Below are positions 1 through 64,000 of a stretch of DNA of 64,000 bases, piece by piece. Position numbers and translations under genes: made by a program. The notes under the pieces were generated by a model. That model made no database searches. It saw only the letters and a program-made list of their open reading frames with translations, and was not told the DNA's origin. Position 1 is the first letter of the stretch. Each line of letters starts with the position of its first letter. The stretch lies in contig NZ_CP095053.1 of assembly GCF_022921095.1 (NCBI RefSeq), positions 248,001 to 312,000 on the forward strand. Reading direction: 5' to 3'. Origin of the DNA: Hymenobacter aerilatus. GTDB lineage: Bacteria > Bacteroidota > Bacteroidia > Cytophagales > Hymenobacteraceae.

Positions 1-641
1 ATGTAGGACGCCCACAGCAGGCTTAGCACGCCCGCCAGCACCGATATGGCAATGGACAAGATGCGGGCCTGCTGAATACTCTCTGCAAGCTTTACGCGCT
101 GCTTGTCACGGCTGTCAAACTCTTCTTTATCAAATTTTTCAAACAAGACTCTGATCTGGTCAACCAGCTGCTTACCCGTCAGGGTAGTCATGAGGCTGCT
201 GTGGGGCATTTCGAGCAGTAGGCGCTGCTCCACATTACGGCGGTGTGCCTCACGCTTTTCGCTTACCAGCATGTGCGAGTAGTCGGCCCATTGCTGGTAT
301 AGGTGCTGGGCCCGCTCGATGCGCCCCTGCTGCGGCGAGCCGCTTTTAAGCTGAGTCCGCAGGCGCAGAAACCGCCCCAGCAAATCCCGCTCGCCCTTGT
401 AGTAAGACTCCAGCATTTTCTCGTTGCCAACCAGCAGGTAGCCCCGAAAGCCCGATTCCATATCCACAATGCTGCGCAGGAGCAGGGTAGCCTCGGCCGT
501 GATGCGCTGCGACTCCTCGACGCGCTGAGAGTTGCGCAGCACATTGCGCGAGAGCTGGTAGTTGACGGCCACCACGACCGCAAACAGCAGCATCACCACA
601 ATAAAACCAGCGAAGAGCTTAGTGGAAAGTTTCAGTTTCAT
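1..641 (-). CDS. CHASE3-domain membrane sensor, N-terminal part (cut by window edge)
   Basis: The reading frame begins at an ATG (639-641) and stays open to the left edge, giving 213 residues without a stop. Residues 9-27 form a transmembrane segment. Residues ~35-170 match the CHASE3 extracytoplasmic sensor pattern, including the family's typical stretch with SQRVEESQRI, DMESGFRGYLL and a following YYKGER. A second hydrophobic segment starts near residue 193. CHASE3 sits between two membrane helices in bacterial sensor histidine kinases and related signalling proteins. The output domain lies outside the window, so kinase is only the commonest possibility. It is divergent from gcvT, with its own -7 box at 727-734. 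Confidence 0.8.
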   Translation of the reverse strand, partial: MKLKLSTKLFAGFIVVMLLFAVVVAVNYQLSRNVLRNSQRVEESQRITAEATLLLRSIVDMESGFRGYLLVGNEKMLESYYKGERDLLGRFLRLRTQLKSGSPQQGRIERAQHLYQQWADYSHMLVSEKREAHRRNVEQRLLLEMPHSSLMTTLTGKQLVDQIRVLFEKFDKEEFDSRDKQRVKLAESIQQARILSIAISVLAGVLSLLWASY

Positions 642-726
642 GAATACCACAAACAGTCGGACCGCTGGGGGAGCTAAAAAACCGAGCCGTATTTTCTTTG
701 GCGGCGCGCTGCCAGCGGGTGAGTTT

Positions 727-734
727 CAAAGATA
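727..734 (-). promoter_or_regulatory. Bacteroidota -7 box for the CHASE3 sensor gene
   Basis: On the minus strand this reads TATCTTTG, an exact match to the Bacteroidota -7 consensus TAnnTTTG. It lies 85 bases before the start codon at 641. No convincing -33 TTTG is visible at the usual ~19-base spacing. Confidence 0.5.
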
Positions 735-774
735 GCAGGATACAGGCAGGTGCGGACCACCGGCCGGAATTGGC

Positions 775-782
775 TACTTTTG
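775..782 (+). promoter_or_regulatory. Bacteroidota -7 box for gcvT
   Basis: TACTTTTG matches TAnnTTTG exactly and lies 58 bases before the gcvT ATG at 841. With the box at 727-734 on the other strand it makes a compact divergent promoter pair. No clear -33 element is seen. Confidence 0.5.
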
Positions 783-840
783 TCCACATCCGACCCCGGT
801 TGGCCCTGGTTTGTTTTCCTACCCTTCTTCTGTTTTCTCC

Positions 841-1944
841 ATGAGCGAAGCTCTCAAAACCGTTGCCCTGAACGACGTGCACCAGCAGCTGGGTGCCAAA
901 ATGGTGCCTTTCGCGGGCTTCAACATGCCCGTGCGCTACTCCTCTGACCTTGAAGAGCACCGGACTGTGCGCCGGGGCGTGGGTATTTTCGACGTGTCGC
1001 ACATGGGTGAGTTCCGAGTGCGCGGTCCGCAGGCCCTCGACCTCATCCAGCGCGTCACCACCAACGATGTCAGCAAGCTCCAGGACGGCAAGGCGCAGTA
1101 CTCGTGCCTACCCAATGAGGAAGGTGGCATTGTAGACGACCTGCTGGTATACAAGCTGGCCGATGAAGACTACCTGCTGGTGGTAAATGCTGGCAACATC
1201 GACAAGGACTGGGCCTGGATTTCGGCGCGCAACACGGAGGGCGCGGAACTGGAAAACCAGTCGGATGAGTGGAGCCTGTTTGCTGTGCAGGGACCCAAGG
1301 CCTCGGCAGCGCTTCAGTCGCTCACCGACACTGACCTAAGCAGCATTCCGTATTATTCCTTTGTGCAAGGCACACTGGCGGGCGCACCAGGCGTCATCAT
1401 CTCGGCCACGGGCTACACCGGCGCGGGCGGTTTTGAACTGTACGTGCCCAACGAGCACGCCCGACAGGTGTGGGAAGCCGTGCTGGAAGCCGGGCAGGAA
1501 TACGGCATTAAGCCCATTGGCCTGGGTGCCCGCGACACGCTACGCCTGGAAATGGGCTACTGCCTCTACGGCAACGACATCACCGACAAAACCTCCCCCT
1601 TAGAGGCCGGTCTGGGCTGGATTACCAAATTCACCAAGGACTTCACCAACGCCGAGGCCCTGAAGCAGCAGAAAGCCGAAGGCGTAACGCGTAAGCTGGT
1701 TGGCTTCGTGATGGATGGTCCCGGCATTCCGCGCAGCCACTACGAGCTGGTGAACGAAGCCGGCGAGAAAATAGGAGAGGTAACATCAGGCACCCAATCG
1801 CCCTCGCTCAGTAAAGGGGTAGGGCTAGGCTACGTGCAAACCGCCTACAGCCAGCCCGGCAGCCAGATTTTTGTGCTAGTGCGCGGCAAGCAGCTGCCAG
1901 CTACCGTTGCCAAGCTGCCTTTCGTATCGGGCACAGAAGCCTAA
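841..1944 (+). CDS. gcvT: Aminomethyltransferase (glycine cleavage T protein)
   Basis: The 367-residue product transfers the aminomethyl carbon from the lipoylated H protein to tetrahydrofolate and releases ammonia, as part of the cytoplasmic glycine cleavage system. The N-terminal GCV_T domain (about residues 8-265) shows [29 protein letters not shown] and [13 protein letters not shown]-terminal barrel follows, with [16 protein letters not shown] chose the ATG at 841 rather than the in-frame ATG at 811, because [12 protein letters not shown] starts where the family starts and the upstream ten residues look like leader translation. Length is normal for the family. The genes for the P and H proteins are not adjacent. 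A strong terminator follows. Confidence 0.97.
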
Positions 1945-1959
1945 GCACTGAGTAGATGG

Positions 1960-2003
1960 ACAGGGGTAGGGACGGCTCATCAGCATCCCTACCCCTGTTC
2001 TTT
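1960..2003 (+). terminator. Terminator after gcvT
   Basis: Perfect 13-bp arms (ACAGGGGTAGGGA at 1960-1972 and its complement at 1986-1998) enclose a 13-base loop and are followed by a T-rich stretch. It sits 16 bases after the gcvT stop codon. Confidence 0.8.
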
Positions 2004-2050
2004 GTATAGGGTCATCACGACTATCGGGCGCCTGCAAGGTGCTTATTTAC

Positions 2051-2764
2051 ATGCCAAACCTAGATATTTGTTTTTCGCCTGACCTGCTGTCGCTCTACGA
2101 TTTACGTGGGCGCATAGCTGTAGTGGTGGATATTTTGCGGGCTACCTCTAGCATAGTCACGGCGCTGGCGCAGGGCGTTACGCACTTAGTGCCCGTGGAG
2201 ACGCTAGCAGAATGCCGCGCGCTGGCCGCCGATAATTACTTGACTGCTGCCGAGCGTGATGGGGTGCAGGCCGAAGGCGTCGACCTGGGCAATTCGCCCT
2301 TCGGTTACCTCGATGGGGTAGTGCCGGTGCAGGGCCGTTGCGTGGCCATCACGACCACCAACGGCACCCGCGCCATGCACCTGTCGCGTGCGGCCGATGA
2401 GGTGGTGGTAGGGGCCTTCCTGAATCTAGGCGCCGTGGCCGACTTTCTGCGCCAGCAGGGCAAAGATGTGGTAGTGGTGTGTGCTGGCTGGAAAGGACAT
2501 TTTTGCCTCGAAGACACGCTGTTCGGCGGCGCACTAGCTGCCCGCCTTGCGCAGGACTTCGACATAACCAGCTCCGATGCTACCCTGGCCGCCCTCGACC
2601 TGTGGGAAAAAGCCAGCCCCAACGTAGCCGCCTACCTCCTGAAATCGGCCCACGTACGCCGCCTCAACCGTCTCGAAGCTCACAAAGACATGGAGTTCTG
2701 CGTGCACCAAGACGAATACAACTTGGTGCCGGTGTGGCGGAATGGTGAGATTGTGAAGTTGTGA
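2051..2764 (+). CDS. comB: 2-phosphosulfolactate phosphatase family protein (ComB-like)
   Basis: This 237-residue protein belongs to the ComB family, whose characterised archaeal member hydrolyses 2-phosphosulfolactate in coenzyme M synthesis. Bacteroidota carry homologs, but their role is less certain and they may instead serve sulfonate metabolism. Family signatures visible are VVVDILRATSS near the N-terminus, AVGE-like variants, ITTTNGTRA near the centre and CAGWKGHF.LEDTLFGG. A GTG at 2039 would add four residues, but the ATG at 2051 gives the usual N-terminus MPNLDICFSP. Its last codons are part of the long inverted repeat that separates it from the convergent mazG-like gene. Confidence 0.85.
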   Translation: MPNLDICFSPDLLSLYDLRGRIAVVVDILRATSSIVTALAQGVTHLVPVETLAECRALAADNYLTAAERDGVQAEGVDLGNSPFGYLDGVVPVQGRCVAITTTNGTRAMHLSRAADEVVVGAFLNLGAVADFLRQQGKDVVVVCAGWKGHFCLEDTLFGGALAARLAQDFDITSSDATLAALDLWEKASPNVAAYLLKSAHVRRLNRLEAHKDMEFCVHQDEYNLVPVWRNGEIVKL

Positions 2765-2932
2765 GCTGGTGAAATGAGCGTAAAAAACGGTCTGTCATCC
2801 TGAGCTTGCGAAGGACCTTCTCACGTTAGAACGACAGATGTACCAACGACTCGTTCTGCGGGCATAAGGTCCTTCGCAAGCTCAGGATGACAGACCGTTT
2901 TTTACGCTTATTCCACCAGCTCACAACTTCAC
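2753..2932. repeat. Long inverted repeat between convergent genes; copy 1 of the TGTCATCCTGAGC element
   Basis: Arms 2761-2819 and 2866-2924 match at 57 of 59 positions around a 46-base loop. A further eight bases (GTGAAGTT at 2753-2760, complement at 2925-2932) extend the palindrome into the comB coding end and up to the mazG-like stop codon. The core (about 2793-2894) recurs at 56084-56187 and 59975-60078. The loop contains a smaller AGAACGA/TCGTTCT stem and closely resembles the loop of copy 3 at the same length. It probably ends transcription in both directions. Confidence 0.9.
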
Positions 2933-2934
2933 CT

Positions 2935-3261
2935 TTATCTCAACTTCTCATTCTCTTGATGACGAGTGGCGTCTCGCTGCGTCTTTTTCAAAAGGTTTCG
3001 CTGCAAAGCCTCGGTTAAGTTGACGCCGGTTTGGTTGGCCAGGCAGATAACCACGAACAACACATCGGCCAGTTCATCGGCCAGCACTTTGTCCTTATCC
3101 GATTCTTTGAACGACTGTTCGCCGTATTGCCGGGCAATGATGCGGGCCACTTCGCCTACCTCTTCTGTCAGCATCGCCATGTTGGTTAGCTCGTTGAAAT
3201 AGCGTACTCCTGTGGTTTGAATCCACTGGTCAACGGTCTTCTGGGCTTCTTCGATGGTCAT
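2935..3261 (-). CDS. MazG-like nucleotide pyrophosphohydrolase
   Basis: The 108-residue all-alpha protein has the MazG-type metal-binding pattern: TEEVGEVAR near residue 32, then DELADVLF near residue 63, i.e. EExxE followed by ExxD. Family members hydrolyse non-canonical or excess nucleoside triphosphates to the monophosphate and pyrophosphate. Single-domain size fits the short MazG-like group rather than the duplicated E. coli MazG. It is transcribed after dtd, so both could be quality-control enzymes on one transcript. The gap between them is almost entirely a hairpin that ends right at this start codon. Confidence 0.88.
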   Translation of the reverse strand: MTIEEAQKTVDQWIQTTGVRYFNELTNMAMLTEEVGEVARIIARQYGEQSFKESDKDKVLADELADVLFVVICLANQTGVNLTEALQRNLLKKTQRDATRHQENEKLR

Positions 3262-3356
3262 GAGCGGTGAGATGGTGAGTTTGATGTTCTACTGGCGCAA
3301 GTTGCGCAAACTGCGCTGTTAGAACGTCAAACTTACCATTTCACTATCTCACCGTT
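3262..3356. repeat. Intercistronic inverted repeat between dtd and the mazG-like gene
   Basis: Arms 3262-3291 and 3319-3356 pair well except for an eight-base bulge. In the transcript the base of the stem covers the dtd stop codon (3349-3351) and the other end abuts the mazG-like ATG. The loop holds AGTTTGCGCAA, which is also found in the loop of the hairpin at 52307-52417. No transposase-like element or T-run is present. Confidence 0.8.
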
Positions 3357-3789
3357 CTAGCACAATCGTTACGGGGCCGTCGTTTACCAGCTCTACCTGC
3401 ATGTCGGCGCCGAACTCGCCAGTGGGTACGGGCTGGTTCAGTAGCTGCGTGAGCTGCTCCACAAACTGCTCGTAGAGCGGCACGGCCACGGCTGGCGGCG
3501 CAGCGCCTATATAGCTGGGGCGCGTGCCTTTGCTGGCATCGGCCAGTAATGTGAACTGACTGACAACCAATACCTGTCCGTCCACATCCTGCACCGAGCG
3601 GTTCATCTTGCCTTCGTCGTCGGAGAAAATGCGGAGCTGCACCAGCTTCCGGGCCATCCAGTCGAGGGTAGCCGGGGTGTCGGTGGGCGTGAAGCCGACC
3701 AGCACCAGCAGGCCCGGCCCAATCTGACCTGTTACGCGGTGCTCTACCGTGACTTTGGCGTGGCGCACACGCTGCACAACTATTCGCAT
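3349..3789 (-). CDS. dtd: D-aminoacyl-tRNA deacylase
   Basis: The 146-residue protein removes D-amino acids mischarged onto tRNA (D-Tyr and others), and also glycine from tRNA-Ala, in the cytoplasm. It has normal family length and begins with the classic MRIVVQRV. Both active-site motifs are present: SQFTLLAD near residue 77 and the C-terminal NDGPVTI with the cis Gly-Pro. It is first in a two-gene unit with the mazG-like gene. A second frame covers the same span but lacks any family resemblance. Confidence 0.96.
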   Translation of the reverse strand: MRIVVQRVRHAKVTVEHRVTGQIGPGLLVLVGFTPTDTPATLDWMARKLVQLRIFSDDEGKMNRSVQDVDGQVLVVSQFTLLADASKGTRPSYIGAAPPAVAVPLYEQFVEQLTQLLNQPVPTGEFGADMQVELVNDGPVTIVLER

Positions 3790-3863
3790 ACAACAGAAGA
3801 AAAGCTTGGATTGGGCACAGATTAGCGAACTTCGTGGTGCGTTGCTACCCGCCAGCCCGCCGA

Positions 3864-5384
3864 ATGAAAGAAGAAATCAGAACGAAATACGCTAATCTGT
3901 CGCAACTAGCCATGTGGGCGTGGCTGCTACCCGCGCTGCTGTTGGTGCTGGCAGTGCGGCTGCACGGCTTGTCGCAGGCCTCCTTAGCTGATTTCGACTC
4001 GGTGCGCAACTGGCAGATTGTGCAGGAGGTAGCTGCAGGCAATCTGCACGACTGGTTTCACCATCGCAGCCCCGGCTTCTACCTGTTCTTCGCGCCTCTG
4101 GCGGCTCTGCACCCCGATTTTCATTGGTTTCTCTACCTGAACGCCCTGCTATCAGTAGTAGCGGTAGGGTGGCTGACGCATTTTATCAGTATCGAGGCGG
4201 CCCTGCGTCCTTTCGAAGCGGTCCTGCTGGCGTTGCTGCTGGGCACCTCCACGTTCCTGACCTTTTCGGGTCGCGATTTTGCGCTCAGTTCTCTCAGCCT
4301 AGTGCTGTACGTGGGACTGTTGCGAAGCTATTTTTTGCGGCTGCAGCAGCCCTCTCGGCGGCAATTGCTGCGCGCAGTTACTTGGGTAGCAGTGGGACTC
4401 ACCGTGAATTATAAGTTCTTGCTGGCCCTACCCATTATCGGCCTTTTCGAGCTGTTGCGGGCCGATAAGCTGCTGTTGCAGCGCGGCATGCTGTGGCGGG
4501 TGTTGGGTATTCTGGCTGCGCCTTACGTGGTGCTGAGTCTGATCGGCTGGATGTCTGGCCTACCCTGGTGGCGCTGGCTAGCTATGTACTACGACATCGT
4601 ATTTCCTACCCAGCCTAATGCGGCCGGGCGCACGGGTCACATGCACTTCGATGTATTGTATTACCCGCGCTTTCTGCTCGATTTCGAGTCCCCGCTTTCC
4701 TGGCTGGGGGTAGGGCTGTTTCCGGTGGTGTTCTGGCGCGAGGTGCGAGCTACCTGGCAGCGGCCCAGTTTGGCGCTGTACGTGGCCGTGTGGGCGTATT
4801 GCTGGCTGGCGGGCATGTCGCTGCTGCTGAAAGCGCCGCGGGGGCTACTATTTGCTTACGGCTTGTTTGCTATCCTGGGGTTCCTGGTGCTGCGACGTTT
4901 AGGCCGTGGGCAGAGCGTAGTAGTAGCGGTACTCACTATTGGAGCCATTGGCTGGAATTTCACTCGCATCCGGGCCGAAGTGTATGCCTACACCCCCACA
5001 AACTACCCGGCAGTGGCTACGTGGCTGCATGCGCATGGGGCGCACCGCATGGTGAGTACGGTAGGGCTGAGCCTGGCGCCTTATCTTGCGCCTACCGATT
5101 CTATTCGGGCAATTACCACAGAGCGGGTGTTGCCCACGTTTCGGCGGCGGGGCTACCGCTACGTATTGCTGGATGGCTACTGGCGCGTGACCAACATTCG
5201 GCAGTTCGACTCGCTGCGCCGGCAGCCGCCCGTTGCGGCGTGGTCGGAGCCGATGCTGGTAGCCCCTCTGAATTTTCTGGAGCACTCTGAGTATACAGCC
5301 CTCTCGTACACTGAGACGCTGCAGCTGCAACGGCTAGCGCAGCGCGACACCACACAACTCCTCTTATATAAATTACAAGAGTAG
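3864..5384 (+). CDS. GT39/ArnT-like multi-pass membrane glycosyltransferase
   Basis: The 506-residue protein has about 11-12 hydrophobic helices and, after the first, an acidic loop LADFDSVRNW, where GT39/PMT-type (GT-C fold) transferases keep their catalytic aspartate. The RSPGFYLFFAPLAAL segment that follows is typical of this superfamily. Such enzymes use polyprenyl-phosphate-linked sugars and glycosylate lipids or proteins outside the membrane. The ATG at 3864 is preferred over an earlier in-frame start at 3834, which lacks support. It leads a run of four same-strand genes with gaps of 32, 9 and 6 bases, and the last two are ArnC- and formyltransferase-like. The acceptor is unknown. Confidence 0.75.
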   Translation: MKEEIRTKYANLSQLAMWAWLLPALLLVLAVRLHGLSQASLADFDSVRNWQIVQEVAAGNLHDWFHHRSPGFYLFFAPLAALHPDFHWFLYLNALLSVVAVGWLTHFISIEAALRPFEAVLLALLLGTSTFLTFSGRDFALSSLSLVLYVGLLRSYFLRLQQPSRRQLLRAVTWVAVGLTVNYKFLLALPIIGLFELLRADKLLLQRGMLWRVLGILAAPYVVLSLIGWMSGLPWWRWLAMYYDIVFPTQPNAAGRTGHMHFDVLYYPRFLLDFESPLSWLGVGLFPVVFWREVRATWQRPSLALYVAVWAYCWLAGMSLLLKAPRGLLFAYGLFAILGFLVLRRLGRGQSVVVAVLTIGAIGWNFTRIRAEVYAYTPTNYPAVATWLHAHGAHRMVSTVGLSLAPYLAPTDSIRAITTERVLPTFRRRGYRYVLLDGYWRVTNIRQFDSLRRQPPVAAWSEPMLVAPLNFLEHSEYTALSYTETLQLQRLAQRDTTQLLLYKLQE

Positions 5385-5416
5385 GTGCAGTGGCACGACG
5401 AATAATTATGCCGTAA

Positions 5417-6115
5417 ATGAAAAAGGTAGCTATTCTGCAATCAAACTATATTCCCTGGAAAGGGTATTTTGATATTATTCACGCAGTAGATGAATTTATT
5501 TTATACGATGATATGCAGTATACACGCCGCGACTGGCGTAATAGAAATAAAATTGTTACATCACACGGCTTGCAATGGCTGACTATACCGGTGCAACAAT
5601 ATGACTTCAAGCAAAAAATAAAGGATACGCCCGTCATAAGTTCAATTTGGCAACAAAAACATTGGCGTAGCATCCAGCAAGCGTATGCGAAGTCTTTGTT
5701 TTTTAAAAATTATGAAAGCATTTTTCAAAGTTTATACGAGGCTAATCAATATACTTATTTAAGCGAAATCAATTATACTTTTATTAAGGCTATTTGTGAC
5801 GTGCTTGGTATCACTACCAAAATTTCCTGGTCGATGGAGTATACCTTAGCTGCGGGAAAAACTGAGCGGCTGGTGAAGCTGGTGCAGGATGCAGGCGGTA
5901 CAGAATACTTATCGGGGCCAGCGGCCAAGGACTACCTGGACGAGTCGTTGTTTGCAGCGGCTGGTATTGCGGTGCGTTGGATGGATTACAGCGGCTATCC
6001 GTCGTATCAGCAGCTTGGCAATCAGCCGTTCGAGCACGGTGTTTCGGTGCTGGATCTATTGTTCAACGAAGGCCCGAACGCGCCGAAGTTTATGAAAACC
6101 TTTTCTACTCCCTAG
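5417..6115 (+). CDS. WbqC-like family protein
   Basis: The 232-residue protein starts with MKKVAILQSNYIPWKGYFD and continues with YDDMQYTRRDWRNRNKI and WLTIPV, the hallmark block of the WbqC-like family found in O-antigen and other surface-polysaccharide clusters. The biochemical role of the family is not established, as far as I know. The first two-thirds of the gene is far AT-richer than its surroundings: I count about 32 percent GC over 5641-5820, against about 60 percent over 5881-5940 in the same gene. That suggests transferred or recombined DNA. It lies between two glycosyltransferases in one transcription unit. Confidence 0.85.
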   Translation: MKKVAILQSNYIPWKGYFDIIHAVDEFILYDDMQYTRRDWRNRNKIVTSHGLQWLTIPVQQYDFKQKIKDTPVISSIWQQKHWRSIQQAYAKSLFFKNYESIFQSLYEANQYTYLSEINYTFIKAICDVLGITTKISWSMEYTLAAGKTERLVKLVQDAGGTEYLSGPAAKDYLDESLFAAAGIAVRWMDYSGYPSYQQLGNQPFEHGVSVLDLLFNEGPNAPKFMKTFSTP

Positions 6116-6124
6116 CTTTCGTAC

Positions 6125-7054
6125 ATGACGGCCGTTGCTTATTCTGTTATCGTACCGGTGTACCAAGGCGAAGAAACCCTGCGCCCATTGGTGGCACAAC
6201 TGCGCGATTTCTTTGCGCAAGCCGGCTGGACGTACGAAATCATCCTCGTGTACGATTGTGGCCCCGACCAGTCGTGGGCGGTTATTCAGGCGCTGCACCA
6301 GCAGTTCGGGAACCAGGTAAAAGGCGTGCGGCTGTCGCGGAACTTTGGGCAGCATAACGCTCTAATCTGCGGGTTTGGGCACGCCCGTGGCCAGTTCATC
6401 ATTACCCTAGACGAGGATTTACAGCATCGTCCCGCAGATATTGCCTTGCTGATTGCGCAGCAGCAACAAGGCAATTTTGATGTGGTATATGGCAAATATG
6501 AAACCCTGCAACACTCCGCTTTTCGTAATTACACTTCTCGTCTGTTAAAGAAGTTGCTGCGCGTAGGTATTCCGGGATTACACTCAGATTACTCGGCTTT
6601 TCGGCTGATAAAAACCAGTGTGGCGAAATACTGTCTGGAGATGAATAATTCGTATACGTTTCTGGATGGTTATTTATCCTGGATAACAGATAGTGTGAGT
6701 AGCGTAGCCGTGGCACATCAACCACGAGTCGCTGGAAAAAGTAGTTATACTCTACGAAAATTACTCAATCACTCTATCAATATATTTGTTACATTTTCTG
6801 ATTTGCCCGTGCGGATTTTATCCGTGCTTTCTATTCTTGTCTTTTTAGTTACGCTGATATATTCCACTTATGTGTTGATTCGTAAGCTGATCTATAATGA
6901 CTTTCTTTCTGGTTTCCCTTCGCTGATTATTGCCATTGGTTTTGGGGTAGGGCTTATTATGCTAGGCATGGGTGTTCTGGGCGAATACATACACCGCATT
7001 AATTTAAAAACCACCCGGCGGCCAAACTTTGTGGAGCGGGAAACGCTGGACTAG
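6125..7054 (+). CDS. ArnC-like GT2 glycosyltransferase with two C-terminal membrane helices
   Basis: The 309-residue protein has a GT2 (GT-A fold) domain over residues 1-220 and two transmembrane helices at about 235-255 and 270-292. The central block RNFGQHNALICGF.HARG..IITLDEDLQ and the end GMGVLGEYIHRI closely parallel ArnC/DPM1-type transferases, which load a sugar onto undecaprenyl phosphate on the cytoplasmic side. The usual DDG nucleotide-binding motif is YDCG here (residues ~41-44), a variant also seen in relatives. The second half of the gene (about 6480-6960) is AT-rich. It starts 9 bases after the WbqC-like gene and ends 6 bases before the formyltransferase. Confidence 0.88.
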   Translation: MTAVAYSVIVPVYQGEETLRPLVAQLRDFFAQAGWTYEIILVYDCGPDQSWAVIQALHQQFGNQVKGVRLSRNFGQHNALICGFGHARGQFIITLDEDLQHRPADIALLIAQQQQGNFDVVYGKYETLQHSAFRNYTSRLLKKLLRVGIPGLHSDYSAFRLIKTSVAKYCLEMNNSYTFLDGYLSWITDSVSSVAVAHQPRVAGKSSYTLRKLLNHSINIFVTFSDLPVRILSVLSILVFLVTLIYSTYVLIRKLIYNDFLSGFPSLIIAIGFGVGLIMLGMGVLGEYIHRINLKTTRRPNFVERETLD

Positions 7055-7060
7055 CACTAC

Positions 7061-7738
7061 ATGAAGCACCGAATTGCTTTTCTGGTTTCGGGTGGTGGGG
7101 GCACGCTGCGCCTGGTGCATCAGGCAGCGCGCCGCTTGCAGTTACCCTGGGAAATCTGCCTGGTGCTGGCCGACCGGCCCTGCGGTGCTCTGGCCTATGC
7201 CGACGATCAGCAATTGCCGGTAGCGCAAGTAACCTATTCCCGGCAGGCGCCCGAAGCGTTGCAGGCGGCGCTGCAACAAGCCCAACCCGATGTGGTGGTA
7301 TTGGCTTTCGACCGTATCCTGGATGCGGCAACGCTGGCATTGTTTCCTGGGCGCTTTATCAACGTGCATTATTCCTTGCTCCCGTCTTTTGCCGGTCTGG
7401 TAGGCATGAAAACCGTGGAGCAGGCGCGGGCGCAACAGGTACGCATATTGGGCGCCACGTGCCATGAGGTGACAGAGCAGGTAGACGGCGGCCCGGTGTT
7501 GGCCCAGTGCGCCCTACCTGTCGACTGGCAACGCGATGCGCCTGCTACGCTGCACCAAGTGCTGTTTCGGGGCGCGGGGCTAATATTATTGCAAAGCCTG
7601 TTGCACCGGTTTGGGTGGGTAGGCGGCCCCGAGCAAGAGCAACTCCGCTACCTGCAAAAAACGCTGCTGTGCTCCCCGCCGCTAACCTTTGATGCCGGAC
7701 TGCTGACCGAGGAGTTGTGGCAGCAAGTAAGTGGCTAA
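7061..7738 (+). CDS. Formyltransferase-family protein, probably a sugar N-formyltransferase
   Basis: The 225-residue protein has the formyltransferase fold used by PurN, Fmt and ArnA: a glycine-rich start (FLVSGGGGTLRL), then FINVHYSLLPSF carrying the catalytic Asn and His, then a conserved Asp in EQVDGGPVLAQ. These enzymes move a formyl group from N10-formyltetrahydrofolate to an amine. The genes next to it make lipid-linked sugars, so an amino-sugar substrate is more likely than a purine intermediate or Met-tRNA. That is inference from context. It is the last gene of the cassette and converges on mltG with an 11-base gap. Confidence 0.8.
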   Translation: MKHRIAFLVSGGGGTLRLVHQAARRLQLPWEICLVLADRPCGALAYADDQQLPVAQVTYSRQAPEALQAALQQAQPDVVVLAFDRILDAATLALFPGRFINVHYSLLPSFAGLVGMKTVEQARAQQVRILGATCHEVTEQVDGGPVLAQCALPVDWQRDAPATLHQVLFRGAGLILLQSLLHRFGWVGGPEQEQLRYLQKTLLCSPPLTFDAGLLTEELWQQVSG

Positions 7739-7749
7739 TCTTAACATTA

Positions 7750-8817
7750 TTACCGCATGATCTTCAGGCTATCCAGTGTGTGCTGGTAACGGCGGGCATT
7801 CAGCTTGTGCTCGGCGAAGGTTTCGGCAAAATCGGAGTAGCCGCTCCGGTCGGGGCGGGCGCAAAAGAAGAGGTACTGGTGTGCCGCCGGGCGCAGCACG
7901 GCATCCAGGCTCTGGCGGTTGGCCGAGGTGATGGGGCCAGGCGGAAGGCCAGCGTGCTTGTAGGTATTATAAGGCGAGTCCACCAGCTTATCCCTGTTCA
8001 GCACCCGCTTCACCCCAAAGTTACCGATGGCCCAGAGTAGGGTAGGGTCTGCTTGCAGGCGCATACGGCGGCGCAGGCGATTGAGGTACACGCCGGCAAT
8101 AATGGGCTTATCTTGCGGCATGGCCGTTTCGCGTTGCACGATGCTAGCTAGCACATGCACCTGGGTAGGCGATAAACCCAACGAATCGGCCTGCTGGCGG
8201 CGCTGGGCAGTCCAGAACCGCCGGTGTGTGGCCGCCGCCGAATCCAGAAACTGCCGCGCCGAGGTGTTCCAGACCAGCTGGTAGGAACCCGGCAGAAACA
8301 GCGTCAGCACGGTGGTAGTATCAAGTCGGTACTGCTGCTGAAGCCACTCGTTGTCTTGCAGCAACTGCCGCAATGCCAGCGAATCAGTTTCCAGCTGTTG
8401 GACTATCTGCCGGATCAGCTGCGGCTTGTATTTGAAAGCACTTAGTTGAAAATCAACTGTGTCCTGCTCACCTTGCAGCAGCTTGTCGAGTAGGGCCGCA
8501 TTACCGAGCCCAAAATCGAGGCGGTAGCGGCCGGGCCGAATCTGTGCAGGGTAGCCGCGCCGTTGGGCCAGCCAAGCAAACGTACTGGGCTCGTGCAGGA
8601 GCTCCTGCCGCCGCAGCGTATCCAGCACCGACTCAAACGAGGTGCCCGTGCGAATGTACAGGTAGGCTGGCCCCAGTGGTGAGGCCACCACGTTGGGTTT
8701 GCGCCACACCCGCCACCACGCATAGCTACCTGCCAATCCTAGCAACGTGAGCACGCCAAACAACCCAAATGCCACCCGCCAGCGCAAGCGGGTAGAAGCA
8801 GAATTTTCTGTCATCAT
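7750..8817 (-). CDS. mltG: Endolytic murein transglycosylase MltG
   Basis: The product of about 355 residues is anchored by one N-terminal helix (VAFGLFGVLTLLGLAGSYAW) and cleaves nascent peptidoglycan strands, setting glycan length. The YceG domain carries the catalytic glutamate in IVQRETAMP and the downstream YLNRLRR.M.LQADPT block. Two consecutive ATG codons (8817 and 8814) are possible starts; an upstream in-frame start at 8874 would run through the terminator at 8834-8861 and is rejected. A perfect -7 box lies only one base before the first ATG. Confidence 0.95.
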   Translation of the reverse strand: MMTENSASTRLRWRVAFGLFGVLTLLGLAGSYAWWRVWRKPNVVASPLGPAYLYIRTGTSFESVLDTLRRQELLHEPSTFAWLAQRRGYPAQIRPGRYRLDFGLGNAALLDKLLQGEQDTVDFQLSAFKYKPQLIRQIVQQLETDSLALRQLLQDNEWLQQQYRLDTTTVLTLFLPGSYQLVWNTSARQFLDSAAATHRRFWTAQRRQQADSLGLSPTQVHVLASIVQRETAMPQDKPIIAGVYLNRLRRRMRLQADPTLLWAIGNFGVKRVLNRDKLVDSPYNTYKHAGLPPGPITSANRQSLDAVLRPAAHQYLFFCARPDRSGYSDFAETFAEHKLNARRYQHTLDSLKIMR

Positions 8818-8818
8818 A

Positions 8819-8826
8819 CAAAGATA
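8819..8826 (-). promoter_or_regulatory. -7 box abutting the mltG start codon
   Basis: The minus strand reads TATCTTTG, an exact TAnnTTTG match. The expected transcription start would fall on or beside the ATG at 8817/8814, which implies a leaderless mRNA if the box is used. The rnd terminator lies immediately upstream, so mltG needs its own promoter here. Confidence 0.45.
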
Positions 8827-8833
8827 AAACACA

Positions 8834-8861
8834 AAAAAGCCCGGCACGAACCGGGCTTTTT
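8834..8861 (-). terminator. Terminator between rnd and mltG
   Basis: Perfect 11-bp arms AAAAAGCCCGG (8834-8844) and its complement (8851-8861) enclose a six-base loop. On the minus strand a six-T run follows, so it ends rnd transcription. Confidence 0.85.
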
Positions 8862-8903
8862 CGGGAAAAGTCATGGGCTTTCGGAAAATACAGCCGTTTG
8901 CTT

Positions 8904-10076
8904 TTATTGGAAAGGCGATGCAATCGTGTCGTACGGCAACTGGTGCTGCATGGCGGTATCGCGCAGAATGGCGCGTTGCCAGGGGCGCAAAGCGTGGTCA
9001 GCACCTTCTTCGATGATATCGGATATCAGCCGGTTTGAGAGCACCAGATTGGCTACATATACGTTGATATCTTCCGTAATAAAGGTTTTCAACTGCAGTA
9101 ACAGTTGCTCGCGGGCGTCGGCGCGGGCAGCCTTCTCGCCGGTGAGGCGGCGCCGAAACGGGAAGCGGCGCTGCTCTGGCGGTAGGGTAGGCTCAGGTAC
9201 TGGCACAAACACGTCGGGTAGGAAGCCCGCCAGTTGATCGAGGTAGGGGGCTCGTTTCAGCTCGGGGTGTAAGCCCCGGGCGGCTTGCCACTCGGCCAGG
9301 GTGCGGGGCGTGTCGCGGGCCAGTTCGGCCAGACGGTCGTTGGCAAAGACCATGTATGGCGGCCGATCAATTTGCCGGGCTACTTGGTCGCGTAGTAAAT
9401 ACAAATCGCGAAACAGCGGCATTTCGGGCGGCAGAATGCGGTATTTGCCCGCAATGCGTAGGTAGGGCCGTTCGTCGCGGGTGTAGCGTACGTCTTCCAG
9501 CGCAACGTTTTCCTCTTCGGCCCATTGGGAGCGGCCTAGCGCCGCTAGCTTCGTTTGCAGGCGGTCGGCCAGCTCAAACAGGTAGAGCACATCGTTGGCG
9601 GCATACTGCTTCTGTGCATCCGTGAGGGGCCGCTTCAGCCAGTTCGATTTCTGCTCTCCCTTGTCTACTTCGATGCCCAGCTCGCTCTGAATCAGACGGC
9701 CCAACGAAATATTGTTGTCTGACTCGCCCAGCAGGGTGTACTGTACACTGGTATCGGTGATGTGGCGCACGTGCACGCCGTACAGCTCATCAAGCAGCAG
9801 AATGTCCGACTTGCAGCTGTGAAATACCTTGTCGATGGCTGAGTCGCGCAGCAGCTCCCAAATGGGCTCCAGCTCGTGGGCCGGGTTGGTAAGAGGCAGC
9901 GGGTCGATTAGGTAGACAGTGCGACCATCAAAAAGTTGAATCAGCGCCAGATTGCGGCCGTAGCGGTGGCGCATATCGTCAAACTCCAGGTCAATGGCAA
10001 TGCGAGGCTGGTTGCGTAGGTCGGCGGCGCACTGCTGCACCTCGGCAGCCGTAGTGAGGTAGTGGATGGGGGGCAT
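8904..10076 (-). CDS. rnd: Ribonuclease D family 3'-5' exonuclease
   Basis: The 390-residue enzyme has an N-terminal DEDD exonuclease domain (residues ~1-190) with AIDLEFDDMRHRYG, FHSCKSDILLLDEL and YAANDVLYL, which supply the four acidic metal ligands. An HRDC-type RNA-binding domain follows near residues 215-290. RNase D trims the 3' ends of tRNA precursors and other stable RNAs. Length is close to E. coli Rnd (375). The start at 10076 gives MPPIHYLTT, normal for Bacteroidota homologs. It is the only gene in its transcription unit, bounded by a terminator. Confidence 0.93.
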   Translation of the reverse strand: MPPIHYLTTAAEVQQCAADLRNQPRIAIDLEFDDMRHRYGRNLALIQLFDGRTVYLIDPLPLTNPAHELEPIWELLRDSAIDKVFHSCKSDILLLDELYGVHVRHITDTSVQYTLLGESDNNISLGRLIQSELGIEVDKGEQKSNWLKRPLTDAQKQYAANDVLYLFELADRLQTKLAALGRSQWAEEENVALEDVRYTRDERPYLRIAGKYRILPPEMPLFRDLYLLRDQVARQIDRPPYMVFANDRLAELARDTPRTLAEWQAARGLHPELKRAPYLDQLAGFLPDVFVPVPEPTLPPEQRRFPFRRRLTGEKAARADAREQLLLQLKTFITEDINVYVANLVLSNRLISDIIEEGADHALRPWQRAILRDTAMQHQLPYDTIASPFQ

Positions 10077-10623
10077 TACGTAAGCTAAGCTAGCATAGAA
10101 GATACCACATGTAAAGCACAGAGGTAGTGAGTAAAGGTAGGAAGGACAGCCGGCAAAATCAGTAAATTGTGCAACACCTTCGAGACTGCTACCTTGAGAG
10201 AAAAAAATATGCGTGATGTGAGTGCTGGACGGATAGCTACTTATCCTGAATAACGTATTGATTTAAAATCTTATTGAATTATCTTTTGAATGTTTTACAC
10301 TAATTGACGACAAGGAAAATAAGCAAGATACTAGAACAAATAATTTTTGGCTTATAGATTTGTATATCCTGCCTCACCACTCTGTCTTCTGTTGCTGTAT
10401 GACGATGGAGGAAACTCGCTGATTGAATAACTTCATTAAGCAAAGAATACAGGAGAATAACTATTGGCCGCTGAGCAGCTGCTGTGCATAGCATGTGATG
10501 TTACACGTACTTCGCCAAAGAGTTATAGAGAGCACGCCATAACCTTTTCATAACGACAGCACAGTCAATAATGCGCTGTCATGTTGATGTACATTTTCTT
10601 TAACCAACCCTCAGACACACTAC
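10077..10623. other. AT-rich intergenic region upstream of the susC-like gene
   Basis: This 547-base stretch has no convincing gene; a 64-codon minus-strand frame at 10300-10494 has no start context or protein character. One exact -7 consensus, TAGATTTG, lies at 10355-10362 on the plus strand, about 260 bases before the susC-like ATG, which would leave a long leader. A weak GACAGC/GCTGTC stem lies at 10555-10580. Confidence 0.5.
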
Positions 10624-13602
10624 ATGAGACAGAAACTTTTACTAACTCTGGTATGGGCCCTGTTGCTGACTACGGCAGCCTGGGCACAAACACGTGCCGT
10701 AAGTGGCCGTGTGATAGGACCGGATGGCGGCGGTATTCCGGGCGTGACGGTGCTGGAACAGGGCACGACCAACGGCATCAGCACAGGCGCAGAAGGTAAC
10801 TACACTCTTACTGTGCAGCCTAATGCTACCCTAGTGTTCAGCGCTATCGGGTATGTAGGACAAACAGTACCCGTAGGTGCCCAGTCAGTAATCAATGTGA
10901 CGCTGAGCAACAACGAAACGCTGCTGAATGAGGCAGTAGTGGTGGGCTACGGCAGCCAGACCAAGGCCGACTTAACAGGCTCCGTGACCCAACTGACAGC
11001 CAAAGACGTAGAGAATACGCCGGTTGTGAGCTTCGAGCAGGCCATCCAGGGCCGTACGCCGGGCGTTACCATCAGCCAAACGTCGGGTAAGTTGGGAGCT
11101 GGTCCTCAAATTCGCGTGCGGGGTTCTTCGTCGGTAACGGCTTCCAACCAGCCGCTGTATGTAATCGATGGTATTCCCGTAACGTCACAGGACGTAAGTT
11201 CGGATACGGAACCGCTGAACCCGCTGGCTGATCTGAACCCGAATGATATTGAATCTATCTCTATTCTGAAAGATGCGTCGGCTTCGGCTATTTATGGTTC
11301 ACGTGCATCCAATGGAGTGATTCTGGTGACCACGAAGAAGGGACGGCAAGGACGCACAAAGGTGAATGTAGGTTACTATTTGGGTACTAGCTCTCCTACC
11401 CATACGCGCAAATTTTTGAATGCTGATCAATACCGCGAACTGCTTACAGAAGCGGCGGCTAATTCTCCTTTCGGTGCGCTCGATTTGCAGCAAGAGTTGG
11501 ATGACAATGGCACCGGGATAGACCTGAACTCAACCGCTAATGAGAATTGGGTGAACCGTGGTCTGCGTCGTGGCAAAGTGTCGCAGTATGATTTCAATGT
11601 GAGTGGTGGTGACGCCAAGACGCGCTTCTACCTAAGTACTACCTACAACGACCAGACCGGTATTATTGTTGGCAACCGCTACCGTCGGGGAAGTGCCCGT
11701 CTAAATCTCGACCACAGCATTAGCGACAAATTGAAGGTAGGGTTGAACCTATCATTGACCCGTTCTGTGAACGACCGTACGCCCAACGACAACGCGTTTG
11801 CTAACCCCATTCAGCTGAATGCGCTACCACCATTGCAGCCAGCTTATCTAGAAGATGGTTCGCTCAATAGAAACACGCTCTACTACAATAACTTGCTGGA
11901 CCTGCAAAACGGTATGAACCGCGCTGGTAATTATCGATCTTTCAGCACGGCCTACCTAACCTACCAACCTGTGCAAGGCTTGACTCTGCGGACCGAAACA
12001 GGGGCAGACTTCCTGAGCTTGAACGAAGAACTTTACCGCGCGGCTGGTACGCAGGATGGTGGGAACACTGGCTATGGATACAACAACCAAGTACAGGTAG
12101 TAAATTACACTACCAACAATACGGCTACCTACAACAAAGTCTTTAATGAAGACCATGGGGTAGAAGTACTAGCTGGTTTCTCGTTCCAACGGTCCGATAC
12201 GAAAGAAACGGCTGCCGAAGGCCGCGGTTTCCCCAACGCTGAGTTTACTAAGGTGGCCAGCGCTGCTATTAAAACGGCAGGTACATCCTCGTCGCGCTCG
12301 GAGTTTACTTTCATCTCTTACTTTGGCCGTGTCAACTACGCTTTCCGCAACAAGTATCTGGTGTCAGGTAGCGTGCGCCGAGACGGTTCTTCACGATTTG
12401 GTGTTGATAATCAGTATGGTACATTCGGAGCCGGTTCGCTGGGCTGGGTGATTTCAGAAGAAAGCTTCCTGCGGGATAACTCGCTGATTAACTTTTTGAA
12501 GCTGCGTGGCAGCTACGGGGTAACGGGTAATGCTGAAATCGGAAACTATTCTTCTCGCAGTTTATACACTGCCTTGCCTTACGCTGACCAAGCTGGTTTA
12601 CAGCCGAGCGCTACCATTGGTAACCCTAACCTGACGTGGGAAACCACCGCGCAAACCGACTTAGGTTTGGAATTCGCTTTGTTCAATAATCGAATTACGG
12701 GTGAGGTAGATGTTTACGAGAAGAAGACCAGCGACCTACTGCTAAATCGCCAATTGCCTTACACGAATGGTTACTCAGTAGTAACAGAAAACGTAGGCAA
12801 GCTGCGCAACCGTGGCTTGGAAATATCTCTGAATGGTTTAGTAATCGATAAAGCTGTAAAATGGAATGTGGGTGGCAACATATCGTTTAACCGCAACGAG
12901 ATTACTTCGCTGACAGCTCCTATCCAAAGTGCCTACTTAGGTAGCGTGCGTGAAGGTCAACCTATTGGGGTGTTCTGGGGCCGCGAATACGCAGGTGTAG
13001 ATCCGGCTAATGGCGATGCGCTCTATTATACCGAAGGGGGTACTACTACCAACGACTACACGCAGTCGCCCTTGAAGAAGGTAGGCAACCCGAATCCGAA
13101 ATTTACGGGTGGTGTAACGACAACAGTTTCTTGGAACGGCTTCGACTTCAGCGCCCTGGGGCAGTTTGTGTACGGCAACGATATCTATAATGCATCGGGC
13201 ATCTACCAGTCGGTAGCCGGCGATTATTTTGATAATCAGACCATCGATCAGCTGCGGCGCTGGCAGAATCCCGGCGACATTACCAACGTACCGCAGGCGC
13301 GCCTGTACGGTAGCAACGGTACAGTGGTGTCGTCGCGTTGGGTAACGGGTGGTTCTTTCTTCCGTGGCAAAACCGTTACGTTAGGCTATACTTTCCCCGA
13401 CTATATGATGAATAAAGGCTTTGTGCAATCTGCCCGTATTTATCTAACGGCACAAAACTTATTCACCATCACTAACTACGACGGGTATGACCCGGAGGTA
13501 AATACGGCGGCGTTTGGCCAAGCTAACTACTTGATTGGCCACGATTTCTATACGCCGCCATTGCCAAAGACCTATATGATAGGTATCAACATCGGCTTTT
13601 AA
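10624..13602 (+). CDS. SusC/RagA-type TonB-dependent outer-membrane receptor
   Basis: The 992-residue protein has a signal peptide (cleavage after AAWAQ, ~residue 22), then a carboxypeptidase-regulatory-like domain (residues ~25-100, VSGRVIGPDGGGIPGVTV). The plug domain opens with VVVGYGSQ near 107 and includes RVRGSSSVTASNQPLYVIDGIP. A long beta-barrel ends in the aromatic-rich PKTYMIGINIGF. SusC proteins import oligosaccharides or peptides across the outer membrane using TonB energy, with a SusD lipoprotein as lid. The susD-like gene follows after 24 bases. No hydrolase, sensor or anti-sigma factor is linked, so the substrate cannot be inferred. Confidence 0.96.
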   Translation: MRQKLLLTLVWALLLTTAAWAQTRAVSGRVIGPDGGGIPGVTVLEQGTTNGISTGAEGNYTLTVQPNATLVFSAIGYVGQTVPVGAQSVINVTLSNNETLLNEAVVVGYGSQTKADLTGSVTQLTAKDVENTPVVSFEQAIQGRTPGVTISQTSGKLGAGPQIRVRGSSSVTASNQPLYVIDGIPVTSQDVSSDTEPLNPLADLNPNDIESISILKDASASAIYGSRASNGVILVTTKKGRQGRTKVNVGYYLGTSSPTHTRKFLNADQYRELLTEAAANSPFGALDLQQELDDNGTGIDLNSTANENWVNRGLRRGKVSQYDFNVSGGDAKTRFYLSTTYNDQTGIIVGNRYRRGSARLNLDHSISDKLKVGLNLSLTRSVNDRTPNDNAFANPIQLNALPPLQPAYLEDGSLNRNTLYYNNLLDLQNGMNRAGNYRSFSTAYLTYQPVQGLTLRTETGADFLSLNEELYRAAGTQDGGNTGYGYNNQVQVVNYTTNNTATYNKVFNEDHGVEVLAGFSFQRSDTKETAAEGRGFPNAEFTKVASAAIKTAGTSSSRSEFTFISYFGRVNYAFRNKYLVSGSVRRDGSSRFGVDNQYGTFGAGSLGWVISEESFLRDNSLINFLKLRGSYGVTGNAEIGNYSSRSLYTALPYADQAGLQPSATIGNPNLTWETTAQTDLGLEFALFNNRITGEVDVYEKKTSDLLLNRQLPYTNGYSVVTENVGKLRNRGLEISLNGLVIDKAVKWNVGGNISFNRNEITSLTAPIQSAYLGSVREGQPIGVFWGREYAGVDPANGDALYYTEGGTTTNDYTQSPLKKVGNPNPKFTGGVTTTVSWNGFDFSALGQFVYGNDIYNASGIYQSVAGDYFDNQTIDQLRRWQNPGDITNVPQARLYGSNGTVVSSRWVTGGSFFRGKTVTLGYTFPDYMMNKGFVQSARIYLTAQNLFTITNYDGYDPEVNTAAFGQANYLIGHDFYTPPLPKTYMIGINIGF

Positions 13603-13626
13603 CCGAAACTAACGAGACTGTACTTG

Positions 13627-15057
13627 ATGAAAACGATATTTTTCCGCTCAGCCACACTGTTGGCACTGGGGCTTACCCTTGGCTCGGGCCTGACCAGCTG
13701 CGAAAAGCAGCTGGATCTGGACCCCTACCAATCCGTAGATGCCGCTACGGCACTCAATACGCAAGACAAAGTAGGTAGCGCCGTCATAGGATTGTATAGT
13801 CAGCTAGACGATCCAAGCCTTTATGGTACCGACTTGATTCTGGTACCGGAGCTACTGGGAGCTGATAATTATATCACGTTCCAGGGCACTTTTACAAACT
13901 ACCGACAGCTAACGGCACGCACAACAAACGCACTGAATTCCTCAGCTGAAGCAATATGGCGTGAAGCTTACCAGGAAATTAACCAAACCAACCTGGTGAT
14001 TGATGCGCTTCCCGTAGTAACGGATCCTACGCTAAAAGCTACCTACGAAGGGGAAGCTCGTTTTGTCCGGGCGCTGATGTATTATAATCTAGTGAACCTG
14101 TATGCGCAACAATACGTGGCAGGGGGCACCAACACGCAGCTTGGTGTGCCTATCAGCCTAGTACCCGTTAAATCACTGCAGGAAGCTTCGGTGCTGGGTA
14201 CTCGTGCTACGGTAGCCCAAGTATATAGCCAGATATTAACTGATCTTACGCAGGCTGCTCAACTTCTACCCACTGCCAACGGGGTACGCGCTACGCGCTA
14301 CACTGCGCAGGCATTGCAGGCACGCGTGTATCTACAGCAAGGTAACTACACCGCCGCTGCTACTGCCGCAAATAGTGTTATTGCCAATAGCCGTAAAGCA
14401 CTGTCGCCCACGCTACAGGCAGTATTCACAAACCGTAACTCTTCTGAAACTTTGCTAGAAATTCAGCAAAATGAGCAGAATAACGCGGGAACTTCCAATA
14501 GTGGATTGGCAACGCTGTTTGCTAGCATTGGCCAATTGGGACGCGGTGATGTAGCTGTACAATCTACTTTCGCTAATCAATACAGTACAGCGGATGCCCG
14601 TGGAAGGGCGCAACTGCTGTATGTAGGTACGGGAGCTAGAGCTGGTTCTTTGCGTTCCGGTAAGTGGACTACCTATGGACAGAATATTCCAGTAATTCGT
14701 CTAGCAGAAATGTATCTGATTCGCGCCGAAGCGGCTCTGCAGGCTGGGAACCGGTCAAGTGCATTAGCAGACGTAAATATTGTGCGGCAACGTTCGAGTG
14801 CTACGCCACTAACCGATGCTGAACTGACTCAGCAAGCTATTCTGCGCGAACGACAATTAGAGCTGGCTTTTGAAGGATTCCGCATCTATGATTTGAAGCG
14901 TACTAATACTGATTTAGTACGCACGGTAACAGATGAAGATGGAAACCCGAGAAACGTGGTTACACCTATCACGAATAACTTACTTACGTTGCCAATTCCC
15001 CAGCGGGAAATCAACGTAAATGCTCAGTTAGTACAGAATCCTGGCTACGGAGGCTAG
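13627..15057 (+). CDS. SusD/RagB-family outer-membrane lipoprotein
   Basis: The 476-residue protein has a lipoprotein signal with the lipobox GLTSC (Cys near residue 26), followed by the SusD motifs LDLDPYQSVDAATAL, a TPR-like helical core (YEGEARFVRALMYYNLVNLY), IRLAEMYLIRAEAA and LRERQLELAFEGFRIYDLKR. It is the surface-exposed binding lid of the SusC channel encoded just upstream. A TTG at 13624 is in frame, but the ATG at 13627 is the better start. A strong terminator follows, so susCD is a two-gene unit. Confidence 0.96.
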   Translation: MKTIFFRSATLLALGLTLGSGLTSCEKQLDLDPYQSVDAATALNTQDKVGSAVIGLYSQLDDPSLYGTDLILVPELLGADNYITFQGTFTNYRQLTARTTNALNSSAEAIWREAYQEINQTNLVIDALPVVTDPTLKATYEGEARFVRALMYYNLVNLYAQQYVAGGTNTQLGVPISLVPVKSLQEASVLGTRATVAQVYSQILTDLTQAAQLLPTANGVRATRYTAQALQARVYLQQGNYTAAATAANSVIANSRKALSPTLQAVFTNRNSSETLLEIQQNEQNNAGTSNSGLATLFASIGQLGRGDVAVQSTFANQYSTADARGRAQLLYVGTGARAGSLRSGKWTTYGQNIPVIRLAEMYLIRAEAALQAGNRSSALADVNIVRQRSSATPLTDAELTQQAILRERQLELAFEGFRIYDLKRTNTDLVRTVTDEDGNPRNVVTPITNNLLTLPIPQREINVNAQLVQNPGYGG

Positions 15058-15075
15058 TAGCATATATTTAACAAT

Positions 15076-15115
15076 AAAAAAGAAGCCCGCATATTTCTAT
15101 GCGGGCTTCTTTTTT
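15076..15115. terminator. Bidirectional terminator between susD and the 157-residue protein gene
   Basis: Perfect 18-bp arms (AAAAAAGAAGCCCGCATA at 15076-15093, complement at 15098-15115) enclose a four-base loop. A and T runs at both ends let it serve the convergent gene at 15135 as well. Confidence 0.88.
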
Positions 15116-15134
15116 AAGTAAGGGTAATAGGAAA

Positions 15135-15608
15135 TCAATCCTCTTCCTCTTCATCTCGCGTAAAATCCAGCTCTCGAGCCAACTCAAGCGCTTCCGCTAT
15201 TAGGTCGTCCATGCCGGCTACAGAATCGGCTTCCAGCGTTTCGCCGAAAAGGTTTAGCAACTGCTCGCCTTGCTCATTCACATAGAGGTTGGAGTAGAGA
15301 CGGTCAAATAGTTTGCCTTCTTTGGTGATGACAGCGTCAATTTCCTTGGTAGAGCCGGCGCGCAGGGCGCGGTGCAGCAGGTCTAGCACGGCGCGGCTGT
15401 CGGCGTGGTCGCCCAGGTCGGCCAGCAGCTTCATGAGGGCCATGGCTACGGCCAAGCGCACCCGCTCGAAGCGAAACGGCAACTCGGAGCGGCTGGCGCG
15501 CTCCAGGTCGTGGTAGGCCGCCAAAGTAGGCTTGCTGAGGTACTGTGTAGCGTCAGCAGGGCCGGGGAAAGCCTGATGCAGGAGTTGGTCGTAGGTGGTA
15601 GCGCTCAT
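15135..15608 (-). CDS. Uncharacterised 157-residue acidic, helical protein
   Basis: I do not recognise the family. The protein is predicted soluble and mostly helical, without a signal peptide or membrane segment, and ends in an acidic tail (DFTRDEEEED). Codon choice and GC pattern match neighbouring real genes. It has an upstream -7 box (15688-15695) and shares the terminator at 15076-15115 with susD. Residues ~55-85 form an alanine/leucine-rich helix pair. It may be a lineage-specific cytoplasmic protein. Confidence 0.75.
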   Translation of the reverse strand: MSATTYDQLLHQAFPGPADATQYLSKPTLAAYHDLERASRSELPFRFERVRLAVAMALMKLLADLGDHADSRAVLDLLHRALRAGSTKEIDAVITKEGKLFDRLYSNLYVNEQGEQLLNLFGETLEADSVAGMDDLIAEALELARELDFTRDEEEED

Positions 15609-15687
15609 GGAGAGGGTAGGGAGTGAAACGAGAAGCGGAGCTGAACAGGCAGGTGCTAAAATAGAGCAGCTATGTAACCCCGGTGCC

Positions 15688-15695
15688 CAAAGATA
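15688..15695 (-). promoter_or_regulatory. -7 box for the 157-residue protein gene
   Basis: The minus strand reads TATCTTTG, an exact TAnnTTTG match, 80 bases before the start codon at 15608. No -33 element is evident. Confidence 0.45.
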
Positions 15696-15781
15696 CGATT
15701 GCTACTAGGTTGCTGGTCACAGCGGGCTGCTTGTGACGTGCGACGGCGACTGGTTTTACTACACTCACACATCCTACGCAT

Positions 15782-16057
15782 ATGACGCATAAACAGAAAT
15801 GGTTGCTTTTTTCTCCGGCGGGGCTGATAGTAGTTGGCTTTGGCAGCTGCCTGATTCAATGGGCTGCCAAGATGAAAGATGATAAGGCGCCTACCGCGCA
15901 GTGGGTAGGCGCGGGTACGGTGGCACTGGGAGTATTCAACGCTGGCCTAAGCCTGCTGGGGCGCGGCATCTTGGAAAATGCGCTCTACGAAATCCGCGAG
16001 AAAGGCCCTTCGGCCGTAACGGTTGATAGTATTGCGCCGGCTATGTATGTAGAGTAG
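15782..16057 (+). CDS. Small two-helix membrane protein, unknown
   Basis: The 91-residue product begins at an ATG and has hydrophobic segments at about residues 8-28 (LLFSPAGLIVVGFGSCLIQW) and 41-62 (VGAGTVALGVFNAGLSLLG), joined by a short charged loop KMKDDK. The C-terminal ~25 residues are polar. I cannot assign a family. A terminator hairpin follows within 25 bases, which supports a real monocistronic gene. It lies between unrelated genes. Confidence 0.6.
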   Translation: MTHKQKWLLFSPAGLIVVGFGSCLIQWAAKMKDDKAPTAQWVGAGTVALGVFNAGLSLLGRGILENALYEIREKGPSAVTVDSIAPAMYVE

Positions 16058-16080
16058 TCTATCCTAGGCATAGTTGGTCA

Positions 16081-16125
16081 ACAGACCGCTTTCTTACTCT
16101 GTAGCAGGGTAGGAAAGCGGTCTGT
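16081..16125 (+). terminator. Terminator after the small membrane protein gene
   Basis: Arms ACAGACCGCTTTCTTAC (16081-16097) and 16109-16125 pair at 16 of 17 positions around an 11-base loop and end in a short T-run. Confidence 0.75.
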
Positions 16126-16238
16126 TTGCGTTGGCATGGTGCTACTGCTCTGAGAAGAAGTACCGAAAACGAACGGTCAACACTATATTCGGTGCCGTGA
16201 ACTGCCCGCGGGCACTTATCTATTCTTTCTACACCCCA

Positions 16239-18827
16239 ATGACCAAACTTTTCTCCTCACTGCTTGGCTGGCTGCTGGGCTTCTGGTGTCTGACCAGCAC
16301 TGCCAGTTACGCGCAGCTGCCCGCTGCCCCGGCTGATGGTCCGCTGCTTACGCCAACGCAGTTTTTGGGCTATCCGCTGGGCTCCCGTTTCACCCCTCAT
16401 GCGCAACTGTTGCGCTATGTGGCGCACGTAGTAGCGCATACGCCCAACGGGATGCGTCTACAACAGTACGGTAGCACCTACGAACACCGTCCGCTGGAGG
16501 TAGTACAGGTAGCCTCCCCCGCAAATATGCAGCGCCTGGATGCCATTCGGCAGAGCAACCTGCGCCGGGCTGGCTTGGCTGAGGGTGCAACCGAGGCGGC
16601 GCAGCCGGGCATTGTATGGCTGAGCTATAATGTGCACGGCAACGAAGCGGTGTCGTCGGAGGCGGTGATGCAGGTGCTCTACGACTTAGCCAACCCCCAG
16701 GACCAGCAGATGCAGCAGTGGCTGCAAAACACGGTGGTACTCGTGGACCCCTGCGTGAACCCCGACGGCCACGACCGGTACGTGGAATGGTACAACCGTG
16801 TGGCCGGGCAGCCAGTCAATGCCTCGCCCTACGCCTGGGAGCACCGCGAGCCGTGGCCCGGCGGCCGCCCCAATCACTACTACTTCGATCTGAACCGCGA
16901 CTGGGCCTGGCAAACGCAGCAGGAAAGCCGCCAACGCATTGCGCTCTACACGCAGTGGCTACCCCAGGTACACGCCGATTTTCACGAGATGGGCGTTGAT
17001 AATCCGTATTATTTCTCCCCGGCGGCCAAGCCGTTTCATGAGGACATTACCAAGTGGCAGCGCCAGATGCAGGATGCCATTGGCGACTACAACCGCCAAG
17101 TGTTCGACAAAAACAACTGGCTCTACTTCACCCGCGAGGTATACGACTTGTTTGCGCCTACTTACGGCGACACGTGGCCGAGCTTCAACGGCGCCATAGG
17201 CATGACCTACGAGCAAGGCGGCTCGGGTAGGGCGGGTGTGCGCATTGCTCGCACCGAGGGCGACACGCTCACGCTCACGCAGCGCATCAGCCACCACCAC
17301 GCGGCCAGCCGGGCTACCATTCAGGCGGCGGCCGAGCGCCACGACAAGCTGCTGAGCGAGTTTCAGCAGTATTTCACCGATGGCCGCACCAAGCCCCGTG
17401 GCGTGTATAAAACCTATGTGCTTTCTGGTTCCTCCGACCCCGCCCAGTTGCGTGCCCTCACGGAGTACTTGGAGCGCCAGCAGATACATTATGGCTACGC
17501 CAACCGCAGGGCGCGCGTGCGAGGTTACAGCTACGACTCGGGCAAAGACGAGGTAGTGGAAGTGCAGCCGCAGGATGTAGTAGTGAGCATGTATCAGCCC
17601 AAATCGACGCTGGTGAAGGTGCTGTTTGAACCCCAGCCAGCCCTGGAAGACTCGCTCACCTACGATATTACGGCCTGGGCATTGCCTTATTCGTTTGGCC
17701 TGAAAGGCTATGCGCTGAAAGAGCGTTTGCAAGGCGTGCGTTCTGAGGCGTCAGCAACTAAGTCCCCCTCACCCGCAACGCGCAACGCACAGTTCGCAAC
17801 GGATAAGCCCTACGCCTACCTAAGCCGTTGGACCAATCAGCACGATGTGCAGTTTCTGAGTCAGCTACTGCAAGCCAAGGTGAAGGTGCGCGTGGCCGAA
17901 AAGGCGTTTGAGGCAGGCGGGCAGCAATACGCGCCTGGCACACTGGTAATTACCCGCGCTGGCAACGAGGCTATGGGGAGCAGGCTCGATCAAGTGGTGC
18001 GTGCCCAGGCCGACTCGGCCGGCGTGGCGGTGCAGGACGTGCAAACCGGTTTTTCTACCACCGGCAGCGACCTGGGCTCTAGTTCGGTGCGCTTTGTGGG
18101 GCAGCCTACCGTAGGGGTGCTGGCGGGCGAGGGCGTAAGCCCCGGCGCGTTTGGCGAGGTATGGCATTTCTTTGAGCAGCAGATTCACTACCCCCTCACA
18201 GTACTGGGCACCAACTACATCAACAGCGTACCCCTACAGAAATTCGACGTGCTGATTCTGCCCGATGGCAATTACTCCGATGTGTATTCTGACCGTGGAC
18301 TGGAGGCGCTAAAAGCTTGGGTGCGGGCAGGTGGCAAGCTGATTGCCCTAGAAGGCGCCGCCCGCTTCCTGGCGGATAAAAAGGATTTTCTGCTGAAAAC
18401 CAAGTCAACGGACAGCGCTACCAGCAAGAAAAGCAACCCCTACCAGCAACTTCGTCGCTATGCCGACGCCGAACGGGCGCAGCTTCAGGAACAAGTGCAA
18501 GGTAGCGTCTACCGCGTGCAGCTCGACAACACGCATCCGCTGGCCTTTGGCTACGGGCCTTCCTACTTCGCCTTGGTCCGCGACCCACTCAACTATCAGT
18601 TTCTGGGCGATGGGGGTTGGAACGTGGGCGTGCTCAAGAAGAACAGCTATGCGGCGGGCTTCACGGGGGTGCAGGCACGCCGCCAGTTGGTCGATACGTT
18701 TGTATTAGGTGCCCAGGAACTGGGTAGGGGGCAGGTGGTATATATGGCCGATAATCCTCTGTTTCGGGCGTTTTGGCAGGGCGGTAAGCTGCTGTTCAGT
18801 AATGCGGTGTTTCTGGTAGGGCAATAG
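16239..18827 (+). CDS. Secreted M14-family zinc carboxypeptidase
   Basis: The 862-residue protein has a signal peptide (cleavage after SYAQ, ~residue 25). The M14 peptidase domain (about residues 40-390) shows the zinc-binding HGNE in YNVHGNEAVSSEA, the arginine-containing DLNRDWAWQTQ, the third zinc ligand region VHADFHEMG and a catalytic-type glutamate in TYEQGGSGRAG. The remaining ~400 residues include a Rossmann-like module (VGVLAGEGVSPGAFGEVWHFF) resembling class I glutaminase folds. It probably releases C-terminal amino acids from peptides in the periplasm or outside. I chose the ATG at 16239 because it starts the signal peptide; the open frame extends upstream to 16131. Confidence 0.93.
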   Translation: MTKLFSSLLGWLLGFWCLTSTASYAQLPAAPADGPLLTPTQFLGYPLGSRFTPHAQLLRYVAHVVAHTPNGMRLQQYGSTYEHRPLEVVQVASPANMQRLDAIRQSNLRRAGLAEGATEAAQPGIVWLSYNVHGNEAVSSEAVMQVLYDLANPQDQQMQQWLQNTVVLVDPCVNPDGHDRYVEWYNRVAGQPVNASPYAWEHREPWPGGRPNHYYFDLNRDWAWQTQQESRQRIALYTQWLPQVHADFHEMGVDNPYYFSPAAKPFHEDITKWQRQMQDAIGDYNRQVFDKNNWLYFTREVYDLFAPTYGDTWPSFNGAIGMTYEQGGSGRAGVRIARTEGDTLTLTQRISHHHAASRATIQAAAERHDKLLSEFQQYFTDGRTKPRGVYKTYVLSGSSDPAQLRALTEYLERQQIHYGYANRRARVRGYSYDSGKDEVVEVQPQDVVVSMYQPKSTLVKVLFEPQPALEDSLTYDITAWALPYSFGLKGYALKERLQGVRSEASATKSPSPATRNAQFATDKPYAYLSRWTNQHDVQFLSQLLQAKVKVRVAEKAFEAGGQQYAPGTLVITRAGNEAMGSRLDQVVRAQADSAGVAVQDVQTGFSTTGSDLGSSSVRFVGQPTVGVLAGEGVSPGAFGEVWHFFEQQIHYPLTVLGTNYINSVPLQKFDVLILPDGNYSDVYSDRGLEALKAWVRAGGKLIALEGAARFLADKKDFLLKTKSTDSATSKKSNPYQQLRRYADAERAQLQEQVQGSVYRVQLDNTHPLAFGYGPSYFALVRDPLNYQFLGDGGWNVGVLKKNSYAAGFTGVQARRQLVDTFVLGAQELGRGQVVYMADNPLFRAFWQGGKLLFSNAVFLVGQ

Positions 18828-18840
18828 GGTCTTTACTTTA

Positions 18841-18888
18841 ATACAAACAAAAAGCCCCACCAAACTTGGTGGGGCTTTTTGTTTGTAT
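18841..18888. terminator. Bidirectional terminator with perfect 23-bp arms
   Basis: Arms 18841-18863 and 18866-18888 are perfectly complementary with a two-base loop, and pairing resumes outside with a one-base bulge. A/T runs on both sides suit the convergent genes ending at 18827 and 18905. The stem is unusually long for an intrinsic terminator. Confidence 0.88.
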
Positions 18889-18904
18889 TGAAAGACGGGA
18901 CAAA

Positions 18905-19291
18905 CTAGAACGTCTTATCGGCTTGCTCCTCAACAGCGTTGGCGCCTTTTTTCACACCACGCTTGGTTTTGCGAGCGGCTTTCTTTGCAAAGTCGCCAGT
19001 AGCTTCAGCACCTTGCTTCACGCCGTGCTTGGTTTTACGGCCGGCCTTCTTAGCAAAGTCGCCGGTAGCCTCAGCACCGGTTTCTACAGCATTGCCGGTT
19101 TTTTTGGCGCCCTTCTTCACAGCGCGGCCGGTGGCTTTAGCTCCGGTTTCTACACCTTCTTTGGCGTCGTGAACAACCTCACCAGCTCTGGAGCGCTCTT
19201 CGGTGGTTGTAGTGGTGGTTTGCGTGGTAGTCTGGGCAAAAGCGGCCGAAGAAAGGGCCACGGTAGCTATAAGCAAAAGAAACTTTTTCAT
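18905..19291 (-). CDS. Exported 22-residue-repeat protein, LEA-like
   Basis: The 128-residue protein has a cleavable signal peptide (ends AFAQ, residue 20), then a threonine-rich run (21-30). Three consecutive 22-residue repeats occupy residues 48-69, 70-91 and 92-113, each of the form xxGAxATGxxxKKxxxKTxxxV, with a partial fourth. Each repeat splits into two 11-residue halves, as in LEA-type or apolipoprotein-like amphipathic helices. The protein is rich in Lys, Ala and Gly and likely disordered when dry or free. Function is unknown; a role in envelope or desiccation protection is only analogy. It is monocistronic, sharing a terminator with the M14 peptidase. Confidence 0.8.
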   Translation of the reverse strand: MKKFLLLIATVALSSAAFAQTTTQTTTTTTEERSRAGEVVHDAKEGVETGAKATGRAVKKGAKKTGNAVETGAEATGDFAKKAGRKTKHGVKQGAEATGDFAKKAARKTKRGVKKGANAVEEQADKTF

Positions 19292-19384
19292 GATGTCAGG
19301 GGGAAAAATATGTCTCTCTCCTATACGATTCGTGCGAAAATGGTTGCCTTTTGCGCGTAATCTTCCTGCCAGCTCCTGGCCATT

Positions 19385-20629
19385 TTAGCCATTCGGAAGC
19401 AGCAATGAACTGTCGCCGTAGCTCAGAAAACGGTAGTCGTGAGCCAGGGCATGGTCGTAAACGCGCCGCCAGTCGGGGCCTAGCAGAGCAGCTACCAAAA
19501 GTAGCAAGGTGCTTTCGGGCTGATGGAAATTAGTGATGAGGCCCCGCACCACCCGAAACGTGTAGCCGGGCGCGATGAGAAGCTGCGTAGTGGCGTGCAG
19601 CGTATCGGTCTGGTGCTGGTCGAGGTAAGCCAGCAGTGCTTGCAGGGCCGCTTCCAGGGTAGGAGCAGGGGAGGGATGGTAGGGCTCCCATTGCGTGAGA
19701 TGCAAGGCTGCTACGGCTGCTTGGGGCTCACGCAACAATTGAGCCCCCAGCCAATACAAGCTCTCCAGGGTGCGCAGGCTGGTGGTACCCACGGCAATAA
19801 CCGGCCGGGGCGCGTGTGTCAGCAGTCGTTGCAGTAAGTCACGCTCCACGCTGATCGGCTCGGCGTGCATGGGGTGGTCGGCCATGTGGTCGGCCTTCAC
19901 GGGCTGGAAAGTACCGGCCCCCACGTGCAGCGTTACGGTAGCCCGCCCAACGCCCCGCGCATCCAGCTCGGCCAGCACCGCGTCGGAAAAGTGCAGGCCG
20001 GCGGTAGGCGCTGCCACTGCCCCTTCGTGGGCGGCATACACCGTTTGATAGCGCACGGCATCCAGGTCGGTATCGGCGCGGTTGAGGTAGGGAGGAAGGG
20101 GCAAGTGACCAGCTGCACGCAGTACCTCGGCAAAGGGTAGGGTAGGGGGCGTCCAGCGGAAGGCAATCAGCGAATACCCCTCCGCTACTTCTTGCCGCTC
20201 AGCCGTGAGCACTGCCGTTTCGCCGTTCACCTCAAACTCCACCTGTACTGGCCCGGCTTTCCAGCGTTTACCATTGCCTACTAGGCATTTCCAAACGCAG
20301 CTGCCGGTTTGCTGCATGGCGAGCTCAATGGCGCGGTGCGGGGCCACTGGTTCCAGGCAAAACAGCTCTACTATGCCACCGGTAGGTTTGTGCGCAAACA
20401 GGCGCGCCCGTACTACCTTGGTGTCGTTGAAAACTAATAGCGAGTCGGTGGGCAACTCGGCGGGTAGGGTATGAAAGCGCTGATCGGTGATGTGCCCTTG
20501 GCGGTAGACCAACAGGCGCGACTGGTCGCGGTGCGCGAGGGGCTCCGGCGCAATGCGCTCTGGGGGTAGCTGATAGGTGAAGTCCTGGATGGAAAGCTGG
20601 CGCGGGTCGGGGGTAGGGGCAACAGACAT
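19385..20629 (-). CDS. queA: S-adenosylmethionine:tRNA ribosyltransferase-isomerase
   Basis: The 414-residue enzyme builds epoxyqueuosine on tRNA from preQ1 and the ribosyl part of SAM. Signatures include FNDTKVVRARL, VELFCLEP, PTAGLHFS (near residue 230), HVGAGTFQPVK and the C-terminal TNFHQPESTLLLLVAAL and YRFLSYGDSSLL. It is longer than E. coli QueA (356), as in other Bacteroidota, through loop expansions. No other queuosine gene is nearby. The ATG at 20629 is the natural start. Confidence 0.96.
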   Translation of the reverse strand: MSVAPTPDPRQLSIQDFTYQLPPERIAPEPLAHRDQSRLLVYRQGHITDQRFHTLPAELPTDSLLVFNDTKVVRARLFAHKPTGGIVELFCLEPVAPHRAIELAMQQTGSCVWKCLVGNGKRWKAGPVQVEFEVNGETAVLTAERQEVAEGYSLIAFRWTPPTLPFAEVLRAAGHLPLPPYLNRADTDLDAVRYQTVYAAHEGAVAAPTAGLHFSDAVLAELDARGVGRATVTLHVGAGTFQPVKADHMADHPMHAEPISVERDLLQRLLTHAPRPVIAVGTTSLRTLESLYWLGAQLLREPQAAVAALHLTQWEPYHPSPAPTLEAALQALLAYLDQHQTDTLHATTQLLIAPGYTFRVVRGLITNFHQPESTLLLLVAALLGPDWRRVYDHALAHDYRFLSYGDSSLLLPNG

Positions 20630-20725
20630 ACGGCAAAGGTCTGCAATCAGGCAGCAGTGAACAACGCCGGGTGAGGAATTGGCTTCCGCCCAACGTTAGT
20701 CTGATACTACTTAATTCGTTATCAA

Positions 20726-21514
20726 CTACTTTGCTCTCTGGAAAAACATCAGGTGCTGTTGGGGTAGTGTTTCCACGCTCTCTATAAATTCCAGCCCTAC
20801 CGCCGCCATTTCCTTGCGGGCCTGGTCTATGCTGAGCTTGTGTAGGCGCTTGATGGGCACGCTAGGGTCCTCGGCGCGGTACTCCACCAACGCTACGCGG
20901 CCAGTGGGAGTCAGCGAAGCACGCACAGCGCGCATCATCTCGCGGGGGTAGTCAAACTCGTGGTAGGCGTCTACAATCAGCACTAGGTCAACCTGGTTGG
21001 CCGGCAGATTGGGGTTCTGCGTGGTGCCCTTCACAGCCTCTACATTCGTAATATGTTGCTTGGCCTTGTTCTGCTGAATGGCCGTTAGCATTTCAGACTG
21101 AATATCCACAGCCAGTACCTTGCCCTGCGGCACCAGTGGCGCCATCCGAAACGTGAAATAGCCTGTGCCCGCCCCTAGGTCGGCTACTACATCGGTAGGT
21201 TTCAGTTGCAGTTCCCGCAACAGAATATCCGTGCCCTCTTCCCGGTTACGATTGGGGCGCTCCAGCCAGTCGGCTCCTTCGTGGCCCATCACGTGGGCAA
21301 TCTGCCTACCCTTGTAGTACTTGCTGATACCGTTGGGGTCAGCGGCTGGCCGAAACTCGTAGCCTGTGGTGTCGGGTGCCATCAGGGTATGGCGCTCCGC
21401 GGTGAGGCTCGTGGTATTGACGCTTTCGGTGGGCAACTGCGTGCAGGCAACGGAAAATGCAACACTACCGCACATAGGTAGCAACCACCGCGTAGGAAGA
21501 GCAGATAAAGACAT
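20726..21514 (-). CDS. Class I SAM-dependent methyltransferase with a lipoprotein-type signal
   Basis: The 262-residue protein has a clear Rossmann methyltransferase domain: motif I VVADLGAGTGYFTF (near residue 113), then KVLAVDIQSEML, VDLVLIVDAYHEFDYP and the C-terminal IESVETLPQQHLMFF. Its N-terminus (residues 1-25) looks like an export signal with lipobox SVAC, which would place a SAM-binding enzyme in the envelope. The ATG at 21514 was chosen over 21583 because it starts that signal. Substrate is unknown. If the signal is false, a later start (MAPDTTGYEFRP) would give a plain cytoplasmic enzyme. Confidence 0.85.
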   Translation of the reverse strand: MSLSALPTRWLLPMCGSVAFSVACTQLPTESVNTTSLTAERHTLMAPDTTGYEFRPAADPNGISKYYKGRQIAHVMGHEGADWLERPNRNREEGTDILLRELQLKPTDVVADLGAGTGYFTFRMAPLVPQGKVLAVDIQSEMLTAIQQNKAKQHITNVEAVKGTTQNPNLPANQVDLVLIVDAYHEFDYPREMMRAVRASLTPTGRVALVEYRAEDPSVPIKRLHKLSIDQARKEMAAVGLEFIESVETLPQQHLMFFQRAK

Positions 21515-21930
21515 GAAGTCAGAAATATTGGTGGGAGTAGCCTCTGAAACGACTGGCAGTGAAGAAGCGTTCTGCCGAGGCACCGGATTACATGGATTAC
21601 GCCGAAAGTACCAGTTTACTTACCATAGCTGATAGACTGATAGGCACGTGTACTACCTGGTTCGGACGGTGCATAAGACAAGTAGCAGTACAGTTACCTA
21701 ACGATGATATAAAGAAAAAAATATGGGAACCGCTGAAAAAAGGAGTACCCTGAATCAGCGGAATGCTAGCTGCTGCCGGCGGTCAGATGGGGTATTATCA
21801 TCTAATTTACCATATATAATATGCTTACTATGTGTTGTTTAGTTATAGTGGGTGCAGCGAAATGCACTACCATTTCAGCCGCGCTACTGCTTTATTCGTA
21901 TAGGGCGATATTCATTCTACCTTTGCCTGT
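21515..21930. other. AT-rich divergent intergenic region
   Basis: About 415 bases without a convincing gene. A 64-codon plus-strand frame at 21559-21753 lacks protein character. The last part (21780-21900) is very AT-rich. The -7 box at 21918-21925 ends five bases before the next start codon. No box could be seen for the methyltransferase gene on the other strand. Confidence 0.5.
21918..21925 (+). promoter_or_regulatory. -7 box almost touching the start codon of the gene at 21931
   Basis: TACCTTTG is an exact TAnnTTTG match and is followed by only five bases before the ATG at 21931. If used, it predicts a leaderless or nearly leaderless mRNA. Confidence 0.45.
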
Positions 21931-22506
21931 ATGAAAAAACACCTTCTCTCTCTGCAACGTGGTGTTGTTGCCTTGCTGGTAACTGCCACTGCTCTCACAA
22001 GCTGCAACCGCGCTGAGTACGCCATGTTGCCCAAAACGCAGGCCTACCATGGCATGCAGTACACCGCTACGGCGCCTAAGCCTACTCCAGCTCCTGAAGT
22101 AGCCGCTCCACAAACGCCAGCTGCTGCTCCTATCGAAGCTCCGGTAGTAGCTACAGCGCCTGCAGTTGCAACTGCACCAGTAGAGGCTGCTGCACCAGTA
22201 ACTACACCGGCACCCGCTACCAAGCCAGCCAAAGCGCAGAAGCTGAACCTGATGCAAAAAGCTCTGGTGAACAAAGTAACCAAGCAGGCGAATAAGGTAG
22301 CCAGCAAAATGCAGATAAAGCAGAAAAACGAAACGGCCGAAACCAACCGTCTCGATGGCAATATCCGCACGGGTATCATTCTGGTGCTGGTTGGTTTGCT
22401 GGTGAGCCTGCTCTCCTTCATTAGCGGTATCTTCGGTGTGCTAGGTGGTATTATCGCCATCGTAGGTATCGTATTCATTGTATTGGGCTTGCTCGACATG
22501 GCTTAA
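21931..22506 (+). CDS. Lipoprotein with Ala/Pro linker and C-terminal hydrophobic hairpin, unknown
   Basis: The 191-residue protein starts with a lipoprotein signal (lipobox ALTSC, Cys ~25). Residues ~48-105 are a low-complexity linker of Ala, Pro, Thr and Val that can span the periplasm. A basic stretch (LMQKALVNKVTKQANKVASK) follows, then two closely spaced hydrophobic helices at about 145-165 and 168-188, rich in Gly, Ile and Val. I do not recognise a named family. The hydrophobic hairpin could insert in a membrane opposite the lipid anchor, bridging inner and outer membranes. A terminator follows directly. Confidence 0.75.
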   Translation: MKKHLLSLQRGVVALLVTATALTSCNRAEYAMLPKTQAYHGMQYTATAPKPTPAPEVAAPQTPAAAPIEAPVVATAPAVATAPVEAAAPVTTPAPATKPAKAQKLNLMQKALVNKVTKQANKVASKMQIKQKNETAETNRLDGNIRTGIILVLVGLLVSLLSFISGIFGVLGGIIAIVGIVFIVLGLLDMA

Positions 22507-22530
22507 TGGTTTAGAACCACATTACCAAAG

Positions 22531-22568
22531 AAGCGCCCGGCTATCTGATAGATAGTCGGGCGCTTTTT
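22531..22568 (+). terminator. Terminator after the lipoprotein gene
   Basis: Arms AAGCGCCCGGCTATC (22531-22545) and 22551-22565 pair at 14 of 15 positions around a five-base loop, followed by seven T. Confidence 0.88.
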
Positions 22569-22651
22569 TATGCACTTTTAGTTGTTAGAAGCAAGTACAG
22601 TGCTCGAATACTCTTTTTGAAACCGCAGCGTGCCGCGCGTTAGGCCTAAGA

Positions 22652-25192
22652 TTACATCGGGTCCACGTCGGCCGCAATACGCGCCTGCTTGAATTCCTTT
22701 TGGTCCTTCACGATGTTAATCGAATCGCGAATATCATTCTTCGCCGATTTCAGAACGGTATGCTCGCGGCTGAGCTTGATCGTGATTTCCTGCAAATAGA
22801 AATTGCGGATTCGGAAAATATACGGTGCTTCCGGCCCTAGCACGGCCTCACGGCCCAGGCGGTCCACCAATTCCTGTGTGAGTAGGATTGCCGCTTGCTC
22901 GGCTAGAAGCTGGTCTACGTGTTTCACAGTGAGGCGAATCACGCGCATAAACGGCGGGTAGCCGTGCTCGCGCCGCTGCGTGATTTCGTACTCGTAAAAC
23001 TCCAGGTAGTCGTTGCGAATCACCTTGTCAAAAATCACCTGCAACGGGTCGCCGGTCTGGATAATCACCTTACCCTTCTTCCCCTTGCGGCCGGCGCGGC
23101 CACTCACCTGCACAAACATCTGGTAGGCCCGCTCGTGCGCCCGGAAATCGGGGTAGTGAATGATGCTATCGGCATTGATGATGCCCACTAGGCTTACGTT
23201 GGCAAAGTCCAGCCCCTTGGTCACCATTTGGGTACCTACCAGGATATTCGTCTTTTGCTGCTCAAAGTCGCTGATAATCTGCTGGTACGCATTTTTGGCG
23301 CGCGTAGTGTCCAGATCCATGCGCTGCACCTGTGCTTCAGGCAGCATGATCTTTAGGTCGTCTTCCAGCTTTTCTGTGCCGAAACCTACCGTTTTGAGGT
23401 TGCGCGAACCGCAGGCGGGGCACTCCACTGGCATCCGCTCGTGGTATCCGCAGTAGTGGCAGCGCAGCTCGTGCACGTGCTTGTGGTAGCTCAGGCTCAC
23501 GGCGCAGCTCTTACACTTCGGTATCCAACCACAGTCGAGGCAGTTGATGAAGGGCGAGTAGCCGCGCCGGTTCTGAAACAGAATCACCTGTTCCTGTGCG
23601 CCCAGCTTGCGCTCCATCTCCTGCATCAGCTCAGGCGTGAAGTGGTTGAGCATGGTTTTCTGCTCTCGGCTCTTGCGAGTATCTACCAACTCAATTTCGG
23701 GTAGGCCAGCCTCGCCGTAGCGCTTGGTCAGCTCTACTAGGCCGTAGCGGCCCGCGCGCGTCTGGTAATAGGTTTCTACAGCAGGCGTAGCCGAGCCCAG
23801 CAGGGTTTTGGCCCCCTGAAAGTTGGCCATCATCAGGGCTACCTCACGGGCATTATAGCGCGGCGCCGGGTCATACTGCTTGTAACTTGACTCGTGCTCC
23901 TCATCCACAATCACCAAGGCCAAGTTATCAAAGGGTAGGAACACGGCGGAGCGCACGCCCACCACCACCTGAAACCGACCCGACAGCACCCCGTTCCATA
24001 CCTCTACCCGCTCATTGTCGGAGAATTTGGAGTGGTATACGCCCAGCCGGCTGCCAAACACCCGCATCAGGCGCGTCACGATCTGGGCCGTGAGGGCAAT
24101 TTCGGGTAATAAGTATAGCACCTGCCCACCGCCTTGCATGGCCTGCTGGATGAGGTCGATGTAGATTTCGGTCTTGCCCGCGCCCGTCACGCCGTGTAGC
24201 AGCACAATATCTTTTTCAGCAAACTGCCGCAAAATATCCGCGTGGGCTGTGCTCTGCGCCTCACTCAGCGTGAAATTCAGTCGCGTTTCGGCCGTGTGGT
24301 CCAGCGGGAAGCGCGACACAATCACGTCGAACTGTTCCAGAATACCGTTTTTAATCAGCGTATTGACGGCCGAGGCCGAGAGGTGTGGAGCACTGGAAAG
24401 GTAGGCCTTCTCGATACCCTGGTGGTTGGCATGCTCGTTTTGGTAGATGGGTACCTTTTGCAGAAAGCGCATCAGCACGTCCAGCTGCTTGGGCTTGGTA
24501 GCCAACCGTTGAAACAGCTCTTCCAGCGCCGCTTCGGCCACAAACGTGTGAGCCAAGCGTACTTTCTTCACCACCTTAGGAGAGTACTTGTCGCTCAGAT
24601 GCTCGAACAGAAAGATAACCTCCTTCTGCATCAGCGACTTGATCACGCGGTGAAAAGAGCTAATGCCGAGTAGGTCGCCTACCTCCGTAAACGTCAGCGA
24701 CTTGCCTTCCTCGCCCCCCCGCAGGGTTTCCACAATGCGTTCTTCCTGCTCGCTGAGGGGGTAGGGATTTTCCTCTACCCCAAAAGCTGGATGCAACTGA
24801 ATGCGGCTCTCGGAACTAAGCTTAAGCGCAGCGGGTAGGGCAGCATTAATCACCTCGCCCAACGTGCACATATAATAGTCAGCTATCCAGCGAAACAGCT
24901 TCAGTTGTGGCTGCGTCACTACCGGCGCGTCGTCGATGAACTCCAGGATGTACTTCGCTTGATACTCCTTGGGTGGCGTTTCGTGCACGGCGGCTACAAT
25001 ACAGCTCAGTGTTTTTTTGGCGCCAAACTGCACAATCACACGTCCGCCAATCACCACATGATCATTCAGCTCATAGGGTACACGATAGGTATATAGTTTG
25101 GGCAGAGGTAGGGGCAAAATCACGTCCGCGAATAACGTAACGCGGTCAGTGGCCACCGGTTCCGGCTGCACAAAGTCAAACGAAAGGCTCAA
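22652..25192 (-). CDS. priA: Primosomal protein N' (replication restart helicase)
   Basis: The 846-residue helicase reloads the replisome at stalled forks. An N-terminal DNA-binding domain (residues ~15-120) precedes the helicase core, which has Walker A GVTGAGKTE (~335), the DEEH box in IVDEEHESSYKQ and motif VI QVSGRAGRKGKKG. A zinc-binding insertion carries paired cysteines (CLDCGWIPKCKSC, CHYCGYH, CPACGS). It is about 110 residues longer than E. coli PriA (732), which is usual for Bacteroidota. A -7 box lies 39 bases upstream. Confidence 0.97.
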   Translation of the reverse strand: MSLSFDFVQPEPVATDRVTLFADVILPLPLPKLYTYRVPYELNDHVVIGGRVIVQFGAKKTLSCIVAAVHETPPKEYQAKYILEFIDDAPVVTQPQLKLFRWIADYYMCTLGEVINAALPAALKLSSESRIQLHPAFGVEENPYPLSEQEERIVETLRGGEEGKSLTFTEVGDLLGISSFHRVIKSLMQKEVIFLFEHLSDKYSPKVVKKVRLAHTFVAEAALEELFQRLATKPKQLDVLMRFLQKVPIYQNEHANHQGIEKAYLSSAPHLSASAVNTLIKNGILEQFDVIVSRFPLDHTAETRLNFTLSEAQSTAHADILRQFAEKDIVLLHGVTGAGKTEIYIDLIQQAMQGGGQVLYLLPEIALTAQIVTRLMRVFGSRLGVYHSKFSDNERVEVWNGVLSGRFQVVVGVRSAVFLPFDNLALVIVDEEHESSYKQYDPAPRYNAREVALMMANFQGAKTLLGSATPAVETYYQTRAGRYGLVELTKRYGEAGLPEIELVDTRKSREQKTMLNHFTPELMQEMERKLGAQEQVILFQNRRGYSPFINCLDCGWIPKCKSCAVSLSYHKHVHELRCHYCGYHERMPVECPACGSRNLKTVGFGTEKLEDDLKIMLPEAQVQRMDLDTTRAKNAYQQIISDFEQQKTNILVGTQMVTKGLDFANVSLVGIINADSIIHYPDFRAHERAYQMFVQVSGRAGRKGKKGKVIIQTGDPLQVIFDKVIRNDYLEFYEYEITQRREHGYPPFMRVIRLTVKHVDQLLAEQAAILLTQELVDRLGREAVLGPEAPYIFRIRNFYLQEITIKLSREHTVLKSAKNDIRDSINIVKDQKEFKQARIAADVDPM

Positions 25193-25230
25193 AAGAAGAA
25201 AGCTATCAGGCGAAAGTCAAAAGCGGACTG

Positions 25231-25238
25231 CAAAGATA
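25231..25238 (-). promoter_or_regulatory. -7 box for priA
   Basis: The minus strand reads TATCTTTG, an exact TAnnTTTG match, 38 bases before the priA start codon at 25192. Confidence 0.5.
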
Positions 25239-25346
25239 ACCGTTTCGGGGGCGCATAGTTGCCCCTATTCTGACTTTAACCCGGCGTTCAGAAGCGGGAG
25301 TGCCTAGTACAGTAATTGTCTTAGCAAGCTCTACTATGAGCAGATG

Positions 25347-25360
25347 CATTCAATTGAATG
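25347..25360. promoter_or_regulatory. Perfect 14-bp palindrome upstream of the ferritin-like genes
   Basis: CATTCAATTGAATG is a perfect dyad, about 190 bases before the ferritin-like start and 155 bases before priA. Its shape fits a dimeric repressor operator, but no regulator is known and it may be chance in AT-rich DNA. Confidence 0.3.
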
Positions 25361-25551
25361 AAAAGCATTTCGTTCATCAAGCCGATGATGTTACATAGGC
25401 TCTCGCTCTTGTAAAAAGCATATCAACTTGCTAAAGTACTGCGGGTTGCGTGCATAATTTGGGTATTATAGGCAAACAAGAAAAAGGGGTAAATCCAGGT
25501 CCGCAATGGTTTGCGTAGGCTTTGTATTCTCACCTTTTAACTCAAAAAAAT

Positions 25552-26313
25552 ATGTCTAAAGTGATGCACGATGCCACTAAAGCCCAAGGCCTTAGTGAGG
25601 AGCTACAGACGCCACTGGAGCGGCGCACTTTCTTGCGCTACACCGGGCTGGGGTTAGCCATGGGCGGCTTAGCTCTGGCCGGTTGCAACGATGTGATGGA
25701 GGATGTAGTGAAGACCCAAGATGCCAGTGCCAATGCCACTGACATGGCGAACATGGTGGATGTAGGTAGTGGCGATGTAGGCGTGTTGAACTATGCGTAT
25801 GCACTGGAGCAATTGGAGGCTGCTTTCTATGCGCAGGTATTACAAACGCAGTACTACAACAGCACTTCGGCTCCGCAACGGGTGGCTCTGCGCGATATTG
25901 AGGCACACGAGCGAATCCACCGCGAATTTTTCAAGCAGGCTATTACTGCTGCCGGTGCTACCCCTATTAAAGACCTGGAGGTAGATTTTTCGAGCATTGA
26001 CTTTCGCACCAAGCAGGGTGTGCTCAGCGTAGCCAAGGCATTTGAGGACCTAGGAGTAGCAGCCTATAACGGTGCTGGTAAGCTCATCAAGACGGCCGCT
26101 TACTTGGCTATTGCCGGTAAGATTGTATCGGTAGAAGCCCGTCACGCCGCTATTATCCGCGACTTCTTGGAGTACAACACGTTTGTGGGCGCCGATGTGG
26201 TAGACCAGAATGGCCTGGAAAAATCGATGACACCCGCCCAGGTAGTGGCTATTGCCAACAATTTCCTAAAAGAAGGCTCGAAGCTGAACGTGAGCAACCT
26301 GCCCACCGAGTAA
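25552..26313 (+). CDS. Ferritin-like domain protein with Tat/lipoprotein-type signal
   Basis: The 253-residue protein has a twin-arginine motif and lipobox in its first ~45 residues (RRTFLRYTGLGLAMGG, then LALAGC). The four-helix ferritin-like core keeps the expected iron ligands: E in LEQLEAAFY, E/H in EAHERIH, E in AFEDLGVAAY and E/H in VEARHAAI. The family (Ferritin_2 type) is exported and poorly characterised. It is followed after 47 bases by a second member. I chose the ATG at 25552, which gives MSKVMHDATK; the frame is open from 25522. Confidence 0.88.
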   Translation: MSKVMHDATKAQGLSEELQTPLERRTFLRYTGLGLAMGGLALAGCNDVMEDVVKTQDASANATDMANMVDVGSGDVGVLNYAYALEQLEAAFYAQVLQTQYYNSTSAPQRVALRDIEAHERIHREFFKQAITAAGATPIKDLEVDFSSIDFRTKQGVLSVAKAFEDLGVAAYNGAGKLIKTAAYLAIAGKIVSVEARHAAIIRDFLEYNTFVGADVVDQNGLEKSMTPAQVVAIANNFLKEGSKLNVSNLPTE

Positions 26314-26360
26314 TCGCGCTTTATACTCTCACATCCTTCTGTTCTGTAAACCACTACTCC

Positions 26361-27239
26361 ATGAATATTCTCAACATACTCGCCGAAATCGAGAAGGTAG
26401 ATCCGGAAGTCTACGAGCGGCTCGACCAGCGTCGTCAGGTGTTCAAGCACTTTGCCGGCTTCGGCAAAAAGCTCGCTACGGCAGCCGTACCCCTGGCTAT
26501 GGGGGCAATGTTTCAGAAAGCCTACGGGCAATCGTCAGGCTTAGGCAAGCAGGTAACGGACGTGCTGAACTTTGCCCTGACACTGGAATACCTGGAATAC
26601 TACTTCTACGATATGGGCGTGAAAACGCGGAACCTGTTTGTGCAGGCTGATCTGGCCGCCATCACTATCATCCGCGACGATGAATTGAAGCACGTCAACT
26701 TCCTGAAAACTGTACTGGGTAGCAGCGCTATTGCGCCGCTCACTGCCAACGATTTCGACTTCACTGGCTCAAAGGGTGGCAAACGTGCCCCGCTGATTCC
26801 GGAAGTATTTCGCGACCGGTTTAATTTCCTGGCGCTAGCACAGGCTTTTGAGGACACCGGTGTGCGCGCCTATAAAGGCGGCGCTCCGCTGCTGATCGAC
26901 AACAATACCGTGCTTGAAGCTGCTCTGAACATTCACTCAGTTGAAGCCCGCCACGCGTCCCACATTCGCACCATGCGCCGTGGGGGCACGCAGGCCAATG
27001 GCCTTCCCAAGAGTTGGATTACCGGTAACGATGGCGGCGGCCCGCGACCTGGCATAACGGCTCCAGTCTACGGCCCCGGCATGCCGGCTGATATGTACCC
27101 CTCCGAAGCAAACGTAACGCAGGCCGGTATCAACCTCACGTCTATTCCCAACGTGACGGCCGATCAGGCATCTGAGGCGTTCGACGAGCCGCTGGATGTG
27201 ACGACCGTCTTAGCTATTGCCAGCAACTTTTTGAAATAG
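26361..27239 (+). CDS. Second ferritin-like domain protein
   Basis: The 292-residue paralog of the preceding gene has ferritin-like helices with LEYLEYYFY, DDELKHVNFL, AFEDTGVRAY and VEARHASHIR, which retain the putative di-iron ligands. An N-terminal stretch around residues 22-55 has a twin-arginine (QRRQVFKHF) followed by a hydrophobic segment (TAAVPLAMGAMF), so it may also be exported by Tat. An extra loop (residues ~205-270) rich in Gly and Pro is absent from the first protein. Both end in the same VLAIASNFLK-like motif, suggesting paired subunits. A terminator follows. Confidence 0.86.
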   Translation: MNILNILAEIEKVDPEVYERLDQRRQVFKHFAGFGKKLATAAVPLAMGAMFQKAYGQSSGLGKQVTDVLNFALTLEYLEYYFYDMGVKTRNLFVQADLAAITIIRDDELKHVNFLKTVLGSSAIAPLTANDFDFTGSKGGKRAPLIPEVFRDRFNFLALAQAFEDTGVRAYKGGAPLLIDNNTVLEAALNIHSVEARHASHIRTMRRGGTQANGLPKSWITGNDGGGPRPGITAPVYGPGMPADMYPSEANVTQAGINLTSIPNVTADQASEAFDEPLDVTTVLAIASNFLK

Positions 27240-27258
27240 CCTGGCAATACCAAGTGCA

Positions 27259-27291
27259 CAAAAGGGCAGCCCTACGGCTGCCCTTTTGTTT
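27259..27291. terminator. Terminator after the ferritin-like pair
   Basis: Perfect 13-bp arms CAAAAGGGCAGCC (27259-27271) and 27276-27288 enclose a four-base loop. T-runs on both strands suit the convergent GSCFA gene, which ends seven bases away. Confidence 0.88.
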
Positions 27292-27297
27292 TCTACT

Positions 27298-29466
27298 CTA
27301 TGTCGCGGGGGTATCGTCGGGTGTTGCTGGTTTCTTGCGGGCTGGTCGAGTGCGTCGCTTGGGTGGGGTAGGCAGTGTTTCCGACGCTGGTGCAGTATCG
27401 GCCACAGGCAATTCTATTGAGGGCTGTGGTGTAGGATATGCCGCCGGGGAAGGGGATTTAGCAGCCTTCTTGCGGGGCTGTTTGGGCTTAGGTACGGCTG
27501 GATCTGGGGTAGCAACTGGTTCTGGAGCCGTGGCATCAGTTGGAACGGGTGCAGCGGGGGCCTTCTTGCTGCGCGAAGCTCGGGGCTTTGCTGGAGCCTT
27601 GGACTTGGTTGTTTTGCGAGTAGGTATTGCTTCTGTCTCGGGCTGAGAAACAGGTGGTACTCCGTCACCGACCACCTCCATGCTTTCCGGCGCTTTTGTA
27701 GGTAGTTCAGGCGCTACAGGCGAGGACGCTACCGGTTCTGGTACCGTAGTGGGGGAAGTGGTTGCAGCAGGAACGCTAGCTGTATGCTCTTCGGTGTTGG
27801 GTGGGGTAGGGGATGGCGCAGGTGTAGGTGCTGTTTCCGAAAGCAGGACCGGCACTATAGCTTCTTCTGAAAGCTGTTCGCTACCCTCTTCGGGCATGTT
27901 ATCCGCAGAAACCATGTCAGGCGTAGCATAGAGAGGGGCTAGCTGACGGCCACGATTCTTGCCCGAACGTCTGGCCTTTTTCTTATCGGCCAGTATCTGG
28001 CCGGCTGTACGACCTTTTCGGGGCTTTTGCGCTGTATCGGTCTCCTCTGCTTCCGCGTGGGTGGAAATGGTAGCCTCAACAGCTTCTGCCTCAACCGGCT
28101 CTGCTACGACAACTGATTCGTATACTGCTTCAGGGGTCGGCAGCAGGGTAGTTTCAGTTACCGAAGGATCAGTATCCGATTGAGTTGCTAAGTCCGCTTC
28201 CTGCGCGGCCAGGGCTTCGAGCGCAGCACGTTTGCGGGCCGTACGCTTGGCCCCACCTCGGCTTCGCCGCTTTTTCTTGGGAAGAGGAGTCGCTATTTCA
28301 TCCACTACCAGTTCGGGTTCTGACGCAACGGGTGTTGAGGGTAGAGACTCCGGCATTTCTTCTTGCATAGCTTCCTCTCCCACCACTGCTACAGACTCTG
28401 CTGGTGCTATAGTTGTAGCATACTCGCCGATATCAATACGCTCTTCATCGTCCTCTGGCTCTGGTGCCGGTGTAGGGGCAGGGGGCAGGGGTAGGGCTAA
28501 AAGCTGCTGTTCTACCGCATCCATTTCGGCTGCTACATCCACTTGCTCGCTTAGGCGCCGCAAGCGCTCCAGTGTCGCCTCCAAAAACTGACGGTGCTCG
28601 GGAGCAGCTGCATACAATGGCCGATGATTGAGTGCCTGCCGTAGCGAATGCCACTCCTTCTTGAAGCGACCGAAAGCAGCGTCGAAATATGTGCGCGTAA
28701 ATCGTTCCCAGATGTACTCCTGCGCCACCGTAGAAGGATGCAGCATATCATCGGCATAGAAGCGATAATCGCGTAAATCATCGAGTAGCAGTTCGTAGGC
28801 TGGAAAATACGATACGTCGGGTAGCAGCTCACTCAAGTAATGGCAGGCCAGCCGAAGCGCCGATTTGCTCACAGCGTTCAACGGAAGCGTATCCTTCAGA
28901 TGACGCACAGGGCTCACCGTCAGAATAAACCGTAGCTGCGGATTGTGCCGTCGCAGGTAAGCGTGCGTCTCCGCCACAGCATTAATAATTTCATCCGGAG
29001 TCAGCAATTCTTTCTCAAACTGATCAGCCGAAATTTTGTGGCAGTTGCTTACCAGCTCACCCGTAGCACGCAGCCGGTATACGAAAGCAGTTCCCAGCGT
29101 CAGCACCACCACGTTGGCAGTGCGCAAAAACTCCCCGGTTTGCTGTACTAGCTCCTGAATTTGCTGCAATAGCGTTACTGGCGAATCGGCGCCAATAGTA
29201 GCATGCAAGTCGTAGCTCTGCCAACGGCCACGGGCTTCTACCAAGTGCTGCTGCCAATCCATATCCTCACCAGCCGCTGCGCGTAGCAACTGGCAAGCTG
29301 TGAGTGGGTTGAAAACAATGCCAAACGGATTCACAACGGCTGCGACCTTATGCTCGACTAGGCGCGCGCCAATGGTCTCCGCGAAACAGGAGCCCACCGT
29401 CAACACCCGTGCGGCATGCGGCAACTGGTGAGGGTAGGAAACAAGAGGAAGTTCAGTACGAAACAT
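27298..29466 (-). CDS. GSCFA-family protein with a ~390-residue basic disordered tail
   Basis: The 722-residue protein starts with a GSCFA domain (residues ~20-270): VGSCFAETIG, VVNPFGIVFNP, VVLTLGTAFVYR, FILTVSPVRHLKD and DDMLHPS. The family resembles SGNH hydrolases, with the GSCFA serine and a late Asp/His pair. Beyond residue ~335 the sequence is low-complexity: acidic and Pro/Thr-rich blocks alternate with Lys/Arg blocks (KKKRRSRGGAKR, KKARRSGKNRGR, KTTKSKAPAKPR, KRRTRPARKK). Most family members are about half this size. The tail could bind nucleic acid or a polyanionic polymer. It has no signal peptide. Function is unknown. Confidence 0.85.
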   Translation of the reverse strand: MFRTELPLVSYPHQLPHAARVLTVGSCFAETIGARLVEHKVAAVVNPFGIVFNPLTACQLLRAAAGEDMDWQQHLVEARGRWQSYDLHATIGADSPVTLLQQIQELVQQTGEFLRTANVVVLTLGTAFVYRLRATGELVSNCHKISADQFEKELLTPDEIINAVAETHAYLRRHNPQLRFILTVSPVRHLKDTLPLNAVSKSALRLACHYLSELLPDVSYFPAYELLLDDLRDYRFYADDMLHPSTVAQEYIWERFTRTYFDAAFGRFKKEWHSLRQALNHRPLYAAAPEHRQFLEATLERLRRLSEQVDVAAEMDAVEQQLLALPLPPAPTPAPEPEDDEERIDIGEYATTIAPAESVAVVGEEAMQEEMPESLPSTPVASEPELVVDEIATPLPKKKRRSRGGAKRTARKRAALEALAAQEADLATQSDTDPSVTETTLLPTPEAVYESVVVAEPVEAEAVEATISTHAEAEETDTAQKPRKGRTAGQILADKKKARRSGKNRGRQLAPLYATPDMVSADNMPEEGSEQLSEEAIVPVLLSETAPTPAPSPTPPNTEEHTASVPAATTSPTTVPEPVASSPVAPELPTKAPESMEVVGDGVPPVSQPETEAIPTRKTTKSKAPAKPRASRSKKAPAAPVPTDATAPEPVATPDPAVPKPKQPRKKAAKSPSPAAYPTPQPSIELPVADTAPASETLPTPPKRRTRPARKKPATPDDTPAT

Positions 29467-29655
29467 GCAAGGAAGCTAGGGCCGATAATCAGCCAACAAA
29501 TACGCTATACCACTCATAAATCGCGCGCCACCGAAGCGCGGCAACTGCATGAGTAAGGCTCTTACGGACAAAGATGGGAGTAAATTGCGTATATAAACCA
29601 GTTCACTAATACGGAGGTCAGCGCCAGCCGGCTACAGCACTGCTCCTTCGGCAAT

Positions 29656-29690
29656 GAAAAAGCCCGACTACGAAAGCAGTCGGGCTTTTC
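29656..29690 (-). terminator. Terminator of the rpsF-rpsR-rplI operon
   Basis: Arms GAAAAAGCCCGACT (29656-29669) and 29678-29690 pair with an eight-base loop, and a T-run follows on the minus strand, 18 bases beyond the rplI stop codon. Confidence 0.85.
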
Positions 29691-29707
29691 ACTAAAAAGA
29701 GAAGAGC

Positions 29708-30151
29708 TTATTCAGCTACTACATTGAAGCGAACCTGGTGCTTCACTTCTTTGTGCAGGTTTAGGGTAGCCGTATACTCACCAGCTGTTGAAGGCTCTTG
29801 ATCAAACGAAATACGCTTGCGTTCTACCTCAATACCTTTGCTTGCCAGCGCATCAGCCAGCTGAAGCGTAGTTACGCGGCCGAAGATCTTGCCAGTTTCG
29901 CCCACTTTAGCAGGAATTTCCAGAACCATATCCCCGATTTTATCGGCAATGGCTTGTGCGTCGCCCTGGATTTTATCCGCCTTGTGCGCAGCTTGACGTA
30001 CGTTCTCAGCTACGATTTTCTTATTTGATTTGTCGGCCAGAATAGCCAGACCCTGGGGCAGCAGGTAGTTACGACCGTAGCCGGGCTTTACCGTTACGAT
30101 GTCGTTCTTCTCGCCCAGACCCTTCACGTGGTCTTTCAGAATTACTTCCAT
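29708..30151 (-). CDS. rplI: 50S ribosomal protein L9
   Basis: The 147-residue protein has the L9 N-terminal domain (MEVILKDHVKGLGEKNDIVTVKPGYGRNYLLPQG in pieces: KDHVKGLG, VKPGYGRNYLLP), a long connecting helix and the C-terminal 23S-binding domain. It is normal length and is the third gene of the S6-S18-L9 ribosomal operon, separated from rpsR by a 105-base spacer that is mostly one inverted repeat. Confidence 0.98.
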   Translation of the reverse strand: MEVILKDHVKGLGEKNDIVTVKPGYGRNYLLPQGLAILADKSNKKIVAENVRQAAHKADKIQGDAQAIADKIGDMVLEIPAKVGETGKIFGRVTTLQLADALASKGIEVERKRISFDQEPSTAGEYTATLNLHKEVKHQVRFNVVAE

Positions 30152-30161
30152 GACTTTGTTG

Positions 30162-30257
30162 GTTTCTGGTTGTTGGTTTTTGGTTTCTTGGCAGTATGCC
30201 TACCTATGGGCGGCAAACCAGCCAATAACCAAAAACGAAAAACCAATAACTAGAAAC
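30162..30257. repeat. Intercistronic inverted repeat between rpsR and rplI
   Basis: The outer ~20 bases of the two arms (from GTTTCTGGTT at 30162 and its partner ending 30257) pair at 18 of 20 positions. The rest of both arms consists of TTGGTTTTT-type units in one direction and CCAATAACC-type units in the other, which can pair in shifted registers. The stem base touches the rpsR stop codon. Confidence 0.75.
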
Positions 30258-30508
30258 TATTTTAACGAATCGGTTACGTAGGGCATCAGTGCCAGATGAC
30301 GCGCTTTAGCTACTGCCTGCGCTACTTTACGCTGAAACTTCAGGCTGGTGCCCGTGATGCGGCGGGGTAACACACGACCCTGCTCATTCACAAACTTCAG
30401 CAGGAAGTTCGGGTCTTTATAATCGACATACTTGATGCCGTTTTTCTTGAAGCGGCAGTATTTCTTACGCTGCTCCTGCTTGTGGATTCTTTCGTTGGCT
30501 AGGCTCAT
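30257..30508 (-). CDS. rpsR: 30S ribosomal protein S18
   Basis: The 83-residue protein shows the S18 signatures KYCRFKKNGIKYVDYKD and GRVLPRRITGTSLKFQRKV in parts, and ends with ALMPYVTDS. It lacks the zinc-binding cysteine set beyond the single Cys near residue 18. It begins four bases after rpsF and forms a complex with S6 on the 16S platform. Confidence 0.98.
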   Translation of the reverse strand: MSLANERIHKQEQRKKYCRFKKNGIKYVDYKDPNFLLKFVNEQGRVLPRRITGTSLKFQRKVAQAVAKARHLALMPYVTDSLK

Positions 30509-30512
30509 GGTA

Positions 30513-30887
30513 TTAGGCGGCGGCTTCCGATTGTTGTTTGGCTTTCTGCTGATTCATCTCGCCATTGCGGCGGCGCTGGTTATAAGACACCGCATGCTTA
30601 TCCAGCACGGTAGTCAAAAACCGGATAACGCGCTCATCGCGGCGGAACGCCAGCTCCAGCGTATCCACGATGTTGCCCTCGCCAGTGAACTCAACCAGGA
30701 AATAATAACCAGTTGATTTCTTCTGAATAGGATAGGCCAGCTTGCGCAGGCCCCAGCTCTCTTGGTTGACAATGTCGGCGCTATTTTCCTTAAGCACCTG
30801 GGTGAACTTCTCGACCGTCTCTTGCACTTGGCTCTCGTTCAGCACGGGAGTCAGAATGAAGACCGTCTCGTAATTTCTTACTTCCAT
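30513..30887 (-). CDS. rpsF: 30S ribosomal protein S6
   Basis: The 124-residue protein starts with [13 protein letters not shown], followed by [19 protein letters not shown], typical of S6. The last ~20 residues are a Gln/Lys/Ala-rich tail. It is the first gene of the S6-S18-L9 operon. In many bacteria the S6:S18 pair represses this operon by binding its leader. The 5' leader from the -7 box is about 45 bases, with no obvious S15-like or S18-binding fold that I can confirm. Confidence 0.97.
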
Positions 30888-30932
30888 TACGACGGGGTGA
30901 AAATTAATGAGTGAAAATTATAATGAGGCGGC

Positions 30933-30940
30933 AAAGATAC
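30933..30940 (-). promoter_or_regulatory. -7 box for the rpsF operon
   Basis: The minus strand reads TATCTTTG, an exact TAnnTTTG match, 45 bases before the rpsF start codon. No clear -33 element is present. Confidence 0.5.
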
Positions 30941-31192
30941 GCTTTTCTTACCCTATTATCTATAAGTAGCTTATTATTTATTACATGAAGGCAAACCTTA
31001 ACTAATTGGAAGTCAGAATTTGCTCTGTTCCTCACTACATATTTTTACTATATTATAGAGATAGATATAACTCCTCTAAGTAACAGCTACTTAGTAGTGG
31101 TGCATCGTTGTTATAAGTATAACTCCTAGAATGTGAGGTATTTTAGAATGCTTCTAAGCAAGCTCGTAAAGGCTAATTTTCGGCTTTTGTGG

Positions 31193-31223
31193 TTTGTTGT
31201 CTGCGATTCCCAACCTACATTTG
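31193..31223 (+). promoter_or_regulatory. Promoter of the act operon (-33 TTTG and -7 TACATTTG)
   Basis: TTTG at 31193-31196 and TACATTTG at 31216-31223 are separated by 19 bases, an exact fit to the two-part Bacteroidota sigma-A consensus. The predicted start lies about 45 bases before the actA ATG at 31272. It is the best two-part promoter match in the window. Confidence 0.7.
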
Positions 31224-31271
31224 TGGCCTTGATGCACGCCTGCGTTTCTTTCTTCCCAGTCAATTTGTGCT

Positions 31272-32624
31272 ATGGATAGCATCCGATTTCGTACTCTTCC
31301 CAAACTGCTTCTTGCTCTTTTCCTGACGGTTACTACCGTAGGCCAGTCATTGGCACAGGAGGTTGGTTCAGCGCCAGCCGTTAGCAAAGAAGGTGTAACG
31401 CCCGGCGCTACAGCCGGTGCCGATGGTGCCCCCGCAGCTGCGGAAGGTGCTGCTCCTGCTGCTGGCGGCGGCGATGCTGCTGCTATTGCCGCCGGTGATG
31501 CGTTGTTCAAAGGAAACTGCGCTCAGTGCCATGCCGTCAACGATGTAGTGGTAGGACCCGCATTGGCCGGTATCACGAAGCGTCGCCCGATGCCTTGGAT
31601 TATATCATGGATTAAAAACTCCAGTAAGATGGTTGCCAGTGGCGATCCATATGCTGTGAAGTTATTTGAGCAATACGGCAAGCAACAGATGCCTAGCTTC
31701 GCTCTGTCGGATGATGAGATTAAGTCGATTATCGCTTACACTGTTTCGCAAGAAGGTGGTGCTGCCCCTGCCCCAGGAGGTGCACCAGTTGCTGGAGCGG
31801 AGGGTGCTGGTGAGAGTGCCAATGCCCAAGGTAGCACGGAAGCTGGTCAGTACATCGACATGCTGCTGATTGTACTGGTAGTAGTGCTGATTGTGCTAGT
31901 GGTAACGCTGGTTATCATAGCCAACCTAATGAAAGACGTGCTGCGCGGTCGTAAAGACCTGAGTGGCCGCGACGTTGAACAACTGAATCAGCGTTTTGAC
32001 TTCGCGAAGATTTACAAGTCAGGTGCCGTACGTGGTATAGCCGTTACAGTATTCATCTTGGTAGTGCTATATGAATCAGTACAAGCCGCCATGGGTATTG
32101 GCCTGACGCAGGGATATCAGCCTACCCAACCTATTGCTTTCTCGCACAAGCTACACGCTGGTGAAAACCAGATTAACTGCGCCTACTGTCACACCTCGGT
32201 ATATAAGAGCAAGTCAGCTAATATTCCGTCGGCTAACATCTGTATGAACTGCCACTCGCAGGTTAAGACAGAGTCGCCGGAAATCAAAAAGATCTACCGA
32301 GCCATTGAGCGCAAGCAGCCTATTCAATGGGTACGCATTCACAACTTACCTGACTTAGCGTACTTCAACCACTCACAGCACACCCAAGTGGGTGGCCTAG
32401 AGTGCCAGACTTGCCACGGCCCAATCCAAAACATGGATGTGGTGTATCAATACTCTGCTTTGACGATGGGTTGGTGCATCAACTGCCACCGCGAAACGCC
32501 CCTCAACACAAAGGGCAATGCCTATTACGATAACCTCGTGAAGTTGCATGACAACAGCAATGGAGCTGTACCTTTCACGGTGTCGTCGAACGGTGGTACC
32601 GAGTGTTCGAAGTGCCACTACTAA
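31272..32624 (+). CDS. actA: Alternative complex III subunit ActA, fused to an N-terminal monoheme cytochrome c
   Basis: The 450-residue protein has a signal peptide (ends SLAQ, ~29), an Ala/Gly/Pro linker and a monoheme cytochrome c domain with CAQCH at ~83. A second low-complexity linker and two membrane helices (~197-222 and ~256-275) follow. The pentaheme ActA domain then carries CAYCH, CMNCH, CQTCH, CINCH and CSKCH at ~302-451, six CxxCH motifs in total. ActA carries electrons through the quinol:cytochrome c oxidoreductase. The extra heme domain may be the built-in electron shuttle to the oxidase encoded downstream. It opens the act operon behind a consensus promoter. Confidence 0.95.
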   Translation: MDSIRFRTLPKLLLALFLTVTTVGQSLAQEVGSAPAVSKEGVTPGATAGADGAPAAAEGAAPAAGGGDAAAIAAGDALFKGNCAQCHAVNDVVVGPALAGITKRRPMPWIISWIKNSSKMVASGDPYAVKLFEQYGKQQMPSFALSDDEIKSIIAYTVSQEGGAAPAPGGAPVAGAEGAGESANAQGSTEAGQYIDMLLIVLVVVLIVLVVTLVIIANLMKDVLRGRKDLSGRDVEQLNQRFDFAKIYKSGAVRGIAVTVFILVVLYESVQAAMGIGLTQGYQPTQPIAFSHKLHAGENQINCAYCHTSVYKSKSANIPSANICMNCHSQVKTESPEIKKIYRAIERKQPIQWVRIHNLPDLAYFNHSQHTQVGGLECQTCHGPIQNMDVVYQYSALTMGWCINCHRETPLNTKGNAYYDNLVKLHDNSNGAVPFTVSSNGGTECSKCHY

Positions 32625-32630
32625 ATTGTA

Positions 32631-32674
32631 TGTCTCAGCAGGCTCTTTGCACACAATAGAGCCTTGCTGAGACA
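32631..32674. repeat. Intercistronic hairpin between actA and actB
   Basis: Arms TGTCTCAGCAGGCTCT (32631-32646) and 32658-32674 pair fully apart from one bulged base, with an 11-base loop. No T-run follows, so readthrough or transcript processing is more likely than termination. Confidence 0.75.
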
Positions 32675-32767
32675 ACCAATAAAAGATATTAAACAAGCCT
32701 TACTTGGAGATTATGAGAAGTCAGTATTATGACCTCAATCTCTAAGACCCTAAGTCCCCATACACAA

Positions 32768-35700
32768 ATGCAAGAGTCGCCTAAGTACTGGAAGGGAATT
32801 GAGGAACTGGAGAACTCGCCGGAGTTTGTGAAGAACGCGTTGACGGAATTCGCGGACTTCTTGCCGGTGAAAGAAACCTATGGCTCTTCCGACGCCGTGG
32901 TAGCCCCACGCCGCGACTTCCTCAAACTGATGGGTTTCGGTATTGCTGCCGCTACCCTTGCCAGCTGCGAAACGCCGGTTCGCAAGGCTATTCCGTATCT
33001 GAATAAACCTCAGGAGGTAGATCCAGGTATTGCTAACTTCTACGCCTCCACTTACTTCACGGGCCAGGATTACAACAGTGTATTGGTAAAGACCCGCGAT
33101 GGTCGACCAATTAAGTTGGAAGGAAACCCTGAGTCGCCACTTACGCGTGGCGGTCTATCGGCACGTGCACAAGCCTCAGTGCTGAGCTTATACGATGGTG
33201 CACGTCTGCAACACTTCGCTATTGATCGTAAGAAGGCAGACAAAGCGAAAGTAGACAACGAAATCCGTGCGAAGCTAGCGCAGGCTGGCCGCATTGCCAT
33301 CGTATCACCTACCATCATTAGCCCTTCTACCAAGAAGGTTATTGCTGAATTTGCAGCACGTTACCCTAACACGGAGCACGTGCAGTATGACGTTGTTTCG
33401 GCAAGTGGCTTGCTGCAAGCTAACGGCGGAATACTGCCAAGCTACAACTTCGGTCAAGCTAATGTCATTGTAAGCCTTGGTGCTGATTTCCTTGGCACGT
33501 GGCTGTCGCCGGTAGAGTTTGCTAAGCAATATGCTGCTACACGCAAAGTGTCGAGCGACAAGAAGACGATGTCGCGGCATTACCAGTTTGAGACGGCAAT
33601 GTCGCTGACAGGTGCTAACGCTGACATGCGTGTTCCTGTGAAGCCATCCGAAATGGGTGCTGTAGCACTAGCTCTATACAATGCGGTAGTAGGTGGCGGT
33701 GGTGGTTCGTATAAAAACGCTACCCTTGCCAAAGCTGCTAATGAGCTGAAGGCAAATCGTGGCCGTAGCGTTGTGGTGTCAGGCTCTAACGATCCGAACA
33801 TACAAGCGTTGGTGGCAGCCATCAACCAATCGTTGGGTAATGTAGGCACAACGGTTGATTTGGCTAATCCTTCATTGGTTCGTCAGGGTAGTGATGCCCG
33901 TATGACGCAATTGGTGAATGATATCAAAAACAAGAGCGTTGGGGCTGTTATTTTCTATAACGCTAACCCGGTATATGATCACCCGATGGGAGCTGACATT
34001 GCAGCAGCACTGCCGGGCCTACCCCTTACCATTTCGCTCAACGACCGCCTCGACGAGACAGGGTTTCTATGCAAATACGCTGTTCCCGATCATCACTACC
34101 TAGAGTCGTGGAATGACTACGAGCCGAAGCGTGGCTATCTGAGCTTAGCTCAGCCAGCTATTTCACCGCTGTTTGCTACCCGTCAAGCGCAAGAGAGCCT
34201 ATTGGTTTGGGCTGGTAACAATACAAGCTATTACGATTTCCTACGTGCACAATGGCGTGGTGTACTTGGCACCAGTGGTTTCCAGGCTGCTTGGGATAAA
34301 GCTGTACACGATGGCGTAGTGATGGGTTCAGCCTCGCCTGCAGTTACTCCTGTTACGGCAATAGATGCCGCTGCTGCCGCTGCTGCATTGAGCGCACCAG
34401 CCAAATCAGGCGAAGTCGAACTTGTTCTATATGAGAAGGTAGGTGTTGGCAACGGTTCGGAAGCGAATAACCCATGGCTGCAAGAGTTACCCGATCCGGT
34501 TTCTAAAGCCACATGGGGCAACTATGTATGCGTGCCTTACGATATGGCAAAGGCCAATGGATGGGAGCAAAACGAAGTTCTAAAAGTAACGGCTGCTAAT
34601 GGCAAGTCAGTAGAGCTTCCCTTGCTTATACAGCCTGGTCAAGCGAAGGGTACGGTTGCCATTGCTATCGGATACGGTCGTCAGCGGACGGGTAAAGTAG
34701 GTGACAAGGTAGGAGCCAACGCTCTGCCATTAGCTACAATGGCTGGCAATAGCATCGTATATACGACCACTGCCAAGCTGGAAAAAACCGGTGCTATAGA
34801 GACGATTGCTCAGACCCAAACGCACCATACCATTATGGACCGCAAGGCCGTGGTGCAAGAAGCAACGTTGGCAAAGTATATCGAAAATCCAAAAGAGGTA
34901 ACCGAATACGAAAAAGTTGCTACCCCAGATGGTTTAGAAGCTCCAGCTCGCGTATCGTTGTGGCAGGACTACGAGTACAAAAACCACCATTGGGGAATGG
35001 CTATTGACCTCAACTCATGCATCGGCTGCGGCTCGTGCGTGATTGGATGCCAGGCCGAAAATAACGTAGCTGTAGTAGGTAAACAGGAAGTAATCAACCG
35101 TCGCGAGATGCACTGGATGCGTATCGACCGGTACTATAGCTCCGACCACCACCGAGACGAGTTTGAGACGGAAGGTAAGTTGGCTACGTACGCTGCGATG
35201 GAAAATCCGGCTGAGAATCCAAAAGTGATTTTCCAGCCAATGCTTTGCCAACACTGCAATCACGCTCCTTGCGAAACGGTATGCCCGGTGCTTGCTACTA
35301 CCCACAGCTCCGAAGGTCTCAACCAGATGACCTATAACCGTTGCGTAGGTACACGCTATTGTGCTAACAACTGCCCCTACAAGGTGCGTCGTTTCAACTG
35401 GTTCTCGTACTACACCAATGAGAAGTTCGAAGACGTAAACGGCCACATGTTCACTGACCTTGGCCGCATGGTACTCAACCCCGATGTAACAGTTCGAGCC
35501 CGTGGCGTAATGGAAAAATGCTCGTTTTGCGTACAGCGTATCCAGTTGGGTAAGCTGGAAGCCAAAAAGCAGAAACGTCGTCCAAAGGATGGAGAAATTG
35601 TTTCGGCTTGCGCACAGTCTTGCCCAACAGAAGCCATCGTATTTGGCGATATGCGTGACCCTGAGTCGCGGATTTCAAAGCTACTGCGTCGCGAAGATGG

Positions 35701-35803
35701 CGAACGAGCTTTCCACGTCCTCGATCAAATCAACGTGCAGCCGAATATCACGTACCTGACCAAGATCCGGAACGTGGAGAACGGAAATGAATTTGTGATC
35801 TAG
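32768..35803 (+). CDS. actB: Alternative complex III iron-sulfur subunit ActB
   Basis: The 1011-residue protein joins a molybdopterin-oxidoreductase-like part without cofactor (to ~residue 650) to a ferredoxin-like part. A twin-arginine-like signal (PRRDFLKLMGFGIAAATLASC) lies near residue 46. The iron-sulfur ligands are CIGCGSC..GC (~750), CQHC....C...C (~828), CVGTRYCANNC (~859, three Cys, consistent with the 3Fe-4S site), and CSFC (~917) with CAQSC (~947). This predicts three 4Fe-4S and one 3Fe-4S cluster. An upstream ATG at 32729 would add 13 residues; MQESPKYWKGIEEL is the usual family start. Confidence 0.95.
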   Translation: MQESPKYWKGIEELENSPEFVKNALTEFADFLPVKETYGSSDAVVAPRRDFLKLMGFGIAAATLASCETPVRKAIPYLNKPQEVDPGIANFYASTYFTGQDYNSVLVKTRDGRPIKLEGNPESPLTRGGLSARAQASVLSLYDGARLQHFAIDRKKADKAKVDNEIRAKLAQAGRIAIVSPTIISPSTKKVIAEFAARYPNTEHVQYDVVSASGLLQANGGILPSYNFGQANVIVSLGADFLGTWLSPVEFAKQYAATRKVSSDKKTMSRHYQFETAMSLTGANADMRVPVKPSEMGAVALALYNAVVGGGGGSYKNATLAKAANELKANRGRSVVVSGSNDPNIQALVAAINQSLGNVGTTVDLANPSLVRQGSDARMTQLVNDIKNKSVGAVIFYNANPVYDHPMGADIAAALPGLPLTISLNDRLDETGFLCKYAVPDHHYLESWNDYEPKRGYLSLAQPAISPLFATRQAQESLLVWAGNNTSYYDFLRAQWRGVLGTSGFQAAWDKAVHDGVVMGSASPAVTPVTAIDAAAAAAALSAPAKSGEVELVLYEKVGVGNGSEANNPWLQELPDPVSKATWGNYVCVPYDMAKANGWEQNEVLKVTAANGKSVELPLLIQPGQAKGTVAIAIGYGRQRTGKVGDKVGANALPLATMAGNSIVYTTTAKLEKTGAIETIAQTQTHHTIMDRKAVVQEATLAKYIENPKEVTEYEKVATPDGLEAPARVSLWQDYEYKNHHWGMAIDLNSCIGCGSCVIGCQAENNVAVVGKQEVINRREMHWMRIDRYYSSDHHRDEFETEGKLATYAAMENPAENPKVIFQPMLCQHCNHAPCETVCPVLATTHSSEGLNQMTYNRCVGTRYCANNCPYKVRRFNWFSYYTNEKFEDVNGHMFTDLGRMVLNPDVTVRARGVMEKCSFCVQRIQLGKLEAKKQKRRPKDGEIVSACAQSCPTEAIVFGDMRDPESRISKLLRREDGERAFHVLDQINVQPNITYLTKIRNVENGNEFVI

Positions 35804-35817
35804 CCATTGAGAATAGG

Positions 35818-35859
35818 AGTAGACTCATTGTAACTACGAGTTATTATAATGAGTCTACT
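35818..35859. repeat. Intercistronic hairpin between actB and actC
   Basis: Arms AGTAGACTCATTGTAA (35818-35833) and 35844-35859 pair at 15 of 16 positions with a ten-base loop. No T-run follows. Confidence 0.7.
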
Positions 35860-35886
35860 TCCTGCCACTTCCTTAAATAAACCACT

Positions 35887-37344
35887 ATGCAGCACGTATC
35901 GCCTGTACGGGAGCCGCTCGTAACCGGGGGGAAAACGTACCACGACATCACGCAGGACGTGTGCCGGCAGGTAGAAGCCAAGCCGAATATTCGGTGGATG
36001 GCGGCCCTGGCCGTTGCTCTATTCTTCCTTGGCGTATTCATCTATTCCGTTTACCGTACCTTGTGGTATGGCATTGGGGAGTGGGGACTCAATAAAACTG
36101 TTGGCTGGGCCTGGGACATCACCAACTTCGTGTGGTGGGTAGGTATTGGTCACGCCGGCACCCTTATCTCAGCCGTACTGCTGTTGTTCCGCCAGAAATG
36201 GCGTTCGTCTATTAACCGCGCCGCCGAGGCTATGACCATCTTCGCGGTAATTTGCGCGGCCATGTTCCCAGTGTTGCACATGGGACGTCCATGGCAAGCT
36301 TATTGGGTGTTTCCTTTGCAAAATACTTTCGGTTCGTTGTGGGCAAACTTCAATTCGCCGCTGCTGTGGGACGTATTCGCCATCTCGACCTACTTCTCCG
36401 TTTCGCTCGTGTTCTGGTACATCGGTCTGATTCCCGACTTCGCTACCATTCGTGACCGGGCAAAAGGACCGATTGCTAAAGTTGCCTACTCCATGCTGAG
36501 CATGAACTGGAAAGGCTCAGCCAAGGCTTGGTCTCGCTATGAGACGGTGTCGCTGATTCTCGCCGGTGTATCTACTCCGCTGGTACTGTCGGTGCACACC
36601 ATTGTATCGATGGACTTTGCGACCTCCGTGGTACCGGGCTGGCATACCACCATCTTCCCGCCCTACTTCGTGGCGGGGGCTATCTTCTCGGGCTTCGCCA
36701 TGGTGCTCACCCTAATGCTCATCACCCGGGTGGTGTTCAAGCTGGAGGACTACATCACGCTTGAGCACATTGCTCTGATGAACAAGATCATGATGATTAC
36801 GGGCTCGATTGTGGGCGTAGCGTACATCACCGAGTTCTTCATTGCTTGGTACTCGCAAGTTGAATTCGAGCAGTACGCTTTCATCAACCGGGCGACGGGC
36901 CCGTACTGGTGGGCCTACTGGTCGATGATGACCTGCAACGTGATTACGCCCCAGTTGGTGTGGATCCGCAAAGTGCGCTACAGCATTCCGATGACGTTCG
37001 TGCTCTCCATCATTGTGAACATCGGTATGTGGTTCGAGCGCTTCGTGATTATCGTGACCTCGCTGCACCGCGACTACCTGCCGTCGAGCTGGGCTATGTT
37101 CTCGCCCTCAATTATTGACATCGGCGTCTACGTGGGCACCATAGGTCTGTTCTTCACGCTGTTCCTGTTGTTTGCCAAGTTCTTCCCCGTCATCAACATG
37201 GCTGAGGTAAAGACTATCTTGAAATACACCGTGGATAATGGTCCTACATATACTGGTCACGACCCTCACCACACTCCAACGCCTCACCACGCTACTCCTG
37301 GCGTACCAGCTTCTGCTCCCGTAACTTACACTAAACATGACTAA
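35887..37344 (+). CDS. actC: Alternative complex III membrane subunit ActC (NrfD/PsrC family)
   Basis: The 485-residue protein has about ten transmembrane helices and the NrfD/PsrC signatures [14 protein letters not shown] and [17 protein letters not shown]. It binds menaquinol and probably carries a proton path. The C-terminal ~25 residues form a histidine-rich tail ([16 protein letters not shown] near 457-472). It overlaps actD by eight bases. Its base composition is GC-richer than the flanking act genes: about 55 percent over 36901-37020, against about 45 percent over 37561-37680 in actD, by count. Confidence 0.96.
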
Positions 37345-37864
37345 GCGTTTCGCCCTCGGCGTTTTCGATGACGAAGACGTACTCCTGCATGCAATCGAGA
37401 ACGTGCGCGCAGCGGGAGTGAAGATTTATGACGTGTTCACGCCTTTTCCTATTCACGGTATCGATGATGCACTGGGAATTGAGCGGAGCCGACTACCCAT
37501 TGCAGCCTTCTTTTATGGCTTATGCGGCTTGTCTTTCGCTCTGTGGATGCAGATCTATATGCTAGGATTTGACTGGCCTATGATCATTGGTGGTAAACCT
37601 CACATTTCGCTACCAGCGTTCATTCCGGTTGCATTCGAGTTGACAGTACTATTTACTTGTCATGGTATGGCCATCACCTTCTTTATCATTACAAGTATGT
37701 ATCCCAAACCGAAAGTACAAGTAATGGATGTGCGTTCTACAGATGATAAATTTGTAATGGCTATCGAGCTAAAGGACGGCACAAGTAATTTAGGCCAGTT
37801 GACACAGTTGTTGCGCGATAATGGTGCTTCAGAAGTCAATGAAAAAGAAATGACTAAGAACTAA
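37337..37864 (+). CDS. actD: Alternative complex III subunit ActD
   Basis: The 175-residue protein has two central membrane helices (about 56-80 and 95-120) and matches ActD by position and by [17 protein letters not shown] and [12 protein letters not shown]. It is a small structural subunit without cofactors. The start overlaps actC by eight bases and the stop overlaps the actE start (TAATG), which indicates translational coupling. Confidence 0.95.
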
Positions 37865-38604
37865 TGGCGCAGTCGCTGAAAACAAATCTGCAAGCGTCGC
37901 TGATGGTAGTTGGAGCTATTTGCACAACTGCTTGCCATGACGCCAATGACACCGGTATTGAATATGCACCGGAGATGTACGAATCTATTCCGTACGAACC
38001 TCTGCGGCAAATCACGGCTAATACCATCAACCCAATGGGTATCAACCAGCGCACCCCGCCGGTAGGTACTGTACCGTTGGGTAAGCTGGATTATTACGAT
38101 CATATTCCGAAAGATAGCGTGGAGCAAGCTTCGCGTCGTATGAAGAATCCTCTGCCCTACACACAGGAAAATCTTTTGGAAGGCCAGACACTCTATGCCC
38201 GTAACTGCCAACATTGCCATGGCGAACAAGGCGATGGACAAGGGCCTGTAGGGCAAAAGTTCAAGGGTGTACCTAATTATTCTGCTGGAGCCTACAAGAC
38301 AATGAACGATGGTCATATCTACCATGTCATTGAATGGGGTAAGGGCCGTATGATGCCACACGGTTCACAGGTTAATCCTGAGGAACGTTGGAAGATTTCT
38401 ATGTATGTGCGCGCCTTGCAACTTGGCGAGGGCTCAGAAGGCTTAGCTAAAATGGTAAAGGTAGGTCCAACGAGTACTACCGCTGACTCAACAGAAACTT
38501 CTGATTCGTCTACTCAGGCTCCTGTAGGAGAAGCTCAGGCTGGTACTGGTTCAGCTACTCCCGGACAGGGAAATACAAAGGCAACTAACGGAACGGCGAA
38601 CTAA
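37864..38604 (+). CDS. actE: Alternative complex III monoheme cytochrome c subunit ActE (lipoprotein)
   Basis: The 246-residue protein has a lipoprotein signal (CTTAC, Cys ~24) and one CxxCH (CQHCHGEQGDG, ~114). The axial methionine is likely in GRMMPHGSQV. ActE receives electrons from ActA and passes them towards cytochrome c or the oxidase. The last ~55 residues are a Ser/Thr/Gly/Ala-rich disordered tail. It overlaps actD by one base. Confidence 0.95.
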   Translation: MAQSLKTNLQASLMVVGAICTTACHDANDTGIEYAPEMYESIPYEPLRQITANTINPMGINQRTPPVGTVPLGKLDYYDHIPKDSVEQASRRMKNPLPYTQENLLEGQTLYARNCQHCHGEQGDGQGPVGQKFKGVPNYSAGAYKTMNDGHIYHVIEWGKGRMMPHGSQVNPEERWKISMYVRALQLGEGSEGLAKMVKVGPTSTTADSTETSDSSTQAPVGEAQAGTGSATPGQGNTKATNGTAN

Positions 38605-38610
38605 GGCACT

Positions 38611-39912
38611 ATGGCAACACTGACGCACCATGAAAGCGCCACGGCTGAACACCTGGAACTTTCGTCTAATACCCGTAAAAAGTTTATTTGGCTAATTTTA
38701 GCTGGCATTGTTCTATTTATTGTCGGGGTGGCTTTAGCTTTCTTCGGCGGATCTGAACATGCAGCTGGACATGAGGCGGCTAGTCATGCTAGCGCGCATC
38801 ATGGTAGCCCGATATGGATCAAACGCATTCTCATAAGCGTGTGGCACAGCAATATTTTCTTCCTTGGCTTATCTGTTGTAGGTACTGTCTGGGTAGCAAT
38901 TAATACTGTCGCTTATGCTGGTTGGTCAATTGCTATCCGACGCGTACCAGAAGCAACTAGCGCTTGGATTTTGCCTGGTGGCGTTATTTTGATTGTTGTT
39001 TTTCTGCTGAACCTATGGCATAGCGATATCTTCCACTGGACAACCCCAGGTATTATGACTCCTGGAAGCGAGAGCTATGATAAGATCATTGCTGGGAAAA
39101 GCGGCTTTCTAAGTGTACCCTTCTACTTGATTCGTACGGTATCATACCTTGTAATCTGGTGGGTTTTCACTGAGCGCTTACGCAAGTTGTCACTAGAAGA
39201 AGATCTAAACGGTGGAACTTACTACTTCCACCAAAGCATCAAAACAGCCGCTCTGTTTCTTGTGCTGTTTGCTGTAACAGAATCAATGTCGGCATGGGAC
39301 TGGGTTATGTCAATTGACACACACTGGTATAGCACTATGTTTGGCTGGTATGTTTTTGCTAGCTGGTGGGTATCAGGTATTGCTGCTATTACGCTTTGCA
39401 CCATTTTTCTGAAGCAAGCTGGGTACCTGCGTTTTGTAAATTCCAGTCACTTACACGATTTGGGGAAATTTATGTTCGGTTTCAGCATCTTCTGGACATA
39501 CGTATGGTTCTCTCAATTCATGCTGATTTGGTACGCTAATATTCCAGAAGAATCAGTGTATTTCAACCAGCGTCTCGGCGGTTTCGATAACGCTTATACT
39601 GGCCTGTTCTTCTTTAATCTAATCATCAACTTCGCTTTCCCTTTCTTAGTGTTGATGACTCGCGATGCAAAACGGCAAATGATTATGCTGAAGATTGTGA
39701 GTATAGCTATTCTCATAGGTCACTGGTTTGATTTCTACTTAATGATTATGCCTGCAACTATGCGGGGCAATAATGGGTTTATCATTGAAATAGGTACAGC
39801 GTTAGTGTTCTTAGGTAGCTTCTTGCTATTACTTACTAAGCGGCTGTCACAGGCTTCACTGGTTCCCGTCAATCATCCCTTCCTCGACGAGAGCATCCAT
39901 CACACGACTTAA
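38611..39912 (+). CDS. actF: Alternative complex III membrane subunit ActF
   Basis: The 433-residue protein has about ten transmembrane helices and is the pseudo-symmetric partner of ActC in the membrane core. It contains SAWDWVMSIDTHWYSTMFGWY, a family hallmark (shown in part). A histidine-rich loop (EHAAGHEAASHASAHHG, residues ~49-65) follows the first helix and would face the outside. It begins six bases after actE. Its DNA is relatively AT-rich (24 of 60 bases GC over 39661-39720). Confidence 0.95.
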   Translation: MATLTHHESATAEHLELSSNTRKKFIWLILAGIVLFIVGVALAFFGGSEHAAGHEAASHASAHHGSPIWIKRILISVWHSNIFFLGLSVVGTVWVAINTVAYAGWSIAIRRVPEATSAWILPGGVILIVVFLLNLWHSDIFHWTTPGIMTPGSESYDKIIAGKSGFLSVPFYLIRTVSYLVIWWVFTERLRKLSLEEDLNGGTYYFHQSIKTAALFLVLFAVTESMSAWDWVMSIDTHWYSTMFGWYVFASWWVSGIAAITLCTIFLKQAGYLRFVNSSHLHDLGKFMFGFSIFWTYVWFSQFMLIWYANIPEESVYFNQRLGGFDNAYTGLFFFNLIINFAFPFLVLMTRDAKRQMIMLKIVSIAILIGHWFDFYLMIMPATMRGNNGFIIEIGTALVFLGSFLLLLTKRLSQASLVPVNHPFLDESIHHTT

Positions 39913-39915
39913 ATT

Positions 39916-39988
39916 TTAGAAGCTGGAAATTATAGGCAGAAAGAGTTAGTTCTTATGATGCCTATAATTTTCAGCTGCTAGCTTCTAA
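39916..39988. repeat. Intercistronic inverted repeat between actF and coxB
   Basis: Arms 39916-39938 and 39959-39988 pair completely except for a seven-base insertion in the right arm (AGCAGCT unit) and one mismatch, around a 20-base loop. The palindrome fills nearly the whole 87-base gap between the two genes. Confidence 0.8.
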
Positions 39989-39999
39989 CTTCTTCACAA

Positions 40000-41088
40000 A
40001 TGATTGCTCTTGGTATTCTACTGGTTTTGGTGTTGCTACTGGTCGTGTTTGGCCTGTTGTTCCGCCTCCAGATTCTGACATCCATTTTTTCGGGTAGCTC
40101 CAATCGTGAAATTGGCGCTAGTAACCGTGTCAATGCGATTCTGTTCTTAGTATTTCTAGTTGTTGGCGGTGCCGCCTTTGCGTGGTCTTTTGCAGACAGC
40201 TTCGATGATATGAATCCGCCTATTGCCTCTGTGCACGGGCACGCTTTAGAGCGGATGTTCTGGACGACAATGGTTATTTTGGGAATTGCCTTCGTGCTAA
40301 CTCAAGTGTTGTTGTTTGTATACTCGTACAAGTATCAGTATCGTGAAGGTCGTCGGGCTTTCTTTTTTGCGCACAACAACAAGATTGAGATCATCTGGAC
40401 GCTGATTCCTGCCGTTGTAATGGCTGCTTTGGTATTCGCTGGTTGGAAAGAATGGACACGTATTACGGGCCCTGCACCTAAAGATGCAGTAGTTATCGAA
40501 GTAATGGGCAAGCAGTTTGGCTGGCTAGCTCGCTATCCTGGTCGTGACCAAAAACTCGGGGTAGTAAATTATCGGCTGATTGACGCTTCTAACGATTTCG
40601 GCCTTGATCTGAATGACGAAAGCTCACTGGACGATATTACATTCTCATCGGGTGCTCTTCATATCCCTAAGGGCCATCCCATTATGTTCAAGATTCGTTC
40701 GCGCGACGTTTTACATGCAGTATATATGCCTCATTTCCGAGTGCAGATGTATGCTGTGCCGGGTATGCCTACCAAGTTTTGGTTTACACCTACTCTAACA
40801 ACTGAGGAAATGCGAGCTAAGACAGGTAATCCTAAGTTTACCTATGAAATTGCTTGCAACCAGATATGCGGTCGGGGGCATTTTGCCATGCGAATGGAGG
40901 TAATTGTAGAGGAACCAGAAGACTACATTGCTTGGTTGTCACAGCAGAAGTCTTTCTCATCGCAAAATCCTGAGCTTATGGCTAACTTGAAAAAGAAAGC
41001 ACAAAGTCAGAAAACGGTTGGAGCAACTGCTCCGGTAGGCCCCGCAGCTACAGCTGCGGTACAGTCGGCTACTCCAGCTTCGTTGTAA
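40000..41088 (+). CDS. coxB: Cytochrome c oxidase subunit II
   Basis: The 362-residue protein has an N-terminal hydrophobic helix plus the two usual subunit II helices (to ~155), then the CuA cupredoxin domain. CuA ligands are present: the first His in RDVLHAVYMPH and then ACNQICGRGHFAM, which gives C-x3-C, H and M (Gln replaces the common Glu, which binds only through its backbone). It accepts electrons from cytochrome c or ActA/ActE. The C-terminal ~45 residues are Ala/Lys-rich. No fused cytochrome c domain is present. Confidence 0.96.
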   Translation: MIALGILLVLVLLLVVFGLLFRLQILTSIFSGSSNREIGASNRVNAILFLVFLVVGGAAFAWSFADSFDDMNPPIASVHGHALERMFWTTMVILGIAFVLTQVLLFVYSYKYQYREGRRAFFFAHNNKIEIIWTLIPAVVMAALVFAGWKEWTRITGPAPKDAVVIEVMGKQFGWLARYPGRDQKLGVVNYRLIDASNDFGLDLNDESSLDDITFSSGALHIPKGHPIMFKIRSRDVLHAVYMPHFRVQMYAVPGMPTKFWFTPTLTTEEMRAKTGNPKFTYEIACNQICGRGHFAMRMEVIVEEPEDYIAWLSQQKSFSSQNPELMANLKKKAQSQKTVGATAPVGPAATAAVQSATPASL

Positions 41089-41112
41089 CTAATTTTTAAC
41101 GCACGCTTCTTT

Positions 41113-42975
41113 ATGGCTGCTAATATTCCTACAAACGCACAGGCGCAAGGCGGCATCGGCGTTTCGGTCCCCCATACCGAACACGATGAGCATCTGCACC
41201 ATGATGAGCACCACGAGCAAAGCTTTGTTTCGAAGTACATTTTTAGTACGGACCATAAAGTAATTGCAAAGCAGTTTCTCATTACAGGTATTTTCTGGGC
41301 TATCTTAGGCGGTACGCTGTCTAGTTTGTTCCGTCTGCAACTTGGTTGGCCAGAGGCTACTCTAGAGTGGCTAACTCCTGTATTAGGCAAGTGGATAGAA
41401 GCTGGTAAGCTGAATCCAGAGTTTTACTTGGCTCTGGTGACAATGCACGGCACTATTATGGTGTTTTTTGTGCTAACAGCAGGCTTGAGCGGTACATTCT
41501 CAAACTTCTTGATACCGCTACAGATAGGTGCCCGTGACATGGCTTCGGGCTTTATGAACATGCTCTCATACTGGTTCTTCTTTATTTCCAGTGTGGTTAT
41601 GTTCTCATCATTGTTCATCGAAACGGGACCGGCTGCAGCGGGTTGGACAATTTATCCTCCCCTAAGTGCGCTACCGCAAGCTATTCCAGGCTCTGGTGCT
41701 GGTATGACATTGTGGCTGGTATCGATGGCATTATTCATTGTATCGCAGTTATTGGGTGGTGTTAACTATATCACTACTATCATTAACCTGCGTACCCGTG
41801 GTATGTCAATGTCAAAGCTGCCGTTGACTATCTGGTCGTTCTTCCTGACGGCTGTGCTAGGTTTGCTAGCTTTCCCTGTACTTTTCTCGGCTGCACTACT
41901 ACTAATATTTGACCGTTCGTTCGGTACTAGCTTCTTCCTGTCGGATATTTACATTGCTGGTCAAGCATTGCCTAATACCGGTGGTAGCCCAATTCTGTTC
42001 CAGCATTTATTCTGGTTCTTAGGTCACCCAGAGGTATATATTGTAATTATGCCGGCTATGGGTATGGTATCAGAGATTATGGCTACCAATGCCCGTAAAC
42101 CCATTTTTGGCTATCGTGCCATGATTGGTTCGCTACTTGGTATTTCATTGCTATCATTTGTCGTGTGGGCTCACCATATGTTCGTGACAGGAATGAACCC
42201 ATTTCTGGGCTCAGTATTCATGTTCTTGACCCTGATTATTGCAGTGCCTTCTGCAGTAAAGACATTTAACTGGCTCGCTACCTTATGGCGGGGTAACATT
42301 CGCTTCACTACAGCGATGTTGTTCTCTATTGGCTTTGTGTCGCTTTTCGTATCAGGTGGTCTGACAGGTATTATTCTAGGTAATGCTGCTTTGGATATAC
42401 AAATGCACAATACCTACTTCGTGGTAGCTCACTTCCACTTAGTAATGGGTAGCTCGGCATTCTTTGGACTGTTTGCTGGTGTATACCACTGGTTTCCCAA
42501 GATGTTTGGTCGTATGATGGATGAGAAGTTGGGATACATTCACTTCTGGTTGACTTTCTTGGGGGTTTACTTAGTATTCCTACCCATGCACTATGTAGGC
42601 ATTGCCGGTTTCCCTCGTCGATATTATTCTTGGACTGGTTTCGATGCATTCAGCCAGTTTGCTGATTTGAACAAGTTCATTTCAGTAGCAGCTATCCTCG
42701 CCTTCTTCGCGCAGTTCGTATTCATCTTCAACTTCTTCTACAGTATATTCCGTGGTCGTCGGGCTACGGAGAATCCTTGGCAGTCGAATACATTGGAATG
42801 GACTACGCCGGTTCTTCCGGGCCACGGCAACTGGCCAGGGGCTATTCCAGCAGTGTATCGTTGGCCTTACGACTACAGCAAGCCAGGTGCAGAGACGGAC
42901 TTCATTCCGCAAAACGTACCGTTCTCGCAAACACAGTCGTCTAATATGCCTTACGAGCGAGAAATGGCCGATTAG
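41113..42975 (+). CDS. coxA: Cytochrome c oxidase subunit I (A-type heme-copper oxidase)
   Basis: The 620-residue catalytic subunit has 12 or more helices and carries the heme/CuB ligands: LVTMHGTIM for low-spin heme, GHPEVYIVIMP with the His-Tyr pair and proton-channel Glu (A1 type), WAHHMFVTGM, and MHNTYFVVAHFHLVMG. The first ~40 residues are unusual, with a histidine/acid-rich run HTEHDEHLHHDEHHEQ near 20-36. It starts 24 bases after coxB and ends at a strong terminator. Confidence 0.97.
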   Translation: MAANIPTNAQAQGGIGVSVPHTEHDEHLHHDEHHEQSFVSKYIFSTDHKVIAKQFLITGIFWAILGGTLSSLFRLQLGWPEATLEWLTPVLGKWIEAGKLNPEFYLALVTMHGTIMVFFVLTAGLSGTFSNFLIPLQIGARDMASGFMNMLSYWFFFISSVVMFSSLFIETGPAAAGWTIYPPLSALPQAIPGSGAGMTLWLVSMALFIVSQLLGGVNYITTIINLRTRGMSMSKLPLTIWSFFLTAVLGLLAFPVLFSAALLLIFDRSFGTSFFLSDIYIAGQALPNTGGSPILFQHLFWFLGHPEVYIVIMPAMGMVSEIMATNARKPIFGYRAMIGSLLGISLLSFVVWAHHMFVTGMNPFLGSVFMFLTLIIAVPSAVKTFNWLATLWRGNIRFTTAMLFSIGFVSLFVSGGLTGIILGNAALDIQMHNTYFVVAHFHLVMGSSAFFGLFAGVYHWFPKMFGRMMDEKLGYIHFWLTFLGVYLVFLPMHYVGIAGFPRRYYSWTGFDAFSQFADLNKFISVAAILAFFAQFVFIFNFFYSIFRGRRATENPWQSNTLEWTTPVLPGHGNWPGAIPAVYRWPYDYSKPGAETDFIPQNVPFSQTQSSNMPYEREMAD

Positions 42976-42980
42976 TTTTT

Positions 42981-43040
42981 GCCTAAATACACGAAAAAGG
43001 GCCTCTGTATCCACGGTGGCCCTTTTTCGTGTATTTAAGC
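42981..43040 (+). terminator. Terminator after coxA
   Basis: Arms 42981-43003 and 43018-43040 pair at 22 of 23 positions around a 14-base loop; the inner part is GGGCC with flanking A/T runs. The act-cox transcript probably ends or attenuates here before ctaA. Confidence 0.85.
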
Positions 43041-43082
43041 GATATTAAAACTAAGTTTTTGCTTAATTTTTTGAAGCCATAC

Positions 43083-43106
43083 ACTCGTGTAATGGGTTAC
43101 ACGAGT
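43083..43106. promoter_or_regulatory. Perfect palindrome upstream of ctaA
   Basis: ACTCGTGTAA (43083-43092) and its exact complement (43097-43106) flank TGGG. It lies 17 bases before the ctaA ATG and just before TATATTTC (43112-43119), a one-mismatch -7 box. It could be an operator or an RNA hairpin. Confidence 0.45.
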
Positions 43107-43123
43107 AAGAATATATTTCACCT

Positions 43124-44209
43124 ATGTACGCACCTGCTTTTGTTCGCCGGTTTCGTTTTTTTGGTGTGCTCACGGTTGTATCGGTTTACTTGTTAATACT
43201 GGTAGGAGGTATCGTACGTAGCACAGGATCCGGAATGGGTTGCCCTGATTGGCCGAAATGCTTTGGTACTTGGATACCACCCACTGATAGCAGCCAACTT
43301 CCGGCTGATTATAAAGAAGTGTATACAGCACAGCGGGTAGCTAAAAATAAACGGCTAGCACTTACTTTAGAGAGGTTTGGCTTTCGACAAGTAGCCAGCA
43401 ATATTTTTGCGCATCCGACACAATACATAGAAACAGACTTCAATCCGGTGAAAACCTGGATTGAGTATGTGAACCGTTTAGTAGGTGCTCTGATTGGGGT
43501 ATTTGTGTTCGTAACGGTTGTACTAGCTTTTCCCTACTGGCGTCGCGACCGAGTGGTGTTTTGGCTGGCATTCTTAGCATTCGTTCTTACTGGCGTGCAA
43601 GGTTGGTTAGGTTCTTTGGTGGTTTCCACCAATCTATTACCTATCATGATAACTGTACATATGGGGCTTGCACTGATTATAGTTGCCATATTGATTTATG
43701 CAGTCGAACGTTCGCAGCGGGATGTAGTAAAAGCTGAGAATACCGCAGCAACTGTGTCAGGAGGAATGTCTGTCTGGCTTTGGTTAATGGTGTTACTTAC
43801 ATTCGGCCAAATAGTGTTGGGCACGCAAGTGAGAGAGCAAGTGGATTTAGTAGCTACGGCTAATAGCTACATGCAACGTCACACTTGGATTGAGCAGTTA
43901 GGGGACGTTTTCGCAGTGCACCGTACATTTTCAGCAGTGCTACTGCTGCTGAACGCTTACGTAGTATACAAGCTGTACCGGCAGCCTAATCAGCGTTTAC
44001 ATCGTTTAGCTACGATAGTCATTGGTGTAATTATCGTAGAAATTCTGGCTGGTGTTACATTGTCTTATTTTAGTATACCAGCTGCAGTGCAGCCTGTACA
44101 TCTTTTATTAGGCACGTTGCTGTTCGGTTCGCAGTTTATCCTACTGCTGGCTTACCGGCATGTGCGTAAAGCAATGAAGGAAGCCACGTTTCCGCGGGTT
44201 GTTGCGTAA
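43124..44209 (+). CDS. ctaA: Heme A synthase (COX15/CtaA)
   Basis: The 361-residue membrane protein has about eight helices and converts heme O to heme A for the oxidase. Signatures include IVRSTGSGMGCPDWPKCFG (N-terminal), NRLVGALIGVFV, TGVQGWLGSLVVSTNL and the C-terminal VQPVHLLLGTLLFGSQF with heme-binding His. The CPDWPKC cysteine pair is present. It follows the coxA terminator, so it has its own weak -7 box. The ctaB gene follows after 55 bases. Confidence 0.96.
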   Translation: MYAPAFVRRFRFFGVLTVVSVYLLILVGGIVRSTGSGMGCPDWPKCFGTWIPPTDSSQLPADYKEVYTAQRVAKNKRLALTLERFGFRQVASNIFAHPTQYIETDFNPVKTWIEYVNRLVGALIGVFVFVTVVLAFPYWRRDRVVFWLAFLAFVLTGVQGWLGSLVVSTNLLPIMITVHMGLALIIVAILIYAVERSQRDVVKAENTAATVSGGMSVWLWLMVLLTFGQIVLGTQVREQVDLVATANSYMQRHTWIEQLGDVFAVHRTFSAVLLLLNAYVVYKLYRQPNQRLHRLATIVIGVIIVEILAGVTLSYFSIPAAVQPVHLLLGTLLFGSQFILLLAYRHVRKAMKEATFPRVVA

Positions 44210-44264
44210 CTTTGGGTTCGCGTTTGGTCGGATTCAAAGGCCAATCATTAGTTCAACCTCTCGG

Positions 44265-45116
44265 ATGTATAAAGCCAGAGCTTTTTTTCAGCTACTCAAG
44301 TTTCGTTTGGCCCTGACAGTGGCCTTCTCTAGTGCCATTGGATACTTGTTGGGCGCTCGTGAGCTTGACTTAGGTAGGGCACTTTTAGTGTTAGTGGGTG
44401 GCCTATTAGTGACGGGCTCAGCCAATACCATCAACCAGATTTTCGAGAAGGACCTCGATAAGTTGATGAAACGTACTGCTAAGCGGCCAATCCCTACTGG
44501 AGTGATAAGCGTTAAGGAGGGTTGGGTGTTTGTTTTTGTAACGGGCTTTTTGGGGTTAGGAATCTTAGCATACCTCTTCAACCCCCTGACGGCAGCACTT
44601 TCGTTACTGTCGCTAATTTTATACGGGTTTATCTATACGCCTCTTAAAACGATTTCGCCAGTGTGTGTAGCTGTTGGGGCTATACCAGGTGGAATGCCCC
44701 CCATGATTGGGTGGGTGGCGGCTACTGGCGTATTAGGGGTAGAAGCCTGGATTCTATTTGGTATTCAGTTTATGTGGCAGTTCCCACACTTTTGGGCTAT
44801 TGCTTGGGTATTAGATGACGATTATAAAAAAGCTGGTTTCAAAATGCTGCCTACCCCTGGTGGAAAAGATTTGCGCACAGCTATTCAGATTATGACCTAT
44901 ACGATGGTGCTGATTCCCTTAAGTTTGCTGCCCACCGTTTTCCATATGACGGGTACTACTTACGGAATAATTGCGGTAGTATGCGGAGTTTTATTCCTAG
45001 GACAAACGTTCTATCTCATGCGCACCTGCTCCAAAAAAGCAGCTATGAGCATCATGTTTGGTTCTTTTCTCTATCTACCCATTGTGCAGATCGCGCTGGT
45101 CTTCGACAAACTGTAA
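44265..45116 (+). CDS. ctaB: Protoheme IX farnesyltransferase (heme O synthase)
   Basis: The 283-residue UbiA-family enzyme adds a farnesyl group to heme B to give heme O, the substrate of CtaA. The two prenyl-diphosphate motifs are NQIFEKDLDKLMKRTAKRP (first Asp-rich) and LDDDYKKAGFKMLP (second). About eight helices are predicted. An in-frame TTG at 44199 would overlap ctaA, but the ATG at 44265 gives a normal N-terminus (MYKARAFFQLLKFRLAL). It is followed after 12 bases by a subunit III gene. Confidence 0.96.
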   Translation: MYKARAFFQLLKFRLALTVAFSSAIGYLLGARELDLGRALLVLVGGLLVTGSANTINQIFEKDLDKLMKRTAKRPIPTGVISVKEGWVFVFVTGFLGLGILAYLFNPLTAALSLLSLILYGFIYTPLKTISPVCVAVGAIPGGMPPMIGWVAATGVLGVEAWILFGIQFMWQFPHFWAIAWVLDDDYKKAGFKMLPTPGGKDLRTAIQIMTYTMVLIPLSLLPTVFHMTGTTYGIIAVVCGVLFLGQTFYLMRTCSKKAAMSIMFGSFLYLPIVQIALVFDKL

Positions 45117-45128
45117 CTTACTCCTCAT

Positions 45129-45716
45129 ATGCATACTTCCGAAGTTTTAACCGCTAAAGAACCTGGTACTGGTCAACACCCGTACCGTTTGCAACTGATT
45201 TTGTTGATGATCAGTAGCTCTATGATTTTTGCAGCCTATACCAGCGCATACATTGTGCGGCGCGACGAAGGCAACTGGCTGGAGTTTGCTTTACCTATGG
45301 CGTTGGCTATCAATAGCGCTATTATTTTAGTAAGCTCCGGTACCATGCAGTGGGCCTATATGGCTGCTCGGCGCAACAGCATCAAACAAGTACGTATTGC
45401 TCTGATACTAACCTTTGTACTAGGATTGGCTTTCTTGGTAGGGCAGTGGAACGTGTGGGGAGATTTAGTTGCTAGCCGAATTTTCTTTGGTGGCACCGAC
45501 GCCAATCCTTCTGGTTCGTTCGTATACGTGCTCATGGGCGTACACGCCTTCCACCTTGTTACTGGCCTAATTTTCTTATGGATTGTGCTCCGCAAAAGTT
45601 TGCGCTATGAAGTGCATTCCAAACAAATGCTTTCGATAGGTAATGCGACTATCTACTGGCACTTCCTCGGTGGGCTTTGGTTGTACCTGTATTTGTTCCT
45701 ACTTTTGAACCACTAG
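45129..45716 (+). CDS. Heme-copper oxidase subunit III, short paralog
   Basis: The 195-residue protein has five helices of the CyoC/CoxC family: SAYIVRRDEGNWL after helix 1, GVHAFHLVTGLIFLW and NATIYWHFLGGLWLYLYLFLL (in part) at the end. It is the first of two adjacent, diverged subunit III genes. Such pairs are common in Bacteroidota oxidase clusters, but the division of labour is unknown. The gap to the next gene is 21 bases. Confidence 0.92.
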   Translation: MHTSEVLTAKEPGTGQHPYRLQLILLMISSSMIFAAYTSAYIVRRDEGNWLEFALPMALAINSAIILVSSGTMQWAYMAARRNSIKQVRIALILTFVLGLAFLVGQWNVWGDLVASRIFFGGTDANPSGSFVYVLMGVHAFHLVTGLIFLWIVLRKSLRYEVHSKQMLSIGNATIYWHFLGGLWLYLYLFLLLNH

Positions 45717-45737
45717 TATTGTCTTACCCCGCATAGT

Positions 45738-46514
45738 ATGTCCACTTCTTCCTCAACGCTGGCCCCCACGACGAATTCGGTCGAACTCGAACAGCCACGT
45801 TCCGGCACCTGGGACGGCGGTAACGAACCCTTTAAAGCGAGCTACGGCAAGCTGATGATGTGGTTCTTCCTGCTGTCGGATGCTTTCACGTTCGCGGCCT
45901 TTTTGACCACTTATGGCATGATTCGCCACCGCAACCCGGTGTACGTAGGTGATGTCAAGGATTTTGAATTCTCAACGGCTTACTGGCCTATTCCCGAGAA
46001 GGTATTCAATGCCTTTCCTGGTTTCCACGGGCAGGATCTGCCTTTGGCCTTCGTGGCGTTGATGACCATGATTCTCATCTTTAGCTCCGTTACGATGGTA
46101 TTGGCTGTAGAAGCGGGCCACCGTATGGATAAGAATGACGTGCAGAAGTGGTTGCTGTGGACCATTTTGTTCGGAGCTACTTTCTTGGGCTCTCAAGCAT
46201 GGGAGTGGAGCCACTTTATTAGCGGCCACGAAGAAGGTACTTTGATGAGTGATGGAACCATCTTCCATGGTGCAAACCTGACGATGAATCAATATGGTCC
46301 TGTATTGTTTGGCGACTTGTTCTTCTTTATAACTGGTTTCCACGGCACACACGTATTTTCAGGTGTCTGCTTACTGGTATGGGCCTTTATTGCTACTACC
46401 AATGGCACTTTTGAGAAGCGTGGCCACTATGAGATGGTAGAGAAAATAGGCCTTTACTGGCACTTTGTGGACTTGGTATGGGTGTTTGTTTTCACCTTCT
46501 TCTACCTCGTTTAA
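45738..46514 (+). CDS. coxC: Cytochrome c oxidase subunit III, long paralog
   Basis: The 258-residue protein has the subunit III signatures WFFLLSDAFTFAAFLTTYG, GSQAWEWSHFI, TGFHGTHVFSGV and GLYWHFVDLVWVFVF. It stabilises subunit I and helps proton uptake. A loop of ~60 residues between helices 1 and 2 and a segment around 155-185 are longer than in the short paralog. The first ~230 bases of the gene are GC-richer than the rest. Confidence 0.94.
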   Translation: MSTSSSTLAPTTNSVELEQPRSGTWDGGNEPFKASYGKLMMWFFLLSDAFTFAAFLTTYGMIRHRNPVYVGDVKDFEFSTAYWPIPEKVFNAFPGFHGQDLPLAFVALMTMILIFSSVTMVLAVEAGHRMDKNDVQKWLLWTILFGATFLGSQAWEWSHFISGHEEGTLMSDGTIFHGANLTMNQYGPVLFGDLFFFITGFHGTHVFSGVCLLVWAFIATTNGTFEKRGHYEMVEKIGLYWHFVDLVWVFVFTFFYLV

Positions 46515-46522
46515 CCATAGAA

Positions 46523-46570
46523 GCAGATGGCTGGTCACTCATTGTTAGATTGAGGTGATCAGCCATCCAC
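46523..46570. repeat. Intercistronic inverted repeat before the subunit IV gene
   Basis: Arms 46523-46538 and 46555-46570 pair at 13 of 16 positions around a 16-base loop. Just after it, AATCATTC is directly repeated twice (about 46577-46592), another short-unit repeat in the spacer. Confidence 0.6.
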
Positions 46571-46599
46571 TTGTTTAATCATTCAATCATTCAGTTATA

Positions 46600-46944
46600 A
46601 TGGCACATCACGTCGAAGTTCAGCATAACGAGCTGCGGGAAATTCCGAAGCCCAATACCGGCTGGATCTGGAAAACCTTCTGGGTATTGGTAGGCATCAC
46701 AGCCGTGGAATTTGTTATTGCTTTCACCATGGAGGCAAGCACCCTGCGCAATAGCATTTACATTGTGCTGACCATTTTCAAAGCTTTCTTTATTGTAGCT
46801 GAATTCATGCACTTAAAGCATGAAACCAAAGGGCTTATCTGGAGCATCCTGATTCCAACTGCTTTGCTCATCTGGCTACTGGTAGCTTTAGTGACGGAGG
46901 GTTCTTACGCTGGCGAACTGCTTCAGCATACTTTCGGAAACTAA
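46600..46944 (+). CDS. Cytochrome c oxidase subunit IV
   Basis: The 114-residue protein has three helices and the caa3-type subunit IV signature AFFIVAEFMHLKHETK. It helps assemble the CuB site in relatives. The first ~25 residues are polar and include an early His pair (MAHHVEVQHNE). It is followed after three bases by the Sco-like gene. Confidence 0.92.
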   Translation: MAHHVEVQHNELREIPKPNTGWIWKTFWVLVGITAVEFVIAFTMEASTLRNSIYIVLTIFKAFFIVAEFMHLKHETKGLIWSILIPTALLIWLLVALVTEGSYAGELLQHTFGN

Positions 46945-46947
46945 TTT

Positions 46948-47598
46948 ATGCGGCCCCGGCAAACCCTGTTGTTGGGCCTCATGCTGCTTGTGCCCGTTTT
47001 AGCTTTTTTATTTTTAAAAAGCTTCGGCACTAATCATTACGCGCTGCCAATTTTCTTTCCCGAACGTGTTGACTCAACACAAGTAGGTGGAAAGTGGCAG
47101 CGCGATACTGTTTATCACCATCTCAGTAGCTTTGGACTAACAGGGCAAACCGGACATGCCATAGATCTAGCAGGAATAACAGATCGTGGTTTATATGTGG
47201 CCAGTTTTTTATGTGCCAATTGCCCTGGGGCTTCGCCAGAGCCCATTGCGCAGCTAGCTCGTGTGCAGGAACTGTACCGTCAAGACCCTCAGGTGAAACT
47301 AGTGACGTACATAACAGCTGGCCTCACACCAGAGAAAGCAGCCGAGCAGTATGGTGCTATTGCGGGCAAGTGGTGGTTTCTGGCCGGTGATACTACAGCT
47401 GTGCAGCGTGTAGCCGAAGATTATCATCTGTCGCTTGTTGATAACAGCACTATTCAAACGTCGAACTTGTTTCTAATAGACCGCGACCAGCACGTGCGCG
47501 GCATTTACGACGGTACCAAGCACAAAGAGATTGATCGGCTATTGACCGAAATAGGCGTTCTATTGTACATCTATGAGCACGACGACGCAGGCCGCTAA
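46948..47598 (+). CDS. SCO1/SenC-like thioredoxin-fold protein with a degenerate copper site
   Basis: The 216-residue protein has one N-terminal anchor helix (8-24) and a Sco/thioredoxin fold (GLYVASF, then LFLIDRDQHVRGIYDGT near the end). Sco proteins deliver copper to the CuA site through CPxxCP and a distal His. Here the motif is LCANCPGASP: the first Cys is kept (C92), the second is Ser (S96), and a new Cys (C89) makes CxxC instead. The distal His position lies in VDNSTIQTSNLFLID, which has no His. It may act as a thiol-disulfide protein rather than a copper chaperone. Its 3' end overlaps the DUF420 gene by 26 bases. Confidence 0.85.
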   Translation: MRPRQTLLLGLMLLVPVLAFLFLKSFGTNHYALPIFFPERVDSTQVGGKWQRDTVYHHLSSFGLTGQTGHAIDLAGITDRGLYVASFLCANCPGASPEPIAQLARVQELYRQDPQVKLVTYITAGLTPEKAAEQYGAIAGKWWFLAGDTTAVQRVAEDYHLSLVDNSTIQTSNLFLIDRDQHVRGIYDGTKHKEIDRLLTEIGVLLYIYEHDDAGR

Positions 47599-48127
47599 CC
47601 CTGGCGGTAACACAAAATACAAGATATTGGCGGGTGTACTGGGCGCAGTAATACCGCTAGCAGTAGCCGTTCTGTATTTCTTTCCGGGAATTCTGAAGGT
47701 AGAAGGTGTCAACGTGAAGATGCTGCCAGCTGTAAATGCCGGGTTGAACTCCTTGACGGCTGTTTTTCTGGTGCTCGGATATTATTTCATTCGTCGCAAG
47801 GACGTAGTGCGCCACCGTGCCATGATGGGCGCGGCTTTTCTGCTAGGTGCGTTGTTTTTGGTATCTTACGTAGCCTATCACTCACAGGGCATTGTCACAA
47901 AGTTCGGTGGGGTAGGCGCTATCCGGGGCGTGTATTACTTTCTGCTGCTGACGCATATTGTGCTGGCCGCTGTAACGGTTGCTTTGGTGTTGTTTACACT
48001 GTATTATGCCTTGACTGAACAGTTCGCCAAGCATCGGCGTATCGCCCGTTGGACCTTCCCCATCTGGCTGTATGTATCTGTCACGGGGGTGATTGTGTAT
48101 TTCATGATTGCACCGTACTACGTTTAG
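47573..48127 (+). CDS. DUF420 membrane protein (oxidase assembly context)
   Basis: The 184-residue protein has about five helices and the DUF420 pattern: LPAVNAGLNSLTAVFLVLGY, FIRRKDVVRHRAMM, YVAYHSQG and a late LLTHIVLAA. Conserved His residues in the helices suggest heme or copper binding; homologs (YozB/CtaM-type) sit in oxidase gene clusters and are needed for oxidase activity in some Firmicutes. The start lies inside the sco-like gene, so translation is probably coupled. Confidence 0.88.
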   Translation: MSTTTQAANPGGNTKYKILAGVLGAVIPLAVAVLYFFPGILKVEGVNVKMLPAVNAGLNSLTAVFLVLGYYFIRRKDVVRHRAMMGAAFLLGALFLVSYVAYHSQGIVTKFGGVGAIRGVYYFLLLTHIVLAAVTVALVLFTLYYALTEQFAKHRRIARWTFPIWLYVSVTGVIVYFMIAPYYV

Positions 48128-48192
48128 CGTTTTGATAGTGTAAAACAAGTAGTCAAGTTGAAACTTAACACCAGTCTAGGTGTTCAAACTGT

Positions 48193-48450
48193 ATGAAAAA
48201 GGCTTTCACTTCCAGTGTATTTCTACTACTGCTGAGCACACTACTAAGCGTGCTTCCATTGGCTACGCAAGCGCAATGCGTATTATGTAAATCACAGGTA
48301 GAGGCGTCGCGTACAGAAAAGGATGGTTACGACGTGACAGGTTTGAACAAAGGCATTGTGTACCTGATGACAGTTCCCTACCTCCTGATGGGTACGGTAG
48401 GCTACTTCTGGTATCGCAACGTACAGAAGAAAAAAGTTGCGCAACAGTAA
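48193..48450 (+). CDS. Small exported CxxC membrane protein linked to the oxidase genes
   Basis: The 85-residue protein has a signal peptide (ends TQAQ, ~28) followed at once by CVLCK, then a polar loop and one helix (IVYLMTVPYLLMGTVGYFWY, 54-73) with a basic tail. The CxxC would lie outside the membrane. I recognise the type as a small conserved protein next to DUF420 genes in Bacteroidota, but no function is known to me. It may form a thiol pair with the CxxC of the nearby Sco-like protein. A terminator follows. Confidence 0.75.
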   Translation: MKKAFTSSVFLLLLSTLLSVLPLATQAQCVLCKSQVEASRTEKDGYDVTGLNKGIVYLMTVPYLLMGTVGYFWYRNVQKKKVAQQ

Positions 48451-48490
48451 GGCAGTTGTATTCTTCATACAGCAATTGCATTAAGTCGTG

Positions 48491-48517
48491 AATGCCGCCA
48501 AATGGCGGCATTTTTGT
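48491..48517 (+). terminator. Terminator closing the oxidase cluster
   Basis: AATGCCGCCA (48491-48500) and its complement (48503-48512) form a perfect 10-bp stem with a two-base loop, followed by a T-run. Confidence 0.88.
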
Positions 48518-48528
48518 TAGTTTCCGGG

Positions 48529-48536
48529 TAGGTTTG
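48529..48536 (+). promoter_or_regulatory. -7 box for the sensor kinase gene
   Basis: TAGGTTTG matches TAnnTTTG and lies 34 bases before the TTG start at 48571. No -33 element fits the 19-base spacing. Confidence 0.4.
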
Positions 48537-48570
48537 CGCTGTGGTGCCTAGTGTCTGTTAGCCTTCTGCC

Positions 48571-51500
48571 TTGTTGAAATCGAATCGTTTCTTTCCGTTG
48601 TTTTTGCTGCTGGCAGCCGTTTTGTGCTTCGCCGGGGCCTACGTCAGCAATCAGTACGCGCAACGTTCGGGCTCTTTGTTCCGAGCTGATGCCTTGCGTT
48701 TGCAAAACCTGCTGACGGAAGCTGAGCTTACGGCCCGCTACGAAGCCGAAACAGTGGTAAGCAGTCTGCGGCAGTATAAGCCAACGTTTGGGGAGCTGGT
48801 AAGCAGTACTACCTACCCTTGTTTTGTATACGAGGGCGAGGAATTGGTAAGCTGGTCAGATCATACACTGGAACCCGATCAGGCGCTGGTAGACGAGCAG
48901 TTTCGGGAGAAGATGGTAGAAATGCGTTTTGGGCATTATCTGGTGCTTCGCCAAGTGCTCGGACCGTATACAGTCATCACCTATGTGCCCCTGGAGCAGC
49001 ACTACGGTATCAGCAACCGCTACTTACGCAATGGGGCCGGGCAGGCATTGTTCCGGGGGATGAATATCCGACTGGTTCCTACCAGTGCCAGCCCGCGCCT
49101 ACCCCGTTTGTATACCGATGCGGGAGATTACTTGTTTTCGGTTGAGAGTCTGCAACCCAACCCTATCACAGGTAAGTACCTACCCTGTTTCCTCCTCTTG
49201 TTAGGCCTAGGGTGCTATTTGCTATGTTGGTGGCAAATGGCGCGGCGGCGCTTTCAAGCGGGCAAGGCGCTGAGTGGCGCCATCGTTGTAATCCTGGCGC
49301 TGGTGGTATTGCGGGCGGCACTGCTCTTTGCGGGCCTACCTTTCTCTTTAATTGAGCTACCGCTCTTTGACCCGCGCGTGTACGCAGCCTCTTGGCTGTC
49401 GCCTTCATTGGGTGATTTGCTGATTAATGCGTTGCTATTGCTGGTAGGAGCCTACTATGCGTTGTTGCTGTTTCGGCGCTACCGGATTGTGCGGCGGGTG
49501 CGGCAGGTGCGTAGCCAACTCATGCGGCTGCTGCTGGGCGTGGTGGCAGTGCTGGGCTATTTTGGGCTGATGGTGCTGCTGTACCAGTTCTTCTCCAATA
49601 GCTTCAACAACTCGCAACTGGTGCTCGACATCACGCAGAGCATTCAGGTAAGCGGCTTCAAGGTATTGCTGTGCCTAGCGCTGGTGCTACACGGTGGGGC
49701 ATATATGGTCGGCTTCTTTTTGCTGTCGCAATTGTTTACGGCGTCGGTACGGCCTACATCCAAGCTATCGGATGTGGTGCTGCTGAGCTTTTTCATGCTG
49801 CTGTTTCTGCCAACTGGCCTCATCCTCAACCAGCCCTACCTCACGTTGCTGGGGCTGGCGCTGCTTTTCTTTGCTGTGCTGCGCCTTACAGGGTTGAAGC
49901 AATTGGTGAACGTAGTGCCGTATCAGATCTACCTGTTTATCTTCCTGATGTTGGCCGTCATATCGGCCGTAGGGGCGCTGGCTTTATATGAGTTTGCTGA
50001 TCAGCAGCTTATCTTATCCAAACAAAAGGTAGCGGGCAATCTATTGATCGATAACGATCTACAAGGTGAATACCTGTTGGCGGAACGCACGCGTCATATG
50101 GCTGCCGATCCACGCATTCAGAAGGTCTTAGCCAATCCGTTTGCCAACCAGGAAGTGGTGCGGCAGAAAATCGATAAGTACTACCTGCGCGATTACTTTG
50201 ATAAATATGAGGTAGCCGTTACGCTGTTTGGCCCCTCGGGCACCACGGCCGATAGCAGCATATTTCTACCAGCTCTGCGCCGCCGGTTGCTCGCAAACGC
50301 TACCCTCACCGATCAGAAAGGCATCTACCTGATTCGCGGTAGCAACTCCTTCAGTACGCGGCGCTACGTGGCGCTGGTGCCCGTGCCGGCTGACAGCAGT
50401 CGGGAAAGCACTATTGTGCTGGAATTGTCGCTTAAGAAGCTAACTGCCTATAGCGTAGTGCCCGAGCTATTGATAGACCAAAAATTCTTTCAGCCGGGAC
50501 TGGGGCCGGAGTTAAGCTATGCTGGCTACGAAAACAACCAGTTGGTGTACAGCGAGGGAGACTTTGACTACGTGAACCAGCTGACCAACAGTGTATTGAA
50601 TGATAGCAGGTTGTATAGTTCGGGCCTGGCTATCAATGGCTTTCACCATCTGGGCGTGAAAGGGCCGCAGCAACGGCTAGTTATCGTAACCACACCCACC
50701 TACTCATTTGGTAACTGGCTGGCTAATTTCTCCTTCCTGTTTCTGCTACATACGTTTTTCTGGCTGGTGTGTATCGGCATCTACACGCTGGCGCAGGGCC
50801 ATTCGTTGGAGGTGTTCCGAACCAACTTCAGCACCAAGATTCAGCTGTTTCTGAACTTCGGAATTTTGGTGCCACTATTGATTGTGAGCGTAGCAACGGC
50901 CAGCCAGGTAACGAGCTCCTACAAACGCGACCTGTTGCGGGCCTATGAGCGCCGCGGCAAGGCCGTGCAGGAAAGCCTGCTTCGCAACCGGGCTATTCTT
51001 ACCGACTCTGCCAACCACAGCGCTATTATCGACCTAGCTGAAAACGTAGCCAGCATCACCGATACGGACCTGAACCTGTATGACGCCCACGGCATGTTGC
51101 AGGTGAGCAGTCAGCCGCTCATTTTTGAGGCGGGGTTGCTGAGCCCGTTGATGAATCCGCAAGCCATGGCTTCGCTGGCCGAGCACGGGCAGCCGCGCAA
51201 GCTACTAACTGAGCACGCCGGCACGCTATCGTTCAACGCACTCTACCTACCCTTACGCGCTGGGACGGTGCGCGCCGGCAAACCAGCGCCGGTTATCGGC
51301 TACGTGGGCATTCCATTCTTCGACTCTGAGAAAGACCTGGACGGGAAGCTGATTGAACTGATATCAACCAGTCTGAACATCTTCACGGTGATGTTTATTC
51401 TGTTTTTGATTCTGACGTTCGTGGCCTCGCGCATTCTGACGGCCCCGCTCAAGCTCATCACGGCCAAGCTGAAGCAAACGACCCTCACGGACCGCAACGA

Positions 51501-52305
51501 GCTGCTAGAATACAACTCGGCTGATGAGATTGGGCTGCTGGTGCGTGAGTACAATGGCATGCTGATGAAGCTGGAAGCCAGTAAGTTGGAGCTTGCGGCG
51601 CAGGAAAAAGAAGCCGCCTGGCGCGAAATGGCCCGACAAGTGGCCCACGAAATCAAGAATCCGCTCACGCCGATGAAGCTTTCGTTGCAATACTTGCAGA
51701 AAGCCATTGCGGAGCACCGGCCCAACGTGCAGGAGCTGATCGGGAAGATTTCGCAAACGCTCATCACCCAGATTGATGTGCTCTCGGATATTGCCACGTC
51801 GTTCAGCACCTTCACCAACCTACCCGCCATGCGTCCCGAGCGCCTGGATATTATTCCGATTCTGCGGCGGTGCGTGAGCCTGCACCAAAGCAATGCCATT
51901 GGCGGGCATCTCTACCTGCTACTGCCGGATGATGCTGATAGTGGGAACTATGAGGTGTTTGCCGATGAAAACCTGCTGGTACGTACTTTTAATAATTTGC
52001 TGATCAACGCGTTGCAGGCAGTGCCGCCGGGTCAGCACCCCGATGTAGGCCTGTGGTTGGAATATCAGCCGGACGGTCAGCACTTGCTGATTTGTGTGCA
52101 GGACAACGGTGCCGGTATCCCGCTGGAAGTGCAGGACAAGATTTTCAAACCAAATTTCACTACCAAAGAACAGGGTTCGGGTATTGGCCTGGCTGTAGCC
52201 CGACGCGGTATTGAAAGCGCAGGCGGGCGTATCTGGTTTGAGACGGAAGAGGAGGTAGGCACCACATTCTTCGTAGAACTGCCCTTGGCGCCGGAGAAGA
52301 AGTAA
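48571..52305 (+). CDS. Large multi-domain sensor histidine kinase (NtrY-like kinase core), TTG start
   Basis: The 1244-residue protein has helix 1 (8-25), an extracytoplasmic domain to ~195, a cluster of about seven helices (~200-475) and a second extracytoplasmic domain (~480-715). Two more helices frame a third sensor region (~800-930). A HAMP-like linker (~955-1005) leads to the kinase. The phosphoacceptor His is in VAHEIKNPLTPMKLSL (~1025); the ATPase boxes are NNLLINALQAVP, VQDNGAGIP and GSGIGLAVAR. An in-frame stop at 48559-48561 leaves only TTG 48571 or 48574 as start. No response regulator is adjacent. Confidence 0.92.
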   Translation: MLKSNRFFPLFLLLAAVLCFAGAYVSNQYAQRSGSLFRADALRLQNLLTEAELTARYEAETVVSSLRQYKPTFGELVSSTTYPCFVYEGEELVSWSDHTLEPDQALVDEQFREKMVEMRFGHYLVLRQVLGPYTVITYVPLEQHYGISNRYLRNGAGQALFRGMNIRLVPTSASPRLPRLYTDAGDYLFSVESLQPNPITGKYLPCFLLLLGLGCYLLCWWQMARRRFQAGKALSGAIVVILALVVLRAALLFAGLPFSLIELPLFDPRVYAASWLSPSLGDLLINALLLLVGAYYALLLFRRYRIVRRVRQVRSQLMRLLLGVVAVLGYFGLMVLLYQFFSNSFNNSQLVLDITQSIQVSGFKVLLCLALVLHGGAYMVGFFLLSQLFTASVRPTSKLSDVVLLSFFMLLFLPTGLILNQPYLTLLGLALLFFAVLRLTGLKQLVNVVPYQIYLFIFLMLAVISAVGALALYEFADQQLILSKQKVAGNLLIDNDLQGEYLLAERTRHMAADPRIQKVLANPFANQEVVRQKIDKYYLRDYFDKYEVAVTLFGPSGTTADSSIFLPALRRRLLANATLTDQKGIYLIRGSNSFSTRRYVALVPVPADSSRESTIVLELSLKKLTAYSVVPELLIDQKFFQPGLGPELSYAGYENNQLVYSEGDFDYVNQLTNSVLNDSRLYSSGLAINGFHHLGVKGPQQRLVIVTTPTYSFGNWLANFSFLFLLHTFFWLVCIGIYTLAQGHSLEVFRTNFSTKIQLFLNFGILVPLLIVSVATASQVTSSYKRDLLRAYERRGKAVQESLLRNRAILTDSANHSAIIDLAENVASITDTDLNLYDAHGMLQVSSQPLIFEAGLLSPLMNPQAMASLAEHGQPRKLLTEHAGTLSFNALYLPLRAGTVRAGKPAPVIGYVGIPFFDSEKDLDGKLIELISTSLNIFTVMFILFLILTFVASRILTAPLKLITAKLKQTTLTDRNELLEYNSADEIGLLVREYNGMLMKLEASKLELAAQEKEAAWREMARQVAHEIKNPLTPMKLSLQYLQKAIAEHRPNVQELIGKISQTLITQIDVLSDIATSFSTFTNLPAMRPERLDIIPILRRCVSLHQSNAIGGHLYLLLPDDADSGNYEVFADENLLVRTFNNLLINALQAVPPGQHPDVGLWLEYQPDGQHLLICVQDNGAGIPLEVQDKIFKPNFTTKEQGSGIGLAVARRGIESAGGRIWFETEEEVGTTFFVELPLAPEKK

Positions 52306-52306
52306 G

Positions 52307-52417
52307 ATGGTGAGTGGTGAACTTGTGAAAGGGTAGGGCTTATTAAGGGTGTAGTTTGCGCAAACGGCTCAATTAGAGCATCATATTCATTCTTTTACAA
52401 GTTCACAGCCTGCCCAT
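52307..52417. repeat. Spacer hairpin between the kinase and the outer-membrane protein gene
   Basis: Outer arms 52307-52331 and 52392-52417 pair best over TGAACTTGT.AAAG and less well outside. The loop holds AGTTTGCGCAAAC, a self-complementary core shared with the loop of the hairpin at 3262-3356. It begins two bases after the kinase stop codon. Confidence 0.65.
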
Positions 52418-52486
52418 TTCCGTTCGGCACGAATCGTGGGTAGGTGTGCGTTAGGTAGCAAACAGATACGGGCGAAACTGAATAGC

Positions 52487-55400
52487 ATGAGGAACAGCTT
52501 TACGCGTCAATTTTTGCGCTGGGGCTGCCTGTTGTTGCTATTCGTGGCGGCGCGGGGGCCACTGCTGGCTCAGGAGGCCGGTCCGCCCAGCACCCGCCGC
52601 TGCCGCTGGGTACAGCTGGCGCCTGCCCGCGACACGGCCACGTTTCGCCTACCCGACTCGCTAACGGTAGTCCCTACCTCCGTGACAGTACCGGGCCACA
52701 CAGTAGCCTATGATGCGCGCACCGATACCTACCAGTTTCTGCGTCAGCGCACGCGCTACCCCTCGCCTGAGCCGGGGCAGCCCGACCTTATTCTACCCCG
52801 GCAAGAGGCCGATTCGGTACTGGTGTGTTACCGGGTGCTACCGTTGGCGCTGGCCGCGCCGCGCTACCGGCGTCCACGCAGCTTGTTGGATAGCGTGGCC
52901 TTTCGGGAAAAGCCTGTGGGGTACGAAGATTTTGCAGTGAAGGAGCAGATTCTGAATACGCCGGGCATCAACAAAACCGGCAATCTGTCGCGGGGGGTGT
53001 CGTTTGGCAACACGCAGAACGTGTTTGTCAACTCTGCCCTGAACCTGCAACTGGAGGGCAAGCTCACGGACAAAATCAACCTGACGGCGGCCATTTCCGA
53101 CCAAAACGTGCCGTTTCAGCCAGAAGGAAATACGCAGCAGTTGCAGGAATTTGACCGGATTTATGTGACGCTCACGCACCCTAACTGGAGCCTGACGGCT
53201 GGTGACGTGGTGTTGCGCAACAAGCCCGACTATTTCCTGCGCTACTACAAGAACATTCAGGGGGCAGCTATTGAAGCCAACTTCAAGCAGGGCCCGCGGG
53301 CGCGCAGCAGCACCGTGGTAGCAGCTGGTATGGCAAAGGGTAAGTTTGCGTCTATCGACGTGTTGCCCATCGACAACGTGCAGGGACCTTACCGGATGCG
53401 CGGCCCGAATGGGGAGCAGTTCATCATCCTGCTGGCCAATTCCGAGCGCGTGTACCTAGACGGCCGCCTGCTGACGAGGGGATTCGACTTCGACTACATC
53501 GTAGACTATAACCAAGCGGAAATTACTTTCACTCCCAACCATCTCATTACCAGTAATTCGCGCATCAAGGTAGAGTTTGAGTATTCTGACTTCAACTACT
53601 CTCGTTCGCTCACTACCCTTAGTCATTACCAGCAACTAGGCAAATTGCAAGTGCGGGCCAACTACTACCGCGAGGCCGATAACCCCGATAACTCGCCCAA
53701 CCTGACGCTGAGCGAGGCTGACCGCGCCCGTCTGCGCAGCATCGGCGACAACGTGAACTTGGCGACTACCTCCGGCGTCGATTCGGTGACCTACAACCGT
53801 AACCAGGTGCAGTACAACCGCAACGTCATCACGGATGCCAATGGCGACCGGCGCGTGGTATACCAGTTTGCTACCGGTGCCGACACGCTGCGGGGCGTCT
53901 ACAATGTGCGCTTTACCAACCTAGGGCCTAACCGGGGCGATTATGTGCTGAGTACAGTCAATAACGATGTGACTGCCAACGGGCAGGTGTACCGTTATGT
54001 GGCGCCCGTGGGCGGCGTGTCGCAGGGGAGCTACGCGCCGGTGCGCCTGCTGCCTACCCCGCTGCTCAAGCAAATGGCTACGGCCGGGGCTACCTATCAG
54101 GTTGACTCAACGGCCAGTGTATTTGTAGATGTGGCGTCGTCGCAGTTGGATGTGAACCGGTTTTCGCCGGAAGCGGCGCAGGGACAGGCCATGCGGGTGG
54201 GTTACGCTGTGCAGAACCGCCGCATCAACCTGCCGGGCCTGCGCGACTACCGCTTGCAGAGCGACCTGACGTTTGAATATACTAGCCATCGATTTTCGCC
54301 GATTGACCGGTACCGCGACATTGAGTTTGACCGTAACTGGAGCAACAACATCAATGGCTCAGTAGCCGCTCAGACCAACACCACCAGCCTGACGCCGCGC
54401 GAGGATAATATTCTGAATTTTTCGGTGGGTGCGGTGAAGGATATCAATAACAGCATCAGCTACCACTTGAGTCGGCGCTACCGCGCTAAGGAGGTAGACG
54501 GTACCCAGCACTGGCTTGAGGCGGCGCACCAGTTGGGCAACGTTCAGCTGCGCGGCAACCTGTTTCTGTTGAACGCGCAGGTAGGGCGGCGGGAGTCGAA
54601 GTGGGCGCGGGGCGAGGCCACGGCGCGCTACGTGGCCGGCCCTGTGGTGCCCGGTTACGCCTACCGCTTCGATAAAAACCGCGTGGCCCTACCCAACGGC
54701 GACTCGCTGTTTACGGCTAACTACTACGACGAGCACCAAGTGTTTGTGCAGAGCCGCGATTCGGCCCGCACCCGCTTCCGCCTCGACTACACTTATCGCC
54801 GCGACCAGACGCCTCTGAACAATGAGCTGCAAACCCGCGGCCGTGCTCAAACCTGGCAGGGCTCGTTGGCCAGCCGCATTGGCCGCAACCAGGATATTGC
54901 GCTGGTAGCCACCTACCGCGACCTGGTAGCCCGCGACAGCGCCCGCCAGCGCACGGTGCTAGGTAAGATAGACTGGAACGCAACCTTCCTCGACAACGTG
55001 TTTCGCTCGGAGTTGAATTACAGCGTGGCTACTGGCCGCGAGCTGCGGCGGGACTATTCCTTCCTGCCCGTCACCAACGGCCAAGGCACGCACTACTACG
55101 GCGGCGACGCCGACGGAAACGGCCGCCAAGACAAGGACGAGTTCTTTGAGGCGCCTACCTCAGATGCGCAGTATCGCACATACATCAAGGTGTATTTGCC
55201 CACTGATCAGTACATTACGGCCTATACCAACCGCCTGAGCTACCGCTTGAGCACCACCGCACCCCGGGGTTGGCGCGAAGCAGGCAAGCTGCTGAGCTTT
55301 GTGGCGCGGTTCTCGGCCATTACCACTATCACGCTCGACAGTCGCACTACCGACAACAGCCTGCGGGCGCGCCTGAATCCGTTTTCCTATCAAGTAGAGG

Positions 55401-56074
55401 ATAACCAGCTACTAGGAATGAACAAGTTACTGCGCAATACGCTGTACTTCAACCGCTCCAACCCAATTTTTGGGGCGGAGCTGACGGCCCAGCAAACCCA
55501 GCAGAAGGTACTGCTCACGCAGGGTTTCGATATCCGCAATCTGGCTTCGCAGAGCTTGTTGCTGCGCCGCACGCTGGCTCAGCAATTTACGGGGCGTTTC
55601 ACAGTATCGCGGAGCGTGCGCGGCAACGAGTCGAGCTACCTGGACACGCGCAACTACCGGCTGCGGCTCTACGAGGTTGCCCCCGAAATCAGCTACCAGC
55701 CCAGCAGCACCTTGCGCTTCACAGGTACGTATCTGCGCACCGTAAAGCAGAACACTTTTAAAGACGGTACCGACGCCGACGCTCGCGGTGCCTTCGATCA
55801 GCTAGGCCTCGAAACGCGCGTGAGCCAGGTGAGCAAGCGTACCATCACGGCCGCTACACGCTACGTGCGGGTAGGGTTCGACGGCGACGTAGCCTCGGTG
55901 GTGGGCCTGGAAATCCTGCAAGCCCTGCGCCCTGGTAATAACATCACCTGGAATCTGAATCTGGAACAGCGCCTCAGCAATGGCCTCAACATCACAGTAG
56001 CCTACGACGGCCGCAAGCCCAACGGCCTACAAGCTGTGCACACAGGTAGGATGCAGGTATCGGTGTTGTTTTGA
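52487..56074 (+). CDS. Large outer-membrane-type beta-barrel protein, uncharacterised
   Basis: The 1195-residue protein has a signal peptide (LLLLFVAARGPLLAQ) and a beta-rich body: a small N-terminal domain (to ~145), a segment with GINKTGNLSRGVSFGNTQN, then repeated aromatic/polar beta strands ending in GRMQVSVLF. The segment GFDFDYIVDYNQAEITFTP resembles a motif in large Bacteroidota surface proteins such as SprA, but overall identity with SprA is not claimed. No TonB box or plug is evident. I chose the ATG at 52487 because it starts the signal peptide. It follows the sensor kinase and may be cotranscribed. Function is unknown. Confidence 0.8.
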   Translation: MRNSFTRQFLRWGCLLLLFVAARGPLLAQEAGPPSTRRCRWVQLAPARDTATFRLPDSLTVVPTSVTVPGHTVAYDARTDTYQFLRQRTRYPSPEPGQPDLILPRQEADSVLVCYRVLPLALAAPRYRRPRSLLDSVAFREKPVGYEDFAVKEQILNTPGINKTGNLSRGVSFGNTQNVFVNSALNLQLEGKLTDKINLTAAISDQNVPFQPEGNTQQLQEFDRIYVTLTHPNWSLTAGDVVLRNKPDYFLRYYKNIQGAAIEANFKQGPRARSSTVVAAGMAKGKFASIDVLPIDNVQGPYRMRGPNGEQFIILLANSERVYLDGRLLTRGFDFDYIVDYNQAEITFTPNHLITSNSRIKVEFEYSDFNYSRSLTTLSHYQQLGKLQVRANYYREADNPDNSPNLTLSEADRARLRSIGDNVNLATTSGVDSVTYNRNQVQYNRNVITDANGDRRVVYQFATGADTLRGVYNVRFTNLGPNRGDYVLSTVNNDVTANGQVYRYVAPVGGVSQGSYAPVRLLPTPLLKQMATAGATYQVDSTASVFVDVASSQLDVNRFSPEAAQGQAMRVGYAVQNRRINLPGLRDYRLQSDLTFEYTSHRFSPIDRYRDIEFDRNWSNNINGSVAAQTNTTSLTPREDNILNFSVGAVKDINNSISYHLSRRYRAKEVDGTQHWLEAAHQLGNVQLRGNLFLLNAQVGRRESKWARGEATARYVAGPVVPGYAYRFDKNRVALPNGDSLFTANYYDEHQVFVQSRDSARTRFRLDYTYRRDQTPLNNELQTRGRAQTWQGSLASRIGRNQDIALVATYRDLVARDSARQRTVLGKIDWNATFLDNVFRSELNYSVATGRELRRDYSFLPVTNGQGTHYYGGDADGNGRQDKDEFFEAPTSDAQYRTYIKVYLPTDQYITAYTNRLSYRLSTTAPRGWREAGKLLSFVARFSAITTITLDSRTTDNSLRARLNPFSYQVEDNQLLGMNKLLRNTLYFNRSNPIFGAELTAQQTQQKVLLTQGFDIRNLASQSLLLRRTLAQQFTGRFTVSRSVRGNESSYLDTRNYRLRLYEVAPEISYQPSSTLRFTGTYLRTVKQNTFKDGTDADARGAFDQLGLETRVSQVSKRTITAATRYVRVGFDGDVASVVGLEILQALRPGNNITWNLNLEQRLSNGLNITVAYDGRKPNGLQAVHTGRMQVSVLF

Positions 56075-56083
56075 TTATTATTC

Positions 56084-56187
56084 TTTGTCATCCTGAGCTT
56101 GCGAAGGACCTTCTCACGCTAGAACAAGTCGTTGTTACGAGCATCGTGCTGACGTGAGAAGGTCCTTCGCAAGCTCAGGATGACAAA
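56084..56187. repeat. Copy 2 of the TGTCATCCTGAGC inverted-repeat element
   Basis: Arms 56084-56118 and 56153-56187 are perfectly complementary over 35 bases with a 34-base loop. The loop starts like copy 1 (CTCACG..AGAAC) but its second half differs. It lies between convergent genes, 9 bases after one stop codon and 8 bases before the other, and probably acts as a two-way terminator. Confidence 0.92.
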
Positions 56188-56195
56188 AAGTAAGT

Positions 56196-58304
56196 TTACG
56201 GTAAACCGTTTAACAACCGTTGCAAAGCTGGCAGCATGGCCAGCTCCGCTTGCCCGGCCGGTGCTTTAGCGGCTTCCAGCTGCTGTTGTGCGGCCTTTTT
56301 CCAGGCGGCGGTAGGCGTCTGGCCTTGCTCTAGCAGTTGCAGCCGCTCCAAGGCCAGCGCCGAAAGGGCGCTCAGACGGGCCGAAAGCGGCCCATACTCA
56401 CGCAGGCTGGCTGAGGTGTTGAAGAGCAGTTGGAGTTTCACATCGTTGGCCTGCCACTGCGTGAGGGGCGCCCGCACTGCCGCCAAGGCCGGTAGGGCGG
56501 CGGGTAGGGGGGAAGCGGGGGTAGTACCTACCTGCGCCAACAGGGCATCTACCGCTGCGCTAAATTCCCGCGCCGCGTCCGATTCGGCGGGGGCCGCATC
56601 TACTAGGCGGTTGAGTGGGGTTTGGGTTGTGTATTTCATACCCTGAAAGTGGCGCTTGTACTCCTTTACGGGTTCTAGCACGCTGGCAAACGTGCGGAGC
56701 GGTGCCACGGGCTGCCCGGCGGCTAGCTGGCGCAGCAACTGCTCCGGCACGCGCCGGTGCCGAATGCCCAGCCGTTCCAGCTGCGCCGATACCAGCGCAA
56801 GACGACGGTACATATCTGGCACATCCGTGACGGTAGCCGGCGACCAAAACCGCTCCGCTATGGCCGCGGTGCGAGGCCAAATGCGGCTATCCACGATGAC
56901 GCTATCCGCAAACTCAGCCCACATGGTGGCCTCGCCACCCAGCACCAGTTTCTTCTGGGCCTCGGTGAGCGGGGCGTCGGCGGGCAGCGGGTCGACGGCA
57001 TAGTGGCTGGCGGCCGAGTAGTTCAAGTCGATGTAGTAGCCGTTGGAGAGGATGGCTGTGTGGTTGGTCTTCACGGCATCATACAGGCCTTTTTTGCCTC
57101 GCCAGCTCTGAATCACGGCCGATTCGGGTAGGCCTGGTCCCAGGATTTCATCCCAGCCCACCATCTTCTTGTTGTACTTGGTGAGCATAGCGAGAATGCG
57201 ACGGTTGAAGTAGGTTTGCAGGGCGTGCTTATCGGGCTGTCCATTGCTTTTCACCAGCTTCTGTTCCTTCATGAACTGCACAATGCGCGGATTGCGCAAC
57301 CATTGGCGTCCGTCATTCTCGTCACCGCCAATGTGGAAATACGGGTCAGAAAATAACTGCGTCATCTCGCCTAAGAGCGTGTCTATCAGCGTGTAGGTGG
57401 TTTCGCGGGTAGGGTCCATGGCAATGTTGAGCACGCCCCAGCGCGTGGCCACGCCGTAGGTAGAGTCGTTGGAGGCCAGCTCGGGGTAGGCGGCCAACCA
57501 GGCCGTAGCGTGGCCCGGCATGTCGAACTCTGGCACCACCCGAATGCCCCGCGCCGCTGCATAACGCTGCACCTCCCGCACCTGGGCCTGTGTGTAAAAC
57601 TGTCCTTCGCCGCCTACCTGCGCCAAGCGCGGCAACCGCTGGCTTTCCACCCGAAAGCCCTGATCATCCGACAAATGCCAGTGCAGCACGTTCAGCTTCA
57701 CGGCCGCCATAGCATCCAGATTGCGCTTGATAAGGGGCACGGGCATGAAGTGCCGGGCTGCATCAATCAGCAGCCCCCGCCACCCAAACCGGGGCTGGTC
57801 CTGAATATCAACTTCCGAGAAGTACAGCGCATTTTTATCTTTGGTCACGAGCTGTTCCAGCGTGGCCAGCCCGCGCAAGGCACCCAGGCTAGTAGGGGCG
57901 GTGAGAGAAATGCCCATAGGCGTCACGCGCAGGGCGTAGCGCTCCTCATCGCCATTGGCCATGCGGCCCGGCTTGCCGTACCGGATGCTGAGGGTAGGGG
58001 GCGTTTGGTTGGCCGCTGGTTTGGCTTTGGCGGGTGGCCGAGTAACACCAAGCTGCCGTAGCAGACGAGTTTGTACGCGCCGTGCCGCTGCCGCCACCGC
58101 GGTATCCGGCTGCGTATCGGCAGTGATGTGGTAAGAAAAGGTGTTGCGCAGGGGTATCCGCGCCGCGCCCCAGGTGGCCGTGGCGGGCACCGGCATTAGT
58201 TGATGCGTAGGAGGGGTAGGAGCTAACTGGGCCTGACTAGCTACTGCAGAAAGCAGTAACGATAAGAAAATCAGTCCGCAACGAGAAAAGGAAAGCATAC
58301 GCAA
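56196..58304 (-). CDS. Exported beta-N-acetylhexosaminidase (GH20)
   Basis: The 702-residue enzyme has a signal peptide (ends ASQAQ, ~25), a GH20b N-terminal domain (~30-155) and the GH20 barrel (~160-510): RGLLIDAARHFMPV, LNVLHWHLSDDQGFRVES, VPEFDMPGHATAW and the catalytic Asp-Glu in FHIGGDEND. A helical C-terminal region (~560-702) is variable. It removes terminal GlcNAc or GalNAc from chitin fragments, glycans or murein turnover products in the periplasm or outside. The start codon is ATG at 58304, or 58298 two codons later. It converges on the gene ending at 56074. Confidence 0.95.
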   Translation of the reverse strand: MRMLSFSRCGLIFLSLLLSAVASQAQLAPTPPTHQLMPVPATATWGAARIPLRNTFSYHITADTQPDTAVAAAARRVQTRLLRQLGVTRPPAKAKPAANQTPPTLSIRYGKPGRMANGDEERYALRVTPMGISLTAPTSLGALRGLATLEQLVTKDKNALYFSEVDIQDQPRFGWRGLLIDAARHFMPVPLIKRNLDAMAAVKLNVLHWHLSDDQGFRVESQRLPRLAQVGGEGQFYTQAQVREVQRYAAARGIRVVPEFDMPGHATAWLAAYPELASNDSTYGVATRWGVLNIAMDPTRETTYTLIDTLLGEMTQLFSDPYFHIGGDENDGRQWLRNPRIVQFMKEQKLVKSNGQPDKHALQTYFNRRILAMLTKYNKKMVGWDEILGPGLPESAVIQSWRGKKGLYDAVKTNHTAILSNGYYIDLNYSAASHYAVDPLPADAPLTEAQKKLVLGGEATMWAEFADSVIVDSRIWPRTAAIAERFWSPATVTDVPDMYRRLALVSAQLERLGIRHRRVPEQLLRQLAAGQPVAPLRTFASVLEPVKEYKRHFQGMKYTTQTPLNRLVDAAPAESDAAREFSAAVDALLAQVGTTPASPLPAALPALAAVRAPLTQWQANDVKLQLLFNTSASLREYGPLSARLSALSALALERLQLLEQGQTPTAAWKKAAQQQLEAAKAPAGQAELAMLPALQRLLNGLP

Positions 58305-58609
58305 GTGGGATGGGAGAACCGCAAGGTACTCCTACCAACGCAAACAGCCTGCCGGAGCCCTTGCCGGAATTTCTCGTAGAGGTTCGCACTCGCTCGGCTG
58401 TGCCGAGTGAGGACTACGCTTGAGGGGCTCTGCCCCGAATCCGGATGCGCCGTTTGGGCAGAGCCACGCTACCGCCAAGCAAACGCGCGCAGCAAAGCTG
58501 CTAGGGCGTAGTCCTCACTCGGCACAGCCGAGCGAGTGCGGAGGATTTGGTTAATCGTTGAACTCCGGGAACCTCTGCGCTTCCCTCCACGAGCCACTGC
58601 GGGAAATCC
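58305..58609. other. Intergenic region between the DUF58 and GH20 genes
   Basis: The 305 bases contain no gene and are dominated by the 156-bp inverted-repeat element at 58385-58540. Weak outer pairing is also present (AGAGGTTC at 58378-58385 with GAACCTCT at 58569-58576). I cannot identify the GH20 promoter with confidence. Confidence 0.5.
58385..58540. repeat. 156-bp MITE-like element with perfect 35-bp terminal inverted repeats
   Basis: Bases 58385-58419 and 58506-58540 are exact reverse complements over all 35 positions. Inside, GGCTCTGCCC (58426-58435) and GGGCAGAGCC (58456-58465) form a nested perfect 10-bp stem. The sequence is unrelated to the TGTCATCCTGAGC element. No coding frame is present and no clear target-site duplication flanks it. 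It may be a non-autonomous transposable element or a large structured terminator. Confidence 0.85.
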
Positions 58610-59947
58610 TCAAATCAGCCCTCGCGCCTTAAATTCCAGATAGCGGTTGAGCGTGTTGATGGTAAGTTGCTCGGGCGCCGTGAGTAGCGCATGGATACCG
58701 TAGCGCTGCAACTCCAGCACAATCTGCCGTTTCTCCTGGGCAAATTTCTCAGCAATGGTTTGATTATATACGTCCTCGGTGGTTTGGGCCGGCGCGTCCA
58801 AGAATTGGTGCAACTCCGTATTCTCGAAGAACACTACTAGCAGCAAATGGTCCTTGGCTAAGCGGCGCAGGTAGGGTAGCTGGCGCTGCATCCCGCTCAG
58901 CGTCTCGAAGTTGGTAAATAGAATTAGCAGGCTACGCTGGCGGATATTGGTCTTGATGGCCGTATAGAGTGTTTCGAAGCTGGTTTCGAGGTACTTGGTG
59001 CGCTGACGATACAGTACTTCCAGCAGCTTGCGCAGGTGGCCGCTGCGGCGCTCAGCCGGTACCAGGGCGCTCAGCTTGTTGGCAAACGTCACCAGCCCGG
59101 CTTTGTCGTGCTTGAGCAGGGCAATATTACTGACCACCAAGGTAGCGTTGATGGCATAGTCGAGCAGGCTGAGGCCGTGGAAGGGCATGCGCATCACCCT
59201 ACCCTTGTCGATGAGGCAGTATACTTGTTGAGCGCGCTCGTCCTGAAAGTGGTTAACTACCAGCGCGTCGGTGCTGGCGCCAGCGCGACGGGCGGTGGCT
59301 TTCCAGTTGATGTTGCGCGGGTCGTCGCCGGGCACGTAGGGCCGGATTTGCTCAAACTCCATGCTGTGCCCTACCCGCCGAATACGCTTCACGCCCACCT
59401 CCGTGAGGCGGTTGCTGATGGCCAGTAGCTCGTACTGCCGCATTTGCAAAAACGATGGGTAGACCGGTACCAGTTGGTCTTGTCCATAGCGGAAGCGCCG
59501 GCGCACTAGCCCTAGCGGCGAGGCCACAAACACATTTACGGCCCCAAACGAGTACTCGCCGCGCTTAGTAGGCCGCAGCTGATAGCGAATCACCTGCGTT
59601 TCGCCTGCCTTCAACGCCGCTCGAAACAGCACATCGCGCCGCTGAAATTGATGCGGAATTTCATCAATGGTTTTGGTGTAAACGGCGAAGCGGTAACGAT
59701 TTTCGAGGTAGATGGCAATGTCGTTGTCGGAGCCGTTGGCGAGCTTTTCGCCCATGACCCGCCGCCCAAATACCTGCCCACCAGGAGCGTACAGCAACAG
59801 CGCATCCAGTGCCACTAGCACCACCAGCAGCCCTAGCACCACCTGCATCGGCCCCAGCAACGAGGGTAGGAAAAACGCCACTACAAAGCCGGTCGTCAGT
59901 GCTGCGAGCAGGATGAAAAAGCGGGTGGTGAGGAAGAGGGATTTCAT
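58610..59947 (-). CDS. DUF58 domain protein
   Basis: The 445-residue protein has two N-terminal membrane helices (about 8-50) and the DUF58 core with the hallmark PGDDPRNINWKATARR (partly shown) near residue 208, followed by a von Willebrand-like fold (VYCLIDKGRVM, LLILFTNFETL). DUF58 proteins partner MoxR ATPases in Bacteroidota and other bacteria. Their role is probably chaperone-like or stress-related, with no defined substrate here. It is downstream of moxR with an inverted-repeat element in between. Confidence 0.93.
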   Translation of the reverse strand: MKSLFLTTRFFILLAALTTGFVVAFFLPSLLGPMQVVLGLLVVLVALDALLLYAPGGQVFGRRVMGEKLANGSDNDIAIYLENRYRFAVYTKTIDEIPHQFQRRDVLFRAALKAGETQVIRYQLRPTKRGEYSFGAVNVFVASPLGLVRRRFRYGQDQLVPVYPSFLQMRQYELLAISNRLTEVGVKRIRRVGHSMEFEQIRPYVPGDDPRNINWKATARRAGASTDALVVNHFQDERAQQVYCLIDKGRVMRMPFHGLSLLDYAINATLVVSNIALLKHDKAGLVTFANKLSALVPAERRSGHLRKLLEVLYRQRTKYLETSFETLYTAIKTNIRQRSLLILFTNFETLSGMQRQLPYLRRLAKDHLLLVVFFENTELHQFLDAPAQTTEDVYNQTIAEKFAQEKRQIVLELQRYGIHALLTAPEQLTINTLNRYLEFKARGLI

Positions 59948-59974
59948 CTGGTTTCAGAGGCGAGTAAGAAAACG

Positions 59975-60078
59975 TCTGTCATCCTGAGCTTGCGAAGTAC
60001 CTTCTCACGCAAAAACGACAAGCGTATCAACGACTCGTTCAACGGGCATAAGGTCCTTCGCAAGCTCAGGATGACAGA
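59975..60078. repeat. Copy 3 of the TGTCATCCTGAGC inverted-repeat element
   Basis: Arms 59975-60003 and 60050-60078 pair at 28 of 29 positions around a 46-base loop. The loop has the same length as that of copy 1 and shares most bases with it, including CAACGACTCGTTC and GGGCAT. Unlike copies 1 and 2 it lies between same-strand genes (moxR to DUF58), within a probable operon. Confidence 0.92.
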
Positions 60079-60101
60079 TAACTTTTGGGATTACTCATAC
60101 T

Positions 60102-61136
60102 CTACCGCGGTACCTCAATCTGCTGCACAATCTGTTTGATAATCTCGTCTGCCGTGAGGCCTTCCATCTCGCGCTCGGGGGTGAGCAAGATGCGGTGACG
60201 CAGGACAGCGGGCGCCAGAAACTGCACGTCGTCGGGCGTCACGAAGTCGCGGCCGCGGAGAGCGGCCAGGGCTTTAGCGCCGTTGAGCAGGGCCAGCGAC
60301 GCCCGCGGCGATGCGCCCAGATACAGGCCTTTGTGCGCACGCGTCTGGCCTACGAGGCGGGCAATATATTCCAGCAACTTGGGCTCTACCCGCTGCTGGC
60401 GCACTTGCTGGCGCAAGGCCGCAATATCCTCCGCCGACAGCACTTGCTGCACTACCTCCAGCGGCGTGCCCCCAAAACCCGCGTGGTGACCCTGCAAAAT
60501 GGCTACCTCATCCTCCAGGGTAGGGTAGCCCACGTTCAGCTTGAATAGGAAACGGTCGAGCTGGGCCTCGGGTAGGCGGTAGGTGCCTTCTTGCTCCACC
60601 GGGTTTTGGGTGGCTAGCACCACGAAGGGCTCCTGCATGGGGTAGGTTGTGCCGTCCTGCGTGATGTGGCGCTCCTCCATCACCTCGAATAGCGCCGACT
60701 GCGTTTTGGCCGGCGCCCGATTGATTTCGTCAATCAACACCACGCTGGCGAAGATGGGGCCGGGCCGAAACTCAAAATCAGCCGTATTGGGACGGAAAAC
60801 CGAGGTGCCCAGCACGTCGGAAGGCATAAGGTCGGGCGTGAACTGGAGGCGACTGAAAGGCACCGCCAGCGTGCGGGCAAGCAGCTTTGCGGTGAGGGTT
60901 TTGGCCACCCCCGGCACCCCTTCTAGCAGCACATGCCCATCGGCCAGAATGGCGGTGAGCAGCATTTCCAGCAACTCGTGTTGTCCCACAATCACCTTGC
61001 CCATCTCCTGACGGATAGCCGTTACTGCCGAAGTAAGGCGGCCGAAATCGGTGCGCGGTGCAGCGAAGCTGTCAGCAGGCGGCGGGGTAGGAGAAGTGGG
61101 GGTAGATGGAAAATTAGAAATAGGATTGGATTCCAT
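60102..61136 (-). CDS. MoxR-family AAA+ ATPase
   Basis: The 344-residue protein has a proline-rich N-terminus (~1-25) and a MoxR AAA+ domain: Walker A EGVPGVAKT, Walker B SVVLIDEINRAPAKTQ and sensor ATQNPVEQEGTYRLPEAQLDRF (in parts), then the C-terminal lid. It likely remodels or activates partner proteins of the DUF58/DUF4129 set. A promoter-like TTTG / TACCTTTT pair and an operator-like palindrome lie upstream, so it may have its own transcript. Confidence 0.95.
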   Translation of the reverse strand: MESNPISNFPSTPTSPTPPPADSFAAPRTDFGRLTSAVTAIRQEMGKVIVGQHELLEMLLTAILADGHVLLEGVPGVAKTLTAKLLARTLAVPFSRLQFTPDLMPSDVLGTSVFRPNTADFEFRPGPIFASVVLIDEINRAPAKTQSALFEVMEERHITQDGTTYPMQEPFVVLATQNPVEQEGTYRLPEAQLDRFLFKLNVGYPTLEDEVAILQGHHAGFGGTPLEVVQQVLSAEDIAALRQQVRQQRVEPKLLEYIARLVGQTRAHKGLYLGASPRASLALLNGAKALAALRGRDFVTPDDVQFLAPAVLRHRILLTPEREMEGLTADEIIKQIVQQIEVPR

Positions 61137-61192
61137 GCAGAGTAATCAGAAGTGAAAGGTGGAGCGGAATATTTTAATTAGGCATTCTATAT

Positions 61193-61206
61193 GTTAATCG
61201 ATTAAC
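61193..61206. promoter_or_regulatory. Operator-like palindrome in the moxR leader
   Basis: GTTAATCGATTAAC is a perfect 14-bp dyad, flanked on both sides by the direct repeat ATTCTAT (61184-61190 and 61209-61215). It lies just downstream of the candidate moxR promoter, a position suited to repression. Confidence 0.4.
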
Positions 61207-61220
61207 GTATTCTATTATGT

Positions 61221-61248
61221 AAAAGGTAATTTATTTGAATAGTGCAAA
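61221..61248 (-). promoter_or_regulatory. Candidate moxR promoter
   Basis: On the minus strand TTTG (61245-61248) and TACCTTTT (61221-61228; one mismatch to TAnnTTTG) are separated by 16 bases. The surrounding 147-base gap is the most AT-rich stretch of the right end. Confidence 0.4.
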
Positions 61249-61283
61249 ATAAATAAAGTTATATTTTGCTGCTTAATACAATT

Positions 61284-62585
61284 TTATCGAGCGAGCTTTT
61301 TGAACTGCTGCAATTCCTTGCTCAGGCGTAGCAACTCCTGATCTGACACCGCCGGAGCCGTGCGAATAAAGTTAATTCGCCGCAACAATGCATCTACCTG
61401 CGGGCGAGGCACGCCGGCTTTCTGCGCCACTCGTTCCCGAAAGGCTTCGTCGTTCAAATCGGAAGTAGACTCCTGAAAGCGCGTGCGCACGTAGTCCAGA
61501 AACAGGTCGATTTTCTTTTCGGCGATGAGGGCGTGGTTGCTGCTCTGGCGGTAGAGCGAGGCCACCGTGCGTGTAAAGAGCAGCGTGGTATTGGGCAATG
61601 GCCGCAGCACCGGAATGATGCGCTGGCGACGACGTGCTTCAAACACCATAAAGAGTAGTACGCCCACGCAAAATAGGTAGTAGGCTACTCGCAGGGCATC
61701 GTGGTTCAGGAGCACACGCAACAAGCTCTGCTCGCCCTCGCGGCCCTGCTTCTGGTATTCGTCCCAGAGGGTAGGGCGGCCCGCGGGTAAGTAAGAAAAG
61801 GCAGCGTAAGCGAAGTTACTGGTTTGCGGGCGCAGCACGAAGTAGTTGGTAAATGCCATTGGCACGGAGCTGAGGTAGAAATAGCCGTGACCATAAGCAC
61901 AGCGCGCCAACACGGTGCGGTCGCGGGCATCTACAGCCAAAGGCTGCAACTGCCCGAGGCTGTCGTTGAGTAGGCGCGTGGATGCATTTAGAAGTGGGTA
62001 GCGGAACTGCGTGCCTGCAGCGCGTCGTAGGGTAGGGGCCAGCAGGCGCAGCGTGGTAGAGTCCGAAGGGAGGGCGTTGCCGAGCGTATCCTGGGCCAAG
62101 AAATCGCGGGTGCTGAAGTGCAGCGTGTCGCGCAGACCCCGCGAAAAGTCGCTGGCCGCAATAAAGACGGTGTTGCCGCGGGCCACGTAGCGCAGCAGCG
62201 TGTGCAGATCGGGACGGCTGACGTTGAATTCGGAGTTGATAAATACGTACTGGCCGCGCTCGGCCATCGGCAGCGCCGCCGTATCTACTTTCAGCTCTTC
62301 TTCCAGCTCGGCGGCTTCTTGCTCGTCGGGGTCTGCCTCGCTGGCCTCAGCGGGGTCGGCATAGCCGTCAGCTAGCTCGTTGTAGATGGGCAGGCGCACG
62401 GGCTGCACACGCGCGTCAAGCACCTCGGGTAGGGTTTGGAAGAGCACATAGGTGCCGTACGGGATTTTATCCTGGTTGCGAAAGGTAGGCGTCCAGTTGA
62501 TGGGCTTGGGTCGATAATACTCCAGCGCCACGTAGCCCACGAAGAGCGCCACAAGTCCCAGCAGATACCAGCGAAAGGTTGTCAT
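61284..62585 (-). CDS. DUF4350 domain membrane protein
   Basis: The 433-residue protein has an N-terminal helix (7-22), a large extracytoplasmic domain (~25-285) with a glutamine-amidotransferase-like core (YVFINSEFNVSRPDLHTLLRYV in part) and an acidic insertion (EASEADPDEQEAAELEEEL, ~80-98). A second helix (~297-315) precedes a cytoplasmic helical tail. It fits DUF4350 by position beside moxR and DUF4129 genes. It begins 14 bases after the DUF4129 gene. The role is unknown, probably part of an envelope complex with its neighbours. Confidence 0.85.
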   Translation of the reverse strand: MTTFRWYLLGLVALFVGYVALEYYRPKPINWTPTFRNQDKIPYGTYVLFQTLPEVLDARVQPVRLPIYNELADGYADPAEASEADPDEQEAAELEEELKVDTAALPMAERGQYVFINSEFNVSRPDLHTLLRYVARGNTVFIAASDFSRGLRDTLHFSTRDFLAQDTLGNALPSDSTTLRLLAPTLRRAAGTQFRYPLLNASTRLLNDSLGQLQPLAVDARDRTVLARCAYGHGYFYLSSVPMAFTNYFVLRPQTSNFAYAAFSYLPAGRPTLWDEYQKQGREGEQSLLRVLLNHDALRVAYYLFCVGVLLFMVFEARRRQRIIPVLRPLPNTTLLFTRTVASLYRQSSNHALIAEKKIDLFLDYVRTRFQESTSDLNDEAFRERVAQKAGVPRPQVDALLRRINFIRTAPAVSDQELLRLSKELQQFKKLAR

Positions 62586-62599
62586 GAGCGGTTGTAGCG

Positions 62600-63313
62600 T
62601 TAGGCGGCGCGTCGGTTAGTGAGCTGGGCCAGTAGGGCCTGCCGACTGGCGTGGGTATGGGCGTAGTGCTCGGGCGTGAGTGTCAGCTCGCCGTACCACA
62701 CGTACTCAAACTGCCTGGATACCTCCGAGAAGGCCGTGCGTAAAGGACCAGCCGGCAACTCGCGCTCGTAGGCGAGGTTGGTTTTATCGGGTTGCCATTC
62801 CAGATGGCCAGCGTCGGTGAGTTGCTTGAGGGCTTGCAGGTAGCCCAGGCGTACGGCCAAGCGGTAGTTGCCGGCGGCCTCGGCCTCGGCCAGCAGGGTA
62901 GGGAAGTCTAGGGCGTGAATGTCTTCGGCCTCGGTATCGTAGGCTAGGGCGGCGCGGCGCGGGTTGCGGCCGAAGGCACCGGTAATGTCTACCTGCAAGA
63001 GTTTCAGAATCACAAAGACCAAAGCGCCCAGAAACAGGGCATAAAACACGTAGCGCCAGAACCCGTGGTAGCTGCGACTGCTCAGCCACTCGCCCACGCG
63101 CTGCCACACCCGCGCCCAAAACAGGTCCCACGGACTCATTTCGCTGCGTACCTCCACATACTGAAAATCCCGCTGCCCACGGAAGTCCCGTAGCTGCTCG
63201 GGGTCGGGTCGGCGCAGGCGCACGGGGGGTAGGGAAGTCGTAGTGAGGGTAGGGGGCGGGGTAGGAGCCGCACTGGCCGGCAGGCCACTCAGAAGCAAGA
63301 GCATCAGCAGCAT
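62600..63313 (-). CDS. DUF4129 domain membrane protein
   Basis: The product has a signal peptide (MLLMLLLLSGLPASAAP), a Pro-rich stretch, one helix near the middle (YVFYALFLGALVFVILKLLQV) and a C-terminal DUF4129-type domain with NYRLAVRLGYLQALKQL, TNLAYERELP and FEYVWYGEL. I chose the ATG at 63313 because it begins the signal peptide. The longer frame would need a TTG at 63382 lying inside the spacer hairpin. It probably forms an operon with the DUF4350 gene and the membrane protein upstream. Confidence 0.85.
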   Translation of the reverse strand: MLLMLLLLSGLPASAAPTPPPTLTTTSLPPVRLRRPDPEQLRDFRGQRDFQYVEVRSEMSPWDLFWARVWQRVGEWLSSRSYHGFWRYVFYALFLGALVFVILKLLQVDITGAFGRNPRRAALAYDTEAEDIHALDFPTLLAEAEAAGNYRLAVRLGYLQALKQLTDAGHLEWQPDKTNLAYERELPAGPLRTAFSEVSRQFEYVWYGELTLTPEHYAHTHASRQALLAQLTNRRAA

Positions 63314-63366
63314 CCTACCCCATCGAATCCAGAAAGAAGCCAAAGCAGATGCTGGTTTATTTGAAA

Positions 63367-63456
63367 AGTATTTGAGTTGCAAGTCGTGAGTTGTGTGCGG
63401 AGCCGCGTAAGGGCACCCTGAGTTATTCCTGCACCGCTAACTAACAACTCAATACT
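63367..63456. repeat. Spacer inverted repeat upstream of the DUF4129 gene
   Basis: AGTATTTGAGTTG (63367-63379) pairs with 63445-63456 apart from one bulged base. The inner arms carry GAGTTG-type units that pair loosely. The stem base overlaps the stop codon of the preceding gene (63449-63451). Confidence 0.55.
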
Positions 63457-64000
63457 CGCCTTCCTCATCAGGCCGGTAGGCGGCAGATGAAACTGTGGTA
63501 GCAGGCTGCTGCCCAATGCTGTCGACTAGGTGGCGCATGCCTACTCCATCTTTGCGTTCTACTAGGTTGAAGTATTGAAACAAGATGGCCAGCATGGTAG
63601 GGGTGTAGAGCAGCACCTGTCCTATCGTAGCGAATACCTGCGTGGCGATGGCCAGCATTTCTTCGCCGGGAATGGGAATGTGCGCCATCTTCAGTCCCAT
63701 CAGCAAGTAGGTAGGAATTTGAAAGATAAATCCCGCGAAGCTCTGAATTATCCACATAATGAACAGAAGGCCGAAGGTAGACCACCAATGCCCGCTCACC
63801 AGCTCGAAGCAACGGCTGAAGTTCTTGCTAAACCCATTGCGCTCCATAATCATCACGGCGAAGAACAAAGACAGCGCCACCGCTAAATACACGCCCGGAA
63901 AGAATAAAAAGACAAAGCCGAGACCCGTCAGGACGGTCAAGATAATGCCCGACAGTAGGATCCACCACACCGAGGAGCGCACCTGAGACCACACGAGAGC
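63449..64000 (-). CDS. Multi-pass membrane protein, C-terminal part (cut by window edge)
   Basis: The frame is open to the right edge (184 residues visible) and ends at 63449. About four helices are seen (VWWILLSGIILTVLTGLGFVF, YLAVALSLFFAVMIM, WSTFGLLFIMWIIQSFAGF, MLAIATQVFATIGQVLLYTPTM; each in part), and the end is polar (AYRPDEEGEY). The pattern resembles membrane proteins that accompany the DUF4129/MoxR genes in Bacteroidota, but I cannot name a family. The start lies beyond the window. Confidence 0.75.
   Translation of the reverse strand, partial: ALVWSQVRSSVWWILLSGIILTVLTGLGFVFLFFPGVYLAVALSLFFAVMIMERNGFSKNFSRCFELVSGHWWSTFGLLFIMWIIQSFAGFIFQIPTYLLMGLKMAHIPIPGEEMLAIATQVFATIGQVLLYTPTMLAILFQYFNLVERKDGVGMRHLVDSIGQQPATTVSSAAYRPDEEGEY

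Follow-up and report, generated by a model that had tools for sequence, protein, structure and literature searches.

The window, a 64,000-nucleotide stretch of Hymenobacter aerilatus DNA, carries four co-directional genes on the forward strand, separated by intergenic gaps of 32, 9 and 6 bases. The first gene (3864..5384; its open reading frame opens at a GTG at position 3834) encodes a polytopic membrane protein of 506 amino acids with seven hydrophobic segments, a putative GT-C glycosyltransferase. It is followed by a gene for a WbqC family protein (5417..6115; PF08889, 266 bits, E 3.7e-79), which we propose to be an amino acid:amino-sugar ligase, by a GT2 glycosyltransferase gene of the ArnC/GtrB type (6125..7054; PF00535, 89 bits), a candidate undecaprenyl-phosphate sugar synthase, and by a gene for a PurN-like formyltransferase of a separate group (FT; 7061..7738; PF00551, 93 bits), which would N-formylate an aminoacyl group. 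The gene order and positions agree with the first-pass annotation, which had described a four-gene cassette. The four genes are not one unit, because the membrane protein gene is present in 71 of 150 genomes of the family and FT orthologues in five (the window genome included; at least 47% identity over nearly the full length). The separate part is WbqC–GT2–FT, and the membrane protein gene is an older resident.

In much of the genus the membrane protein gene adjoins yceG, and at two loci (L249 and L250) it adjoins WecE, a GT2 and a WecD-like gene; 66 of the 71 genomes that carry it also have WecE. Its product had been labelled GT39-like, a label that our searches did not bear out: the Pfam scan of the window protein returned no match, PMT-type domains included, and no match to PDB sequences was found at E ≤ 1. 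Among 18 orthologues, PMT_2 was detected in two at E ≤ 0.1 (best E 8e-4). The GT-C assignment is accordingly putative, and the protein is likely the final transferase of the pathway.

WbqC is described as functionally uncharacterised in passages of an earlier report (PMC5532660). The window protein scored far above the PF08889 gathering score (266 bits vs 21.3, residues 8–223); this was its sole Pfam match at E ≤ 0.01, and the BshC family (PF10079) was absent. Its AlphaFold2 model (pLDDT 94.7, pTM 0.92) was most similar in VIA-align to the bacillithiol synthase BshC of Bacillus subtilis (PDB 4wbd; Z 14.0, rmsd 3.4, 221 of 232 residues aligned), followed by class I lysyl-tRNA synthetase (1irx; Z 11.1, 173 residues), and the other listed matches had Z ≤ 7.8, CoaD-type adenylyltransferases with ~120 aligned residues among them. 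Foldseek gave a probability of 0.99, an E-value of 4.7e-3 and a TM score of 0.41 for the comparison with BshC, and no match to the model at E ≤ 0.001. At the sequence level, profile comparison by hhalign with 25 Hymenobacteraceae BshC sequences returned probabilities of at most 0.1%, indicating no sequence relation; a search of the WbqC profile against PDB sequences gave two matches of no use (best E 0.34), and no clear HIGH-type motif was seen. The likeness to BshC, which spans nearly the whole WbqC model, is therefore purely structural, and the solved BshC chain is 540 residues long. BshC joins the carboxyl of an amino acid, cysteine, to the amine of a sugar, glucosaminyl-malate, and thereby yields a small thiol instead of a nucleotide sugar. 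A fold alone is not a function, but the class I synthetase-like core shared with BshC suggests a role for WbqC.

FT was compared across 20 loci, comprising the window and 19 (L039–L057) of 34 matched loci. The remaining 15 (L058–L072) were set aside because they were PurN-like, lay on the Fmt side or matched weakly and in part; the FT tree took in six of these (L058, L061, L063, L066, L068 and L070), and the other nine were sorted by match length and score only. The window genome encodes three further PF00551 proteins with the sizes of PurU, PurN and Fmt, making FT the fourth. FT resembles PurN in fold and size, its model (pLDDT 94.4) having PurN structures as top fold matches, and Asn101, His103 and Asp142 are invariant in all 20 FT sequences; Asn, His and Asp are the catalytic residues of PurN-type formyltransferases. 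It differs from PurN in its linkage to sugar genes and in scoring below the cut-off of the PurN equivalog TIGR00639 (89.9 bits vs 150.1), and the PurN sequence matches end near residue 168 of its 225. The tree placed FT with PurN/PurU, split from Fmt and three Fmt-side rows with support of 100/99, among rows that contained no ArnA or proven sugar formyltransferase; the FT group itself received support of only 88/93 in a tree that carries long-branch warnings. FT appears to be PurN-like rather than Fmt/ArnA-like. The first-pass annotation had named a fit to glycinamide ribonucleotide, in place of a nucleotide sugar, as refuting its model. The PurN fold points that way, but only by half: 18 of the 20 FT sequences have Thr/Ser at a site where two of three compared PurN sequences have Asn, a soft contrast given that the third PurN (M. 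tuberculosis) has Leu. PurN itself acts on an aminoacyl amide carried by a sugar amine, and by analogy a PurN-like enzyme would suit what WbqC is proposed to make.

A profile of five GT2 sequences matched the structures of ArnC (9hwj, E 1.4e-45) and sll0501 over their full length, with E-values for the two ranging from 1e-45 to 1e-44, and the window GT2 carries two hydrophobic segments at its C-terminal end. Membership in the Arn (L-Ara4N) pathway was rejected, as GT2 missed the cut-off of the ArnC equivalog NF007986 (153 bits vs 529) and FT that of the ArnA model NF005998, which describes the whole bifunctional protein (28.5 bits vs 777). The general logic is shared, namely a formylated 4-amino sugar, an ArnC-like GT2 and a polytopic membrane transferase, but the locus has no ArnB or ArnA partner, and the sugar, judging by WecE, would be a dTDP-linked 6-deoxy sugar. 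The parallel drawn by the first-pass annotation is therefore not supported for the sugar and the formyltransferase, the linked transaminase being WecE, not ArnB, and FT standing with PurN/PurU apart from Fmt in a tree of rows other than ArnA. Its broader proposal of an amino-sugar route with N-formylation and undecaprenyl-phosphate loading by an ArnC-like GT2 is a supported interpretation.

WbqC accompanied FT in 15 of the 20 loci, which supports it as a genuine partner, and an ATP-grasp gene took its place in the other five (L044, L048, L050, L055 and L056); no locus had both and none had neither (Fisher p 6.4e-5, with kinship among the 20 loci ignored). The same pattern was seen in whole genomes at E ≤ 1e-20, where the ATP-grasp gene was found in 5/5 genomes with ATP-grasp loci and in 0/15 with WbqC loci. 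Canonical WbqC was absent from four of the five ATP-grasp genomes, and the remaining one (G543) has a copy elsewhere. Against a strict exchange, one contig of a viral collection (L096) carries FT, WbqC and ATP-grasp together. Mapped onto the FT tree, the ATP-grasp label requires three changes, at least two of them forced by strongly supported branches. The one ATP-grasp protein scanned, that of L044 (Flavobacterium silvisoli), belongs to ATP-grasp_4; D-Ala-D-Ala ligases and BacD are among the NCBIfam models on which it scores better, each time below the cut-off. Among Pseudomonadota WbqC neighbourhoods, for which 20 of 77 listed places were taken and the WbqC frame was called in 16 of the 20, three loci (L210–L212) combine WbqC with WecE and a similar GT2 without FT, and WbqC therefore does not require FT. 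The loader gene also differs among the 20 FT loci: 13 have a GT2 from the same cluster as that of the window, four have a WecF-like gene and three have neither. The modification therefore most likely takes place on the nucleotide sugar.

The transaminase WecE lies within the locus in 14 of the 20 FT loci and is missing from the examined stretch in six, the window included; the window genome encodes WecE elsewhere (L080:9859-11031; 546.8 bits vs the NF008687 cut-off of 375). NF008687 is matched at E ≤ 1e-112 by all 15 of these proteins, 14 from the loci and one from the window genome. WecE occurs in 73 of the 150 family genomes, the five FT genomes among them, and it is too common for co-presence to serve as proof of a link, which we rejected as an argument. 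Passages of an earlier study give the WecE product as dTDP-Fuc4N (PMC7439462). In the WecE–WecD–WecF branch of enterobacterial common antigen synthesis, WecE is the shared element, and the WecF-like gene recurs in the four FT loci mentioned above; the FT loci differ in that WbqC or ATP-grasp together with FT would take the place of WecD acetylation, and in that the loader is usually GT2. With a 64-bit limit, chosen after the list had been seen, WecD was found in 0/5 FT genomes vs 38/68 other WecE genomes (p 0.022), and when counted from 55 bits in 1/5 vs 39/68 (p 0.17), the FT genome G068 having a match of 59.7 bits. The best match to WecD (NF008212) in the window genome reached 38 bits in a 324-aa frame vs a cut-off of 219, which 0/150 genomes reach. 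These counts give a weak hint that WbqC and FT may stand in for WecD acetylation.

We consider, with a probability of about one half, that WbqC–GT2–FT is an N-acylation and loading module joined to a resident WecE/membrane-transferase pathway, capping an unusual amino sugar destined for the cell surface with a formyl-aminoacyl group. Gene content, linkage, the exchange and the predicted folds were observed or computed, and from them we infer each of the reactions, which amino acid is used, how the second to fourth steps are ordered and what the acceptor is. WecE, encoded elsewhere in the genome, would provide dTDP-4-amino-4,6-dideoxygalactose (dTDP-Fuc4N), and WbqC, or the ATP-grasp protein, would activate a small amino acid, at a guess glycine or alanine, and join its carboxyl to the dTDP-Fuc4N amine in the manner of BshC. 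FT would then use 10-formyl-tetrahydrofolate to formylate the alpha-amino group so introduced, as PurN does on glycinamide ribonucleotide, GT2 would place N-formylaminoacyl-Fuc4N onto undecaprenyl phosphate, and the membrane GT-C protein would hand the sugar to an envelope acceptor outside.

The first-pass annotation had offered another route, in which FT formylates the sugar amine itself, turning dTDP-Fuc4N into dTDP-Fuc4NFo, GT2 loads the product, the membrane protein transfers it and WbqC performs an unrelated step. Sugar N-formyltransferases are known to use amines of this kind, and both the WecE linkage and the ArnC-like GT2 are consistent with this route. We regard it as unlikely, given that FT groups with PurN/PurU and not Fmt in a tree without ArnA, that the ArnA matches are weak, and that it leaves without a job the WbqC or amino-acid-ligase-like ATP-grasp partner found in 20/20 loci. 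Two parallel decorations, with WbqC aminoacylating one position or sugar and FT formylating another amine, would accord with the presence of WbqC without FT at other loci and with the two being separate genes whose order varies (L046, L052 and L054); in none of the 20 loci, however, was FT found without one of WbqC and ATP-grasp, a pattern suggesting that it needs their product and making this arrangement less probable again.

It is also quite unlikely that WbqC is a HUP-fold nucleotidyltransferase activating a sugar or acid instead of an amide-forming ligase. CoaD-type adenylyltransferases do appear among the next fold matches (Z up to 7.8), but BshC and class I lysyl-tRNA synthetase score far higher and cover 221 and 173 residues vs ~120, and such an activity would leave the exchange for an ATP-grasp gene unexplained. 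Finally, FT could be a spare purine or folate enzyme of the PurN/PurU type placed here by chance, since PurN and PurU are what it resembles most in sequence and fold. This is very improbable for a protein that forms its own group, is linked to WecE and to WbqC or ATP-grasp in several phyla, and resides in a genome already equipped with three PF00551 proteins whose sizes correspond to PurU, PurN and Fmt.

The product predicted for the formyl-aminoacyl capping module is of a type long known chemically in O-antigens, in which N-acylaminoacyl amino sugars occur: passages of two studies cite an N-acetylglycyl group on Qui4N for E. coli O121 (PMC3210612) and an N-formyl-L-alanyl group in Vibrio anguillarum O2 (PMC10059132). 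Within the excerpts of freely accessible literature on WbqC and the aminoacyl step that were covered, no enzyme was named for that step. On a wider and more tentative view, which we rate slightly below an even chance, PF08889 would add another branch, beside MshC and BshC, to the stand-alone ligases that derive from class I synthetases and link amino acids with amino sugars, and it would act on nucleotide-linked amino sugars. Together with the PurN-like FT it would copy the second and third steps of purine synthesis, aminoacylation of a sugar amine followed by formylation, and make N-formylaminoacyl surface sugars, with WbqC and an unrelated ATP-grasp ligase replacing each other in one direction or the other, probably more than once. 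If so, a reaction for WbqC would help to explain how aminoacyl-capped O-antigen sugars are made, and the cell surface would have reused the logic of purine synthesis. Formyl peptides are innate-immune signals, which adds to the interest of N-formyl-aminoacyl groups.

Outside the family sample, 395 genomes drawn from the phylum contained three FT matches at E ≤ 1e-30. One was the window genome; the second, G275, was taken as the same record as L045 because their contigs are equally long; the third, G158, was rejected as FT and taken as an ordinary PurN (110.6 bits only, an internal stop and a next gene that is purH-like by eye). No FT was found in phage records at E ≤ 1e-10, a scan of viral contigs gave two weak, partial relatives, and plasmids gave 11 partial matches, of which two were annotated (one purN, one purU) and the others had no named feature. 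For WbqC on viral contigs, 27 of 37 loci were aligned, leaving out L091 and L101, in which the matched range contains a stop, together with the near-copies or partial sequences L088, L094, L098, L109, L112, L118, L120 and L121. WbqC itself is a widespread family: of 299 genomes drawn from the phylum to which Limnobacter belongs, 74 had a match at E ≤ 1e-40, the Limnobacter genome included.

The first-pass annotation placed four genes at one end of the window (C1:248001–312000 of a 5.28 Mb genome), and all four positions were confirmed: a polytopic membrane protein (3864–5384), WbqC (5417–6115), an ArnC/GtrB-type glycosyltransferase, GT2 (6125–7054), and a PurN-like formyltransferase-fold protein, FT (7061–7738), separated by gaps of 32, 9 and 6 bases. 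At roughly even odds, our best explanation is that WbqC, or an ATP-grasp protein in its place, aminoacylates dTDP-Fuc4N, FT formylates the aminoacyl group, GT2 loads the sugar and the membrane protein transfers it.

The idea that the four genes form a single cassette did not hold up: the membrane gene occurs in 71 of the 150 sampled Hymenobacteraceae genomes, versus five with FT orthologues (the window genome counted). In the 20 relatives' loci fetched, a yceG-like gene lies at most five genes from the membrane gene in 16 and a dtd-like gene in 11, and the window order is dtd, membrane gene, WbqC-GT2-FT triplet, yceG; the triplet is thus placed within an older gene arrangement. In genome G132 (locus L245), it is found beyond the other end of this membrane gene and is encoded on the opposite strand, while in the remaining FT genomes of the sample (G068, G135 and G143) triplet and membrane gene are on separate contigs. 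The GC mosaic of the four genes (WbqC 42.8%, the lowest among the 36 window ORFs of at least 200 aa; GT2 47.0%; FT 60.9%; membrane gene 58.7%) suggests that at least WbqC and GT2 are recent arrivals. Upstream, a long inverted repeat was spotted by eye at 2788–2910 (cggtctgtcatcctgagcttgcgaagg... with its reverse complement), between a gene at 2039–2764 and that for MazG; it would be either a large hairpin or a repeat of the intergenic type.

The distribution of the membrane gene follows that of WecE, the dTDP-4-keto-6-deoxyglucose transaminase. Among the 150 genomes, 66 carry both, seven WecE alone, five the membrane gene alone and 72 neither (p = 6 × 10⁻²⁸, kinship uncorrected); the same table within the genus reads 53, 2, 3 and 8 (p = 1 × 10⁻⁶). 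Kinship is likewise left uncorrected in the other gene-count tests unless noted. From its hydrophobic segments and this linkage, we infer that the membrane protein is the putative final transferase. A passage of PMC7439462 gives dTDP-Fuc4N as the WecE product and WecD as the enzyme acetylating it. The window genome encodes WecE at C1:1700876–1701997 (546.8 bits); its best WecD match reaches just 38 bits, within a 324-aa frame. Loci L249 and L250, from two genomes of a different genus in the family, have adjacent genes in the order membrane gene, WecE, GT2, 242-aa gene, a possible dTDP-Fuc4NAc analogue of the Arn pathway. The L249 GT2 is similar to PgfS and ArnC, and the L249 242-aa protein is WecD-like over nearly its full length (NF008212, 86.7 bits, short of the 219 cut-off). 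WecD-like matches of at least 64 bits, a limit chosen after the list was seen, occur in 0/5 FT genomes versus 38/68 other WecE genomes (p = 0.022); counted from 55 bits, they occur in 1/5 versus 39/68 (p = 0.17), the FT genome G068 having a match of 59.7 bits. Because the contrast depends on the bit limit, WbqC and FT standing in place of WecD is a suggestion rather than a finding. At G000:C1:3229565–3230497 (locus L075), a match to DegT-like transaminases is interrupted by a single in-frame TAA and adjoins a 324-aa acetyltransferase-like frame; it is possibly a broken amino-sugar gene.

The partner of FT is exchanged between loci. Across 20 FT loci it is WbqC in 15 and an ATP-grasp protein instead in five (L044, L048, L050, L055 and L056; Fisher p = 6.4 × 10⁻⁵ for 15/0 versus 0/5, kinship ignored). 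Whole-genome searches at E ≤ 1 × 10⁻²⁰ found the ATP-grasp protein in all five genomes with ATP-grasp loci and in none of the 15 with WbqC loci. Canonical WbqC is absent from four of those five, which have only a short divergent type (91–103 bits); the fifth, G543, carries a canonical copy elsewhere besides the short type. On the FT tree, the ATP-grasp label needs three changes, at least two of them forced by strongly supported branches. A contig from the viral collection (L096) encodes FT, WbqC and ATP-grasp together, which counts against strict exclusion. The L044 copy belongs to ATP-grasp_4; D-Ala-D-Ala ligases and BacD are among its better NCBIfam scores, the top one comes from a model named argininosuccinate lyase, and none passes its cut-off.

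The window genome also has, upstream of a clpC-like gene, a divergent WbqC of 212 aa (L082:9877–10515, 108 bits), and each of the five FT genomes that carry ATP-grasp has a similar short, weak-scoring type. A second full-length WbqC of the window genome shares a locus (L081:7200–11257) with genes that by eye resemble a DegT-like transaminase, a flippase and, putatively, an acyltransferase.

An AlphaFold2 model of WbqC from 42 sequences (pLDDT 94.7, pTM 0.92) aligned best in VIA-align with BshC (4wbd, Z 14.0, rmsd 3.4, 221 aligned), then with class I LysRS (1irx, Z 11.1, 173 aligned), followed by CoaD, TyrRS and GluRS at Z ≤ 7.8; according to the notes of VIA-align, a model that has no clear match typically reaches a best Z of 7–8. 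BshC also ranked top with Foldseek alone (E = 4.7 × 10⁻³, probability 0.99, TM 0.41), and sequence profile comparison gave no WbqC–BshC link. BshC links cysteine with glucosaminyl-malate through the amine of the latter. As modelled, the fold of WbqC is therefore that of an enzyme catalysing the reaction to which the ATP-grasp exchange also points.

FT matches PF00551 and scores 89.9 bits against PurN, below the 150.1 cut-off; the genome encodes three further PF00551 proteins with the sizes of PurU, PurN and Fmt, names assigned by length and tree place. In a tree that carried a long-branch warning and was built without ArnA or another proven sugar formyltransferase, the 20 FTs and the L096 copy form one group on the PurN/PurU side (support 88/93), split from Fmt and three more Fmt-side rows at 100/99. 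Asn101, His103 and Asp142 are invariant (20/20), and position 15 is Thr/Ser in 18/20, compared with Asn in two of the three PurN proteins aligned and Leu in that of M. tuberculosis. The structures closest to the FT model (pLDDT 94.4) are PurN, then PurU, Fmt and ArnA. The substrate of PurN, glycinamide ribonucleotide, is formylated on its glycyl amine and is itself a sugar amine carrying an aminoacyl group in amide linkage.

Two transfer routes accompany this acyl module (WbqC or ATP-grasp plus FT). GT2 of the window's BLAST cluster occurs in 13 of the 20 FT loci and a WecF-like gene in four (L049, L054, L056 and L057, three Pfam-checked); L045, L050 and L055 have neither. Along their entire length, the window GT2 and four close relatives show homology to ArnC and sll0501. 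Since the acyl module is common to both routes, its substrate would most likely be the dTDP-sugar.

E. coli O121 and S. dysenteriae 7 have the same polysaccharide structure. A passage of PMC3210612 cites the 'Shigella-like' polysaccharide of E. coli O121 for Qui4N with an N-acetylglycyl group, and one in PMC10059132 reports an N-formyl-L-alanyl group in Vibrio anguillarum O2, so the predicted type of product occurs in nature. Of the 20 WbqC neighbourhoods fetched from Pseudomonadota, 16 contain DegT-type sugar transaminases (WecE profile, E ≤ 1 × 10⁻⁴), a count made without other polysaccharide loci as controls. L210–L212 lack FT but combine WbqC with WecE and a similar GT2; the gene after GT2 in L210 and L211 is small and methyltransferase-like (L210 copy checked), making caps other than formyl on the aminoacyl group possible, and its product may methylate that group. 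Such genes (207–219 aa) are found near WbqC in L210, L211, L090, L096, L100 and L104, from Pseudomonadota and viral-collection contigs (L210 and L096 copies checked by Pfam, the rest by eye).

Six Pseudomonadota loci (L218, L219, L220, L221, L224 and L226) repeat a module of WbqC, a PIG-L-like deacetylase (Pfam-checked in L218) and a DegT-like transaminase, with an adjoining membrane-type gene seen by eye. In the IMG/VR viral collection, WbqC genes occur in 37 loci (L087–L123), many amid other sugar genes and often with short, weakly WecE-like proteins of about 204–219 aa.
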